Below are positions 1 to 40,247 of a stretch of 40,247 nucleotides of DNA, in pieces. Position 1 is the first letter of the stretch. The number at the start of each line of letters is the position of its first letter. This DNA is from a virus. The position numbers were made by a program, and so were the translations under genes. A model generated the notes under the pieces. The model saw only the letters and a program-made list of their open reading frames with translations. It had not been told where the DNA came from and made no database searches. The stretch lies in IMG/VR virus record IMGVR_UViG_3300031251_000056, positions 1 through 40,247 of that record; one strand, written 5' to 3'.

Positions 1-27
1 GCTCGCACGTTGCCGGCGCAACGCGAC

Positions 28-68
28 TACCCGCGCGCCTAGGTGTGATGACCTAGAACGCGCGGGTA
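28..68. terminator. Long inverted repeat downstream of the leftward operon
   Basis: Arms TACCCGCGCG (28-37) and CGCGCGGGTA (59-68) pair perfectly, and an inner CTAGGT (39-44) pairs with ACCTAG (51-56) around a 6-nt GTGATG loop; one unpaired base on one side and two on the other separate the two helices. It begins 14 bp past the stop of the last leftward gene, so a transcription-termination or RNA-stabilising role is likely, but no clear U-tract follows in the leftward direction. The inner CCTAGGT/ACCTAGG core recurs at 679-709. Confidence 0.6.
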
Positions 69-81
69 ATCGCACACGTCG

Positions 82-390
82 CTACGCGCCTACCGCCTTA
101 CCATGCTGCGAGCGCAACGCGGCATCCCTGCATTGCGTTAACGCGGCGATCAGTGCATCGATATCGTCGGTATCCAAATACACGTAGCCGCCGTTATCGT
201 CACTCGCCGACAACGTCAACTCGGCACCATCACCGCTCGACAGAACTTGCATCAAGTATCCCGTGGTTTTAGACGTGGGAGTAATCCACTCGCACGGTTC
301 ACCCGTTCGATAGTCCGTTCCTGATTGCGTCAACAGCATAGGGTCCGTGTTCTCCCACAATTTGTCCCATGCACCATGTACATATGCCAT
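82..390 (-). CDS. Hypothetical protein, 102 aa
   Basis: This is the last gene of the leftward unit. I chose the ATG at 390 (MAYVHGAWDKLW) because it sits 4 bp past the stop of the upstream gene, follows GGCGGTAAGG, and avoids a 24-residue upstream extension that overlaps that gene. The protein is acidic with a Trp/Tyr-rich N-terminal half and a short helix rich in Asp, Ile and Ala near residues 75-92. No catalytic motif, signal peptide or membrane segment is visible. Small acidic proteins of this kind are common in the early arms of mycobacteriophages and usually lack known function. Translation is probably coupled to the preceding gene. Confidence 0.6.
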   Translation of the reverse strand: MAYVHGAWDKLWENTDPMLLTQSGTDYRTGEPCEWITPTSKTTGYLMQVLSSGDGAELTLSASDDNGGYVYLDTDDIDALIAALTQCRDAALRSQHGKAVGA

Positions 391-394
391 TGCC

Positions 395-646
395 TTACCG
401 CCTATCTTCGGATTGTGCCGACAGAATCGCATCAACGCGCCACATAAGCGCGTTAAAGTCATCTTGGGATAGTGACTCGGTATCGACCGATTCCCAACCT
501 ACGTTAGCGTCAAAATAATCGTGACAGACGCTAAGGTCCGATATGCCGTAAGGCATCGTCTCACCACGTCGGTTCACCACGTTACCCTCCAACGCGCGTA
601 TCTCAGCCACGATACCGCGCGCAGCATGTTCTAGGTTGTCCACCAT
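395..646 (-). CDS. Hypothetical protein, 83 aa
   Basis: A small acidic protein beginning MVDNLEHAARGIVAEIRALEG, with a predicted N-terminal helix (about residues 2-20) and a second helix near residues 58-78. I do not recognise the family. The ATG at 646 is preceded by ACAGATAGGAACA, one of the repeated ribosome-binding motifs found before the leftward genes, which supports this start. It lies downstream of an inverted repeat (679-709) that separates it from the GP88-like gene, so it may be expressed at a different level from the genes upstream. The 102-aa gene follows 4 bp after its stop. Confidence 0.65.
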   Translation of the reverse strand: MVDNLEHAARGIVAEIRALEGNVVNRRGETMPYGISDLSVCHDYFDANVGWESVDTESLSQDDFNALMWRVDAILSAQSEDRR

Positions 647-659
647 TGTTCCTATCTGT
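647..659 (-). repeat. Leftward start-associated repeat, copy 1
   Basis: On the minus strand this reads ACAGATAGGAACA directly before the ATG at 646. It contains AGGA as the Shine-Dalgarno core and differs by one base from the copies at 1442-1454 and 2016-2028. Confidence 0.7.
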
Positions 660-678
660 TAGTGCTGATCTGGCATAA

Positions 679-709
679 CGCGCCTAGGTACTGTCACCAC
701 CTAGGCGCG
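679..709. terminator. Intergenic inverted repeat with GCGCCTAGGT core
   Basis: CGCGCCTAGGT (679-689) and ACCTAGGCGCG (699-709) form a perfect 11-bp stem with a 9-nt loop. It lies between the stop of the GP88-like gene and the start of the 83-aa gene, both leftward. No U-tract follows in the leftward direction, so it may be an attenuator, an RNA-processing site or a protein-binding palindrome rather than a strong intrinsic terminator. It shares its inner sequence with the hairpin at 28-68. Confidence 0.55.
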
Positions 710-719
710 CCAAACCGTA

Positions 720-1436
720 TCAGGACTTGCTAGTACTGAACAGAACGGATTTGCGGCCATTAACGCATAGCCCGCAACGCGCGCAAGCCGAACCTTTATC
801 GCTGATCAGCGGTAAGGCTTTGTTGTTTTCCGGGCAACGCGCGGCATTAGGGAATTCTGCCTTACCGAGTGCAAACGTCGTATCGACATACGCGATATTG
901 ATACCGCGCGACTCTAAGTGGCGCGCCACGTCCACATTGTCGGGATCGGCACTGAAATACAGTGCGAGGTTTTCCAGCTTCTGCGCGTGTAGGAACGTGG
1001 CAGCGGTAGCAACGCGCGTGTAGACCCAAAATTGAGTATCGCTATGAGTTGCGATAACTCGCGCCCATGCCGCAACGTATGTACCGCTGAAAAAATCTCC
1101 GTCCCAGTGGATACGGAAGATTAGTGGCGCGCCACGCTTAACGCTATCGCGCTTAAACTCGCCGATCATACTGTCGAGCATGGTGACCATATCGGCGAGC
1201 GTAGCGTCCCGTAGCGCGTCCCAGTTGCGGGTAAGGACGTTGGCTACACCTTTGTAGATTTTTTCCAGCTTGCCCGCATAGCATATCGTCGCGCAAAAAT
1301 CGGTCTGATCAGTGCATGAGAATCGCTTACCGCTAGGCAAGCCGAACGCGTTAGCGATCAGCGCGGTTTTACCGTTCGGCGATACCGCGCTTGTCACTTT
1401 CCGATCCTTGCTGCGCGTGAGGGTTGCGAGTGTCAT
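720..1436 (-). CDS. GP88-like cysteine-rich phage protein, 238 aa
   Basis: I read this as a member of the phage family known as GP88 (gene product 88), whose function is not established. Supporting features are a Cys cluster near the N-terminus (C41, C48, C52 in CTDQTDFCATICYAG), a central FRIHWDGDFFSGTYVAAW segment (residues 108-124), WVYTR (137-141), and a C-terminal Cys cluster (C201, C218, C221, C224). Seven Cys in two groups suggest bound zinc or an iron-sulfur centre; that is inference. The ATG at 1436 is preceded by ACAGACAGGAACA. An in-frame ATG at 1466 (MNTSTDRNTLM) coincides with the predicted transcription start and could give a 248-aa leaderless form. The family name is from memory of motifs, not a search. 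Confidence 0.7.
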   Translation of the reverse strand: MTLATLTRSKDRKVTSAVSPNGKTALIANAFGLPSGKRFSCTDQTDFCATICYAGKLEKIYKGVANVLTRNWDALRDATLADMVTMLDSMIGEFKRDSVKRGAPLIFRIHWDGDFFSGTYVAAWARVIATHSDTQFWVYTRVATAATFLHAQKLENLALYFSADPDNVDVARHLESRGINIAYVDTTFALGKAEFPNAARCPENNKALPLISDKGSACARCGLCVNGRKSVLFSTSKS

Positions 1437-1441
1437 GAGTG

Positions 1442-1454
1442 TGTTCCTGTCTGT
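1442..1454 (-). repeat. Leftward start-associated repeat, copy 2
   Basis: ACAGACAGGAACA on the minus strand, 5 nt before the ATG at 1436 of the GP88-like gene. Identical to the copy at 2016-2028. Confidence 0.75.
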
Positions 1455-1465
1455 GGACGTGTTCA

Positions 1466-1529
1466 TACCGAGAACCTTACACGCGCCATAAGCTGCGCGT
1501 CCCATCATTACGGTGTGATCTAGCTCACA
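1466..1529 (-). promoter_or_regulatory. CRP-site-containing promoter of the GP88-like gene
   Basis: On the minus strand the palindrome TGTGAGCTAGATCACA (1514-1529) fits the CRP/FNR consensus TGTGA-N6-TCACA on both half-sites. Its centre is 55.5 bp from the A of an ATG at 1466. A -10-like hexamer TAAGGT (1474-1479) within GTGTAAGGTTCTCGGTATGA ends 7 nt before that ATG, which would place the transcription start on or next to the A. I see no -35 hexamer at the usual distance, as expected of an activator-dependent promoter. The same parts at the same spacing occur at 2390-2453. Confidence 0.6.
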
Positions 1530-1548
1530 CTCACCAGGCGAGCGTACC

Positions 1549-1707
1549 CTAACCTTCCCTACCAAAATAATCGGGTTCGGCGTGCAACGCTCGGCGCGCC
1601 ACGTAGTCGCGAGCGTCGGCCATATCCTGGCGGCCATGCTCGGCGCGCCTACGGTCTCGTGACTCGCTGTAGGTTGACTCGCTGTAGCGATCGATCGGAT
1701 TACTCAT
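1549..1707 (-). CDS. Hypothetical charged protein, 52 aa
   Basis: A very hydrophilic peptide beginning MSNPIDRYSESTYSESRDRR, made mostly of Arg, Asp, Glu, Ser and Ala, probably disordered or a single helix. I do not recognise it. The ATG at 1707 follows CTAGACAGGAACA (1713-1725), the repeated ribosome-binding motif, with a 5-nt gap. Upstream of that is a run of CCAA units. It overlaps the CRP-promoter intergenic region only at its 3' side and ends 19 bp before the CRP-like palindrome, so the downstream GP88-like gene has its own promoter. Confidence 0.6.
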   Translation of the reverse strand: MSNPIDRYSESTYSESRDRRRAEHGRQDMADARDYVARRALHAEPDYFGREG

Positions 1708-1712
1708 TGCAG

Positions 1713-1725
1713 TGTTCCTGTCTAG
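1713..1725 (-). repeat. Leftward start-associated repeat, copy 3
   Basis: CTAGACAGGAACA on the minus strand before the ATG at 1707; the GACAGGAACA core is exact. Confidence 0.7.
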
Positions 1726-1749
1726 TTGGTTGGTTGGTTGGTTGGTTGG
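1725..1749 (-). repeat. CCAA tetranucleotide tandem repeat
   Basis: About six consecutive TTGG units (CCAA on the minus strand) lie directly upstream of the GACAGGAACA motif of the 52-aa gene. A shorter version (2028-2038) sits at the same place before the 85-aa gene. In the mRNA this would be an unstructured C/A leader; tetranucleotide runs can also change length by slippage. Confidence 0.7.
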
Positions 1750-1750
1750 G

Positions 1751-2008
1751 CTAGGGTGCGAACACGTCGCTAGTACCGTCACGATTCACCACTACGTGGC
1801 ACGGCCACGCCGCCACTAACACGCCGCCATCGTCATAACATCCCGCCGGAGCATGCTGCGCGTTGTTAGGTCCGCACACACGGTTGCCATCGTCTACACA
1901 CGACCATGCGGGACTGTCTTCGGATATGGCGCGCGCTACGGGCGCGTAGATCAGCGCGTTAACGGCCATTGCGGCCATTGCTGCCACGATTGCTCGGCTT
2001 ACGGTCAT
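1751..2008 (-). CDS. Small exported protein with four cysteines, 85 aa
   Basis: The first ~27 residues (MTVSRAIVAAMAAMAVNALI, then YAPVARA) form a typical Sec signal peptide with an AxA-like cleavage site, so the mature protein of about 58 aa is probably secreted. The mature part carries four Cys (WSCVDD, RVCGPNN, AGCYDDG, WPCHVV) and ends in an Asp/Ser-rich tail. It resembles a recurrent family of small secreted mycobacteriophage proteins with CGPNN and P-G-C-Y-D-D-G-G motifs; its function is unknown. The ATG at 2008 follows ACAGACAGGAACA plus AAAGGACA, which supports the start. Disulfides are inferred. Confidence 0.65.
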   Translation of the reverse strand: MTVSRAIVAAMAAMAVNALIYAPVARAISEDSPAWSCVDDGNRVCGPNNAQHAPAGCYDDGGVLVAAWPCHVVVNRDGTSDVFAP

Positions 2009-2015
2009 TGTCCTT

Positions 2016-2028
2016 TGTTCCTGTCTGT
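2016..2028 (-). repeat. Leftward start-associated repeat, copy 4
   Basis: ACAGACAGGAACA on the minus strand before the ATG at 2008. It is preceded by AACCAACCAA, as copy 3 is by a longer CCAA run. Confidence 0.75.
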
Positions 2029-2036
2029 TTGGTTGG

Positions 2037-2390
2037 TTATGCGCTGTAGTGATCGGCTGTAATGAAGCACCAACCGTCGATAGCGTAGAGAGTCTCACCG
2101 CTCGCGTTAGTCCCTACCGAGACCCACACGTCGGTATCGTAGTCATTGGCAGCATGCTCGGTATCCACATACGTGAGCGTGGCATGGTCTGGAGACTCGG
2201 TAATGCCGCTCACGCGCCACGTACCGTTCGGATCATTGCGCGCCCATGCGCCAATGAAGTTGCGAAACTCGCGCGCTGTCACCACAGGTACAGCCCAACC
2301 GTTCCACAGTCCGTTGATGTACTCGGCGTGCAACGCGAGCGAGTCCACCATGTTCTCAGAAGCACTGTCTAGATACACGTTGATAGTCAT
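2037..2390 (-). CDS. Hypothetical protein, 117 aa, probably leaderless
   Basis: The first leftward gene after the divergent region. The protein starts MTINVYLDSASENMVDSL, contains a Trp-rich middle (NGLWNGW, FIGAWARNDPNGTWRV) and a beta-rich C-terminal half (YVDTEH, VWVSVGTNASGETLYAIDGW). I do not recognise it. No Shine-Dalgarno precedes the ATG at 2390; instead a TACTGT -10 box ends 7 nt before it, so the transcript probably begins at the start codon and is translated leaderless, as is common in mycobacteria. An upstream in-frame ATG at 2423 lies ahead of the predicted transcription start and is unlikely. Confidence 0.65.
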   Translation of the reverse strand: MTINVYLDSASENMVDSLALHAEYINGLWNGWAVPVVTAREFRNFIGAWARNDPNGTWRVSGITESPDHATLTYVDTEHAANDYDTDVWVSVGTNASGETLYAIDGWCFITADHYSA

Positions 2391-2453
2391 ACCGAAGACA
2401 GTACACAACGTGTAAACATGCACGCGAGCGAGCTACGTGTGATCTACGTCACG
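2390..2453 (-). promoter_or_regulatory. CRP-site-containing promoter of the leftward operon
   Basis: On the minus strand CGTGACGTAGATCACA (2438-2453) matches the mycobacterial CRP pattern (C/T)GTGA-N6-TCAC(G/A). Its centre is 55.5 bp from the A of the ATG at 2390. TACTGT (2398-2403) within GTGTACTGTCTTCGGTATGA is the -10 candidate, ending 7 nt before the ATG. No recognisable -35 is present. Element order and every spacing are the same as at 1466-1529. Confidence 0.6.
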
Positions 2454-2595
2454 TTCTGCCGGCTCGGCACGCGCGTCCCGATCCCTAGCAGTACCCGCGC
2501 AGTACCCGCGCCATACCTTGCCGATTCTTCGGGATGCTGCAAGTAACTGTTACCGCCCGCCTGGGCCACGCCCACCAGGCGACGATAAACCACCC

Positions 2596-2830
2596 CTGAC
2601 CTGCGACGATACCACCTCGGCTCGAGCCGGCAACACGTCGATTACGTGTAACTATGCAGGTCAGCGCGCCTGGGCGCGGGCCAGCAACGTCGCTCGCACA
2701 CCTAACAATGGTGAGGCACACCTAACTAAGGATGCCCTACGCCTGGAGAACATGCAGGTCAGAGCGCCGGCAGCACTCGCATACCCCCCCCTGGTATGCC
2801 AGTTACACATAAAAAGTGCCTCTGACCTGC
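2596..2830. repeat. CTGACCTGC repeats in both orientations
   Basis: CTGACCTGC at 2596-2604 and 2822-2830 is the reverse complement of GCAGGTCAG at 2656-2664 and 2754-2762, giving two convergent pairs. The outer copies extend to GACCTGCGRCGAT and the inner ones to ATGCAGGTCAGMGCGCC. A fifth partial copy (TGACCTGC) is at 2993-3000. The symmetric arrangement suits binding of a multimeric protein such as terminase or a regulator. Confidence 0.6.
2779..2799. repeat. Perfect hairpin with C-rich loop
   Basis: GCATACC (2779-2785) pairs with GGTATGC (2793-2799) around a loop of six C and one T. A second C-tract in the context ATACCCCCCC occurs near 3046. Confidence 0.55.
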
Positions 2831-2839
2831 GGCGATGCA

Positions 2840-2904
2840 AAGTTCGGCGAGCCGTAACCTGGGCCGGGGGTGGGCCGAATCCCTAAGTTCGGCGCGCCGT
2901 GACC
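2840..2904 (+). repeat. Direct repeat of 20 bp, two copies
   Basis: AAGTTCGGCGAGCCGTAACC (2840-2859) and AAGTTCGGCGCGCCGTGACC (2885-2904) differ at two positions and start 45 bp apart. The core of the second is the palindrome CGGCGCGCCG. Confidence 0.65.
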
Positions 2905-3175
2905 GCTGGTCCGGCCGACTTTTGCCGGTACAGGTTTTCCGAAAAATGTGGGTTGGGCCTCTGACCAGCACTTTTGCCGCCGGTACTGGCCGTGACCTGC
3001 GTGTTCGGGAAATTGCCCGTTTTGGTGGTATCTGGAACGGCCATATACCCCCCCTTGTTTTGGGGAAGCGCCCCGCAAATGTCAGCAAAGTGCAGCCGAT
3101 GGGCCAGTTCGGCCTGGGCCGGCGCGTTTTCGCTGGTGTTTCGCATCGTTTCCCCTGGAAGTGCCAGTTTTAAGG

Positions 3176-3223
3176 CCCAAGACCCGTTGAGGACAGGAAC
3201 ATGTACTCGAAACGGGCCTTGGG
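3176..3223 (+). promoter_or_regulatory. Leader hairpin upstream of the late operon
   Basis: CCCAAGACCCGTT (3176-3188) can pair with AACGGGCCTTGGG (3211-3223) with one A-C mismatch, giving a stem of about 13 positions. The 22-nt loop holds GGACAGGAAC and an ATG. The small-terminase Shine-Dalgarno lies 18 bp beyond the stem. The structure could modulate transcription or translation of the late mRNA. Confidence 0.5.
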
Positions 3224-3227
3224 TTGA
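3201..3227 (+). CDS. Possible 8-codon leader peptide MYSKRALG
   Basis: ATG at 3201 follows GACAGGAACA, the same ribosome-binding repeat used before four leftward genes, here on the plus strand. The frame reads MYSKRALG and stops at 3225-3227, 27 bp before the small terminase start. Its codons cover the whole right arm of the 3176-3223 hairpin, so a translating ribosome would melt that stem. This is the arrangement of an attenuator-type leader. The ORF is very short, so chance cannot be excluded. Confidence 0.35.
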   Translation: MYSKRALG

Positions 3228-3254
3228 CTCAAACCTACCATAAGGAGGTCGAAA

Positions 3255-3719
3255 GTGGGCAAAAGAGGCCCGAAACCCACCCCGAACCACCTGAAAGTCC
3301 TTCGTGGTGATGCGGAAGAGCGGTTAAACCCTGATGAGCCGATCCCTAGTGACCTTGCACCGTTGATTGCGCCTCCTTCTATAAGCGAGGGAGCGAAGAT
3401 TGTGTGGGACCGGTATGCACCGGACATGATCGATAAAAAGATGCTCACAACTTGGGACGTGGATACGTTCATCGTGTTTTGTGAGGCTGTTGCGACGTAT
3501 CACGACTGTCGGTTGATGATGGGCAAGGAGTACACGGCTCTGGGTGCTGCTGGTGGGGTGATTAAGTCTCCGTATTGGCAGATCATGCGTGATTGCAGCG
3601 CGGTGATGGCTCAGTATTCGTCGCGGTTTGGTTTGACGCCTGGTGATCGGGCGAGTTTGAAGGCCGGCTCGGATGAGGATGAGGGTCCGAGGGCTGGCGG
3701 CGAGAGGTTCTTCGGATGA
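3255..3719 (+). CDS. terS: Terminase small subunit, P27-like, 154 aa
   Basis: The N-terminus MGKRGPKPTPNHLKVLRGD is the basic, Pro-rich opening typical of P27-family small terminases; residues 40-130 are a helical oligomerisation region (KIVWDRYAPDM, DTFIVFCEAVATYHDC, IMRDCSAVMAQYSSRFGLTPGDRASL). The subunit recognises the packaging site on viral DNA and hands it to the large subunit. The GTG start at 3255 has a strong AAGGAGG seven bases ahead. It is the first gene of the rightward late operon and overlaps the next gene by 4 bp (ATGA). Unusually, the large terminase gene is 6.1 kb downstream rather than adjacent. Confidence 0.85.
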   Translation: MGKRGPKPTPNHLKVLRGDAEERLNPDEPIPSDLAPLIAPPSISEGAKIVWDRYAPDMIDKKMLTTWDVDTFIVFCEAVATYHDCRLMMGKEYTALGAAGGVIKSPYWQIMRDCSAVMAQYSSRFGLTPGDRASLKAGSDEDEGPRAGGERFFG

Positions 3720-3886
3720 CGGCCAGCTATCAAGACTGCATGCCATATTTCCAGGTGTACTGCCTTGGCTGCGAGAAGATCACCAAGATGCGTCGGTCGA
3801 TGATTGACGGGCTGCGTGGGCCGGCGAAGTGTGGTCGGTGCGGCGACTTCTGGCGGTATGTGGACACTGAGGAGATTGTCCGGTGA
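3716..3886 (+). CDS. Small zinc-ribbon-like protein, 56 aa
   Basis: This gene reads MTASYQDCMPYFQVYCLGCEK and continues to an EEIVR end. It carries two CxxC pairs, CLGC (residues 16-19) and CGRC (about 39-42), spaced about 20 residues apart, which is the pattern of a treble-clef or zinc-ribbon fold. The start overlaps the small-terminase stop (ATGA) and its stop overlaps the next GTG (GTGA), so it is translationally coupled on both sides. A DNA- or protein-binding role close to packaging is possible, but this is only inference from motif and position. Confidence 0.65.
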   Translation: MTASYQDCMPYFQVYCLGCEKITKMRRSMIDGLRGPAKCGRCGDFWRYVDTEEIVR

Positions 3887-4299
3887 GGATGCGGACGGTG
3901 AAGGTCGGCCCGACGCACCCGGCGCTGGTGGAGCATGCTGCGGCGACTGGGTTGCAGGATCGGGTTGCTGATGGGATCACGGCGTTCGCCGGCTCCATGT
4001 GGTTCGTGTATTTGCATGCGGTGTGGTTCGCGGTGTGGATTTTGTGCGCTGTTGAGGATTACCCGTATGGGTTGTTGACGATGATTGTGAGCCTTGAGGC
4101 GATCTTCATGGCGACGTTTGTGATGATTTCGCAGAACCGGGCTGATAAGAAGCGCCAGGTGATCGCGGATTTGCAGTGGGCGACGATCCAGGTTGAGGCT
4201 GCCCAGTCTCAGCAGATTTTGGATTTGTCTATGGAGATTCATTCTTTGACGAAGGCTGTGCATGAGCACCTGGCCGCTAGCGATAAGGGGCTTTCGTGA
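3883..4299 (+). CDS. DUF1003-family membrane protein, 138 aa
   Basis: The central block (VADGITAFAGSMWFVYLHAVWF, YPYGLLTMIVSLEAIFMATFVMISQNRAD; about residues 28-88) matches the DUF1003 signature: two transmembrane helices joined by a short loop ending in ISQNR. The C-terminal tail (89-138) is a soluble helix with heptad-like spacing (LDLSMEIHSLTKAVHEHL). DUF1003 proteins are mostly bacterial and of unknown function, so this looks like host-derived cargo in a phage late operon. It could act in the host membrane during infection. GTG start with GAGGAG upstream; 4-bp overlaps at both ends. Confidence 0.75.
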   Translation: MRMRTVKVGPTHPALVEHAAATGLQDRVADGITAFAGSMWFVYLHAVWFAVWILCAVEDYPYGLLTMIVSLEAIFMATFVMISQNRADKKRQVIADLQWATIQVEAAQSQQILDLSMEIHSLTKAVHEHLAASDKGLS

Positions 4300-4670
4300 G
4301 TACGAACTTGTTTAACCCGCCGCCGACTTTCACTTTGCCGTTGTCTTTGGGGCAGGATTTGTTCTGCAACTTTGTGTACAAGCCGCTGGTGGTGGATGGT
4401 TCTAACAATCCGGTGCTGGATGCTAATGGCAATCTTCAGTATGCGGTGGCGAACTATCCTGCCGGCGCGGTGGTGACGTTGACGATTGCGACTTCGACTC
4501 CGGTGACGGCGACTGCGACGATCTCGGGCAGTGTGGCGACGGTGACGGTGCCGTATTCGACTGTGGATGGGATCGCGAAGGGTGTTTTGTGGTCTTTGGC
4601 GATCACGTATTCGAGTGGTGTGCATCAGGTGATGTGCAATGGGACGACTGTCCGTAGCGACGGTAAGTGA
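4296..4670 (+). CDS. LtfC/Gp6-like beta-sandwich tail protein, 124 aa
   Basis: An all-beta protein with Asp/Asn-Gly turns (VVDGSNNPVLDANGNLQ) and alternating Val/Thr strands (VVTLTIATSTPVTATATIS). The pattern, an N-terminal Pro-rich stretch, a strand binding entry after FVYKPL, then a YSTVDGIAKGVLWSLAITYSSG segment, resembles the beta-sandwich domain shared by mycobacteriophage L5 Gp6 and LtfC-type proteins, which occur near terminase genes and are thought to be minor virion parts. Family assignment is from memory and moderate. The gene overlaps its neighbours by 4 bp and 1 bp. Confidence 0.55.
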   Translation: MSTNLFNPPPTFTLPLSLGQDLFCNFVYKPLVVDGSNNPVLDANGNLQYAVANYPAGAVVTLTIATSTPVTATATISGSVATVTVPYSTVDGIAKGVLWSLAITYSSGVHQVMCNGTTVRSDGK

Positions 4671-5020
4671 TGGCCGCGCCTTTGACGTTTGAGGTTACGG
4701 TCAATTCGGCGCAGGTTCAGGTTCAGGTTCAGTCTCCCCAGGTGGCTGTTGCTCCTAGTGCTGGTGCGACGATGATTATTGCGGCGACTCCTGGTTTGCA
4801 GGGTTTGCAGGGTCCGCAGGGGCCGTCTGGCTCGGGGGTGTTGTTTACGCAGGCTTCTGCTGCTGCTACGTGGACGATTAACCATTCGTTGGGTCGGTTG
4901 CCGGCTGCGGTGAATGTGGTGGTTGGTGGTCAGGTTGTTGATGCCGATGTGTCGGTGAGTACGTCCCAGATTGTTGTCGTGTTCGCCAGCCCGCAGTCGG
5001 GCCAGGTTGAGTACATCTAA
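4670..5020 (+). CDS. Short collagen-like tail fibre protein, 116 aa
   Basis: The N-terminal half contains alternating hydrophobic strands (QVQVQVQSPQVAVAP), followed by GLQGLQGPQGPSG (about residues 44-56), a short Gly-X-Y collagen-like hinge, then a compact beta domain (WTINHSLGRLPAAVNVVVGG up to the C-terminus) of a type often found at the ends of phage fibres. This order is typical of trimeric fibre subunits. I start at ATG 4670, giving a TGATG junction with the previous stop; a GTG at 4667 is an alternative. It begins the fibre cassette inserted between the small and large terminase genes. Confidence 0.65.
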   Translation: MAAPLTFEVTVNSAQVQVQVQSPQVAVAPSAGATMIIAATPGLQGLQGPQGPSGSGVLFTQASAAATWTINHSLGRLPAAVNVVVGGQVVDADVSVSTSQIVVVFASPQSGQVEYI

Positions 5021-5035
5021 ATAACTGAATAGAGG
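5020..5035 (+). repeat. Rightward start-associated repeat, copy 1
   Basis: AATAACTGAATAGAGG: one mismatch to the AACAACTGAATA core, with GAGGA as Shine-Dalgarno at its 3' end, 9 bp before the fibre gene start at 5044. Confidence 0.65.
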
Positions 5036-5043
5036 AACTTTTT

Positions 5044-5832
5044 ATGGCCCGCAAGATTATGAATGGGCTGGACCTCCAGTCCCAGAAGGTTATCAACCTG
5101 GCTTCGCCGTCCGCTTCTACGGATGCCGCGAACAAGTCGTATGTGGATAACCTTGTTAATGGTTTGACGTGGAAGCAGGCTGTTAGGGCTGCTACGACCA
5201 CGAATGGCACTCTTTCTACTGCTTACGCTAACGGCCAGGTCATTGATGGCGTGACGTTGGCGACTGGTGACCGGATTCTGCTGAAGAACCAGACGACCGG
5301 CTCTGAGAACGGCCTGTACACGGTGAACGTGTCGGGTGCGCCTACTCGTTCTGCGGATGGTGTGACTGGTGAGTTGACGTTCAACTCGACGGTGTATGCG
5401 TCTGAGGGTACGACGAACGCTGATACGGCGTGGACGTTGACCACTAATGGTGCGATCACTGTGGGTACTACGTCTACGGCGTGGGCGCAGGTTGGTGGCG
5501 GCGCTTCGTACACTGCCGGTAACGGTATCAGCCTTGCATCGAACATTGTGACGGCTGTCGCTACTACTGGCGTCACTGTGACTGGTTCGGGTATTGGTGT
5601 CGATTTCTCGGTGGTGCCGAAGAAGTATTCGGCGAATATCGGTGACGGTTCTTCGACTGCGATCACGGTCACTCATGGCCTGGGCACTCGGGATGTTGCT
5701 GTCACTGTGTATGACGCTTCTTCGTATGACGAGGTCTGGCCGGATGTGAACCATGCGACGACTACTACGTTGACGGTGACGTTTGCGACTGCCCCGGCGT
5801 CGAATGCCTACCGCATTGTTGTGACTGGCTAA
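5044..5832 (+). CDS. Tail fibre protein, 262 aa
   Basis: Begins MARKIMNGLDLQSQKVINLA and has an early DAANKSYVD motif (residues 27-35), the signature of phage tail-fibre repeats that fold as trimeric adaptors. Residues ~65-150 (GVTLATGDRILLKNQTTGSE, NGLYTV, ADTAWTLTT) form a beta-rich domain found in many fibre proteins, and the C-terminal ~75 residues (TAITVTHGLGTRDVAVTVYD to the end) are a small beta-barrel head-like domain. Expected role: host-surface binding at the tail. The next gene starts with the same MARK plus DAATKGYVD motif, which suggests a duplicated attachment module. Confidence 0.75.
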   Translation: MARKIMNGLDLQSQKVINLASPSASTDAANKSYVDNLVNGLTWKQAVRAATTTNGTLSTAYANGQVIDGVTLATGDRILLKNQTTGSENGLYTVNVSGAPTRSADGVTGELTFNSTVYASEGTTNADTAWTLTTNGAITVGTTSTAWAQVGGGASYTAGNGISLASNIVTAVATTGVTVTGSGIGVDFSVVPKKYSANIGDGSSTAITVTHGLGTRDVAVTVYDASSYDEVWPDVNHATTTTLTVTFATAPASNAYRIVVTG

Positions 5833-5851
5833 TCTTTAGGAGTTTAGGCTT

Positions 5852-7414
5852 ATGGCCCGCAAGCTACTTGGCACGGCCCCTTCGGGCACTACTGATGCCG
5901 CTACTAAGGGCTATGTCGATACTGCTGTAGCGGGCGTTTCGGGCGGCTTCTCGGTGGCAGCCCCGACTGGGACTGTCTCTACCGACCAGGCCGCGATCCA
6001 GACGAAGGTTAACGCTGCGGCGTCGGCTGGCGGCGGCGTGGTGGTGTTGCAACCGGGCATCTACGCTGTCACGTCGGCGAACCGCACTGATGCCGGCGTG
6101 AGCTACACGGGTTCGCTGACCTGGACTGATACGCATGTTGTGTCGGGTGACGTGGGTTCTTACGTCATTGGGGCGAATATCAATGGGCGTGCGCCCAAGA
6201 TCGTGTCGGTGACTGCCGGCACGAGCTTCGTAACGGACATTGCCCCTGGCGGGACGGTCTCGTCGGCATCGATGATTATTACCAAGCCGGGTATCGATCT
6301 GCCGGATGGGGTGACCATTCAGGGGGCTGGTGCGGCGACGGGTAACGTCACTAGCGGGGTTATGACCGGCGGCACGACTGTCTTCGATAATGGCACGGGC
6401 TGCACGGTCTTCCAGCGCGGCGGCAATAACGAGGCTGCGTATTTCTCTCGCGGTGGCGTTGTGGGTATGACAATCCAGGGTGCTTCAACTTATGGAAGTA
6501 TCGGTTCCACGTTTGCCGGCATCTGGATTAACAACAATGCGAGCTACTTCAAAATCTGGGATTGCGAGATCACGGGTCACCTGACCTGGGGCTTGGGCCT
6601 GGACTACAACATCAATAGCTTGGATTGCCGCAATACGGGCTTCACCTACAGCGGCAACTCGACTTCCACCAGCCCGACTGGCGGCGTGGGCGTGTCTGTT
6701 TTCAACGGCTTCGCTTCCGCTGCGGTTAACTTGTACAACTGCTGGGGTTACCATCTGTACGGCTTTTTCGTCACCCCGGTGAACGGGCAGGCGTCGATGG
6801 TGATTCAGTCCTGCCAGTGGAACGTCATCTTGACGAGCAATTCCTATCTGTCTGGGTCTGGTATTTGTGTCACGGGGCCGAACAGCGTGCTGATCGACTG
6901 CTGGTCGGAAACCTGCCAGGGCTACGACGTTATTGTCGGATACGCTTTCTGTAGCGTCATTGGCGGCAACTTTATCGGTGGGGGTACGGGCGCGTTTCAG
7001 ATGGCTGGGTCTAATTCGATCCTGAACCTTCAGGGTGTTGCGACGGGTAACCACTCTGTGTGTGTGACGTTGGGTAGCGGCATCGTGTCGTGGACTAACT
7101 GCAATGTTGGTGAAGCGACGTTTATCAGTGGTGTGGCGACCCCGGCGCAGGCTGCTGGCGTGGGATCGACTGCTGGTATGACAGGGCCAGGTGGCGCAAT
7201 GGCTAGCCAGGCGTATGTCAATGCCACTGCCGGGGGCGGCCTGTACCTCGACACTGACAACATGTATGAGCTTGCGAGCGCCGGCAGTGGACCGATTGTG
7301 TCGGGTTCGGTGAATGGGACGGCGACTGCGTTGATTTTGTGGACTGGTACGGCGGCGCAGTATGCGGCTATTGGGTCGAAGAACTCCAGTACGATCTATT
7401 GTGTGACGCCGTAA
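5852..7414 (+). CDS. Tailspike-like protein with right-handed beta-helix, 520 aa
   Basis: The N-terminus (MARKLLGTAPSGTTDAATKG, YVD) is a fibre-type attachment module shared with the gene upstream. From about residue 45 (STDQAAIQTKVNAAASAGGG, VVVLQPGIYAV) it has the entry motif of pectin-lyase-like right-handed beta-helices: a set of indices, then a Gly-rich turn and PGxY. Residues 100-420 show repeating Asn/Gly-rich short strands consistent with helix rungs (IWDCEITGHLTWGLGLDYN). Such proteins bind or cleave surface polysaccharide; I can see no definite catalytic triad. Shine-Dalgarno AGGAG at 5838-5842. Confidence 0.75.
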   Translation: MARKLLGTAPSGTTDAATKGYVDTAVAGVSGGFSVAAPTGTVSTDQAAIQTKVNAAASAGGGVVVLQPGIYAVTSANRTDAGVSYTGSLTWTDTHVVSGDVGSYVIGANINGRAPKIVSVTAGTSFVTDIAPGGTVSSASMIITKPGIDLPDGVTIQGAGAATGNVTSGVMTGGTTVFDNGTGCTVFQRGGNNEAAYFSRGGVVGMTIQGASTYGSIGSTFAGIWINNNASYFKIWDCEITGHLTWGLGLDYNINSLDCRNTGFTYSGNSTSTSPTGGVGVSVFNGFASAAVNLYNCWGYHLYGFFVTPVNGQASMVIQSCQWNVILTSNSYLSGSGICVTGPNSVLIDCWSETCQGYDVIVGYAFCSVIGGNFIGGGTGAFQMAGSNSILNLQGVATGNHSVCVTLGSGIVSWTNCNVGEATFISGVATPAQAAGVGSTAGMTGPGGAMASQAYVNATAGGGLYLDTDNMYELASAGSGPIVSGSVNGTATALILWTGTAAQYAAIGSKNSSTIYCVTP

Positions 7415-7415
7415 G

Positions 7416-8174
7416 ATGGCCGCGCCTGCTTTCGGCTCGGTAGGTACTTACCTGGGCGGCAGCGGCACCTTATCGCCTGCCTTCCCCGTCCCTGCGAGCG
7501 TTGCCGCTAATGACATCATCTTGGTGTTCATGTACACCGAGTCCACCCCCGAGGGTAACGCGGTGACGGCGACCCCTCCTGCGGGATTCACCGAAGCCCC
7601 GAACTCGCCCATCATTACCTACAACGGTACTAGCGAGGGCCAGTATCAGCGTGTGTTCTGGAAGCGTGCGACGGGGGCCGATACCGGTACCTACACCTTC
7701 ACGCTCGGCGCGAATAGCGGCTATGTGGAGGGTGTTGCCGTCCGGTTCACGGGCTGCGTCACGTCGGGTAATCCGTTCGACGTGACCACGTCGGCCAACA
7801 GCAACACCGCTGGGACAACTACGCCTGCGGTGTCGGTGACGACGACCGGCGCGGATCGTCTGCTGGTGTTCGGGTCAACTGACTGGGTTACGGGTACGTC
7901 TACGCAGCCGTCTGGGATGACGCAGGTCTCGGTTGGCGGTGGCCGCGTCTTTGACATCGCATATGTAGCCCAGTCTGTGGCGGGCGGCTCGGGTTCGCTC
8001 ACGGCGACGCATACTGGCAGCGGCCCGTTGACGGCATGGCTGGGTGCGCTGCTCCCCATCTCCTCCGCACCGCATCAGGCATACGTTGCGAGTACTGCGG
8101 TAACTGCCGCCTATCTGGGCACGACGGCCCTGTCTGCTATCTATGTCGGGACTCAACAGATTTGGGGGCCATAA
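7416..8174 (+). CDS. Minor tail protein, beta-rich, 252 aa
   Basis: An all-beta protein starting MAAPAFGSVGTYLGGSGTLS, with jelly-roll-like strands (NDIILVFMYTE, AVTATPPAGFTEAPNSP, YQRVFWKRATGADTGTYTF) over residues 30-205. A related pattern of strands recurs in the 1160-aa protein (around its residues 800-1000: SGTHTCAGNFAIVCLTVVTS), so the two may share a fibre domain. The last 35 residues (VASTAVTAAYLGTTALSAIY) contain short repeats of A-Y-L/V-G-T. Likely a host-binding or structural piece of the fibre; no enzymatic motif. One base separates it from the previous stop. Confidence 0.65.
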   Translation: MAAPAFGSVGTYLGGSGTLSPAFPVPASVAANDIILVFMYTESTPEGNAVTATPPAGFTEAPNSPIITYNGTSEGQYQRVFWKRATGADTGTYTFTLGANSGYVEGVAVRFTGCVTSGNPFDVTTSANSNTAGTTTPAVSVTTTGADRLLVFGSTDWVTGTSTQPSGMTQVSVGGGRVFDIAYVAQSVAGGSGSLTATHTGSGPLTAWLGALLPISSAPHQAYVASTAVTAAYLGTTALSAIYVGTQQIWGP

Positions 8175-8513
8175 GTGACTGTTCGCGTCGTGACATATGA
8201 CGATTCTCAGAGTGTCGGTTCTCGGCTGCCCATCTTGGTGAGGGCAGAGTTGCGGACTATCGCTTCTGTCACTTCGACGGTGACGTTGCCGGCTACCGGG
8301 GATTATGTGGCGTTCATTGGCGCGAGTGGCGTGGTGACGTTACCGACAGCGGTCGGTAACAAATATCAGTACACGCTGAAGAATGTCGATACGACGAATA
8401 AGACGGTTTCGACTACTTCGTCGCAGACGATTGATGGTTCTACGACGGCAACGCTACCGCCTAACTGGTCGATTAACGTGATTTCTGATGGCGCGAACTG
8501 GAGGGTTGTCTGA
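8175..8513 (+). CDS. Small fibre tip-like protein, 112 aa
   Basis: Starts GTG at 8175 immediately after the previous stop. Residues 30-112 have the pattern TVTLPATGDYVAFIGASGVV, KYQYTLKNVDTTNKTV, GSTTATLPPNWSINVISDGA, NWRVV. That is a small beta domain widely found at the C-terminus of phage fibre proteins, ending in a dGxxW motif. Here it is a free-standing polypeptide. It may assemble with the larger neighbours as a separate chain. The stop overlaps the next start by one base (TGATGG). Confidence 0.6.
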   Translation: MTVRVVTYDDSQSVGSRLPILVRAELRTIASVTSTVTLPATGDYVAFIGASGVVTLPTAVGNKYQYTLKNVDTTNKTVSTTSSQTIDGSTTATLPPNWSINVISDGANWRVV

Positions 8514-9466
8514 TGGCTTTTAGCCCTACAGATTTTGTTGATGTTACGGCGTCGATTTCGATTGCGGCGAACGCTACCTCGTCTGGTGCTTGCACGAGCT
8601 TGGGTGGTGCGGCGACGTTCACGGTGCAGTTGACGGGCACGTTTGTTGGCACGGTGCAGATGCAGGTCACCAGGGATGGTTCGACCTGGGTGAACTTAAC
8701 TGGCTCGAATCAGGTGCAGAACGCCGGCACGGGTGCCTACATGGCGTCGGGCAACATGACGGCGGTCGGCGTCTACCAGTGCGACGTGACTGGCTTTGCG
8801 GCTGCTCGCGTGATTACGACTGCGTACACGTCGGGCACGGTGGCTGGCCTAGCGGCTATTTCACAGACCCCGGCGCTGATCGCCATTGAGGGCGTCCCGG
8901 CGGTTACTACTACGGGAACCACTACGGCGACTGTCACCGGCTATCCGACTGCGGCTGCGTCTGCGGACGCCTACGCTAACCCGACGATCACTCAGATCGG
9001 TGCGGACGGCATGCTGTTCAACGGCACCTCGTGGGACCGTAACCGCAACAACGTGAACACCACTACTGGTGATACGGGCGCTAAGGCGGCGACGTTCAAC
9101 GGCGCGACCCAAACGAACTACAACGCTCGCGGCGCGATCATCACTGCGCTGTTCGGCACGGTATCCGGCACGACTCCGACCTGCACGGCGCAGCTTCAGT
9201 GGTCACCGGATGCGGGTACGACATGGTTGAACTATGGGCCGGCCACGGGCACCGCCACTGCTACTGGTAACACGTTGACGATTGGCTGCTATCCGACGCA
9301 GTTTGAGAACGCTACTTCGGGAACGCTCGCGGCGCTCACGACCGGTGCCACGTCGGCGGTGTTCATCAACTCGCCGCTGCCGCGCTCTTGGCGCATCGTG
9401 TACACCATTACGGGCACGACGCCTTCGTTTGCTTTGACCGCCACTTACGTCAACTACATCCTTTAA
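8513..9466 (+). CDS. Minor tail protein, 317 aa
   Basis: A Thr/Ala/Gly-rich all-beta protein beginning MAFSPTDFVDVTASISIAAN. Two similar-looking halves each contain a segment with a small-molecule-like strand pattern: FTVQLTGTFVGTVQMQVTRD, GSTWVNLTG (about residues 35-66) and CTAQLQWSPDAGTTWLNYGP (about 225-245). That suggests two related beta-sandwich domains separated by a linker with GADGMLFNGTSWDRNRNN (about 162-180). The motif 'G..W..L' after a turn is common in phage fibre domains. No enzyme motif. Its place in the fibre cassette suggests a virion role. Confidence 0.65.
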   Translation: MAFSPTDFVDVTASISIAANATSSGACTSLGGAATFTVQLTGTFVGTVQMQVTRDGSTWVNLTGSNQVQNAGTGAYMASGNMTAVGVYQCDVTGFAAARVITTAYTSGTVAGLAAISQTPALIAIEGVPAVTTTGTTTATVTGYPTAAASADAYANPTITQIGADGMLFNGTSWDRNRNNVNTTTGDTGAKAATFNGATQTNYNARGAIITALFGTVSGTTPTCTAQLQWSPDAGTTWLNYGPATGTATATGNTLTIGCYPTQFENATSGTLAALTTGATSAVFINSPLPRSWRIVYTITGTTPSFALTATYVNYIL

Positions 9467-9475
9467 GGGCGATAC

Positions 9476-9742
9476 ATGTCAGTCTCCGTTACCCGCAAGG
9501 CCACGCCACTGTCGGCGTGGCACCTCACCGACGCCACCGCCATGACTGGTGCCCTTACCGATCTGTCGGCGCTGGGATACCAGGGCACTGTCGGCTTGGC
9601 TCCCGACGCCAGCGCCTGGCGTATCGATCTCACGTTCACTGACAGCACCACGGTGTCGGCGCAGACCGGCGACTGGCTCGTCCTCGACGGCGCGCTGCAA
9701 GCGTTCAACGAGACCGATTTCGCCGCCAACTACACCAGCTAA
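9476..9742 (+). CDS. Small fibre-cassette protein, 88 aa
   Basis: Begins MSVSVTRKATPLSAWHLTDA and contains SALGYQGTVGLAPDASAWRI, followed by a strand and turn rich in Asp/Thr (DLTFTDSTTVSAQTGDWLVL). The composition suggests a single beta domain. I do not recognise the family. It closes the fibre cassette that starts at 4670. The 105 bp that follow (9743-9847) contain no gene I can support; a T6 run at about 9830-9835 follows a weak ACTG/CAGT stem, so a modest terminator there is possible but not convincing. Confidence 0.6.
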   Translation: MSVSVTRKATPLSAWHLTDATAMTGALTDLSALGYQGTVGLAPDASAWRIDLTFTDSTTVSAQTGDWLVLDGALQAFNETDFAANYTS

Positions 9743-9847
9743 ACCCAGGTGGGCGCGAACTGCTCCTGGCCGCTCCCAATCTTCTGGGCGAGTGTGCCGA
9801 TCCGACTGTTATGTGCAGTGGTGAATACCGTTTTTTCCTGAGAGGGG

Positions 9848-11509
9848 GTGGCCGTGGAAGAGTGCGGCTACATCTTTGATGGCGTGGAGTGCGCCGGCTC
9901 GGGGAAGCATTTCTGCATCCCCCGCGCCGATAAGGCTCAGGGCTTCTTTGAAGAGGTGCTTGTCCACACGAAGGGTTTGTATTCGCGGAAGCGGTTCATC
10001 CTTGAGGATTGGCAGCGCGACGACATCATCCGGCCCCTGTTCGGTAACACGGTGTTCTCGGACGAGTTCGGCTACAAGCGCCAGTACGAGGTGGCCTGGA
10101 TAGAGGTTGGCAGGAAGAACGGCAAGACCGAACTGCTCGCCGGCATCATGCTGTACCTGCTGGTCGCTGACGGTGAGGAGTCTGCCGAGATTTACGGTGT
10201 GGCTCGTGACCGTAAGCAGGCCGCCCTGGCGTTCGATGTCGCGGCGCAGATGGTGCGGTTCTCTCCGGTGCTTAGTAAGCGTTTGAAGATCACTGAGTAC
10301 AAGAAGAGGATTTATGACCGCCGCACGAACTCGTTCTATGAGGTTATCGCTGCTGACGCGCAGTCGGCTCTGGGTTCTAACCCGTCTGGTGTGGGCGCTG
10401 ATGAGATTCTTGCCTGGCCGAACGGTGGAATGTGGGACTCCATGCGTACCGGTATGGGTTCTGGAGCGCGCCGCCAACCTTTGATGGTCGCTTCGACCAC
10501 CGCCGGCAATGACACCGAGGGCTTTGCGGGGCTGCAACACAAGGAAATGCTGAAGGTTCAGGACGAACCGGATCGCGCCCCGCACGTCTTCACCTATATC
10601 CGTAATACGCCGATGGATGCTGATCCGTTCGATGAATCGTTTTGGCCGCACGCCAATCCTGCTTTGGGCACGTTCCTGTCGTGGGAAGCGATGCGTAAGC
10701 AGGCGATGGAAGCGAAGAACAATCCCGTCGCCGAGATGGGCTTTAGACAGTACCGGCTGAATCAGTGGCAGAACAGCACTGTCAGGTGGATGAAGATGCA
10801 CTTGTGGGATAGAACCCCTGGTGTTGTTCATGCTACTGCTACGGAGACGATGAATGCGTTTGCGGGCCGGGAATGCTGGTTCGGGATGGACTTGGCGGCC
10901 CGTAAGGACTTGTGCAGCGTCTGCTACATCTTCCCCAGCCCTGACGGGTCCGTTGATGCTGTGTGGAGGTTTTGGGCACCTGAGTCGGCGGTTCAGAAGC
11001 TGGACCGTTTGAACAGTGGCCGGTTCACCCAGTTCATCAAGCAGGGATGGCTGACTGTCACTGACGGGGATGTGTTGGACTTCCAGCGGGTGTATGCCGA
11101 TATGGAAGCTGATTCGCGGCGGTTCCAGATTTTGGGTGGGGACGCCGATAAGTGGTCTTCGGACCCGGTGATTCAAGAGATTGAGTCCCGCACTTATGTT
11201 CGCGAGATTTTCGCCTACGGAAACGATTACTCCCACATGTCGGACGGGATGCACCGCATCTACGAGATGGTGATGGAGGAGAAGTTCCGGCATCACGGCA
11301 ATCCTTTGGCGAGGTTCTGTTTCGACGCTTGCGAGGCCCGGGTGGCCCCGTATGACCCCGATCTGATCAGGCCAGATAAACCCGACAGGGATATTGCGGC
11401 TAAACGCATCGATGGTGTGCCGGCGGCTGTTATGGCGATCAACGCCTGGCATACGCGCGGCTCCCAGGCCCGCTCTATCTACGAAGACGAGGACATCCTC
11501 GTACTGTGA
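9848..11509 (+). CDS. terL: Terminase large subunit, 553 aa
   Basis: The DNA-packaging motor: an N-terminal ATPase and C-terminal nuclease that translocates and cuts concatemeric DNA at the procapsid portal. Walker A is GRKNGKT (residues 88-94), Walker B ends in GADEIL (D185-E186), and an STTAGND segment (216-222) fits the coupling motif. The RNase-H-like nuclease begins at WFGMDLAARKD with D348 as first acidic residue; DADKW (about 434) supplies another. Length and motif order fit the Terminase_1 group. GTG start at 9848 follows GAGAGGGG. It is separated from the small subunit by a fibre cassette. Confidence 0.92.
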   Translation: MAVEECGYIFDGVECAGSGKHFCIPRADKAQGFFEEVLVHTKGLYSRKRFILEDWQRDDIIRPLFGNTVFSDEFGYKRQYEVAWIEVGRKNGKTELLAGIMLYLLVADGEESAEIYGVARDRKQAALAFDVAAQMVRFSPVLSKRLKITEYKKRIYDRRTNSFYEVIAADAQSALGSNPSGVGADEILAWPNGGMWDSMRTGMGSGARRQPLMVASTTAGNDTEGFAGLQHKEMLKVQDEPDRAPHVFTYIRNTPMDADPFDESFWPHANPALGTFLSWEAMRKQAMEAKNNPVAEMGFRQYRLNQWQNSTVRWMKMHLWDRTPGVVHATATETMNAFAGRECWFGMDLAARKDLCSVCYIFPSPDGSVDAVWRFWAPESAVQKLDRLNSGRFTQFIKQGWLTVTDGDVLDFQRVYADMEADSRRFQILGGDADKWSSDPVIQEIESRTYVREIFAYGNDYSHMSDGMHRIYEMVMEEKFRHHGNPLARFCFDACEARVAPYDPDLIRPDKPDRDIAAKRIDGVPAAVMAINAWHTRGSQARSIYEDEDILVL

Positions 11510-11521
11510 GAGGACATACCT

Positions 11522-11743
11522 TTGTTTCGCAAGGAAGACCTTCTAAAGGATCATTTGCGGGAGCGGTTCTATGTGACCCCGAAGGACGGCTCGCAGCCGT
11601 TCTCTGGGGTGCTAGTTCATGTCGCTAAGCGTAACTATGAGTTCGCCGACATCAAGGCGAACAATCAGGCTGCCGATGGCCCTCTGTTCATTGATCGGAA
11701 CAATGTTTCCTACATTCAGTATGACGGGGGCGGTGAACGGTGA
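11522..11743 (+). CDS. Small beta-barrel-like protein between terminase and portal, 73 aa
   Basis: Uses a TTG start at 11522 (MFRKEDLLKDHLRERFYVTP), preceded by GAGAGGA. After a short charged helix come strands (FYVTPKDGSQPFSGVLVHVA, FADIKA, NVSYIQYD) whose spacing suggests a small Sm-like or SH3-like barrel. Proteins of this size and pattern often occupy this position in actinobacteriophages; their function is not known. It overlaps the portal start by 4 bp (GTGA), so expression is coupled to portal synthesis. Confidence 0.65.
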   Translation: MFRKEDLLKDHLRERFYVTPKDGSQPFSGVLVHVAKRNYEFADIKANNQAADGPLFIDRNNVSYIQYDGGGER

Positions 11744-13326
11744 AGTTAGCGAATGGTCAGGTGCTTTCCCCGCCGGCTCTTGCTGAGCTTGTTCCACAGA
11801 TCACGACGAGCTACTACTACCCTGATGCTACGGGTATGCAGCTTGAGCGGCATTTCGCCATGTATGGCGAGATTTACAAGGCTCAGCCGTGGATTCGCAC
11901 GGTGATCGATAAGCGCGCTATGGCTGTTGCCCGTCTCCCGGTGAATGTGTGGGACATTGACGGTTCCACTCGCAAGCTGGACACTCGGTCGCAGTATGCC
12001 ACTTTGATGGCTAATCCATGCGAGTACATGGACAATTACAGTTTCTGGCTGTTCTTGCAGACGTGCATCGACATTTACGGTGAAGCGTACTTGGCGATTG
12101 TGAAGAACGATAACGGCATTCCGACAGGGTTTATGCCGATGCACCCGTCGCGGGTGGCGATCAAGCGTGACCCGAAGTCGGGTAAGTACACGTACTACTT
12201 CCAGGCCGGCTCCGGTGTGGGCACTGAGCTTGTGGCATTTGACCAGTCTGATGTGGTTCCGTTCCGGCTGTACAACCCGCTGAAGTTGGAGCGCGGCCTG
12301 TCGCGCCTGGAGTCTTTGCGGTCTACGATCTTCGCGGAGGATTCGAGCCGGAATGCTACGGCGGCGATGTGGTCTAACTCGGGCCGCCCGAATGTGGTGC
12401 TGACTTCCGAGAAGGCTTTGGGTCAGAAGGGCCGTGAGCGGCTCGCTGATGCTTTCCGTTTGGCTCATGCCGGCTCGTCTAATGCTGGCAAAGCTTTGGT
12501 GCTGGAGGATGGCGTAACTGCCGCCGAGTTCCAGCTAACTGCCGTTGAAATGCAGTTCATTGAGTCTCGGCAGATGAATCGCGAGGAAGTGTGTGGCGTT
12601 TTCGATCTCGCACCCCCGATTGTGCATATTCTCGACAGGGCTACTTTTTCGAATATTAGCGCGCAGATGAGGGCATTCTACCGAGATTCGATGGCCCCAG
12701 TTTTGGAGTTTATCCAGTCGGTGATGGACAAGTATGTGGGCGCTTACTGGCTGCGGAAAAATTCGATGAAGTTCGCTGTCGATGACGTGATCAGGGGCGA
12801 CTGGGAAGCTCGTTCGACTGCCGGTCAGGCTGCGGTGAATGCGGGCGGTATGACGCCTAACGAGTACCGCGAACTGATGGGCTTCAACCGTTCGGATGAT
12901 CCGAAGGCCGACAAGTTGTACGCCAATAGTGCGATGCAGCCTTTGGGTGAGCCGGCTGAGCAGATCAGGCTTCAGGGCCAGGTGGACGGTTCAACCCCCG
13001 ATGGGGTTACCGCCCAGGCGATGCAGACTCCTGGGTCCACTCCGGTGGCGGCGTTGGACAATTCCAAGCCGACTAGCGTCCCTAAGCTGCAACCGGCGCT
13101 GCCTGCGGGCGGCTCGGGTACTGGCAGTAAGCCGCCTTCGGGCGACATGGCTCCGAAGGGGCCGACTCCTCCGAATAAGCATTTGCGCCGTATCAAGGGT
13201 GCGATTGGCCGCAATCAGGCTATCGATCAGGTTGCGACTCGGCTGTACGAAGAATATCCCGATGAGTGTGAAGACATCCTTGCGGCGGTGGCTATCGCTA
13301 TCCGCGAGCAGAAAGGTAACAACTGA
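11740..13326 (+). CDS. Portal protein, 528 aa
   Basis: Forms the dodecameric ring at the capsid vertex through which DNA passes. Typical HK97-family portal features: AQPWIRTVIDKRAMAVARLP near residues 47-66, a stretch of YGEAYLAIVKNDNGIP (about 112-127) and PMHPSRVAIKRD, the crown/stem region SNSGRPNVVLTSEKALGQKG, and a FIESRQMNREEVCGVFDLAP segment (about 270-289). The C-terminal ~110 residues are Pro/Gly/Ser-rich and probably flexible, ending in a helical stretch (LYEEYPDECEDILAAVAIAI). GTG start overlaps the previous stop by 4 bp. Position after the large terminase fits. Confidence 0.9.
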   Translation: MKLANGQVLSPPALAELVPQITTSYYYPDATGMQLERHFAMYGEIYKAQPWIRTVIDKRAMAVARLPVNVWDIDGSTRKLDTRSQYATLMANPCEYMDNYSFWLFLQTCIDIYGEAYLAIVKNDNGIPTGFMPMHPSRVAIKRDPKSGKYTYYFQAGSGVGTELVAFDQSDVVPFRLYNPLKLERGLSRLESLRSTIFAEDSSRNATAAMWSNSGRPNVVLTSEKALGQKGRERLADAFRLAHAGSSNAGKALVLEDGVTAAEFQLTAVEMQFIESRQMNREEVCGVFDLAPPIVHILDRATFSNISAQMRAFYRDSMAPVLEFIQSVMDKYVGAYWLRKNSMKFAVDDVIRGDWEARSTAGQAAVNAGGMTPNEYRELMGFNRSDDPKADKLYANSAMQPLGEPAEQIRLQGQVDGSTPDGVTAQAMQTPGSTPVAALDNSKPTSVPKLQPALPAGGSGTGSKPPSGDMAPKGPTPPNKHLRRIKGAIGRNQAIDQVATRLYEEYPDECEDILAAVAIAIREQKGNN

Positions 13327-13331
13327 ATATG
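13318..13331 (+). repeat. Rightward start-associated repeat, copy 2
   Basis: AACAACTGAATATG, whose last three bases are the start codon of the protease gene at 13329 and whose TGA is the portal stop. The AACAACTGAATA core is exact. Confidence 0.7.
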
Positions 13332-14417
13332 AAGCTCGCAGATACTGAGCGTAAGTCGCTTGATGCGACTATCGAACCTGTTGACGAGTCTGATGACCGG
13401 TTTGGGCCGAATGGCGGGTTCACCGCTGTGCTGTCCACCCCGTCGCTGGATCGGGATGGGGATGTGCTGGCTCGTGAGGAGTGGATCACTCCTCTGCCGG
13501 ATCACATCACTGTCGATTCCGATCATGGTATGTCGGTCGCGACGACTATCGGCTCGGCCCGCCCGTATTTCGATGAGGGTGGCCGGCTGCTGATCGACAC
13601 TTCGTTCTCTTCGATCCCCCGGGCGCAGGAAGTTCGCACTCTGGTTCGTGAGGGGCACATCAAGACTGTGTCGGTTGCGTTTCTGACTGATCGGTCGAAG
13701 AAGGATGGCACCCCGAAGAGGGAGTTGCTGAACGCTGGTGTGGTGGCGATCCCGTCGAACCGTGACGCGATCATTCTCGACGCCAAGTCGGTAGCCGATA
13801 CTGACCTGGAGCTTGATGACACGGTGCTTGCCGCCATGAAGCTTATCAAGGCGATGGAAGTTAAGGCTGGCACTGCCGCCGGTAACGGTAACGCGGCGCT
13901 GGTTCAGGCCATCCATGATGCTGCCGGCCACCTGGGCGCGGCGTGCATCGTTGTCGAGGTTGAGTCTGACGATGACCCGTCTGGTGATGACGATGGCGCT
14001 AACAAGTCGGTCGATTACGAGGCGAAGAACCGCGAGCATGAGGGCGACTTCCACGAGAACCAGGGCAATGGGACTCCGTTCCCTCCTGGCAGTCTCATTC
14101 AGCATCCTGAGCCGGTTGTCCATGCGGACACTGTCGAGGAGAAGGACGTGACGCTTGACGTTGCGCCCGCTTACACGCTGGAGCAGTTCCAAGCTGCTCT
14201 GGCCCAGATTACTTCCGACGCTGTTCCTGGCGTCGGTGAGCCACAAGAGGGTAATTCACCCGCCGATCCACCCGTTGAGGAAGCCGCCGCCGCCGCTGAC
14301 GTAGCGCCCGCGCCCGCCGATTCGACCGCTGGAGAAGCCGCTGAGTCCGATGTGGCTGCTAGGGCTGCACGCATGGAGATGTCCATGTGGGCTGACTCTG
14401 AAGTCCTTTCGGACTGA
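13329..14417 (+). CDS. Capsid maturation (prohead) protease with long acidic tail, 362 aa
   Basis: HK97-type prohead protease (S78-like) that cleaves scaffold or delta domains during head maturation. Residues 25-190 form the protease: SLDRDGDVLAREEW (39-52), the catalytic His in DSDHGMSV (H66) and the catalytic Ser in HIKTVSVAFLTDRS (S115). Residues 200-362 are an acidic, Ala/Glu/Asp/Pro-rich extension with no conserved fold (SDDDPSGDDDGANK, AAAAADVAPAPADS); such tails can act as a fused scaffold. The 75 bp before the capsid gene contain an imperfect hairpin at 14436-14464. Confidence 0.85.
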   Translation: MKLADTERKSLDATIEPVDESDDRFGPNGGFTAVLSTPSLDRDGDVLAREEWITPLPDHITVDSDHGMSVATTIGSARPYFDEGGRLLIDTSFSSIPRAQEVRTLVREGHIKTVSVAFLTDRSKKDGTPKRELLNAGVVAIPSNRDAIILDAKSVADTDLELDDTVLAAMKLIKAMEVKAGTAAGNGNAALVQAIHDAAGHLGAACIVVEVESDDDPSGDDDGANKSVDYEAKNREHEGDFHENQGNGTPFPPGSLIQHPEPVVHADTVEEKDVTLDVAPAYTLEQFQAALAQITSDAVPGVGEPQEGNSPADPPVEEAAAAADVAPAPADSTAGEAAESDVAARAARMEMSMWADSEVLSD

Positions 14418-14435
14418 CCCCACCAATAGCACGAC

Positions 14436-14464
14436 AGGCCGGTTCCCCGCTCTGGGGCCGGTCT
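14436..14464 (+). terminator. Imperfect hairpin between protease and capsid genes
   Basis: AGGCCGG (14436-14442) plus CCCC pairs with GGGG plus CCGGTCT (ending 14464), with a two-T bulge in one arm and a G-T pair. No U-tract follows, so it is better seen as an mRNA-processing or stabilising element at the 5' end of the capsid message than as a strong terminator. Confidence 0.4.
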
Positions 14465-14492
14465 AATTCCACTTCTCTAGGAGAGAAACGTA

Positions 14493-15962
14493 ATGAATAG
14501 CGCACAACTGAAGGCGCGCGGCGAAGAGCTTCGGAAGTCCATCGTTGACATCAACGCCAACGAGGGCATGACTGAGGCTCAGAAGGGCGCTGCTCTGGAT
14601 CAGGTCAAGGTTGACTGGGACACTCACATGCTGGCTGTCAAGAACAGCGAGCGCAGTGCCGAGATGTCGGCCAAGCTCGGCCCGACTGGCGAGGCGAAAG
14701 AGATCGACGGCACCCCGTCTGTCCTTCCGCAGCTTGAGGTCCGCAGCCTGGGCCAGATTCGTCGGGAACTGGGTGCGGCGCTGCTGCGCCACCCCAAGTA
14801 CCACGAGGCCGTGAAGTCGCTTGACGACTTCAGCAAGGCGAAGAGCGAGTTCGACTTCACCTTCAACATCGATGCCAAAGATGCGACCGCCACGAACAAC
14901 CTGATGGGTGAAGGTCTGACCGGTGCTACCGGCCCGACTGCCGCCGGCCAGTCGCCGTTCCTGCCGGGTGGGCTTGCGCCGGGAATCCTCCCGACGTTCC
15001 TGCCGGGTATCGTTCAGCAGCTTTTCTACAACCTGCACGTTTCGGACCTGATCACCTCTATCCCGGTGTCCAGCCCCGATCTGTCGTACCTGACTGAGTC
15101 GGTTGCGACCAACAATGCGAACCAGGTTGCGGAAAACGGTCTGTACCCGTTCTCCAGCGAGCAGTTCTCGCGGGTCTACGAGCAGGTCGGGAAGATCGCG
15201 AACGCAGCCACTCTGACTGATGAAGTTGTCCGCGACGCGCCGCAGCTCTTTTCGTTCATTCAAGGCCGTCTGCTTGAGGGCATCCAGCGTCAGGAAGAGA
15301 TTCAGATTCTGGCCGGCTCGGGCTACCCCGGTGTCAACGGTCTGCTTAACCGCAGCACCGGTTTCACCAAGCCTCAGACGATCACCGCTTCGACTAACGT
15401 CCAGTTCCCCAAGACTGGTGAGTCGGGCGCGTTCGTTCAGCAGCAGACCATCGCTTCGCTGACCTACGGTCGCAAGATCACGGGCCTCAGCACTGGCGTG
15501 TACCCGACTGCTGTTGCCATCGCCGAGGGCATCTTCGCCTCTCTGGTGGACATCCAGTTGGCTGTGTTCAACACTCCGACTGCGATCCTGATGCACCCGA
15601 ATGACTGGGCTGTGATTAGACTGGCTAAGGACACCGCAGGGCAGTATTTTGGCGGCTCTTTCTTCGGCCATAACTATGGAGGCGCGCAGTCCGGTTCTGC
15701 CAATGTCATTGGCGGCCAGTCGCTGTGGAACATCCCCGTGGTGACCACTCAGTCGCTGCCGCAGGGCACTGTGCTGGTGGGCTACTTCGATAGCTCCACC
15801 ATCCAGACTGCTCGTCGCGAGGGTGTCAGCCTTCAGATGACCAACACCAACGGTACTGATTTCGTGAACGGCAAGATCACCGTTCGCGCCGAGGAGCGCC
15901 TGGGCCTGCTGGTCTACCGCCCGTCCGCATTCGAACTCATCAACTTGGTTGTCGGCCCGTAA
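14493..15962 (+). CDS. Major capsid protein, HK97 fold, 489 aa
   Basis: Forms the icosahedral shell. Residues 1-~120 are a helical, charged delta domain (MNSAQLKARGEELRKSIVDI, then ALDQVKVDWDTHMLAVKNSE) probably removed by the preceding protease. The HK97-like shell domain follows from a Gly/Pro-rich segment near residues 135-170 (GLAPGILPTFLPGIVQQLFY), with a spine helix (QEEIQILAGSGYPGVNGLLN) and the P-domain (ILMHPNDWAVIRLAKD, GYFDSSTIQTARREGVSLQM, ITVRAEERLGLLVYRPSAFE). ATG at 14493 has TAGGAGAG upstream. Codon choice is strongly biased to C/G-ending codons, as expected of the most abundant virion protein. Confidence 0.92.
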   Translation: MNSAQLKARGEELRKSIVDINANEGMTEAQKGAALDQVKVDWDTHMLAVKNSERSAEMSAKLGPTGEAKEIDGTPSVLPQLEVRSLGQIRRELGAALLRHPKYHEAVKSLDDFSKAKSEFDFTFNIDAKDATATNNLMGEGLTGATGPTAAGQSPFLPGGLAPGILPTFLPGIVQQLFYNLHVSDLITSIPVSSPDLSYLTESVATNNANQVAENGLYPFSSEQFSRVYEQVGKIANAATLTDEVVRDAPQLFSFIQGRLLEGIQRQEEIQILAGSGYPGVNGLLNRSTGFTKPQTITASTNVQFPKTGESGAFVQQQTIASLTYGRKITGLSTGVYPTAVAIAEGIFASLVDIQLAVFNTPTAILMHPNDWAVIRLAKDTAGQYFGGSFFGHNYGGAQSGSANVIGGQSLWNIPVVTTQSLPQGTVLVGYFDSSTIQTARREGVSLQMTNTNGTDFVNGKITVRAEERLGLLVYRPSAFELINLVVGP

Positions 15963-15980
15963 TTTTGGGCTGCGAGGTGT

Positions 15981-16008
15981 GGGGGGTGCCCTTTCGGGGG
16001 CACCCCCT
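15981..16008 (+). terminator. GC-rich hairpin after the major capsid gene
   Basis: GGGGGTGCCC (15982-15991) pairs perfectly with GGGCACCCCC (15998-16007) around TTTCGG, with a further G-T pair outside. It begins 19 bp after the capsid stop. The T-run (TTTTTT, 16029-16034) is 20 bp away and belongs to the next ribosome-binding region, so termination is probably partial; 3'-end protection of the abundant capsid mRNA is equally likely. Confidence 0.55.
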
Positions 16009-16034
16009 GCTCCCCAAACGAAAGGTGGTTTTTT

Positions 16035-16259
16035 GTGAGCACAAACATTTCGGTGATTGACGATTACACGATGAGCATCGTGCGTCCCCAGCCGGTTGTC
16101 ACTATGGGTGCGCTTCCCCTCCAGCCGGTTGTTGAGGCCGCTGTGGAAGAGCCTGTGGAAGAGCCTGTTGTGGAAGAGGCCAAGGTTGAGGCGAAGGTTG
16201 TGAAAGCTCCTGCCGCTAAGACTGCGCCGGCTTCAACTGAGGGCGTCGAGACGAAGTGA
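16035..16259 (+). CDS. Small acidic repeat protein downstream of capsid, 74 aa
   Basis: Starts GTG at 16035 after AAAGGTGG. The middle consists of Val/Glu/Pro repeats (VVEAAVEEPVEEPVVEEAKV) followed by a Lys/Ala/Pro/Thr-rich tail. The DNA repeats VEEP as GTGGAAGAGCCT in tandem. It is probably disordered. Position directly after the capsid gene is where decoration or accessory head proteins occur, but I see no folded domain, so no role is assigned. The stop overlaps the next GTG by 4 bp. Confidence 0.6.
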   Translation: MSTNISVIDDYTMSIVRPQPVVTMGALPLQPVVEAAVEEPVEEPVVEEAKVEAKVVKAPAAKTAPASTEGVETK

Positions 16260-16834
16260 CTCCGCTCGCATCGTCTTCAGATTTAGTTGAGTCTTCCTAT
16301 GACAGTGGGGCGATTGACGGGGCGCTCTCGTGGGCTACATCGTTCATTACCGGCTACTGCAATCGGGACTTCGATCTGGTGACGGGCGATACTGTGGTGG
16401 TCACGCCGCAGAGCGGTTCTGCTCAGCTTCCCGATTATCCTGTATTGGCTGTTTCGGCTGTCGCCGGCTATCTTCCTGATCCTTTGGGTTCGGGGATGAC
16501 GTGGGTGACGTTGACGAACTTCGCGTTCGTTCCCGACACGGGCCTCATCTATGACACTACGGGTCTTCCTGGGACTACTTGGACTACTGGTTACTCCTGG
16601 CCTTGGTTGCCAGGGTCACTGCGTGTGACATTTGACCACGGTTACTCCACGGTTCCTCAGCCCTTGGTGGATGTGTGCGCCCGTCTAGCTCAGCAGTATT
16701 TGGAGAATCCGGTTGGGCTTATGCAGCGCCGGGTGGGTGATGAAGAAGCCCGCTTCAGTGGGTCGGCTGGCGTCAAGTTGAACGATTTCGACAGAGTGAT
16801 ACTTGACCAGTACAGCAACGTGGGTGTGGCGTGA
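16256..16834 (+). CDS. Head-to-tail adaptor, 192 aa
   Basis: Likely the connector ring beneath the portal. Features: an N-terminal helix pair (GAIDGALSWATSFITGYCNR, residues 18-37), a beta insertion (DTVVVTPQSGSAQLPDYPVL), and a C-terminal helix (VDVCARLAQQYLENPVGLMQ, about 137-156) followed by RRVGDEEARFSGSAGVKLND, a motif pattern seen in gp6/gp15-like adaptors of HK97-type phages. Four consecutive genes from here to 17934 have the order adaptor, stopper, HK97-gp10-like, tail terminator, which fits size and synteny. Assignment rests on both motif and order. Confidence 0.75.
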   Translation: MTPLASSSDLVESSYDSGAIDGALSWATSFITGYCNRDFDLVTGDTVVVTPQSGSAQLPDYPVLAVSAVAGYLPDPLGSGMTWVTLTNFAFVPDTGLIYDTTGLPGTTWTTGYSWPWLPGSLRVTFDHGYSTVPQPLVDVCARLAQQYLENPVGLMQRRVGDEEARFSGSAGVKLNDFDRVILDQYSNVGVA

Positions 16835-17166
16835 ATCCCGGCGCGGACTCGGTGACGTTCACCATCAAGGGTACGACAACGAGTCGCGACAAGTTGGGTG
16901 TGGCGGTGAAGGGGATCACAACCTCTGTGGTCGATGGCTGTAACTTTCAGCCGTTGGCTATCGGGGATGTGGTCTCGGACACCGAGTATTCACATGCCAC
17001 CCATCGCTGCATTTCGCCGGCTACTGCGGTGGTCTTATCGTGTAAGGCTGAGGACATCCTCGCCTTCCAGGGTAAGGGCTACCGGGTGCAGGGTGTGAAG
17101 CAGTACCGCGATTGGCGGGGCCGCAATCATCACGTCACGATCACTTGCATTGAGCAGGCAAGCTGA
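16831..17166 (+). CDS. Head-to-tail stopper, 111 aa
   Basis: A small beta-barrel-like protein: VTFTIKGTTTSRDKLGVAVK near the N-terminus, a central GCNFQPLAIGDVVSDTEYSH, and C-terminal strands (DILAFQGKGYRVQGVKQYRD). The segment D-x-x-x-F-x-G-K-x-Y-x-V-x-G near residue 80 resembles head closure proteins of the SPP1 gp16 / HK97 type, which plug the connector after packaging. It overlaps the gene on each side by 4 bp and 1 bp. Assignment is by fold pattern and synteny; moderate certainty. Confidence 0.65.
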   Translation: MNPGADSVTFTIKGTTTSRDKLGVAVKGITTSVVDGCNFQPLAIGDVVSDTEYSHATHRCISPATAVVLSCKAEDILAFQGKGYRVQGVKQYRDWRGRNHHVTITCIEQAS

Positions 17167-17552
17167 TGAGCCTTCAGGGGCTTGTGGCCCAATGCTTCAC
17201 TGAGGCTGAGATCGACGGTGCTATCGCTGAGTCTGTTGCTGTTCGGGCGGGCTTGATGGCGAAGGCCGAGGAGGTCAAGGAGTTCTGGCAGGACTATTGG
17301 ATGGCGTTTGATCATCCCCACTCCAGGGAGCATACCTTGAAGTCGGGTTATGTTGAGCGCCCCGGCGACTATGAGAAGTCGATCAGGGTTAAGTTCCTGC
17401 CGGCGACTGAGACGGGCTTTATGAAGGCCCGCGTGCAGGCGCATGACTATAAGGCATTCTGGATCGAATACGGGTCCAGGCATATGCCCGAGTTTGCGCC
17501 GCGCGCTTCAACTCTTGAGCATTTTGGGGGTGGTTCAACTGTCAGTGCCTGA
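17166..17552 (+). CDS. HK97-gp10-like neck/tail protein, 128 aa
   Basis: Helical N-terminus (AIDG-like region: EIDGAIAESVAVRAGLMAKA, about 15-34), then strands with SGYVERPGDYEKSIRVKFLP and a conserved C-terminal AFWIEYGSRHMPEFAPRAST (about 99-118). The W-x-E-x-G-T/S-x-x-M-P-x-x-P-x-x-R element is characteristic of the HK97 gp10 / minor capsid neck family that joins head and tail. ATG at 17166 overlaps the previous TGA by one base. The start of the next gene lies inside its 3' end. Confidence 0.7.
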   Translation: MSLQGLVAQCFTEAEIDGAIAESVAVRAGLMAKAEEVKEFWQDYWMAFDHPHSREHTLKSGYVERPGDYEKSIRVKFLPATETGFMKARVQAHDYKAFWIEYGSRHMPEFAPRASTLEHFGGGSTVSA

Positions 17553-17934
17553 TGGTGTAACTGTCCAGGCTGAAGAGTTCATGGTGGCTTATCTGACGCC
17601 TACCCTGACTAATGTTGGGGTGTCGATGGAGCAGAACTCTCCGATGCCGTTCTTTCTGGTTCGACGTGTGTCGGGCCGGGAGGACATGATCTCTGATCAT
17701 CCCGTGTTGTCGATTCATTGTTTCGACCTCACCCGTACTGCCGCGAGTGATGCGGCTCAGCGGATGCACGCTGCGATGAAAGCTCTCACGGCTAAGACTT
17801 CGGTCACGGTTGAGGGAACTGTCTATAGTGTGGATTCTCGCAATGTCGTAGAGAACCCGATCTGGGTTGATTACGAAGATAAAACCGTCCACCGTTATGT
17901 GGGCCGTTACAGGCTCGGCCTGCGGCTGAATTAA
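17530..17934 (+). CDS. Tail terminator, about 134 aa
   Basis: Residues after the start read VPDGVTVQAEEFMVAYLTPT, then SPMPFFLVRRVSGREDMISD, HPVLSIHCFDLTRTAASDAA, and a final strand pair (VHRYVGRYRLGLRLN). This alpha/beta pattern with a P-x-x-x-V-R-R-V-S-G-R and D-x-x-x-I-x-C-F segment matches mycobacteriophage tail terminator proteins that cap the tail tube. The start is uncertain: GTG at 17530 (overlap 23 bp) or GTG at 17545 (overlap 8 bp, 129 aa); an ATG at 17443 would give an N-terminal tail unlike the family and is rejected. Confidence 0.65.
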   Translation: MVQLSVPDGVTVQAEEFMVAYLTPTLTNVGVSMEQNSPMPFFLVRRVSGREDMISDHPVLSIHCFDLTRTAASDAAQRMHAAMKALTAKTSVTVEGTVYSVDSRNVVENPIWVDYEDKTVHRYVGRYRLGLRLN

Positions 17935-17970
17935 GCCACCTTTCCCAAAACAACCTCCTCTGAGAGAAAG

Positions 17971-17984
17971 AACAACTGAATATG
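17971..17984 (+). repeat. Rightward start-associated repeat, copy 3
   Basis: AACAACTGAATATG ending in the start codon of the major tail gene (17982). It is identical over 14 bp to copy 2 at 13318-13331. A separate GAGAAAG lies upstream. Confidence 0.75.
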
Positions 17985-18986
17985 GCTATCACAGGTGAAC
18001 TGTGGACTTCGCTTTACACTGGCGATGCGACTCGCATCCGCAAGTGGCTTTATGGCAGCGTGCTTATGCGCGACTGGAAGGCCGATGGCTCCACTGCTCT
18101 GAACACCTTCACTCCTTTCCAGACTGATGGGTCGATCACCCAGACTCTGCTGGCTTCCAGCAACCCTGGCGGTCAGTTCTATGAGGTCGGCGCTCTGTCT
18201 GAGGCCGGCGTGGAGTTCACTCCTAAGTATGCGGTCGAAGAGACCAAGATTTGGCAGTCTCGTCGCGCGCAGCGTACTGACATCACTCAGGATGATGAAG
18301 AGATCATGTTCACGGCGATGCAGTCTTCGCCGCTGATCGATATTCTTCGTAACAACCTGCCGCTGTCGGCGCTGGCCGAGGTGGGCACGCTGGGTTACGC
18401 TTCGGTGAAGCCGCTGACCACTGACACTATCTACCGCCAGATCGTGGTGATTGGTGTTGATGGGCCGCAGTCGAACGCGGAGTACATTGCTGAGGTTCGT
18501 CCGCGTGTGACGCTGGCGAAGGTTGGCAAGCGCGGGTTCAACGCGAAGAGCGTTGACAGTGTGGAACTGACTTACAACGTGTTCCCTGATCCGGCGTCGG
18601 GCTTTGCGGCTTCGACTCTGCGTTCGGGTCCGTCGTGGGCTTCTTCGGGTGGCCCGGTCACTTGGGCGACCGCGCAGGTCGCTCCGGTGGTTTCCGGTCT
18701 GGCTTCGGGCGGTAAGGCTACCGTCACGCTGGCTCAGCCGGTGTCGCTGAATGATCCGTTCACCTACGTGGTGAAGACTTCGGCTGACTCGGGTGTCACC
18801 TGGGTGCCGGCGACTCTGGATACCACCTTCAACGTGGTGGGTTACCAGACCACGTCGGGCACTGTGGTCATCAAGGTCACTGGTGTTGCGGCGGGTTCGA
18901 AGCTGGTTCAGGTCATCGCGACCGGTTCCGATGGTGCCGTGTCGGTGCCGTCTGCGTCCAGCACGTCGGCCACCTTCCTGGCCTAA
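17982..18986 (+). CDS. Major tail (tube) protein with C-terminal Ig-like domain, 334 aa
   Basis: Tube subunit stacked along the tail. Residues 1-215 are the tube fold (MAITGELWTSLYTGDATRIR, GALSEAGVEFTPKYAVEETK, ITQDDEEIMFTAMQSSPLID, RVTLAKVGKRGFNAKSVDSV, then FPDPASGFAASTLRSGPSW). Residues ~232-334 (VAPVVSGLASGGKATVTLAQ, PFTYVVKTSADSGVTWVPAT, ending PSASSTSATFLA) form an added Ig-like or BIG2-like domain that would project from the tail surface; such domains are common on mycobacteriophage tubes. Strong C-biased codon use indicates high expression. A strong hairpin terminator follows at 19013-19053. Confidence 0.88.
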   Translation: MAITGELWTSLYTGDATRIRKWLYGSVLMRDWKADGSTALNTFTPFQTDGSITQTLLASSNPGGQFYEVGALSEAGVEFTPKYAVEETKIWQSRRAQRTDITQDDEEIMFTAMQSSPLIDILRNNLPLSALAEVGTLGYASVKPLTTDTIYRQIVVIGVDGPQSNAEYIAEVRPRVTLAKVGKRGFNAKSVDSVELTYNVFPDPASGFAASTLRSGPSWASSGGPVTWATAQVAPVVSGLASGGKATVTLAQPVSLNDPFTYVVKTSADSGVTWVPATLDTTFNVVGYQTTSGTVVIKVTGVAAGSKLVQVIATGSDGAVSVPSASSTSATFLA

Positions 18987-19012
18987 GCAGTACTTGCCTC
19001 ACAAGGGCATCC

Positions 19013-19062
19013 GACAACCCCCGGCATGGTTTATCTCTGTGCCGGGGGTTGTCCCTCTTTTT
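19013..19062 (+). terminator. Rho-independent terminator after the major tail gene
   Basis: GACAACCCCCGGCA (19013-19026) pairs perfectly with TGCCGGGGGTTGTC (19040-19053), a 14-bp stem with a 13-nt loop, followed by CCTCTTTTT (19054-19062). It is the strongest intrinsic-terminator candidate in the window. Its position between the abundant tube protein and the chaperones and tape measure would reduce expression of the latter. Confidence 0.8.
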
Positions 19063-19094
19063 AACCACAAACATGAATGTAAGGGGAACTTACT

Positions 19095-19577
19095 ATGGCA
19101 TCAGCAAAGGACATTGAGGCTCGTAGGGCTGAGCAGAGGGCGCAGCGCCGGTTTTCGGCTGCCGACTTCCGCGAGCAGGCTCTTGAGGCCCAGTCGCAGA
19201 TCGCCTCCATTATTTTGATCGGCCCGAATGACGGCCAGGACTATGTGATTCCGCACCCGCTGACGATTGACGACGAGGCGCAGGAGCGTCTTGAGGCGTT
19301 CCAGCGCGGCGACGGCCTGGATCGGGAAACGCTGCTCGGCGAGGACGGCAAGCCTTTGAAGGATGTGGTTGGCGAGCCGCTGACTCGTATCAAGGAGCCG
19401 CACCAGATCGACGGGAAGATTCTTGAGTCGGTCAGTGCCCGCACTGCGAAGGCGATCCTGGGCGAGGAGGAGCACGAGAAGTTCCTCGCTGCCGGCTTGC
19501 GGTCGAATGATATTACTTTGGCCTGGAACTACATGGTTGATGAGGCTAAGCGCAGGCAGGACGCGGACCCAAAATAA
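19095..19577 (+). CDS. Tail assembly chaperone, short form, 160 aa
   Basis: Upstream partner of the usual two-gene chaperone pair (gpG-type) that wraps the tape measure and guides tail assembly. It is charged and mostly helical (ARRAEQRAQRRFSAADFREQ near the N-terminus; EAQSQIASIILIGPNDGQDY, the signature hydrophobic strand region, about residues 34-53; ESVSARTAKAILGEEEHEKF about 116-135). ATG at 19095 follows AAGGGGA. The 3' end carries CCCAAAA (19568-19574), a canonical -1 slippery site three bases before the TAA, allowing extension into the next frame. Confidence 0.85.
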   Translation: MASAKDIEARRAEQRAQRRFSAADFREQALEAQSQIASIILIGPNDGQDYVIPHPLTIDDEAQERLEAFQRGDGLDRETLLGEDGKPLKDVVGEPLTRIKEPHQIDGKILESVSARTAKAILGEEEHEKFLAAGLRSNDITLAWNYMVDEAKRRQDADPK

Positions 19578-19957
19578 GGGAAGCGGTCGCGTGGGTGACG
19601 TTGTTCCCGAAGGAGATTGAAGTTGATCTCCTTCGGGATGGTTTCGACATCCATGATTGGCATCGGGGGACGATGTCGAGCCGGCGGCTGCTGCTTTTGA
19701 TAGACACCTTGCATGATAAGTCTGAGTTCAGGCGGGCGCTCCGTAAGGGCGACTGGTCTGACGAGGAGTACATCAATGCTGGCGTGCTGAATGAGTTGAA
19801 GTTGATGCGTGTCGATCAGGCGTCGATTAACGGTCAGGATATGCCGTACCAGTTGTTGGAGTCTCCTGCTCAGATTGCGGAGAGCGCGCGGGTTGCGGAA
19901 GAGCGTCGGGCTGTTCGTTCGGACATTTTGCGCCAGTTGCATGGCGGTTCACAATAG
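19095..19957 (+). CDS. Tail assembly chaperone, -1 frameshift extended form, about 287 aa
   Basis: Predicted join of 19095-19574 with 19574-19957. After codons CCA-AAA at C-CCA-AAA (19568-19574) a -1 slip gives ATA AGG GAA GCG GTC GCG TGG, then the downstream frame (GTG ACG TTG TTC CCG AAG GAG). The product is 160 residues, then IREAVAW, then 120 residues, with no stop in between. The second part contains MSSRRLLLLIDTLHDKSEFR and DWSDEEYINAGVLNELKLMR, as in gpGT-type chaperones. This frameshift is conserved in dsDNA tailed phages. The frequency cannot be told from sequence. Confidence 0.8.
19568..19574 (+). promoter_or_regulatory. Programmed -1 ribosomal frameshift site CCCAAAA
   Basis: C CCA AAA fits X XXY YYZ in the chaperone frame, one codon before the TAA at 19575-19577. 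The -1 frame is open for 127 codons. Downstream GC-rich sequence could stimulate pausing. Confidence 0.8.
19595..19957 (+). CDS. Second tail-chaperone reading frame (gpT-like), 120 aa if started at GTG
   Basis: Open frame running from the region of the slippery site to 19957. Its own GTG at 19595 has no convincing Shine-Dalgarno, and the frame is open upstream to CCCAAAA, so it is best read as the C-terminal part of the frameshift fusion and not as an independent gene. Content is charged and helical (VDLLRDGFDIHDWHRG, AQIAESARVAEERRAVRSDI). It ends 16 bp before the tape-measure start. Confidence 0.5.
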   Translation: MTLFPKEIEVDLLRDGFDIHDWHRGTMSSRRLLLLIDTLHDKSEFRRALRKGDWSDEEYINAGVLNELKLMRVDQASINGQDMPYQLLESPAQIAESARVAEERRAVRSDILRQLHGGSQ

Positions 19958-19973
19958 AATACTTGGAGGGCTA

Positions 19974-22900
19974 ATGGCTGCCGAAAAAGGGATTTTCCTT
20001 GACGTTCTGCCGAGGATGGATATGGCCGCTCTGGCTCTCATCCTTCAGAAGGTTGAGGGTGTATTCAAGAAGAGCGGCTCGGCTATTGGCGCTTCGTTTG
20101 GTAAAGAGGCTGAGGCCCGTATTCTGGCGACTGCCCAGGCTACTGAGCGTGCTTCTACGATTGCTACTGATGCGTATCTGCGTCAGACGAAGGCTGCTCA
20201 CGATGTTGAGGTGGCTGAGAAGCGTTTGCAGGAGGTCCGCGATACGGGCACTGCTAAGGCTTCTACGATGCTGCGGGCCGAGAATGCGGTGTCGGATGCC
20301 CGCCTGGTGGCGACGGCCCGTACTCGCGATTACGAGACGGCAAACCGGAATGCCGCTACTGCGGTGGAGAAGCACACCACGGCTATCCAGAACTCTGCTG
20401 TCACGGCGTCTAACGCTGGTCGCGCTTTCAATGTGGCCGGGTTGGCGATCACGGGTGGCCTGGTTGTTGGCATGGGTGTGGCGATCAAGTCTGCCGGGGA
20501 TTTCCAGCAGAATCTGACGAAGTTGCAGACGGCTGCGGGGGAGACTGCCGCCAATATCAAGGTTGTGTCTGACGGCATTTTGAAGATGGCCGGCGATGTG
20601 GGTATTGGTGCGAATCAGCTTTCTCAGTCGATGTACTTCATTGAGTCTGCCGGTAAGCACGGCCAGGAGGGGTTGGATGTTCTGAAGTCTGCCGCGCAGG
20701 GCGCGAAGCTTGAGAACGTCGATCTGGATACTGTGGTTAAGGCGTTGACGACTACGCTGAATGACTACGGCGATAAGCTGGGTTCGCCGGCTGACGCGAT
20801 GTCGAAGATCGTGAAGGCGTCTTCGTTCGCGAAGGTCAACCTGGGCGAGTTCACTGGCGCTTTGCACAACATTGAGCCGCAGGCTGCCGCGTTGGGTATC
20901 AAGTTTGAGGACATGGCTGCTTCGTTGGGCATGGTTACTCGTTCGGGTGAGGGCGCGGATCAGGCGTCGGAGAACCTTCGTAACGTGTTGATGCATTTGC
21001 AGACTGCTACGAATCCGATGACGAACGAGTTGGCGGCGTTCGGGATTAACTCTCAGAAGCTTTCCGATGAGTTGAAAGAGCGCGGCCTGGGCGGGTCGAT
21101 CAACTACATTGCGGACACGATTGCGAACAAGTTTGGCCCCGAGTTGAAGGGGCAGATTCCGATCATCAACCAGAACGTGTTGGCGATGAAGTCTGCCGAT
21201 GATGCGTTCTCGGCGATGGCCGATGGCCCGATGAAGGACTTGGCTCAGCGGTATAAAGATAATCAGATTGGTCTTAAAGAGTTCCGTAAGGAAGCTCAAG
21301 GGTTTGCCGATGGCGATCAGGGTAACCTGGCGAAGCAGTGGGTGGCGTTGGAGAACACTGCGCGCGGTTTCTCCGGTCAGATCAAGGCCGGCAAGGGCGA
21401 TGTCCAGAACTATGAGCAGGCGATGGCGCAGGCTTTCGGTTCGATGACTGCTTATCAGGCGGCGTTGCAGCTTTCGGGCACTCACCAGGAGGAGTGGACT
21501 AAGGCGGTCAAGGAGACTTCTCAGGCTCAGGCTGATGCTGCTGGCAATGTGCAGGGCACGGCTGATGTGAGTAAGAATCTGAATCAGCAGATCGCCGATA
21601 TGAAGGCTGCGTTCGGCGCGGTTGGTATTGAGTTGGGCCAGGTGTTGGTCCCGGTGATGACTGTGGTTGCCAGGGGTTTGTCTGATGTGGGCAAGTTCAT
21701 GGTGGATAACAAGGGTGTTGCTTACACGCTTGTGGGTGCTTTGGCGGCGATCTCGACAACGTGGTTGACGATGAAGGCCGTGATGATGGGCAAGGAGTTG
21801 TGGGACTTCCTGAAGACCAGTTACACCTGGTTGAAGACCACTCTTGCTGAGACCACTGTTGCGTCGGATGCGGCGAATACGTCGATGGGTCCGCAGCGCG
21901 CTGCTGCTGCTCAAGAGGGTGCGACAGCCGTGGATGCTGCGGCAACGGAGGAGGTCGCTGCTGAGGAGCGTGTGGCGACTCAGGCGGGCGAGACTGATGC
22001 GGCTTTGGCTGCGGGTGCTGGTGCTGGCGCTGGTGCCGGGGCTGGTGCTGGTGCGGCTGCTCTGCTGCCGGGTGCTGCGCGTCTGCTCGGACCAACGGCG
22101 GCTGTCGCGGCTACGCCCGATACGGTAACGCCTACTGGAACGGATTCCAGCGGTAACCCGATCCTGCCGTCAGATAACCAGCCGTGGTATAAGCGGGCGC
22201 TGGGGTTTGGCACTGGCGGTGTCATTCCCGGTTACTCGCATACCGATGATCGGGTGGGGCATATCCCTGGTCACGGTTTGATCGGTTTGGCCGGCGGTGA
22301 GGGCATCATCAATGCCAGCGCGACCCGCAAGCTGGGTGCCGGGTTCATCCACGCCTTGAATGGTTTTGATTCGGGTGGCATCACCCCCGGTGGGGGTGGC
22401 GGTCAGGGCTATGGCCCCGACGTGTTGATTGCCCGCATGCTGGAGGGCACCCCGTATAGCCAGGGTAAGCGTAATGACTGCTCGGGCATGGTGGGGCAGA
22501 TCATCAACTCCACGCTTGGTGGCGGCGGTGGTTTGCCGACGACTAAGAACATGGGTTCGTGGCTGTCTGAGCGCGGCTTTAAGACGGGTATCGGCGGTAA
22601 GGGCACGATCTCGGTTGGCTGGTATAACCACGGCAACGGGACGAATGACGGCCATGCTGCGATGACGTTGTCTGACGGCGAGAACGCCGAGTCGGGTGGC
22701 TCGCACGGGAACTTCCTTGTGGGTGCCGGCGCGGCTGGCGCTTCGTCTGCGGAGTTCGATCACCACATGTATCTGCCGTCGATCTATGGCGAGGGCCAGG
22801 GCGGCAGCGGCGGCTACGGCGGCAGCGGTGGCTCGGGTGGCGGGGGTGGCTTCGGCGGCTCCGGTGGTTCTGGCGGTTCGGGTAGTTCACCGGGCACGGC

Positions 22901-24578
22901 GAATCCTTTGGATGCGCTGTCGGGTGGTTTCACCATCCCGAACATTGCGAAGATGTTCACTGAGCTTCTCGCGAATCTGGCGCTCGGTAATCCCATTGGG
23001 AAGATCGCGGCGGCGCAGCGGGGCGGCAGCGGTGGTGGGCCTTTGATGCCTAACGATCCGCAGTTCGCTACGACGATGGATGCGTCTGCGTCTGCGTTGT
23101 CGAACTACACCGATGAGCAGTTGAAGTCTTTGGACGCCCAGTTGAAGTCGGAGGAGTCGGCTCGCCGGGTCACGACTGATCAGGGCAAGCTGGACAGTGC
23201 GATCAGTAAGCATGGGGAGGGTTCTTCCCAGGCTGACGCGGCGCAGAACACGTTGACGAGGGCGCAGCAGTCTCAGGCTGCGTTGGCGCAGAAGCAGCAG
23301 GACAATGCGGTCAACACTAGCGGTAAGTTGGTGGCTGATCAGGCTCGTCTGGCGCAGGAGCAGGCTAAGGGTTCTAAGGCTTCGGTGATTGCGAGTACTC
23401 AGGCGAAGATCGCCCAGGATCAGATCAATGCTTCGGCGGCGGCTTCTGCTCCTGGCGCTAATCCTGGTTTGGATGCTCCTGATTTGTCGTGGACGCATGA
23501 CTTCACGGGCGGCGGCGGTCAGTCTCCGGTGTTTAAGCGGGATGGCGGTGCCGGGGGTTCCTTCGGCGGCGGTTCTGGCGACATCACGGGCACTATATCG
23601 CGGCTGGCGGGTTTGTCCGGTCGCGGTTGGGGCCGGGATGCTACCGGTACGACTAGCGGGTTGCATGGCTCTATCGCTGGTATCAGTGGTTCTGTTCATG
23701 CTCATCCGGCGTTGGGTTCGCTCAGCGGCGGCGGCGGCGGTCTGATGATTCCCGGGGTTGGTGGCAGCGCCGGTACGGTTGGCCGTCGCGGGCTTGCCGG
23801 TACAGGTGTCGGGGCTGGTGTTTACGGTTCTGTTGCTGGGCATAATCCGCTGGCTGTGAGTGGTTCTGCTACTGCTGATGCTTCCCGCTATATGGGGGGC
23901 CAGGGCGGGCATAACGGGCCGCATGGCGGCTACCACGATCAGCAGATGGGCAATCGTGCTGTCACGGGTGCGGCGAACGCTAGTGCCGGCGCGGCGGGTC
24001 TCGCTTCGGCGGGTAAGGCCGCCGCAGTGGGTAGCTCTAACGCTGGCGCTTTGTCTCAGCAGCCTACGGGCGGCACGGGCAAGGGCGGCGGCATCTCTGG
24101 CGGGCTTTTGGGAAGTGCGGAAAGCGCAGCCTCTCAGGCTATCGGTGCGGGCGTCAATATGATGGCCCCCGGCGCTGGCGCTGCCGCTTCTGCGGCTACC
24201 GACATTATGACCCAGGAAGCTAACCGGGCTGTCGGCTACGCCGGCCAGGTGGCTGGTATCGCGGCGAGTGGACTGCTGGAATCGTTCACGTTGCACGGTG
24301 CCGGTAACAACATCGGTCAGGGGTGGCTTGGGAAGATCGCTGGCGGTCTCGCGGGCGCTCATCCCAGCACTCCGAATGCTGCCGGTGCGTCTAAGCCGTT
24401 GGAGAAGAAGGATGGCGGCAACGATCCCAACAAGATGGGTCATTCCGGCAAGACCGGCCCTGACGGTAAACCGGCTCCGATGGTTCATATCGAAAATCAG
24501 CATGTCCATAACGGTGACGGTCAGTCTGCTGGTAAGGACATTGCTCGTCAGATGATGGCGGTCGCGCCGGGATTTTAA
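19974..24578 (+). CDS. Tape measure protein with embedded NlpC/P60-like peptidase, 1534 aa
   Basis: Sets tail length, about 0.15 nm per residue, hence roughly 230 nm. Domains: N-terminal coiled-coil (residues 20-140), hydrophobic segment with GGLVVGMG (about 152-172), phage minor-tail core (QNLTKLQTAAGETAANIKVV to about 560), second hydrophobic stretch (about 582-606, VAYTLVGALAAISTTWLTMK), Ala/Gly run (about 679-700), then a peptidase-like module with DCSGMVG (C836) and GHAAM (H894) that would cut peptidoglycan peptides, Gly/Ser linkers (about 943-972), another coiled-coil and a low-complexity Gly-rich C-terminus. I start at ATG 19974 after GGAGGG; a frame open to 19809 overlaps the chaperone and lacks a ribosome-binding site. 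Confidence 0.88.
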   Translation: MAAEKGIFLDVLPRMDMAALALILQKVEGVFKKSGSAIGASFGKEAEARILATAQATERASTIATDAYLRQTKAAHDVEVAEKRLQEVRDTGTAKASTMLRAENAVSDARLVATARTRDYETANRNAATAVEKHTTAIQNSAVTASNAGRAFNVAGLAITGGLVVGMGVAIKSAGDFQQNLTKLQTAAGETAANIKVVSDGILKMAGDVGIGANQLSQSMYFIESAGKHGQEGLDVLKSAAQGAKLENVDLDTVVKALTTTLNDYGDKLGSPADAMSKIVKASSFAKVNLGEFTGALHNIEPQAAALGIKFEDMAASLGMVTRSGEGADQASENLRNVLMHLQTATNPMTNELAAFGINSQKLSDELKERGLGGSINYIADTIANKFGPELKGQIPIINQNVLAMKSADDAFSAMADGPMKDLAQRYKDNQIGLKEFRKEAQGFADGDQGNLAKQWVALENTARGFSGQIKAGKGDVQNYEQAMAQAFGSMTAYQAALQLSGTHQEEWTKAVKETSQAQADAAGNVQGTADVSKNLNQQIADMKAAFGAVGIELGQVLVPVMTVVARGLSDVGKFMVDNKGVAYTLVGALAAISTTWLTMKAVMMGKELWDFLKTSYTWLKTTLAETTVASDAANTSMGPQRAAAAQEGATAVDAAATEEVAAEERVATQAGETDAALAAGAGAGAGAGAGAGAAALLPGAARLLGPTAAVAATPDTVTPTGTDSSGNPILPSDNQPWYKRALGFGTGGVIPGYSHTDDRVGHIPGHGLIGLAGGEGIINASATRKLGAGFIHALNGFDSGGITPGGGGGQGYGPDVLIARMLEGTPYSQGKRNDCSGMVGQIINSTLGGGGGLPTTKNMGSWLSERGFKTGIGGKGTISVGWYNHGNGTNDGHAAMTLSDGENAESGGSHGNFLVGAGAAGASSAEFDHHMYLPSIYGEGQGGSGGYGGSGGSGGGGGFGGSGGSGGSGSSPGTANPLDALSGGFTIPNIAKMFTELLANLALGNPIGKIAAAQRGGSGGGPLMPNDPQFATTMDASASALSNYTDEQLKSLDAQLKSEESARRVTTDQGKLDSAISKHGEGSSQADAAQNTLTRAQQSQAALAQKQQDNAVNTSGKLVADQARLAQEQAKGSKASVIASTQAKIAQDQINASAAASAPGANPGLDAPDLSWTHDFTGGGGQSPVFKRDGGAGGSFGGGSGDITGTISRLAGLSGRGWGRDATGTTSGLHGSIAGISGSVHAHPALGSLSGGGGGLMIPGVGGSAGTVGRRGLAGTGVGAGVYGSVAGHNPLAVSGSATADASRYMGGQGGHNGPHGGYHDQQMGNRAVTGAANASAGAAGLASAGKAAAVGSSNAGALSQQPTGGTGKGGGISGGLLGSAESAASQAIGAGVNMMAPGAGAAASAATDIMTQEANRAVGYAGQVAGIAASGLLESFTLHGAGNNIGQGWLGKIAGGLAGAHPSTPNAAGASKPLEKKDGGNDPNKMGHSGKTGPDGKPAPMVHIENQHVHNGDGQSAGKDIARQMMAVAPGF

Positions 24579-24590
24579 CTTGCAGGGCTT

Positions 24591-24606
24591 AACAACTGAA
24601 TAGGGG
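24591..24606 (+). repeat. Rightward start-associated repeat, copy 4
   Basis: AACAACTGAATAGGGG; exact 12-base core followed by AGGGG acting as Shine-Dalgarno, 5 bp before the ATG at 24612. Confidence 0.75.
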
Positions 24607-24611
24607 TTTTC

Positions 24612-27284
24612 ATGGGCTACTCATATAGGACTTCCGCTCCGCGTGTTTCCTTTTTCTATGCGTGCGGTACGTCCTATTTGATCGACCTGTTCGGTATCGG
24701 CTATAGCACCATTGGCGGCGGGAATAACTTCTATATTCCCGGCGTCAATGGTGGGTCGGCGACTTGGGATGGCGCTCCTAAGAACGATCCGTTCCCGTCG
24801 ATGCTGGACCCCACGCTTTTTGATGCGAAGAAGATCACCCCGTTCGCGGATGCGCTGTTCCCGATGAAGGACTCGGTGACTCAGGGTGTGGCGTCCACGA
24901 TTGCGATGATCAAGGCGACACCGGGTCCGTTCTGTCTGGGCGGCTATAGCCAGGGCGCGATGGTGATGAGCCAGGTGTATAACGAAATCCGGTCTGGCAG
25001 TTTGACTGCTAGGGCGTCGGATTTCTTGGGTGCGGTCACTTTCGGTAATCCTTTCCGCGAGATCAACCACACCTGGCCTGGCTCGACGTGGAGCGGCTCG
25101 TGGGATGCGCCGGGTTCCACGTCGGGTGGGCACGGCTGCTTCCCTTCCACGTATCGCCTCTCGGGCACCGAGGCCAAGTGGTGGGACTTCGCGAACGTCA
25201 ACGACATCATCACGGCGGTAAGCGATACCACGGCGGGCGTGGGTGAGCAGAATCTGGTGGGACTCCTTACGGAGTACTGGGATGGCATCAGCATGACATC
25301 CTTCCTCACCACCTATTTCGCCACCGCAGGGTTTCCGAACTTGGCGTCGGCACAGGCTCAAATCTCATCGATTGTGACGGCTGTCGCGGGTGGTGGCGGT
25401 GGGCACGTAACGTACCCCATCGCCCCGCCGCCGGGGAATCCGCAGAATGGTCTCACCTCGTATCAGATTGCGTTGAACTATCTGCACTCTTTGGCGCTGT
25501 CGTGGAGGGCGAACAATAACCGTCCTGGCGTGAATGGGCCGGCGCGCTGTTTCCCGCCTGGGCAGATTTCTCTGCTGGGCGAGAACCTTCTCGTGCAGAA
25601 CACCACGCCCCATATCACGTATGTGGGGCATGAGCAGACACCGTTCTACATTGCCGGACCTTTGGCTCCGACGCCGGGGGCGCAGAACGGCATCTCGGCG
25701 TTGAGCATTTCGGGTTTGACGCCGCCGTTCCAGCATGTGGATAACCAGGGCGCTCGGCAGGATGGCATCACTTATCTGGATTCGGTGTATGACCCTGCGG
25801 AGATCGATGTGCAGGTTGAGGCTTCGGGCCTTACTGCGAACGATATGCGCGATGTTATGCGTAGCTGGATCGGCGCTAGTGATGCGAAGCGTCAGGGTCG
25901 GTTGAGTGTGTTCACTCCCGATAACGGGGAGTGGTGGGCGAAGGTCCGCGAGTTGAAGACGTTCACTGATCCGATCACGCAGTCCGGTTCGGTGCCGGGT
26001 ACGCAGCGGTTCACTTGGGCGTGGCGTAACGATGACGCTTTCTGGCAGTCTTTCGATTCGGTTGCGACGTTCCAGTTGGGTTTGCAGACCGTGTCTGACA
26101 CGTTCACCGGCTCGGCCAATACGACGTTGGGGGCGAACTGGACGCAAACCTATTCGGGTGCCGGCGGTGCCGGCGTGTGCGGTTTGACTGGTAACGGCAA
26201 CGCTAACTGGCAGCCTTCCGGGTCTGCTGCCCGCCAGGTGATCAACCGCCATAACACGACTTCGACTACGGACAATCAGGTTGTGTCGGTGCAGTTCGCC
26301 GCCCCGGTTGGTTTCGACCTGCTGGGTGGTGTCTATATCGACATCTTGGCGCGGATGAACTCGACTTCCACTGACTACATTCGCGCCCGTATCGGCGGCA
26401 ATGGCGTGCTGAATACGATCACGCTGAGCAGCTTCATTGGTGGCGCGGAGACGGTGCTGTGGTGGCAGCCGCTGCTGATCCCTCCGGTGTGGAATGAGAC
26501 GTGGACGCTGATTTGTGGCACCACTAATGGTGCGAGGAATTTCAAGATTCAGCGCGGCGACTATCTGGCGGTGGGTCCGGTCCTGAGTTCTCTCGGGGTG
26601 ACGATTGGCGGCACTGTCACGGTGGTTGATTTCACCGAGAAGGGCACGCAGTCAGGTTTGGGTTCTACCCATCGCGGGTGGGGCTGGGGCATGGCGGCGG
26701 GACCGGGCATTCTTCCCCCGTATCTGGATCAGGTGCCGCCCCCGAATATCGAACTGTGGGCTGCTGGGGATAACACGGGTGTGTCGCAGAACGGGTTTCT
26801 TCCGCTGGTGAACCGTGGCGATCAGGACGGGTGGCCTAGGTATCTGCTGTACGGGCCGGGGACGTTCACGCTCTCGGATGGGCCTGCCCATACGGGCGGC
26901 AACACGGTTACGTTCGGGCCGCTGCTGGAGGGCCAGGTCGCGATGCTTACTACGCTGCCACGGCTGAGGGGGGTTGTTGACTTGTCCCCGAATCAGCCGG
27001 CGCAGACGAGCAACATCTTCCAGTCGCTGATGAGTGAGTTGGTTTCGTTCGCGACGAACAACAATGTGCCGCCGCTACTGGAGCAGTTTGAGTCGGTGTT
27101 TGGCATTCTTCCTCCGCAGGGCAATATGTATTCGCTGCTGAACGGTCGGTTTACCACTCCGGTGCCGCCTAAGTTTGATAGCCAGCCCCCGGTTGTGTCG
27201 AACATTGCTGTGTCGATTGCGAACGGTAATGCCAGTTCGAAGGTTGTCGCTGCTCTTACTCCGCAACGCAGATGGCCGCTCTAA
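24612..27284 (+). CDS. Tail-tip protein: N-terminal lysin-B-like esterase fused to distal-tail domain, 890 aa
   Basis: Residues 1-~305 reproduce the lysin B (mycolyl-ester hydrolase, cutinase-like alpha/beta) fold: FFYACGT, nucleophile elbow GGYSQGA (S113), LGAVTFGNP, VNDII (D198) and GGGGHVTYP (H265), then a terminal helix (YQIALNYLHSLALSWRANNN). The same blocks occur in order in the lysin B at 38098, including TFGNP-R-E and the Ser-Asp-His triad, so both look active. Residues ~345-490 match distal-tail proteins (ISALSISGLTPPFQHVDNQG, SGLTANDMRDVMRSWIG, FTPDNGEWWAKVRELKTFTD), followed by a lectin-like beta region (about 495-690). Likely role: hydrolysing mycomembrane esters during entry while forming the tail tip. 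Confidence 0.85.
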   Translation: MGYSYRTSAPRVSFFYACGTSYLIDLFGIGYSTIGGGNNFYIPGVNGGSATWDGAPKNDPFPSMLDPTLFDAKKITPFADALFPMKDSVTQGVASTIAMIKATPGPFCLGGYSQGAMVMSQVYNEIRSGSLTARASDFLGAVTFGNPFREINHTWPGSTWSGSWDAPGSTSGGHGCFPSTYRLSGTEAKWWDFANVNDIITAVSDTTAGVGEQNLVGLLTEYWDGISMTSFLTTYFATAGFPNLASAQAQISSIVTAVAGGGGGHVTYPIAPPPGNPQNGLTSYQIALNYLHSLALSWRANNNRPGVNGPARCFPPGQISLLGENLLVQNTTPHITYVGHEQTPFYIAGPLAPTPGAQNGISALSISGLTPPFQHVDNQGARQDGITYLDSVYDPAEIDVQVEASGLTANDMRDVMRSWIGASDAKRQGRLSVFTPDNGEWWAKVRELKTFTDPITQSGSVPGTQRFTWAWRNDDAFWQSFDSVATFQLGLQTVSDTFTGSANTTLGANWTQTYSGAGGAGVCGLTGNGNANWQPSGSAARQVINRHNTTSTTDNQVVSVQFAAPVGFDLLGGVYIDILARMNSTSTDYIRARIGGNGVLNTITLSSFIGGAETVLWWQPLLIPPVWNETWTLICGTTNGARNFKIQRGDYLAVGPVLSSLGVTIGGTVTVVDFTEKGTQSGLGSTHRGWGWGMAAGPGILPPYLDQVPPPNIELWAAGDNTGVSQNGFLPLVNRGDQDGWPRYLLYGPGTFTLSDGPAHTGGNTVTFGPLLEGQVAMLTTLPRLRGVVDLSPNQPAQTSNIFQSLMSELVSFATNNNVPPLLEQFESVFGILPPQGNMYSLLNGRFTTPVPPKFDSQPPVVSNIAVSIANGNASSKVVAALTPQRRWPL

Positions 27285-28951
27285 CGGTTGAACAGCAGGA
27301 TGCTTTCCAGGCTGCCCTTAACTCTACGGGTCGGCAGGCGGCTTCTGCTGCTCAAATGTATACGGCGATGTCGAAGGACTTCCCTCCGCAGTGCATCGTC
27401 ACCTTGTACTCCAACATGTACTCGCCGCAGGGCGAGGTCGGAGACTACATAGAGGTTACCTGCGAGTTCCCCAAGAACGAGATTGAGACGGCAACCATTG
27501 TTATGAAGACCAGCGATCCGCTGGCTTCTCTGGCAATGACGTGCTATCAGTCGGTGGTTCCGGTCACGATTGATATTGGCGCTATGCGCTGGTCTGGCCG
27601 AGTCGATAACTTCGACTACGCAATGGTCAAGGGCGTTAAGACTTTGACGTTGCAGTGCATGGGCGACTATGCCTGGTTCTCCAAAATCCTGGTATGGCCG
27701 AACTTTCTCGCACCGGTTCAGGCGCAATTCCCGAACCGGGCCGTGTTTATCGGACCTGCTATCACTTGCGTGAAGACCATGATTATGGAGCAGTGCTTCC
27801 GGCTCCAATCTGGGCTGTGGGAGTTCACCAATAATCTGCTGTCTGGCAACTTGGATTGGGAAGCATGGTTCGGGACGTTGCTGGAAAGCGACGGCAACCC
27901 GATTGACATGTTGATGACCCCGATTGTGGTGGTCCCGACTGATCCGATTTTCGATACGTCGCCGTGGATTTCCATGAATGGCCGTATGGATCAGATCAGC
28001 ACATTGGTTGAAGAGGTTGTGAAGTCGAACGGCCTCATCTTGTCGGCGAATGTGTGGCTTCCTGGCGATCCCCAGCCGGCTGGTTTGTTAATTCCGTTGA
28101 AGCTCCCGACGATTGTGGTTGATGTTAAGAACCGCAGCGGGGTTACGGGGCCGACTGGCACGTTTGTCGATGGCCTTATCACCGACTTGGTTGATATTCA
28201 GTCGAGTGTGTTGGGGGATGTGCTTTCGCCGTTCCTCAATTCCGGTAATGAGTATGCACCGGAGGGTGTGAATATCGCCCCGCTTATCGGTGTGGACTTT
28301 GTGAAGCCGTGGGTGTTGTTTCAGGATCATCCTCGTGGTGGTTTGACTGAGTTCCATTTGTACGGGCATCACCCGTTGGCCCACACGATCATCGGCGGCG
28401 GCAAGAGTCCCAAATGGGTAAATGACCTGATCAACGCCACTTTTGAGTGGATGATTGACGCGATCACTATCGCCATTGGTGTCACTGGTGTGCCTTCCAC
28501 ATTGCTGGATGGAACATTTGACGATGTGCTATTAGCATTCCAGTTGATTGAGAACTTCCAGCGGCGTGTGAAGTTGGGTCCGTATGGCTGGCCGGAAATG
28601 TTTGTTCAGACCGGCGCGTCTGCGTACACATTGGATGAGTGGTTCGCCCTCCAGGGCGCTATGTGGGATAGTCGCGGCTATCACTGCATTAAGTTGTCTT
28701 TCGACAACGGGTTCCCTTACACGCTTGGGAAAGACCTGTTCGTTGGGGGGTTGGCGTCTTTCGCTTTGGATGGCGTCTTGTACACCGATTATCTTGATCG
28801 GGTTCTCTTTAAGGACGACCGGAAGACGCGGTCTCAGATTGAATGCACTATCGGTGATGGTAAGCGTGCGATGAATCCGATTACGAAGACCTTGAATAGG
28901 TTGACGAAGCTGCAAGAGGCTGTGCAGATCATCACGATGAGTTCTAACTAA
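27272..28951 (+). CDS. Minor tail protein, tail-tip hub (Gp37-like), 559 aa
   Basis: Starts ATG at 27272, overlapping the previous gene by 13 bp. Residues 30-200 (CIVTLYSNMYSPQGEVGDYI, FPKNEIETATIVMKTSDPLA, SVVPVTIDIGAMRWSGRVDN, FDYAMVKGVKTLTLQCMGDY) match the first hub domain of baseplate-type proteins in actinophages (ReqiPepy6 Gp37-like group). C-terminal residues (IECTIGDGKRAMNPITKTLN, then RLTKLQEAVQIITMSSN) fit the same family. Such proteins form the tail-tip hub with the distal-tail protein, consistent with gene order. A perfect-looking long hairpin follows the stop. Confidence 0.75.
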   Translation: MAALTVEQQDAFQAALNSTGRQAASAAQMYTAMSKDFPPQCIVTLYSNMYSPQGEVGDYIEVTCEFPKNEIETATIVMKTSDPLASLAMTCYQSVVPVTIDIGAMRWSGRVDNFDYAMVKGVKTLTLQCMGDYAWFSKILVWPNFLAPVQAQFPNRAVFIGPAITCVKTMIMEQCFRLQSGLWEFTNNLLSGNLDWEAWFGTLLESDGNPIDMLMTPIVVVPTDPIFDTSPWISMNGRMDQISTLVEEVVKSNGLILSANVWLPGDPQPAGLLIPLKLPTIVVDVKNRSGVTGPTGTFVDGLITDLVDIQSSVLGDVLSPFLNSGNEYAPEGVNIAPLIGVDFVKPWVLFQDHPRGGLTEFHLYGHHPLAHTIIGGGKSPKWVNDLINATFEWMIDAITIAIGVTGVPSTLLDGTFDDVLLAFQLIENFQRRVKLGPYGWPEMFVQTGASAYTLDEWFALQGAMWDSRGYHCIKLSFDNGFPYTLGKDLFVGGLASFALDGVLYTDYLDRVLFKDDRKTRSQIECTIGDGKRAMNPITKTLNRLTKLQEAVQIITMSSN

Positions 28952-28990
28952 CGCTGCGCGGTGCCCAGTTCGCTGGGCACTGCGCGCGTT
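28950..28990 (+). terminator. Very stable hairpin with TTCG tetraloop, no T-tract
   Basis: AACGC-T-GCGCGGTGCCCAG (28950-28968) pairs with CTGGGCACTGCGCGCGTT (28973-28990) around TTCG (28969-28972): 18 positions including one G-T pair and one bulged T. The stem begins within the stop codon of the preceding gene. No T-run follows, so simple intrinsic termination is unlikely; an RNase-processing or mRNA-stability element fits better. Confidence 0.65.
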
Positions 28991-28995
28991 CCTCA

Positions 28996-29011
28996 AACAA
29001 TTGAATAGGGG
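28996..29011 (+). repeat. Rightward start-associated repeat, copy 5
   Basis: AACAATTGAATAGGGG; one mismatch to the core, with GGGGA as Shine-Dalgarno ahead of the GTG at 29019. Confidence 0.7.
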
Positions 29012-29018
29012 AATTTCT

Positions 29019-29846
29019 GTGGCAAACGGAATCACCTGGACCGGCGAGGTTCTTTTCACTGATAGCAGTGATGTTGGTACTACGGGTGTCGCGACTTTGA
29101 CGTTGACGCCTTCGGTGGGTGTGTCGAATCTTCCGGCTCTGGTGGCCGGTAATCCTGGCCCTCCTCCGACGCTGCGTAACGTGACGGTGAATCAGGTGTC
29201 GTATGGCACGACGCCGCCGGCTAGTACGTGGACGTTGGTGACTGCGGGTAGTGCGGGTGTGGCGTCGGTCTATGACTTGACCCTGTATGTCAACTCGGGG
29301 CAGGCGGGCACGTCGGGCACGTTCACGATTGCGGGGGCGACTGACTTCTCGGGCACTCCGACGAATGCTTACACGCTGGTCTACAACAGCAGCACGAGCA
29401 AGTGGGCTGTGTCGGCGCAGATGGTGGGCAACTTGTTTGTGCCGTCTTCGTACACGTCGGCTTCGACTAGCGGCACGAACAGCCAGTCCACTTTGGCTTC
29501 GTTGACTGTGCCGTCTCAGCCGTTCGACTGGTATCCGGTTGTTCACGGCCAGGCGGTGGCGACGGGCACGGTGAACACGCATGTCGATTTGGTGTGCCGG
29601 ATCAATAACTCCACGACAGGCAACCAGGTCGGTTACGGGCGCGGCGTGACTGGGGCTACCCCGCCGCCAACCACGTTGATCCCGGCGTTCGGCTCGGCCC
29701 TGTCTGGCGGTTATGGGCTGGTGTCTGCGGGTAGTGCCGCGACGGTCTATTTCATCGCGACACAAACGGCGACCACTTCCGATGCGTGGGCAGTCTCTAA
29801 CAGCACTTGCGCTTTCACGGTTCAGGTCCAACCGACTCTGACTTAG
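29019..29846 (+). CDS. Minor tail protein, 275 aa
   Basis: Starts at GTG 29019 (MANGITWTGEVLFTDSSDVG), eight bases after GGGGA; a frame-compatible TTG at 29001 lies inside the repeat and is less likely. All-beta and Ser/Thr/Gly-rich, with ASVYDLTLYVNSGQAGTSGT, SSTSKWAVSAQMVGNLFVPS (about 125-144) and FDWYPVVHGQAVATGTVNTH (about 165-184). No enzyme motif. It follows the tail-tip hub and precedes the 1160-aa fibre, so it is probably part of the distal tail. Confidence 0.7.
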   Translation: MANGITWTGEVLFTDSSDVGTTGVATLTLTPSVGVSNLPALVAGNPGPPPTLRNVTVNQVSYGTTPPASTWTLVTAGSAGVASVYDLTLYVNSGQAGTSGTFTIAGATDFSGTPTNAYTLVYNSSTSKWAVSAQMVGNLFVPSSYTSASTSGTNSQSTLASLTVPSQPFDWYPVVHGQAVATGTVNTHVDLVCRINNSTTGNQVGYGRGVTGATPPPTTLIPAFGSALSGGYGLVSAGSAATVYFIATQTATTSDAWAVSNSTCAFTVQVQPTLT

Positions 29847-29859
29847 TAGAGGGATTTTA

Positions 29860-32800
29860 ATGAGCTACCCGATCACCCCCAATCCGGCCATCCACAATGC
29901 GCCCACGCAGGCGATCAATGCTCCTTCGCCGTTGTCGGCGGGGTTGATTGAGGCGTGGGCGAAGCAGCTTTTCGAGGCTGTTGCCGGCGCGATTGTGAAC
30001 GCTTTGACGGGCGGCTTGATCCCGGCGAGTGACGTGATCGGCGCTACTGACGCCTTCTTGAATCTGTTCAACTTCGGCAATCTGATTTCCACGATCCAAA
30101 CTGATGCGACTAATGCGATCAACTGGCTTGAGTCGCTGATCTCCAGTGTCGGCGGCACTGTGATCGGCGACCTTGAGGCGTTCATCAACGGCTTGACCAG
30201 TGGTGCCGATTTCCAGGGTCTTATCGATGCTATCGCTAACGCGATGGGCCACAGTGGCACGGGGCATACCGCATCTAATATCCTCACTTATCTGGAGAAT
30301 ATTCCCCAGGCTGTGGTGTCGGGTCTTGCGTCTGATCTCTCGACTATCAGCGGCGACATCAATGGCGTGGTGGATAATATCGTTCACGCTCTAGGTGGTC
30401 CTTCTACCGGCAACGCGGTCTCCGACATCATCACTTATCTGGAGAACATTCCGCAGTCTGTGGTGACCGGGCTTGCGTCGGCCCTCTCGGCGAAGGCGCT
30501 CGCGTCGGACCTCCAGGGCGTCATCGACAACATTGCGAACGCGATGGGTCACTCTGGAACGGGTCACACCGTTGCCAACATCCTCACTTATCTTGGAGCA
30601 ATCCCCCAGTCGGTGATCACGAACCTGGCGAGTGATCTGTCGGCGAAGGCTCTGGCGTCGGACCTTCAGGGGGTTATCGACAACATTGCGAACGCTTTGG
30701 GTCACTCTGGCACGGGCCATACTGTCGCTAACATCCTCACTTACCTAGGGTCCATTCCGGCGTCTGTGATTAATGGTGTCCTGAATGCGTTGAACATCCC
30801 CAATATCACCAAGGCTATGTCTACGGACCTGGCGAACCTTTTCGGGATTTCCACCTCCGCTATTTCGTCTGGCCCGAACGTGGTGCCCGATCCCGGCTTT
30901 GAGAACGCCACCTTCTACCTGGGCGGCACTGGCGGCGGCACCTGGAGTCGCTCTACAACTGTTGCCCATACCGGAACGTACTCACTGAAGTGCGTCAGCA
31001 CTAATGCGTATGGCTACCAGTTCCTTGGTGGCAGTGACACGGCCTATCTGACGGTGAAGTGTGTTCCTGGCGACGTTTACTACTTTGAATGCTATGTGTA
31101 CGGTGGCGCGGCTAACGTCGGAACCACCGGCACTATCGCTCTGAATGTTCAAACGTATAATTCCACTGGGGGATATGTCGGCAACATAACCACGGGGGCG
31201 ACGGCAACCGCCAGCACATCTTTCAATGGTGCGTGGACGAAGCTGTCGGGCTATTACACTATCCCTTCGGGTGTCTATTCGTTCGCCCCGTTCGCCTTTG
31301 TTAACTCCGTCAACGCTGGCGATATTTATTACTTCGATGATGTGGTAGTTAAGGAGTACACCCAGACCCAGAACGTGCTCGACGCTTTGTGGAACGGGTT
31401 CGTGGGAGATGTCGCCGGGGTTGGCAAGACTCTGTCTAATGTGTGGGATGCGCTGAAGAGCTTCTTCTCGCAGGCGGTGATCAATCTGATTCCGCATGCG
31501 CGTATCCCGGTGGTGTCGGCTTCGCATGTCACTAACGTGAACCCGAATCTTTTGACAAGTGGTTCGTTCGATAACGCTCAGACGATGCCGACTACCGGCC
31601 AGTGGTCATGGGATAACACTCAGGATCACACCGGTAACTCGGGCGGCTCGGCGAAGTGTGTTGCTAACGGCACTAATATCACGCTGAATAGCAATGCGGT
31701 TCCGGTCGTGCAGGGGGACCAGCTTAGTGCGGGTTGCTGGTTGATGTGGTCTGGTGTGGCCGCGACGGGCACGGCGTTCACTCTGAATCTGCTCACTTAT
31801 CTGGGTAGCACTAATGTTGCGACGATCCCTTTGCAGTCGCTGCTGAATCCTGCCGCAAGTAATGGTTGGGCGTCGGGTGGGGGGACATATTCCGTTCCTG
31901 CCGGCGTGGATACCGTCTATCTTCAGGTGCAGGTCACGTCAACTGTTACCGCCGGTTCGATCTGGTGGGACGACTTGTCTCTCACTAAGACCGGGCCGAT
32001 TTCCGGTGGCCTGGTTTCGGGCCTGACCGGTATCGGCACGACTATCGTCAATGATTTGCAGGGCACGCTTGATGCAATTGGTCAGGCGATCTTCGGTGGC
32101 TCCGGTTCACATACCCCGGCGACTATCGGTGCCGGTGTTGCTAATTTCCCGGCAGAGAACATTGTTATTCTGCCTAACCCGTCTTCTTCGGGTGTCGCGT
32201 TTGATGCGGCTGGGTCTGGCTGGACACCCAACATTACTGCGTCAACTTCACCCGTGGTTGTTTCGGGGACGCACACCTGTGCTGGCAACTTTGCCATCGT
32301 CTGTCTCACGGTTGTCACGTCAAGCTCGGGCAGCGCGTTCCCGGTCACGGTCACCTATGGTGGCGTCACTATGTCGAATATCGGCTCCACTATCGCCTCA
32401 TCGTGGAGTTCCCCGGCGTCGATGACCACCTCGTTTATGTTCGGCCTGTTCAACCCGCCTACAACCACGAATGCGTCGGTTGTTGTAACCGTCACCCCGC
32501 CTTCGGGCGGGTCGGTGTATTCGGTGATCCCGTATTCGCTGTCTTATTCCGGTGTCACTGCTCTCGGGAGCGTCACGAAGGCTAATGGGACTAGTACTAG
32601 CCCGTCTATGACGGCGGCGTCTCTTTCCACGAGCAACAAGTTCGTGCAGATGAACTACATGCAGAAGATCAGCACGGGCGGTACTGAAACCCTGAGTTCG
32701 TACAGTCAGACCAACCGTTACAATCCAGGCAATATCGCCAGTTCTACTGGCCCTCTTGCCGTGGTGTATGGCGATGCGACATCGGCGGCTTCGGTGACGT

Positions 32801-33342
32801 TCTCCGCGACCGCCAGCTACACCGCCGGTAATGCGTTTTGGCGGGGCATGGCCGTGGAGTTGGAGTCGAATGTAGGTTTCCTGGGTTCTGGCTTCAGGGC
32901 TTATTACAACAGTTCTAGCAGTGTTTCGTTTTCCTCCGCGACGAGCGGTGCGGTGGCCCATTCCGGCGTCTTCACTTCCGGCTACACCGGGAACACTAGC
33001 GACTACACCTACAACACTTCCACCTATGCGCTGACTGTCAGTCAGGCTGGTTGGTACATCGTTAAGGTGTGCTATTACCTTCCGCATAGCGGCGGCTCTG
33101 CGTTCACGTTCGGGCCGATGCTGTATCAGAACGGGTACGTGGTTCAGTGGGGTAGCACTATTGTGTATCCCGCTTATGGCGGTACTGACCTGCGGGCAAC
33201 GGATACGTTCCTTGTCTACCTGAATGCGGGTGAAAACATTCAACCTGGATATATGGCCGATGCGGGCGTATCTGTCTCTGGCGATACATATGGAACCAGA
33301 ACTTATTGGTCTGTGTGTTTGGCTAATAGGAGTTTGATTTAG
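29860..33342 (+). CDS. Large minor tail/receptor-binding protein with repeats, two CBM-like domains and a C1q-like tip, 1160 aa
   Basis: Order of parts: N-terminal helical region; four ~50-residue repeats at about residues 118-310 (motif LQGVIDNIANAMGHSGTGHT, then NILTYL, IPQSV, at 118, 167, 218, 269); two carbohydrate-binding-like beta-sandwiches (about 338-505: VVPDPGFENATF ending YYFDDVVVKE; about 560-710: NPNLLTSGSFDN ending WWDDLSLTK); a beta region (about 780-1005); and a C-terminal C1q/TNF-like domain (about 1010-1160: FRAYYNSSSSVSFSSA, GWYIVKVCYYLPHS, YWSVCLANRSLI). This is the layout of a trimeric, sugar-binding tail fibre. ATG follows AGAGGGA. Confidence 0.8.
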   Translation: MSYPITPNPAIHNAPTQAINAPSPLSAGLIEAWAKQLFEAVAGAIVNALTGGLIPASDVIGATDAFLNLFNFGNLISTIQTDATNAINWLESLISSVGGTVIGDLEAFINGLTSGADFQGLIDAIANAMGHSGTGHTASNILTYLENIPQAVVSGLASDLSTISGDINGVVDNIVHALGGPSTGNAVSDIITYLENIPQSVVTGLASALSAKALASDLQGVIDNIANAMGHSGTGHTVANILTYLGAIPQSVITNLASDLSAKALASDLQGVIDNIANALGHSGTGHTVANILTYLGSIPASVINGVLNALNIPNITKAMSTDLANLFGISTSAISSGPNVVPDPGFENATFYLGGTGGGTWSRSTTVAHTGTYSLKCVSTNAYGYQFLGGSDTAYLTVKCVPGDVYYFECYVYGGAANVGTTGTIALNVQTYNSTGGYVGNITTGATATASTSFNGAWTKLSGYYTIPSGVYSFAPFAFVNSVNAGDIYYFDDVVVKEYTQTQNVLDALWNGFVGDVAGVGKTLSNVWDALKSFFSQAVINLIPHARIPVVSASHVTNVNPNLLTSGSFDNAQTMPTTGQWSWDNTQDHTGNSGGSAKCVANGTNITLNSNAVPVVQGDQLSAGCWLMWSGVAATGTAFTLNLLTYLGSTNVATIPLQSLLNPAASNGWASGGGTYSVPAGVDTVYLQVQVTSTVTAGSIWWDDLSLTKTGPISGGLVSGLTGIGTTIVNDLQGTLDAIGQAIFGGSGSHTPATIGAGVANFPAENIVILPNPSSSGVAFDAAGSGWTPNITASTSPVVVSGTHTCAGNFAIVCLTVVTSSSGSAFPVTVTYGGVTMSNIGSTIASSWSSPASMTTSFMFGLFNPPTTTNASVVVTVTPPSGGSVYSVIPYSLSYSGVTALGSVTKANGTSTSPSMTAASLSTSNKFVQMNYMQKISTGGTETLSSYSQTNRYNPGNIASSTGPLAVVYGDATSAASVTFSATASYTAGNAFWRGMAVELESNVGFLGSGFRAYYNSSSSVSFSSATSGAVAHSGVFTSGYTGNTSDYTYNTSTYALTVSQAGWYIVKVCYYLPHSGGSAFTFGPMLYQNGYVVQWGSTIVYPAYGGTDLRATDTFLVYLNAGENIQPGYMADAGVSVSGDTYGTRTYWSVCLANRSLI
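30211..30780 (+). repeat. Four tandem ~50-codon repeats inside the large tail gene
   Basis: Units begin near 30211, 30358, 30511 and 30664. Copies 3 and 4 are nearly identical in DNA across GCTCACT/GTGATC-type blocks and encode the same LQGVIDNIANA-GHSGTGHTVANILTYLG; copy 2 is most divergent (INGVVDNIVHALGGPSTGNA). They look like a recently expanded shaft. Confidence 0.8.
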
Positions 33343-33350
33343 GGGGATGC

Positions 33351-34664
33351 ATGACGTGGAGTACCACACCCAGTAACCCGTCACCTCCTCTTCAGCAGCG
33401 AGCTTGGTATACGACCGTCCCGGCTGTTGTTGCCCCACGTCAGCAGCAGGGCTGGTGGTACATACCGAACCTGGGCATGGTTCTCACTGGGACTGGCAGT
33501 TTGTCGGCGGTGCTGGGTGTTTTGCAGGCGGCGAATCTGGCCGGCGCGGGCACCTTGGTGGTGCAGTTGAATCCGGTCCAACATCTGTCTGCGGTGTTGT
33601 CGGGTTCGGGTGCGTTTACGGCCACGGTGGCGGCGGTTTACACGGTCACACTGAGTGGCAGTGGGACGTTGTCGGCTGTGCTTAATCCTAGTTATGCGGC
33701 TGCGTTGTCTGGTGCGGGTACGTTGTCGGCTTCTGTGAAGACGGCGTTGGCGGCAGCCCTGGCCGGCTCGGGCACTTTGTCGGCAGCCCATGCGGCGTCG
33801 GTGAAGGCGGTGTTGTCCGGTTCGGGAACCTTGTCGGCGGGGTTGGGTTATGCACCCGCCCTGGCTGGTAGCGGAACGCTGTCGGCGGGATACGCGACTA
33901 GTTTGTCCGCTGCGCTGTCGGGTGTCGGGGTGTTGTCGGCTACCGTCGTGCCTCAGTTCGCGTTGTCGGCTGGACTGTCGGGCAGCGGTGCGCTCACGGT
34001 GGTGGTCAACCCGACATTCAACTTGGCCGCAACCATGTCGGGGAGTGGGTCGCTAACCGCTACGCACGGTGCCGCAGGGTCTGCGAGTTGGAGTGGTTCT
34101 GGAACCATATCTGCTACATGTGCATTCCCGACTACGGGCGCGGCCCTTAGCACGTTTGGTAGTCCCGGCTCTTACACCTACACGATCCCGTGGTGGTGTA
34201 ACAAAATTGACGTGATCCTGTTGGGTAGCGGCCAGGGCGGTCGCGGTTCTAACGGAATCAATACTGGCAGGGGCGGTGCTGGCGGTAGCTATGTAGCGGT
34301 GACGATGGTGAGAGGAACCGGCATTCCTTGGTCTACTGCCACTATCACCGGCACGATTGGCGCTCAAGGTTCTGGTGGTGGCGGCGGTGGCGGCTCTGCG
34401 GGTTCCAGTAACCCCACTACTGCCACGGCCACCGGAATGACGAGCCAGTCTGCCGCTGGCGGCACGGGTGAGAGTAACCACAGCCCGAATACCTACGGCG
34501 ACACCCCCGGCAACAAGGTTTTCAACGGCCAGACATATACGGGCGGCACTTTCGCCAATAACACCTTCGGTTATTCACCGGGCGGTGGTGGCGCGGGTGG
34601 CACGTTCGGCGGTGCCGGGTTTGTCAGCGGGTACGGCTGCGCCTGGTTCTACGCCTACCAATAA
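33351..34664 (+). CDS. Fibre protein with twelve GSGTLSA-type repeats and Gly-rich tip, 437 aa
   Basis: After a Pro/Trp/Gln-rich lead (residues 1-40) come twelve LSGSGTLSA-like units (about residues 45-257) spaced around 17-18 residues, including LAGSGTLSA, LSGAGTLSA, LSGVGVLSA, MSGSGSLTA. Regular short strands and Gly turns suggest a fibrous beta-structure. Residues ~270-437 are a Gly/Ser/Thr-rich tip (GSYTYTIPWWCNKIDVILLG, then GSGQGGRGSNGINTGRGGAG), the Gly-rich domain widely seen at mycobacteriophage tail ends. ATG at 33351 is preceded by AGGAG and GGGGG. It overlaps no gene; the previous stop is 8 bp away. Confidence 0.75.
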   Translation: MTWSTTPSNPSPPLQQRAWYTTVPAVVAPRQQQGWWYIPNLGMVLTGTGSLSAVLGVLQAANLAGAGTLVVQLNPVQHLSAVLSGSGAFTATVAAVYTVTLSGSGTLSAVLNPSYAAALSGAGTLSASVKTALAAALAGSGTLSAAHAASVKAVLSGSGTLSAGLGYAPALAGSGTLSAGYATSLSAALSGVGVLSATVVPQFALSAGLSGSGALTVVVNPTFNLAATMSGSGSLTATHGAAGSASWSGSGTISATCAFPTTGAALSTFGSPGSYTYTIPWWCNKIDVILLGSGQGGRGSNGINTGRGGAGGSYVAVTMVRGTGIPWSTATITGTIGAQGSGGGGGGGSAGSSNPTTATATGMTSQSAAGGTGESNHSPNTYGDTPGNKVFNGQTYTGGTFANNTFGYSPGGGGAGGTFGGAGFVSGYGCAWFYAYQ

Positions 34665-34679
34665 TAAACGACTAGAAGG

Positions 34680-34692
34680 ACAACTCAATATG
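34680..34692 (+). repeat. Rightward start-associated repeat, copy 6 (divergent)
   Basis: ACAACTCAATATG ending in the start codon at 34690; two mismatches to the AACAACTGAATATG form. AGAAGGA directly upstream provides the Shine-Dalgarno. Confidence 0.55.
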
Positions 34693-35043
34693 GCAATTGC
34701 TGTCTCAAGTACAAAGACAAGCTTGGCCGCTTCTTACGCGGCACTGGGAGTGTATATCGGCCTCGCCACCGGCGCTCCCGGCTCTACTTCCACCCCTTCC
34801 AGTGAGGTGTCGGGCGGTTCGCCCTCCTACGCCCGGGTCGCGACGACGTGGTCGGCTGGTACGGCGGGTGTGCAGAACGGTACGGCGGTGACGATCAACG
34901 TCCCGACGACCACCACGGTCACCTATGCGCTAACGGCGTCAGCGGCGACGGGCAACGTCATGCTGGACAACTGTGCGGTCACTTCGACCACCTATAACGC
35001 GCAGGGTACTGCTGTTGTGACGCCGACCTATACGCAGTCGTGA
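34690..35043 (+). CDS. Small tail fibre-associated protein, 117 aa
   Basis: Starts ATG at 34690 (MAIAVSSTKTSLAASYAALG); a longer frame to 34468 overlaps the upstream gene and lacks a ribosome-binding site. Residues 15-35 (VYIGLATGAPGSTSTPSSEV) and PSYARVATTWSAGTAGVQNG (about 44-63) match a common small protein of actinophage tail regions that contains SYARV-type and L-T/S-A-S-A-T-G motifs. Beta-rich; probably a tail-fibre piece. It overlaps the next GTG by 4 bp. Confidence 0.7.
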   Translation: MAIAVSSTKTSLAASYAALGVYIGLATGAPGSTSTPSSEVSGGSPSYARVATTWSAGTAGVQNGTAVTINVPTTTTVTYALTASAATGNVMLDNCAVTSTTYNAQGTAVVTPTYTQS

Positions 35044-35405
35044 GCAATGCGGGGGAAGGCGTTCTCAGTCTGGTCATTTGGCCGGCCTATGTCGGGGCTT
35101 GCACTGAGAACCCGGCGGCGATAGGTGGCCTCGTCGCCTATGGGGAACCGGAAACGTCCGACTATCAGCGCGGCATGATCCAGTGGGCGCAAGAGGGTGA
35201 CGACATTGTGGGGCGGGCGTTCATTCGCCTCACTAAGGGGGAGTTCACGCACCTGGCGTATTTCCACGGGCCGGAAGGGCCGGCGATGGGCGGGGCAATG
35301 AAGCTGCCGCATCCCATTGTCTTTGACGGCCCTGGCGTGCTTGAGGTGTATCCGATAACGAATCCCGATCTGCGACTCAACCAGATGCAGGGCAAAGACT
35401 ACTGA
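35040..35405 (+). CDS. Hypothetical protein near tail/lysis boundary, 121 aa
   Basis: Begins MSNAGEGVLSLVIWPAYVGA; contains QEGDDIVGRAFIRLTKGEFT and HLAYFHGPEGPAMGGAMKLP (about 73-92), ending in TNPDLRLNQMQGKDY. Beta-rich and of a type that accompanies tail-fibre genes; I do not recognise a specific family. GTG start overlaps the previous stop (GTGA). The C39-like gene starts 12 bp later. Confidence 0.6.
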   Translation: MSNAGEGVLSLVIWPAYVGACTENPAAIGGLVAYGEPETSDYQRGMIQWAQEGDDIVGRAFIRLTKGEFTHLAYFHGPEGPAMGGAMKLPHPIVFDGPGVLEVYPITNPDLRLNQMQGKDY

Positions 35406-35417
35406 AGGGCTGTTGTT

Positions 35418-36170
35418 ATGAAGCTGGGGAAGAAACCTGCACGGCCAGGGGCTGTGAAGCTGCAACTATCCGACTACTTGGATACTTCTGCGCTACCGAC
35501 GTTGCCAGATAAGTTTGGGCGGGAGAATCTCGTCCCGCATTGGGGGATGCTGGGCAACGATACGGTGGGGGATTGCGCTATCGCCGGCCCGTACCACGAG
35601 ACGATGCTGTGGAACGCCGAGGCTAACCGCCGGATCGATGTCAGTGACGCCGTGGTGCTGCAAACCTACTCGGATGTCACCGGTTACAACCCGGCTGACC
35701 CGTCTACCGATCAGGGAACCGATGTGTCGGTGATGGCGGCGTACCGCCGCAACCACGGCATCGTGGACGCTAACGGCAAGGTTCACAAGATCGGCGCTTA
35801 TGTGTCGCTGACACCTGGCGACCTGACTGAACTGTGGTATGCGCTGTACCTGTTCGACGGCATCGGCATTGGTGTCAAGTTCCCGCAGGAGTGGATGGCT
35901 GCTTTCCGTTACGGCTCGCCGTGGGGTGCGGTCCAGAATCCGACCATTGAGGGCGGCCATTACGTTTCGGGTGTCGGCAAGCACAACGGCGGCATGCTCG
36001 GCGTGGTCACCTGGGGGAAAGTCCAGTGGATGACTCCCGGCGGCTATCAGCAGTTCAACGATGAGACCTACGCCTACCTGACCGAAGAGAAGCTGATCAA
36101 CGGCAAGGACGATCATGGTCTGAATCTGTCGAAGTTGCGGGATGATCTCGTGGCGGTGACTCAGGCGTGA
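35418..36170 (+). CDS. C39/papain-like cysteine peptidase, accessory lysin, 250 aa
   Basis: The N-terminus MKLGKKPARPGAVKLQLSDY and HWGMLGNDTVGDCAIAGPYH (C53 as nucleophile) followed by ETMLWNAE, and GGHYVSGVG (H181), define the Cys-His pair of a C39-like fold; a third acidic or Asn residue is likely near W199-K201. Similar proteins are common beside lysin A in actinobacteriophages and are called protease C39-type lysin A parts. It overlaps lysin A by 4 bp (GTGA). No signal peptide, so it would need the holin to reach peptidoglycan. Activity is inferred. Confidence 0.75.
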   Translation: MKLGKKPARPGAVKLQLSDYLDTSALPTLPDKFGRENLVPHWGMLGNDTVGDCAIAGPYHETMLWNAEANRRIDVSDAVVLQTYSDVTGYNPADPSTDQGTDVSVMAAYRRNHGIVDANGKVHKIGAYVSLTPGDLTELWYALYLFDGIGIGVKFPQEWMAAFRYGSPWGAVQNPTIEGGHYVSGVGKHNGGMLGVVTWGKVQWMTPGGYQQFNDETYAYLTEEKLINGKDDHGLNLSKLRDDLVAVTQA

Positions 36171-37705
36171 TCACCCAGGCCAACGTCCAGTACATGTGGA
36201 CACAGGTCATCAATCCACGGGTGGGTGACCCGTATGTGTGGGGCGGGGTGCTAGACCCGTCAGACCCTACTAAGGGCACAGATTGTTCGGGTGCTGTCGG
36301 CTATGCCGTGCTGGCGCTGCTGTACGGCCCGCAGATGCAGTGGGCTAACCGCCCGTTCTGGACGGGGAGCTTCGCCGGGTTGACGCCCGGTCAGACTGGT
36401 CCGCTCGGGCTGGTGTGTATCGCTTCTCCGCAGGATGCGCCGGCTGATGCGGCGATGGTGGTCGCTATCGACCAGGGGCCGACTGCCGACTCGTCGCACA
36501 TGGTGTGCAACGTGATGGGGACGGGGATTGAGTCGAACGGTAATCGTGGCTTGGTGACTGGCGGGAACGCCACTCCGGTCACGTCGCCGATGTTCAATCA
36601 GTGGTTCTATCTTCCTGGCCCGGTCTCGGCTTCGGGTGGGGACACGTTGTTCGCTGATGTGTCGGAGTTCCAGATGTCGGTGGATGACAGCTACCCGTAT
36701 GAGGTGTTGTCGATCAGGGTGTGTGACGGCACCTATCAGGATCACCACTTCGCGCAGAACTATGCCTGGATGCGGAAGGCTTTGGATGATGGCCGGCTGA
36801 CGATGGGCATCGTCTACTCCTATGTGCGGACTAACGCCGATCAGACCGCCGCCACTGTCAAGTCGATGATCGACGCGAATGGCGGTTTGCATCCCAAGGT
36901 GGTGTTGATGCTCGACGTGGAGTCGGGCGGCAATCCTGCCGGGGACGGCTCTTCGTGGGTTGATGCTTTGTACACCGATCTGGTGGCTTATGCGGGTGAC
37001 CCTCGACGGGTGATCGGCTACGGCAACAAGGGTGACCTCAATTCGATCTGGTTGACGAAGCCGAGTGGTATCCGGCTGATCGTGGCTGGGTACGGTTCGG
37101 ACCCTCATTATCCCGGCGAGATCGCCCACCAGTACACCGATGGCGGTGGTTATGGTGGCGGGCTGCCCGAGGGGTGTAGTCCGTTTGGTAATTGCGACAT
37201 GAATAGCGCGGACGGTTTGTCCCCGCAAGATTTCGCCGCTGCGTGCGGCATCACTACAGGCACTGGAGGTTTCCTGGTGGCGCTTACAGACGCCCAGCAG
37301 CAGGAGTTGTACGACAAGGTCACCGGTATGTGGGCATCGCGTTCAGCTTTCCGGCATGTCGGCGAGGGGGTTATCGATGACACGGTCGGTATCGAACTGA
37401 ATGAGGACGGCAACGTCCATGTCATTGAGACGATTGTGTTGGCGTGGGTCGGCTGGCCTGGCTCCCTGGCTCTACTGAGCGAGGTCGCTAACGCTGATCT
37501 AGTGAAGTTCCCTGAGCGGAAGAATGACGCCGCTTTGGCGAAGCTGGTTTTGAAGAAGTTGGGCGATCCGGTTGCCGCCCCGGTCGCTGCTCCGGTAGTC
37601 GCTGCTCCGGTTGTTGATCCCGCCCCGGCTGCGCCGGCTGCGTCGATCAATTGGTTCAACGTCATCGCGGACGTTGTGAAGTTTCTATCCCAGAAGGGGA
37701 AGTAA
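36167..37705 (+). CDS. lysA: Lysin A: NlpC/P60-like peptidase plus GH25-like muramidase, 512 aa
   Basis: Main endolysin. Residues 1-~150: NlpC/P60-like peptidase with GTDCSGAVGYAV (C40) and DSSHMVCNV (H111). Residues ~160-350: GH25-type (lysozyme-like) barrel beginning FADVSEFQ (D164), with VVLMLDVESG (D250/E252) and GNCDMN (D344), the acidic residues expected of that family. Residues ~375-512: C-terminal region with an AP-rich hinge (PVAAPVAAPVVAAPVVDPAP), probably cell-wall binding. The two domains together cut both stem peptide and glycan. GTG start; next gene begins immediately after the stop. No signal peptide. Confidence 0.88.
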   Translation: MITQANVQYMWTQVINPRVGDPYVWGGVLDPSDPTKGTDCSGAVGYAVLALLYGPQMQWANRPFWTGSFAGLTPGQTGPLGLVCIASPQDAPADAAMVVAIDQGPTADSSHMVCNVMGTGIESNGNRGLVTGGNATPVTSPMFNQWFYLPGPVSASGGDTLFADVSEFQMSVDDSYPYEVLSIRVCDGTYQDHHFAQNYAWMRKALDDGRLTMGIVYSYVRTNADQTAATVKSMIDANGGLHPKVVLMLDVESGGNPAGDGSSWVDALYTDLVAYAGDPRRVIGYGNKGDLNSIWLTKPSGIRLIVAGYGSDPHYPGEIAHQYTDGGGYGGGLPEGCSPFGNCDMNSADGLSPQDFAAACGITTGTGGFLVALTDAQQQELYDKVTGMWASRSAFRHVGEGVIDDTVGIELNEDGNVHVIETIVLAWVGWPGSLALLSEVANADLVKFPERKNDAALAKLVLKKLGDPVAAPVAAPVVAAPVVDPAPAAPAASINWFNVIADVVKFLSQKGK

Positions 37706-38101
37706 ATGACTGCACCGACACCCGATGTGGATGTGGACAACGCGCTCAACGGCGTCCAGGTTGATGGTTCTTTTCGACCGTGGGCGTGGGTGCATGTTCG
37801 CGCCCGTACCGTGTTCGGCAGCTTGTCGAAGCAGATTCCGTTCTGGCGGGAAATTAACGGCCAGAAGGTTGCTTCGACGCCGTCCACGTTGGATCAGATC
37901 ATTGGCACGGCTGAGCAGACCGCTTGGCGTTATGTCGCCAGCGACGGCAACGTGTATGACCTGAAGGACACCGTGCTGCTGCTGCTGGAGTCCCTCTTGG
38001 AGACTGCGGGGCCGGTGAAGGTTGCGGAGCTTCAGGCGAAGGCATCTACTCTGCGGGCGTGGCCGGCGAGCTATCCTGGCGCAGCGCCGTTTGAGCGATG
38101 A
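37706..38101 (+). CDS. Hypothetical protein between lysin A and lysin B, 131 aa
   Basis: Begins MTAPTPDVDVDNALNGVQVD, then GSFRPWAWVHVRARTVFGSL, and has a C-terminal helical part (YDLKDTVLLLLESLLETAGP) followed by RAWPASYPGAAPFER. I do not recognise the family. No signal, transmembrane segment or catalytic motif. Its location, overlapping lysin B by 4 bp and abutting lysin A, suggests a lysis-related job such as a lysin partner or regulator, but this is guesswork. Confidence 0.65.
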   Translation: MTAPTPDVDVDNALNGVQVDGSFRPWAWVHVRARTVFGSLSKQIPFWREINGQKVASTPSTLDQIIGTAEQTAWRYVASDGNVYDLKDTVLLLLESLLETAGPVKVAELQAKASTLRAWPASYPGAAPFER

Positions 38102-39147
38102 TCAGCCGCTGGCGTGAGATTCGGGCGGCGCTCAACGGTGAGGTGTACGTCCCGCCATCCACAGTGTTGTACACCGTGTGTGGCACGGGTGTGCCGTGGA
38201 ATGTCGGCTACCCGTTCGACTTGGGCGACCAGCTAGAGACTGAGGGGATCGTTCAGCACCAGCCTATCGGTTATCGGGCGACGGCGTTCCCGATGCAGCC
38301 GTCCATCAATGAGGGTGAGGCTGAGCTTGCCCGCCAGATACTGCTGCGCGACCCGGTTACACCGTGGATGATGGCGGGCTATTCGCAGGGTGCCATCATC
38401 ACGTCGAACATCTATGACCGGGTGCGTAACGGCGATCTGCAAGCCTATCGGGCTTCGTTCCTGGCCGGTGTGACGTTCGGCAATCCCCGCAGGGAGCAGG
38501 GGCACACCCTACCCGGCGGCACCGATCCTGGCGGTCATGGGATTGTCACACCCAATCTTGTCGGCAGCGAATTGTTTTGGCTTGACTTCGCCGCCGGAAA
38601 GCATATGCCGGGTTCGCCCGGTAACGATCTGTACACAACGTGTGGGGCCGGTGAATCCGCTGATGCGGTGGCCGACCAGGAAGCGATCTGGAAGATTGTC
38701 GATAAGGGCACCATCTCCAGCACCTTCGACCTTGTCAAAAGGGTCGTGGAAATCCTTCCCAGCCCGCTGAAGGGCGGCATCGCTGCCGCCGAGGCGGCGC
38801 TGGGTGCGCTCGGGTTCTTCGTCGCCGAGGGAATCAGACCGCACACCAGCTACCAGTTCATCCAGCCGATCCCCAACGATCCTCGCGATTGTTGGCGGCT
38901 GGCGCTCGACTATCTCCGCGCTATCGCGCTCAACCAAAGGAACAACACTGTGACTACTCCCGAACCCGCTCCCGCCGCTCTCGCCCTTGACCTTGGGTCG
39001 CTGAAGGGTGAACTGAAGACTGCGGTGAGCGGCCTTCTTGATGGCCTGAAGTTTGTGCAGAAGTTTTCGCACCTGATCCCCAATCCTTACGCCGGCCAGA
39101 TTGACAGCGCCGTGAAGGTTCTCACGTTCATCGACGGCCTGCTCTAG
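38098..39147 (+). CDS. lysB: Lysin B, mycolyl-ester hydrolase, 349 aa
   Basis: Serine esterase that releases mycolic acids from arabinogalactan so that the outer membrane detaches at lysis. The fold markers are YTVCGTG (25-31), the nucleophile elbow AGYSQGA (S96), GVTFGNP (124-130), NDLYT (D177) and GIRPHTSYQF (H249), i.e. a complete Ser-Asp-His triad, followed by the terminal helix WRLALDYLRAIALNQRNN (266-283). A ~65-residue C-terminal helix-rich tail follows. ATG overlaps the previous stop. It has a close relative in the N-terminus of the tail protein at 24612. Confidence 0.88.
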   Translation: MISRWREIRAALNGEVYVPPSTVLYTVCGTGVPWNVGYPFDLGDQLETEGIVQHQPIGYRATAFPMQPSINEGEAELARQILLRDPVTPWMMAGYSQGAIITSNIYDRVRNGDLQAYRASFLAGVTFGNPRREQGHTLPGGTDPGGHGIVTPNLVGSELFWLDFAAGKHMPGSPGNDLYTTCGAGESADAVADQEAIWKIVDKGTISSTFDLVKRVVEILPSPLKGGIAAAEAALGALGFFVAEGIRPHTSYQFIQPIPNDPRDCWRLALDYLRAIALNQRNNTVTTPEPAPAALALDLGSLKGELKTAVSGLLDGLKFVQKFSHLIPNPYAGQIDSAVKVLTFIDGLL

Positions 39148-39173
39148 GGGTTTCGACCTGGAAAGGGTTCACC

Positions 39174-39533
39174 ATGAAGTACGCCAAGAAGCTACTTGAT
39201 TTGTTCGGCTTCAAGACTTGGGGTGACTGGAGGGCACTGATTCATGGTGCCACCCCGGCCATTCTGGGTCTTCTGGTGGACGCGCATATTGTGACTGGCT
39301 CTAAGGGCGCATTGCTGGCGGCTCTGCTGGTCGCTGTGACATCGCCGGCACTGGCTGCGGTAAACAGTACCAGCGGCTTCAGAACGTGGTTCTACGGACT
39401 GCTGGTGCCGCTGCAAATGTGTCTCGTCGGTTGGGGCATTGTCAGTGGCACTATCGCCGGCCCGATTTTCGCTCTCGTGGCTGCGTTCGTCGGTTCGGGC
39501 GTGGCGGTCGCTAACACGCCCACGTCGCAATGA
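39174..39533 (+). CDS. Holin, multi-pass membrane protein, 119 aa
   Basis: Makes the membrane hole that releases lysins. Basic, amphipathic N-terminus (MKYAKKLLDLFGFKTWGDW), then hydrophobic segments at about residues 22-40, 43-63, 69-90 and 93-113, with a polar end (NTPTSQ). Length, four-segment pattern and place after lysin B and before another membrane protein fit phage holins. Strong GAAAGGG Shine-Dalgarno before the ATG at 39174. No specific holin family could be named. It overlaps the next gene by 4 bp. Confidence 0.8.
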   Translation: MKYAKKLLDLFGFKTWGDWRALIHGATPAILGLLVDAHIVTGSKGALLAALLVAVTSPALAAVNSTSGFRTWFYGLLVPLQMCLVGWGIVSGTIAGPIFALVAAFVGSGVAVANTPTSQ

Positions 39534-39946
39534 CGTTCCCGAACGGTGCCTGGGATCACCTACCTGGCTGGCTGTCTGCGGCCATCCTGCTCACCGCAAT
39601 GGGTCTCTACATCCTCTCCAAGCTGTCGAAAGCCCACGAGGGTGTGGCGAAGCTGATCCCGGTACTGGGGAAGTACTGGCGTCAGAAGGGGAGCGATCAC
39701 GACAGGGTCGATGCGGAACTGGCTGATCTGCGTCGGCAAGTGCAGTTCCTCACTCTGCAACTGGGCGAGTTGCGGGTGCGGGACGAAATGTATTGGGCGT
39801 GGATTCTGTCCGATCAGGAGTGGCACAGGAATCACGAGTTTGAGGCGGCGAAGCTGGGATACCAGACGATCCCACACACGCCGTTCATGCAGTTCCGAGA
39901 GCGTTGGCTTGACGCCAACAGTAAAAAAGGGGAAGACCCATTTTGA
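39530..39946 (+). CDS. Single-pass membrane protein with coiled-coil, likely second lysis membrane protein, 138 aa
   Basis: One N-terminal transmembrane helix (WLSAAILLTAMGLYILSKL, about 14-32), a basic linker, then a coiled-coil (DRVDAELADLRRQVQFLTLQ, about 58-77) and a soluble C-terminus rich in Trp and charged residues. One-helix proteins with a coiled-coil directly after the holin are common in mycobacteriophages and are thought to affect holin timing. I cannot tell an antiholin from a second holin. ATGA overlap with the holin stop. Confidence 0.7.
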   Translation: MTFPNGAWDHLPGWLSAAILLTAMGLYILSKLSKAHEGVAKLIPVLGKYWRQKGSDHDRVDAELADLRRQVQFLTLQLGELRVRDEMYWAWILSDQEWHRNHEFEAAKLGYQTIPHTPFMQFRERWLDANSKKGEDPF

Positions 39947-40197
39947 AAAACGTCACTGTCTACTCTCAGCCGGCATGTCAGCCGTGCAAGTTCACCAAGA
40001 TGAAGCTTGCCCAGTTGGGTGTCGAGTACGAGACCGTGCAGTTGGATGAAGACCCGACAGCATTGGAGAAGATTAAGGCGATGGGTTACTCGGCAGCCCC
40101 GGTGGTTGTCGTGGACCTGGGTGATGGTGCCACATGGACGTGGGCCGGGTATCGCCCGTCTGAGATTGAGCGGCTGGTATCACTGGCCGCCGCATAG
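39943..40197 (+). CDS. NrdH-like glutaredoxin, 84 aa
   Basis: Thioredoxin-fold redoxin that could reduce ribonucleotide reductase during phage DNA synthesis. Active-site CQPC (residues 12-15, within VYSQPACQPCKFTKMKLAQL), the conserved cis-Pro in AAPVVVVDLG, and the final Gly-Tyr-Arg-Pro motif (WAGYRPSEIERL) are typical of NrdH redoxins. It uses a TTG start overlapping the previous stop by 4 bases (TTGA). It sits downstream of the lysis genes, away from any visible ribonucleotide reductase, though one may lie beyond the window. Confidence 0.82.
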   Translation: MKNVTVYSQPACQPCKFTKMKLAQLGVEYETVQLDEDPTALEKIKAMGYSAAPVVVVDLGDGATWTWAGYRPSEIERLVSLAAA

Positions 40198-40211
40198 TTC
40201 ACCGAATACCT

Positions 40212-40236
40212 GTGCCTCACTGTTGTAGTGAGGTAC
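40212..40236. terminator. Hairpin after the redoxin gene
   Basis: GTGCCTCACT (40212-40221) pairs with AGTGAGGTAC (40227-40236) around GTTGT, a ten-pair stem with one G-T pair. No T-run follows within the window. It begins 15 bp after the NrdH stop and may mark the end of the late transcript. Confidence 0.5.
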
Positions 40237-40247
40237 GCAAGGCTGAG

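Follow-up and report, generated by a model that had tools for sequence, protein, structure and literature searches.

A lysin B-type domain at the front of a distal tail protein: a possible virion-borne esterase for crossing the mycolic-acid outer membrane

Lysin B (LysB) cleaves the ester between mycolate and arabinogalactan at lysis (PMC6116005). Little is known of how infecting mycobacteriophages cross the mycolic-acid outer membrane (PMC3314691), and as of 2006 no enzyme acting on mycolic acids had been identified in a virion (PMC1796659). What, then, is a LysB-type domain doing outside the lysis cassette, between the tape measure and the baseplate hub, in a phage of mycobacteria-like bacteria that encodes a separate lysB in the cassette itself? 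The question is raised by a 40,247-base IMG/VR virus record, classed as linear and possibly incomplete, the whole of which we refer to here as the window. The answer we favor, to which we give a probability of a little over 0.6, is that the distal tail protein (Dit) of this phage bears an N-terminal serine esterase of the LysB type and would act as a virion-associated mycolyl-ester hydrolase at entry.

Gene order in the window is typical of siphophages: terminase, portal, protease, capsid, major tail protein, tape measure, fusion ORF, hub, minor tail proteins, lysin A and lysin B (Table 1). The fusion ORF begins with ATG and continues for its whole length without an internal stop, so that enzyme domain and structural tail protein lie within a single reading frame; the true start of the tape measure protein before it is probably inside the listed ORF. 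Because a separate lysB stands in the cassette and the fusion stands in the tail module, we speak of a ‘LysB-type domain’ rather than of ‘a lysin B gene’. The cassette enzyme groups with the lysin B of Moostard/Aegeus. At the left end of the window (720-1637, minus strand) there is a GP88 family protein (PF17338, phrog_1392), and a 520-aa protein at 5852-7414 has a short C-terminal ‘Phage tail tip’ motif (PF24243), yet is encoded upstream of the terminase.

Table 1. Positions of the fusion gene, its parts and the genes discussed with it, in window coordinates
Feature	Position	Strand	Basis
Major tail protein	17982		
Tape measure protein, directly 5' of fusion gene	19809..24578	+	PF10145 9e-24; phrog_2723 1e-150
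Fusion gene, LysB domain plus distal tail protein	24612..27284	+	890 aa; Pfam and PHROG matches
LysB (mycolyl-esterase-like) domain, residues 1-310	24612..25541	+	phrog_102, 3hc7 profile, AF2, Foldseek
Codon S113, predicted nucleophile, GYSQG	24948..24950	+	alignment, AF2
Codon D198, predicted acid, NDII	25203..25205	+	invariant 14/14
Codon H265, predicted base, GHVTY	25404..25406	+	invariant 14/14
Predicted distal tail protein (Dit), residues 311-890	25542..27284	+	phrog_106; profile and Foldseek matches
Lectin-like insertion in Dit, DUF7257, residues 470-722	26019..26777	+	PF23918 3.7e-42; 9n6a E 3.7e-16
Baseplate hub protein (Gp37-like)	27272..28951	+	PF14594 3e-35; Bxb1 gp25 ‘Baseplate hub’ 6.8e-15; Douge gp18 9.7e-8
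Lysin A (endolysin), lysis cassette	36167..37705	+	phrog_6707/317
Canonical stand-alone lysin B, lysis cassette	38098..39147	+	phrog_102 1e-61; 3hc7 E 2.9e-17

The original prediction, made from the letters of the DNA, held that residues 1 to ~305 resemble lysin B and retain a complete Ser-Asp-His triad, and alignment confirms this. The phrog_102 family (LysB/‘endolysin’) matches residues 76-295 (E 5.1e-32), and BLASTP finds 30% identity (E 2e-25) to the lysin B at 38098, whose own triad residues, S96, D177 and H249, fall in the same blocks, also as foreseen. S113, D198 and H265 are where they were said to be, and align with those of all the LysBs compared. In an alignment of 14 sequences—six tail-fused domains and eight stand-alone LysBs—the serine is kept in 13, the sole exception being a glycine in the tail-fused domain of phage G003 (locus L003); the only further departure among 33 aligned sequences is Glu for Asp in the stand-alone lysB of phage G004. 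A LysB-family profile finds the lysin B of phage D29 (3HC7) at E 1.4e-49, with the same blocks aligned.

Pfam scores this part of the protein below the gathering cut-off, as Cutinase and PE-PPE, and so it takes phage-specific profiles to see the LysB domain; a general annotation would pass over the enzyme. The fusion protein has no match in NCBIfam, and no peptidoglycan-hydrolase domain was found in it with Pfam, PHROG or NCBIfam. Its predicted target is a lipid ester, not peptidoglycan; that this is the mycolyl-arabinogalactan ester we assume from the family to which the sequence belongs.

When residues 1-310 are modeled with AlphaFold2, the result agrees: an alpha/beta-hydrolase (pLDDT 79, pTM 0.83) in which S113 is flanked by strand 107-112 and helix 114-128, the arrangement that a nucleophile elbow would have. 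The closest predicted viral structures in Foldseek are lysin Bs of Mycobacterium, Rhodococcus and Gordonia phages, and the closest solved structures among the matches listed are Rv3802c, MSMEG_6394 and a cutinase-like protein, at modest TM-scores of 0.42-0.47. D29 3hc7 is not among the best 50 PDB matches of the model, though the sequence profile finds it. D29 lysin B (gp12, PDB 3HC7; phrog_102), a mycolylarabinogalactan esterase, is like the fusion domain a cutinase-like alpha/beta-hydrolase, with the same block order and triad. It belongs to a lysis cassette, however, whereas the gene for the fusion domain stands in the tail module and makes it one piece with a structural protein. The fusion domain also belongs to a separate clade with loops of its own: a DPFP block near residue 59, an HTWPGS.WSG.WD loop, and a NPQNGLTSYQIALNYL helix.

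The rest of the protein, where a distal-tail partner had been proposed, is by its models and profiles a predicted Dit with a lectin-like insertion; we identify it as such because its profile and fold matches are to baseplate proteins and the next gene encodes the baseplate hub. The phrog_106 family (minor tail protein) matches residues 315-889 at E 7.3e-69. A profile of 17 Dit relatives matches the receptor-binding domain of TM4 gp23 over the DUF7257 insertion (3.7e-16), and also the Bxb1 tail-tip cage gp23 (6e-4) and Douge gp17, ‘Distal tail protein’ (0.004). Foldseek matches of the Dit model are to baseplate proteins of Douge, Bxb1, p2 and NF5, and to CBM66 and the J-1 evolved-Dit CBM2; they cover parts of the fold, and whole-chain TM-scores are low. 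The two halves were modeled separately and their models carry no mutual orientation. With Douge gp17 and the evolved Dit of lactobacillus phage J-1, the latter equipped with carbohydrate-binding modules, the window protein shares the Dit fold and an accessory, lectin-like insertion; its N-terminal accessory domain, in contrast, is a LysB-family enzyme and not a carbohydrate-binding module.

The junction between the halves is clean. Unfused Dit relatives begin a few residues before a YPPG motif (YPPGQVSLLG in L030), and in the window a linker of about twelve residues separates the corresponding FPPG (CFPPGQISLLG) from the LysB helix. The complete N-terminus of the Dit thus comes right behind the LysB domain, a whole LysB having been placed before a whole Dit. 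At the same attachment place a close Dit relative, L032, has a different N-terminal extension of ~80 residues (4755-5000), which suggests that the Dit N-terminus is a site of repeated attachment. Omega gp35 (probably our L055; 661 aa, the first gene 3' of the tape measure) is probably a homolog of the Dit part. In virion mass spectrometry gp35 is abundant and well covered (PMC3706429).

Is the window fusion one of a kind? The same kind of fusion was sought in other tail genes, and LysB domains were found in tail proteins of at least six further IMG/VR phages. In two of these, G001 (L001) and G018 (L045), the domain is clearly N-terminal to the hub protein (phrog_110, PF14594), the homolog of the window's hub gene; in G004 (L009) it occupies the same gene position but the gene is cut by the contig end, and this is probably a hub fusion as well. 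Tail proteins of the phrog_2840 family carry it in G002 (L002) and in G003, and in G023 it lies inside a 1,114-residue protein resembling a central fiber (phrog_346/356/416). The window domain is ~33-49% identical to those of these relatives that are included in the 14-sequence alignment, and the triad is intact in six of the seven domains, its own included. LysB is found on the Dit in none of the 31 loci with a relative of the window Dit, and on the next gene in three; since most Dit relatives do without it, LysB on the Dit is not generally needed for entry.

A separate, stand-alone lysB is also present in G001, G004, G018 and G023. The view that two copies in one genome are unusual therefore stands in part: the pairing is absent from sequenced isolates as searched, but it is not unique, at least four other uncultivated phages having both. 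G003 has two further LysB ORFs. One of its ORFs (L014 1393-3105; 570 residues) joins an N-terminal LysB to ~300 residues that look by eye like a glycoside hydrolase, and it adjoins another LysB ORF (L018 1405-2625). In the G002 tail protein (L002 4375-6000) the LysB core is immediately preceded by a beta-lactamase-like domain (PF00144, phrog_382) whose SxxK motif is apparently lost (GITF).

Five of the seven tail-type domains fall into one clade (100/99; 100/97 in a second tree) that spans three partner protein families; the domains of G004 and G023, both long-branched, are placed close to it. Monophyly of the first six tail-fused domains was not rejected (p 0.25). That of the three hub-fused domains was (p 0.0026), which is consistent with movement between partner genes, and from these trees the ‘tail-type LysB’ appears to be a module that moves among baseplate proteins. 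Origin by recent duplication of the phage's own lysB was rejected both for the window (AU p 2e-66) and for G001 (p 4e-8).

Cultivated phages look different. Against 50,697 phage records the window domain matched 1,672 at E 0.01, one place per record, and the genes at the best 60 matches, and at 60 more spread evenly to E 10, were lysin Bs, LysB-type endolysins or evident mislabels, mostly 23-36% identical. With the domains of L001, L003, L009 and G023 as tblastn queries too, no record was matched in more than one place at E 0.01, and among the genes listed in the collection (~50,700 records) no tail fusion was seen. The lone oddity is Orf15 of Gordonia phage GRU3 (L083 9064-9912), a stand-alone LysB with a full triad that is annotated ‘putative structural protein’ and closes the tail gene block of this 17.7-kb phage. 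Three RefSeq records (NC_051627.1, NC_042332.1 and NC_051622.1) label their LysB genes ‘DNA helicase’, evidently in error; GenBank MF324911.1 (SirPhilip) has lysin B. Two scans of bacterial genomes with short peptide patterns found no such prophage, though distant members could escape patterns of this kind, and plasmids searched for tail-type LysB yielded none. The tail-type LysB thus appears to live in uncultivated phages. Reviews of mycobacteriophages and recent papers on their structure confine LysB to lysis or mention no such tail enzyme; subscription journals and preprints were thinly covered, and an earlier report is possible. That these domains make up a distinct lineage, shuffled among ring, hub and fiber proteins in the baseplates of uncultivated mycolata phages, opening the outer membrane at entry and representing the first virion-borne mycolyl esterase, is a broader proposition, and one toward which we lean by a narrow measure.

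What else might such a domain be for? It could be a binding module, the LysB fold having been co-opted for recognition of mycolates or arabinogalactan on the host surface, while catalysis would be of lesser weight or could be spared. This is the main rival of the entry esterase, and we think it unlikely without dismissing it. Glycan-binding domains abound in mycobacteriophage baseplates (PMC13033339), a lectin-like insertion is already present in the window Dit, and enzyme folds do become tail adhesins, if the beta-lactamase-like domain of G002 is a guide; in G003, moreover, the LysB domain has itself lost the nucleophile. Binding alone does not require a triad, however, and Ser, Asp and His have all been kept in the six other tail-fused domains across deep divergence.

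Alternatively, a virion-borne esterase might serve mainly for release, as influenza neuraminidase does, by detaching progeny from debris rich in mycolates or by completing lysis from the outer side. When LysB is mutated in Ms6 and Giles, virions stay trapped in cells that have lysed poorly (PMC6116005), and fusion holds the enzyme on the particle, but the same genomes retain a soluble LysB for release, and ring, hub and fiber proteins are where the baseplate contacts the host; we consider this very unlikely. That the fusion is an artefact or a passive joining, either an assembly chimera or a functionless read-through of two genes after loss of a stop codon, is hardly credible. The window is a metagenomic record in single copy, and translation of an unfused Dit could begin at the in-frame GTG at 25530; with its GGAGG 21 nt upstream, this GTG makes a poor internal start. 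Against this, the tail-type domains are a clade of their own in the tree, separate from the lysis LysBs, the composition of the window domain is like that of its neighbors (GC 0.59 versus 0.60, GC3 0.73 versus 0.72), and LysB domains occur inside several different tail genes in separately assembled contigs, a recurrence that makes a chimera unlikely and largely refutes it.

Envelope-degrading domains fused to tail proteins are not new in themselves. Virion-associated lysins, of which the peptidoglycan hydrolase motif in the TM4 tape measure is an example, are built in this way, but they cut peptidoglycan, whereas the window fusion would cut the mycolic-acid outer membrane. Minor tail proteins of the Omega gp39/phrog_382 kind (beta-lactamase/D-Ala-D-Ala-carboxypeptidase-like) likewise place a serine-hydrolase fold in an actinophage tail, although the fold is unrelated to LysB and the presumed target different. 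Omega gp39 is present in virions (PMC3706429). In the window, an NlpC/P60-like pattern (DCSG...H) occurs both in the tape measure protein (19809-24578, residues ~869-985) and at the N-terminus of lysin A (36167-36640); phrog_10780, a tape measure family, matches both segments, and Pfam has no match to the one in the tape measure. If this pattern is real, both lysis activities would have a counterpart in the virion.

How might the entry esterase work? We infer its activity, its place in the virion and its action and timing at entry, and propose the following. The Dit would form a hexameric ring, bringing about six copies of the esterase to the baseplate; the Dit ring of Douge is known to be hexameric. 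Hexameric Dits and trimeric hubs are also known from Claus, Corndog and Mysterious (PMC13252515), and this stoichiometry would give some six esterase copies per virion. Once the baseplate has docked onto the outer membrane of the mycobacterial host, the esterases would hydrolyze mycolic acid-arabinogalactan esters, or other mycolyl or lipid esters, and loosen the mycomembrane locally beneath it, giving passage to the tape measure channel and the DNA. In cryo-ET of Douge during ejection, the DTP-BHP-BppU core is seen resting on the outer membrane, and where the two meet there is a hole of ~3.7 nm (PMC13033339); an esterase on the Dit ring would sit at that point. The separate lysB at 38098 would serve for exit.

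If we read the locus correctly, a LysB fused to the baseplate would offer a concrete and testable mechanism for crossing the mycolic-acid outer membrane. Baseplates of these phages would evolve, in part, by the movement of one enzyme module between ring, hub and fiber proteins. And the tail-type LysB would be a lineage shaped for action from outside the cell, the same direction from which LysB is applied in practice.
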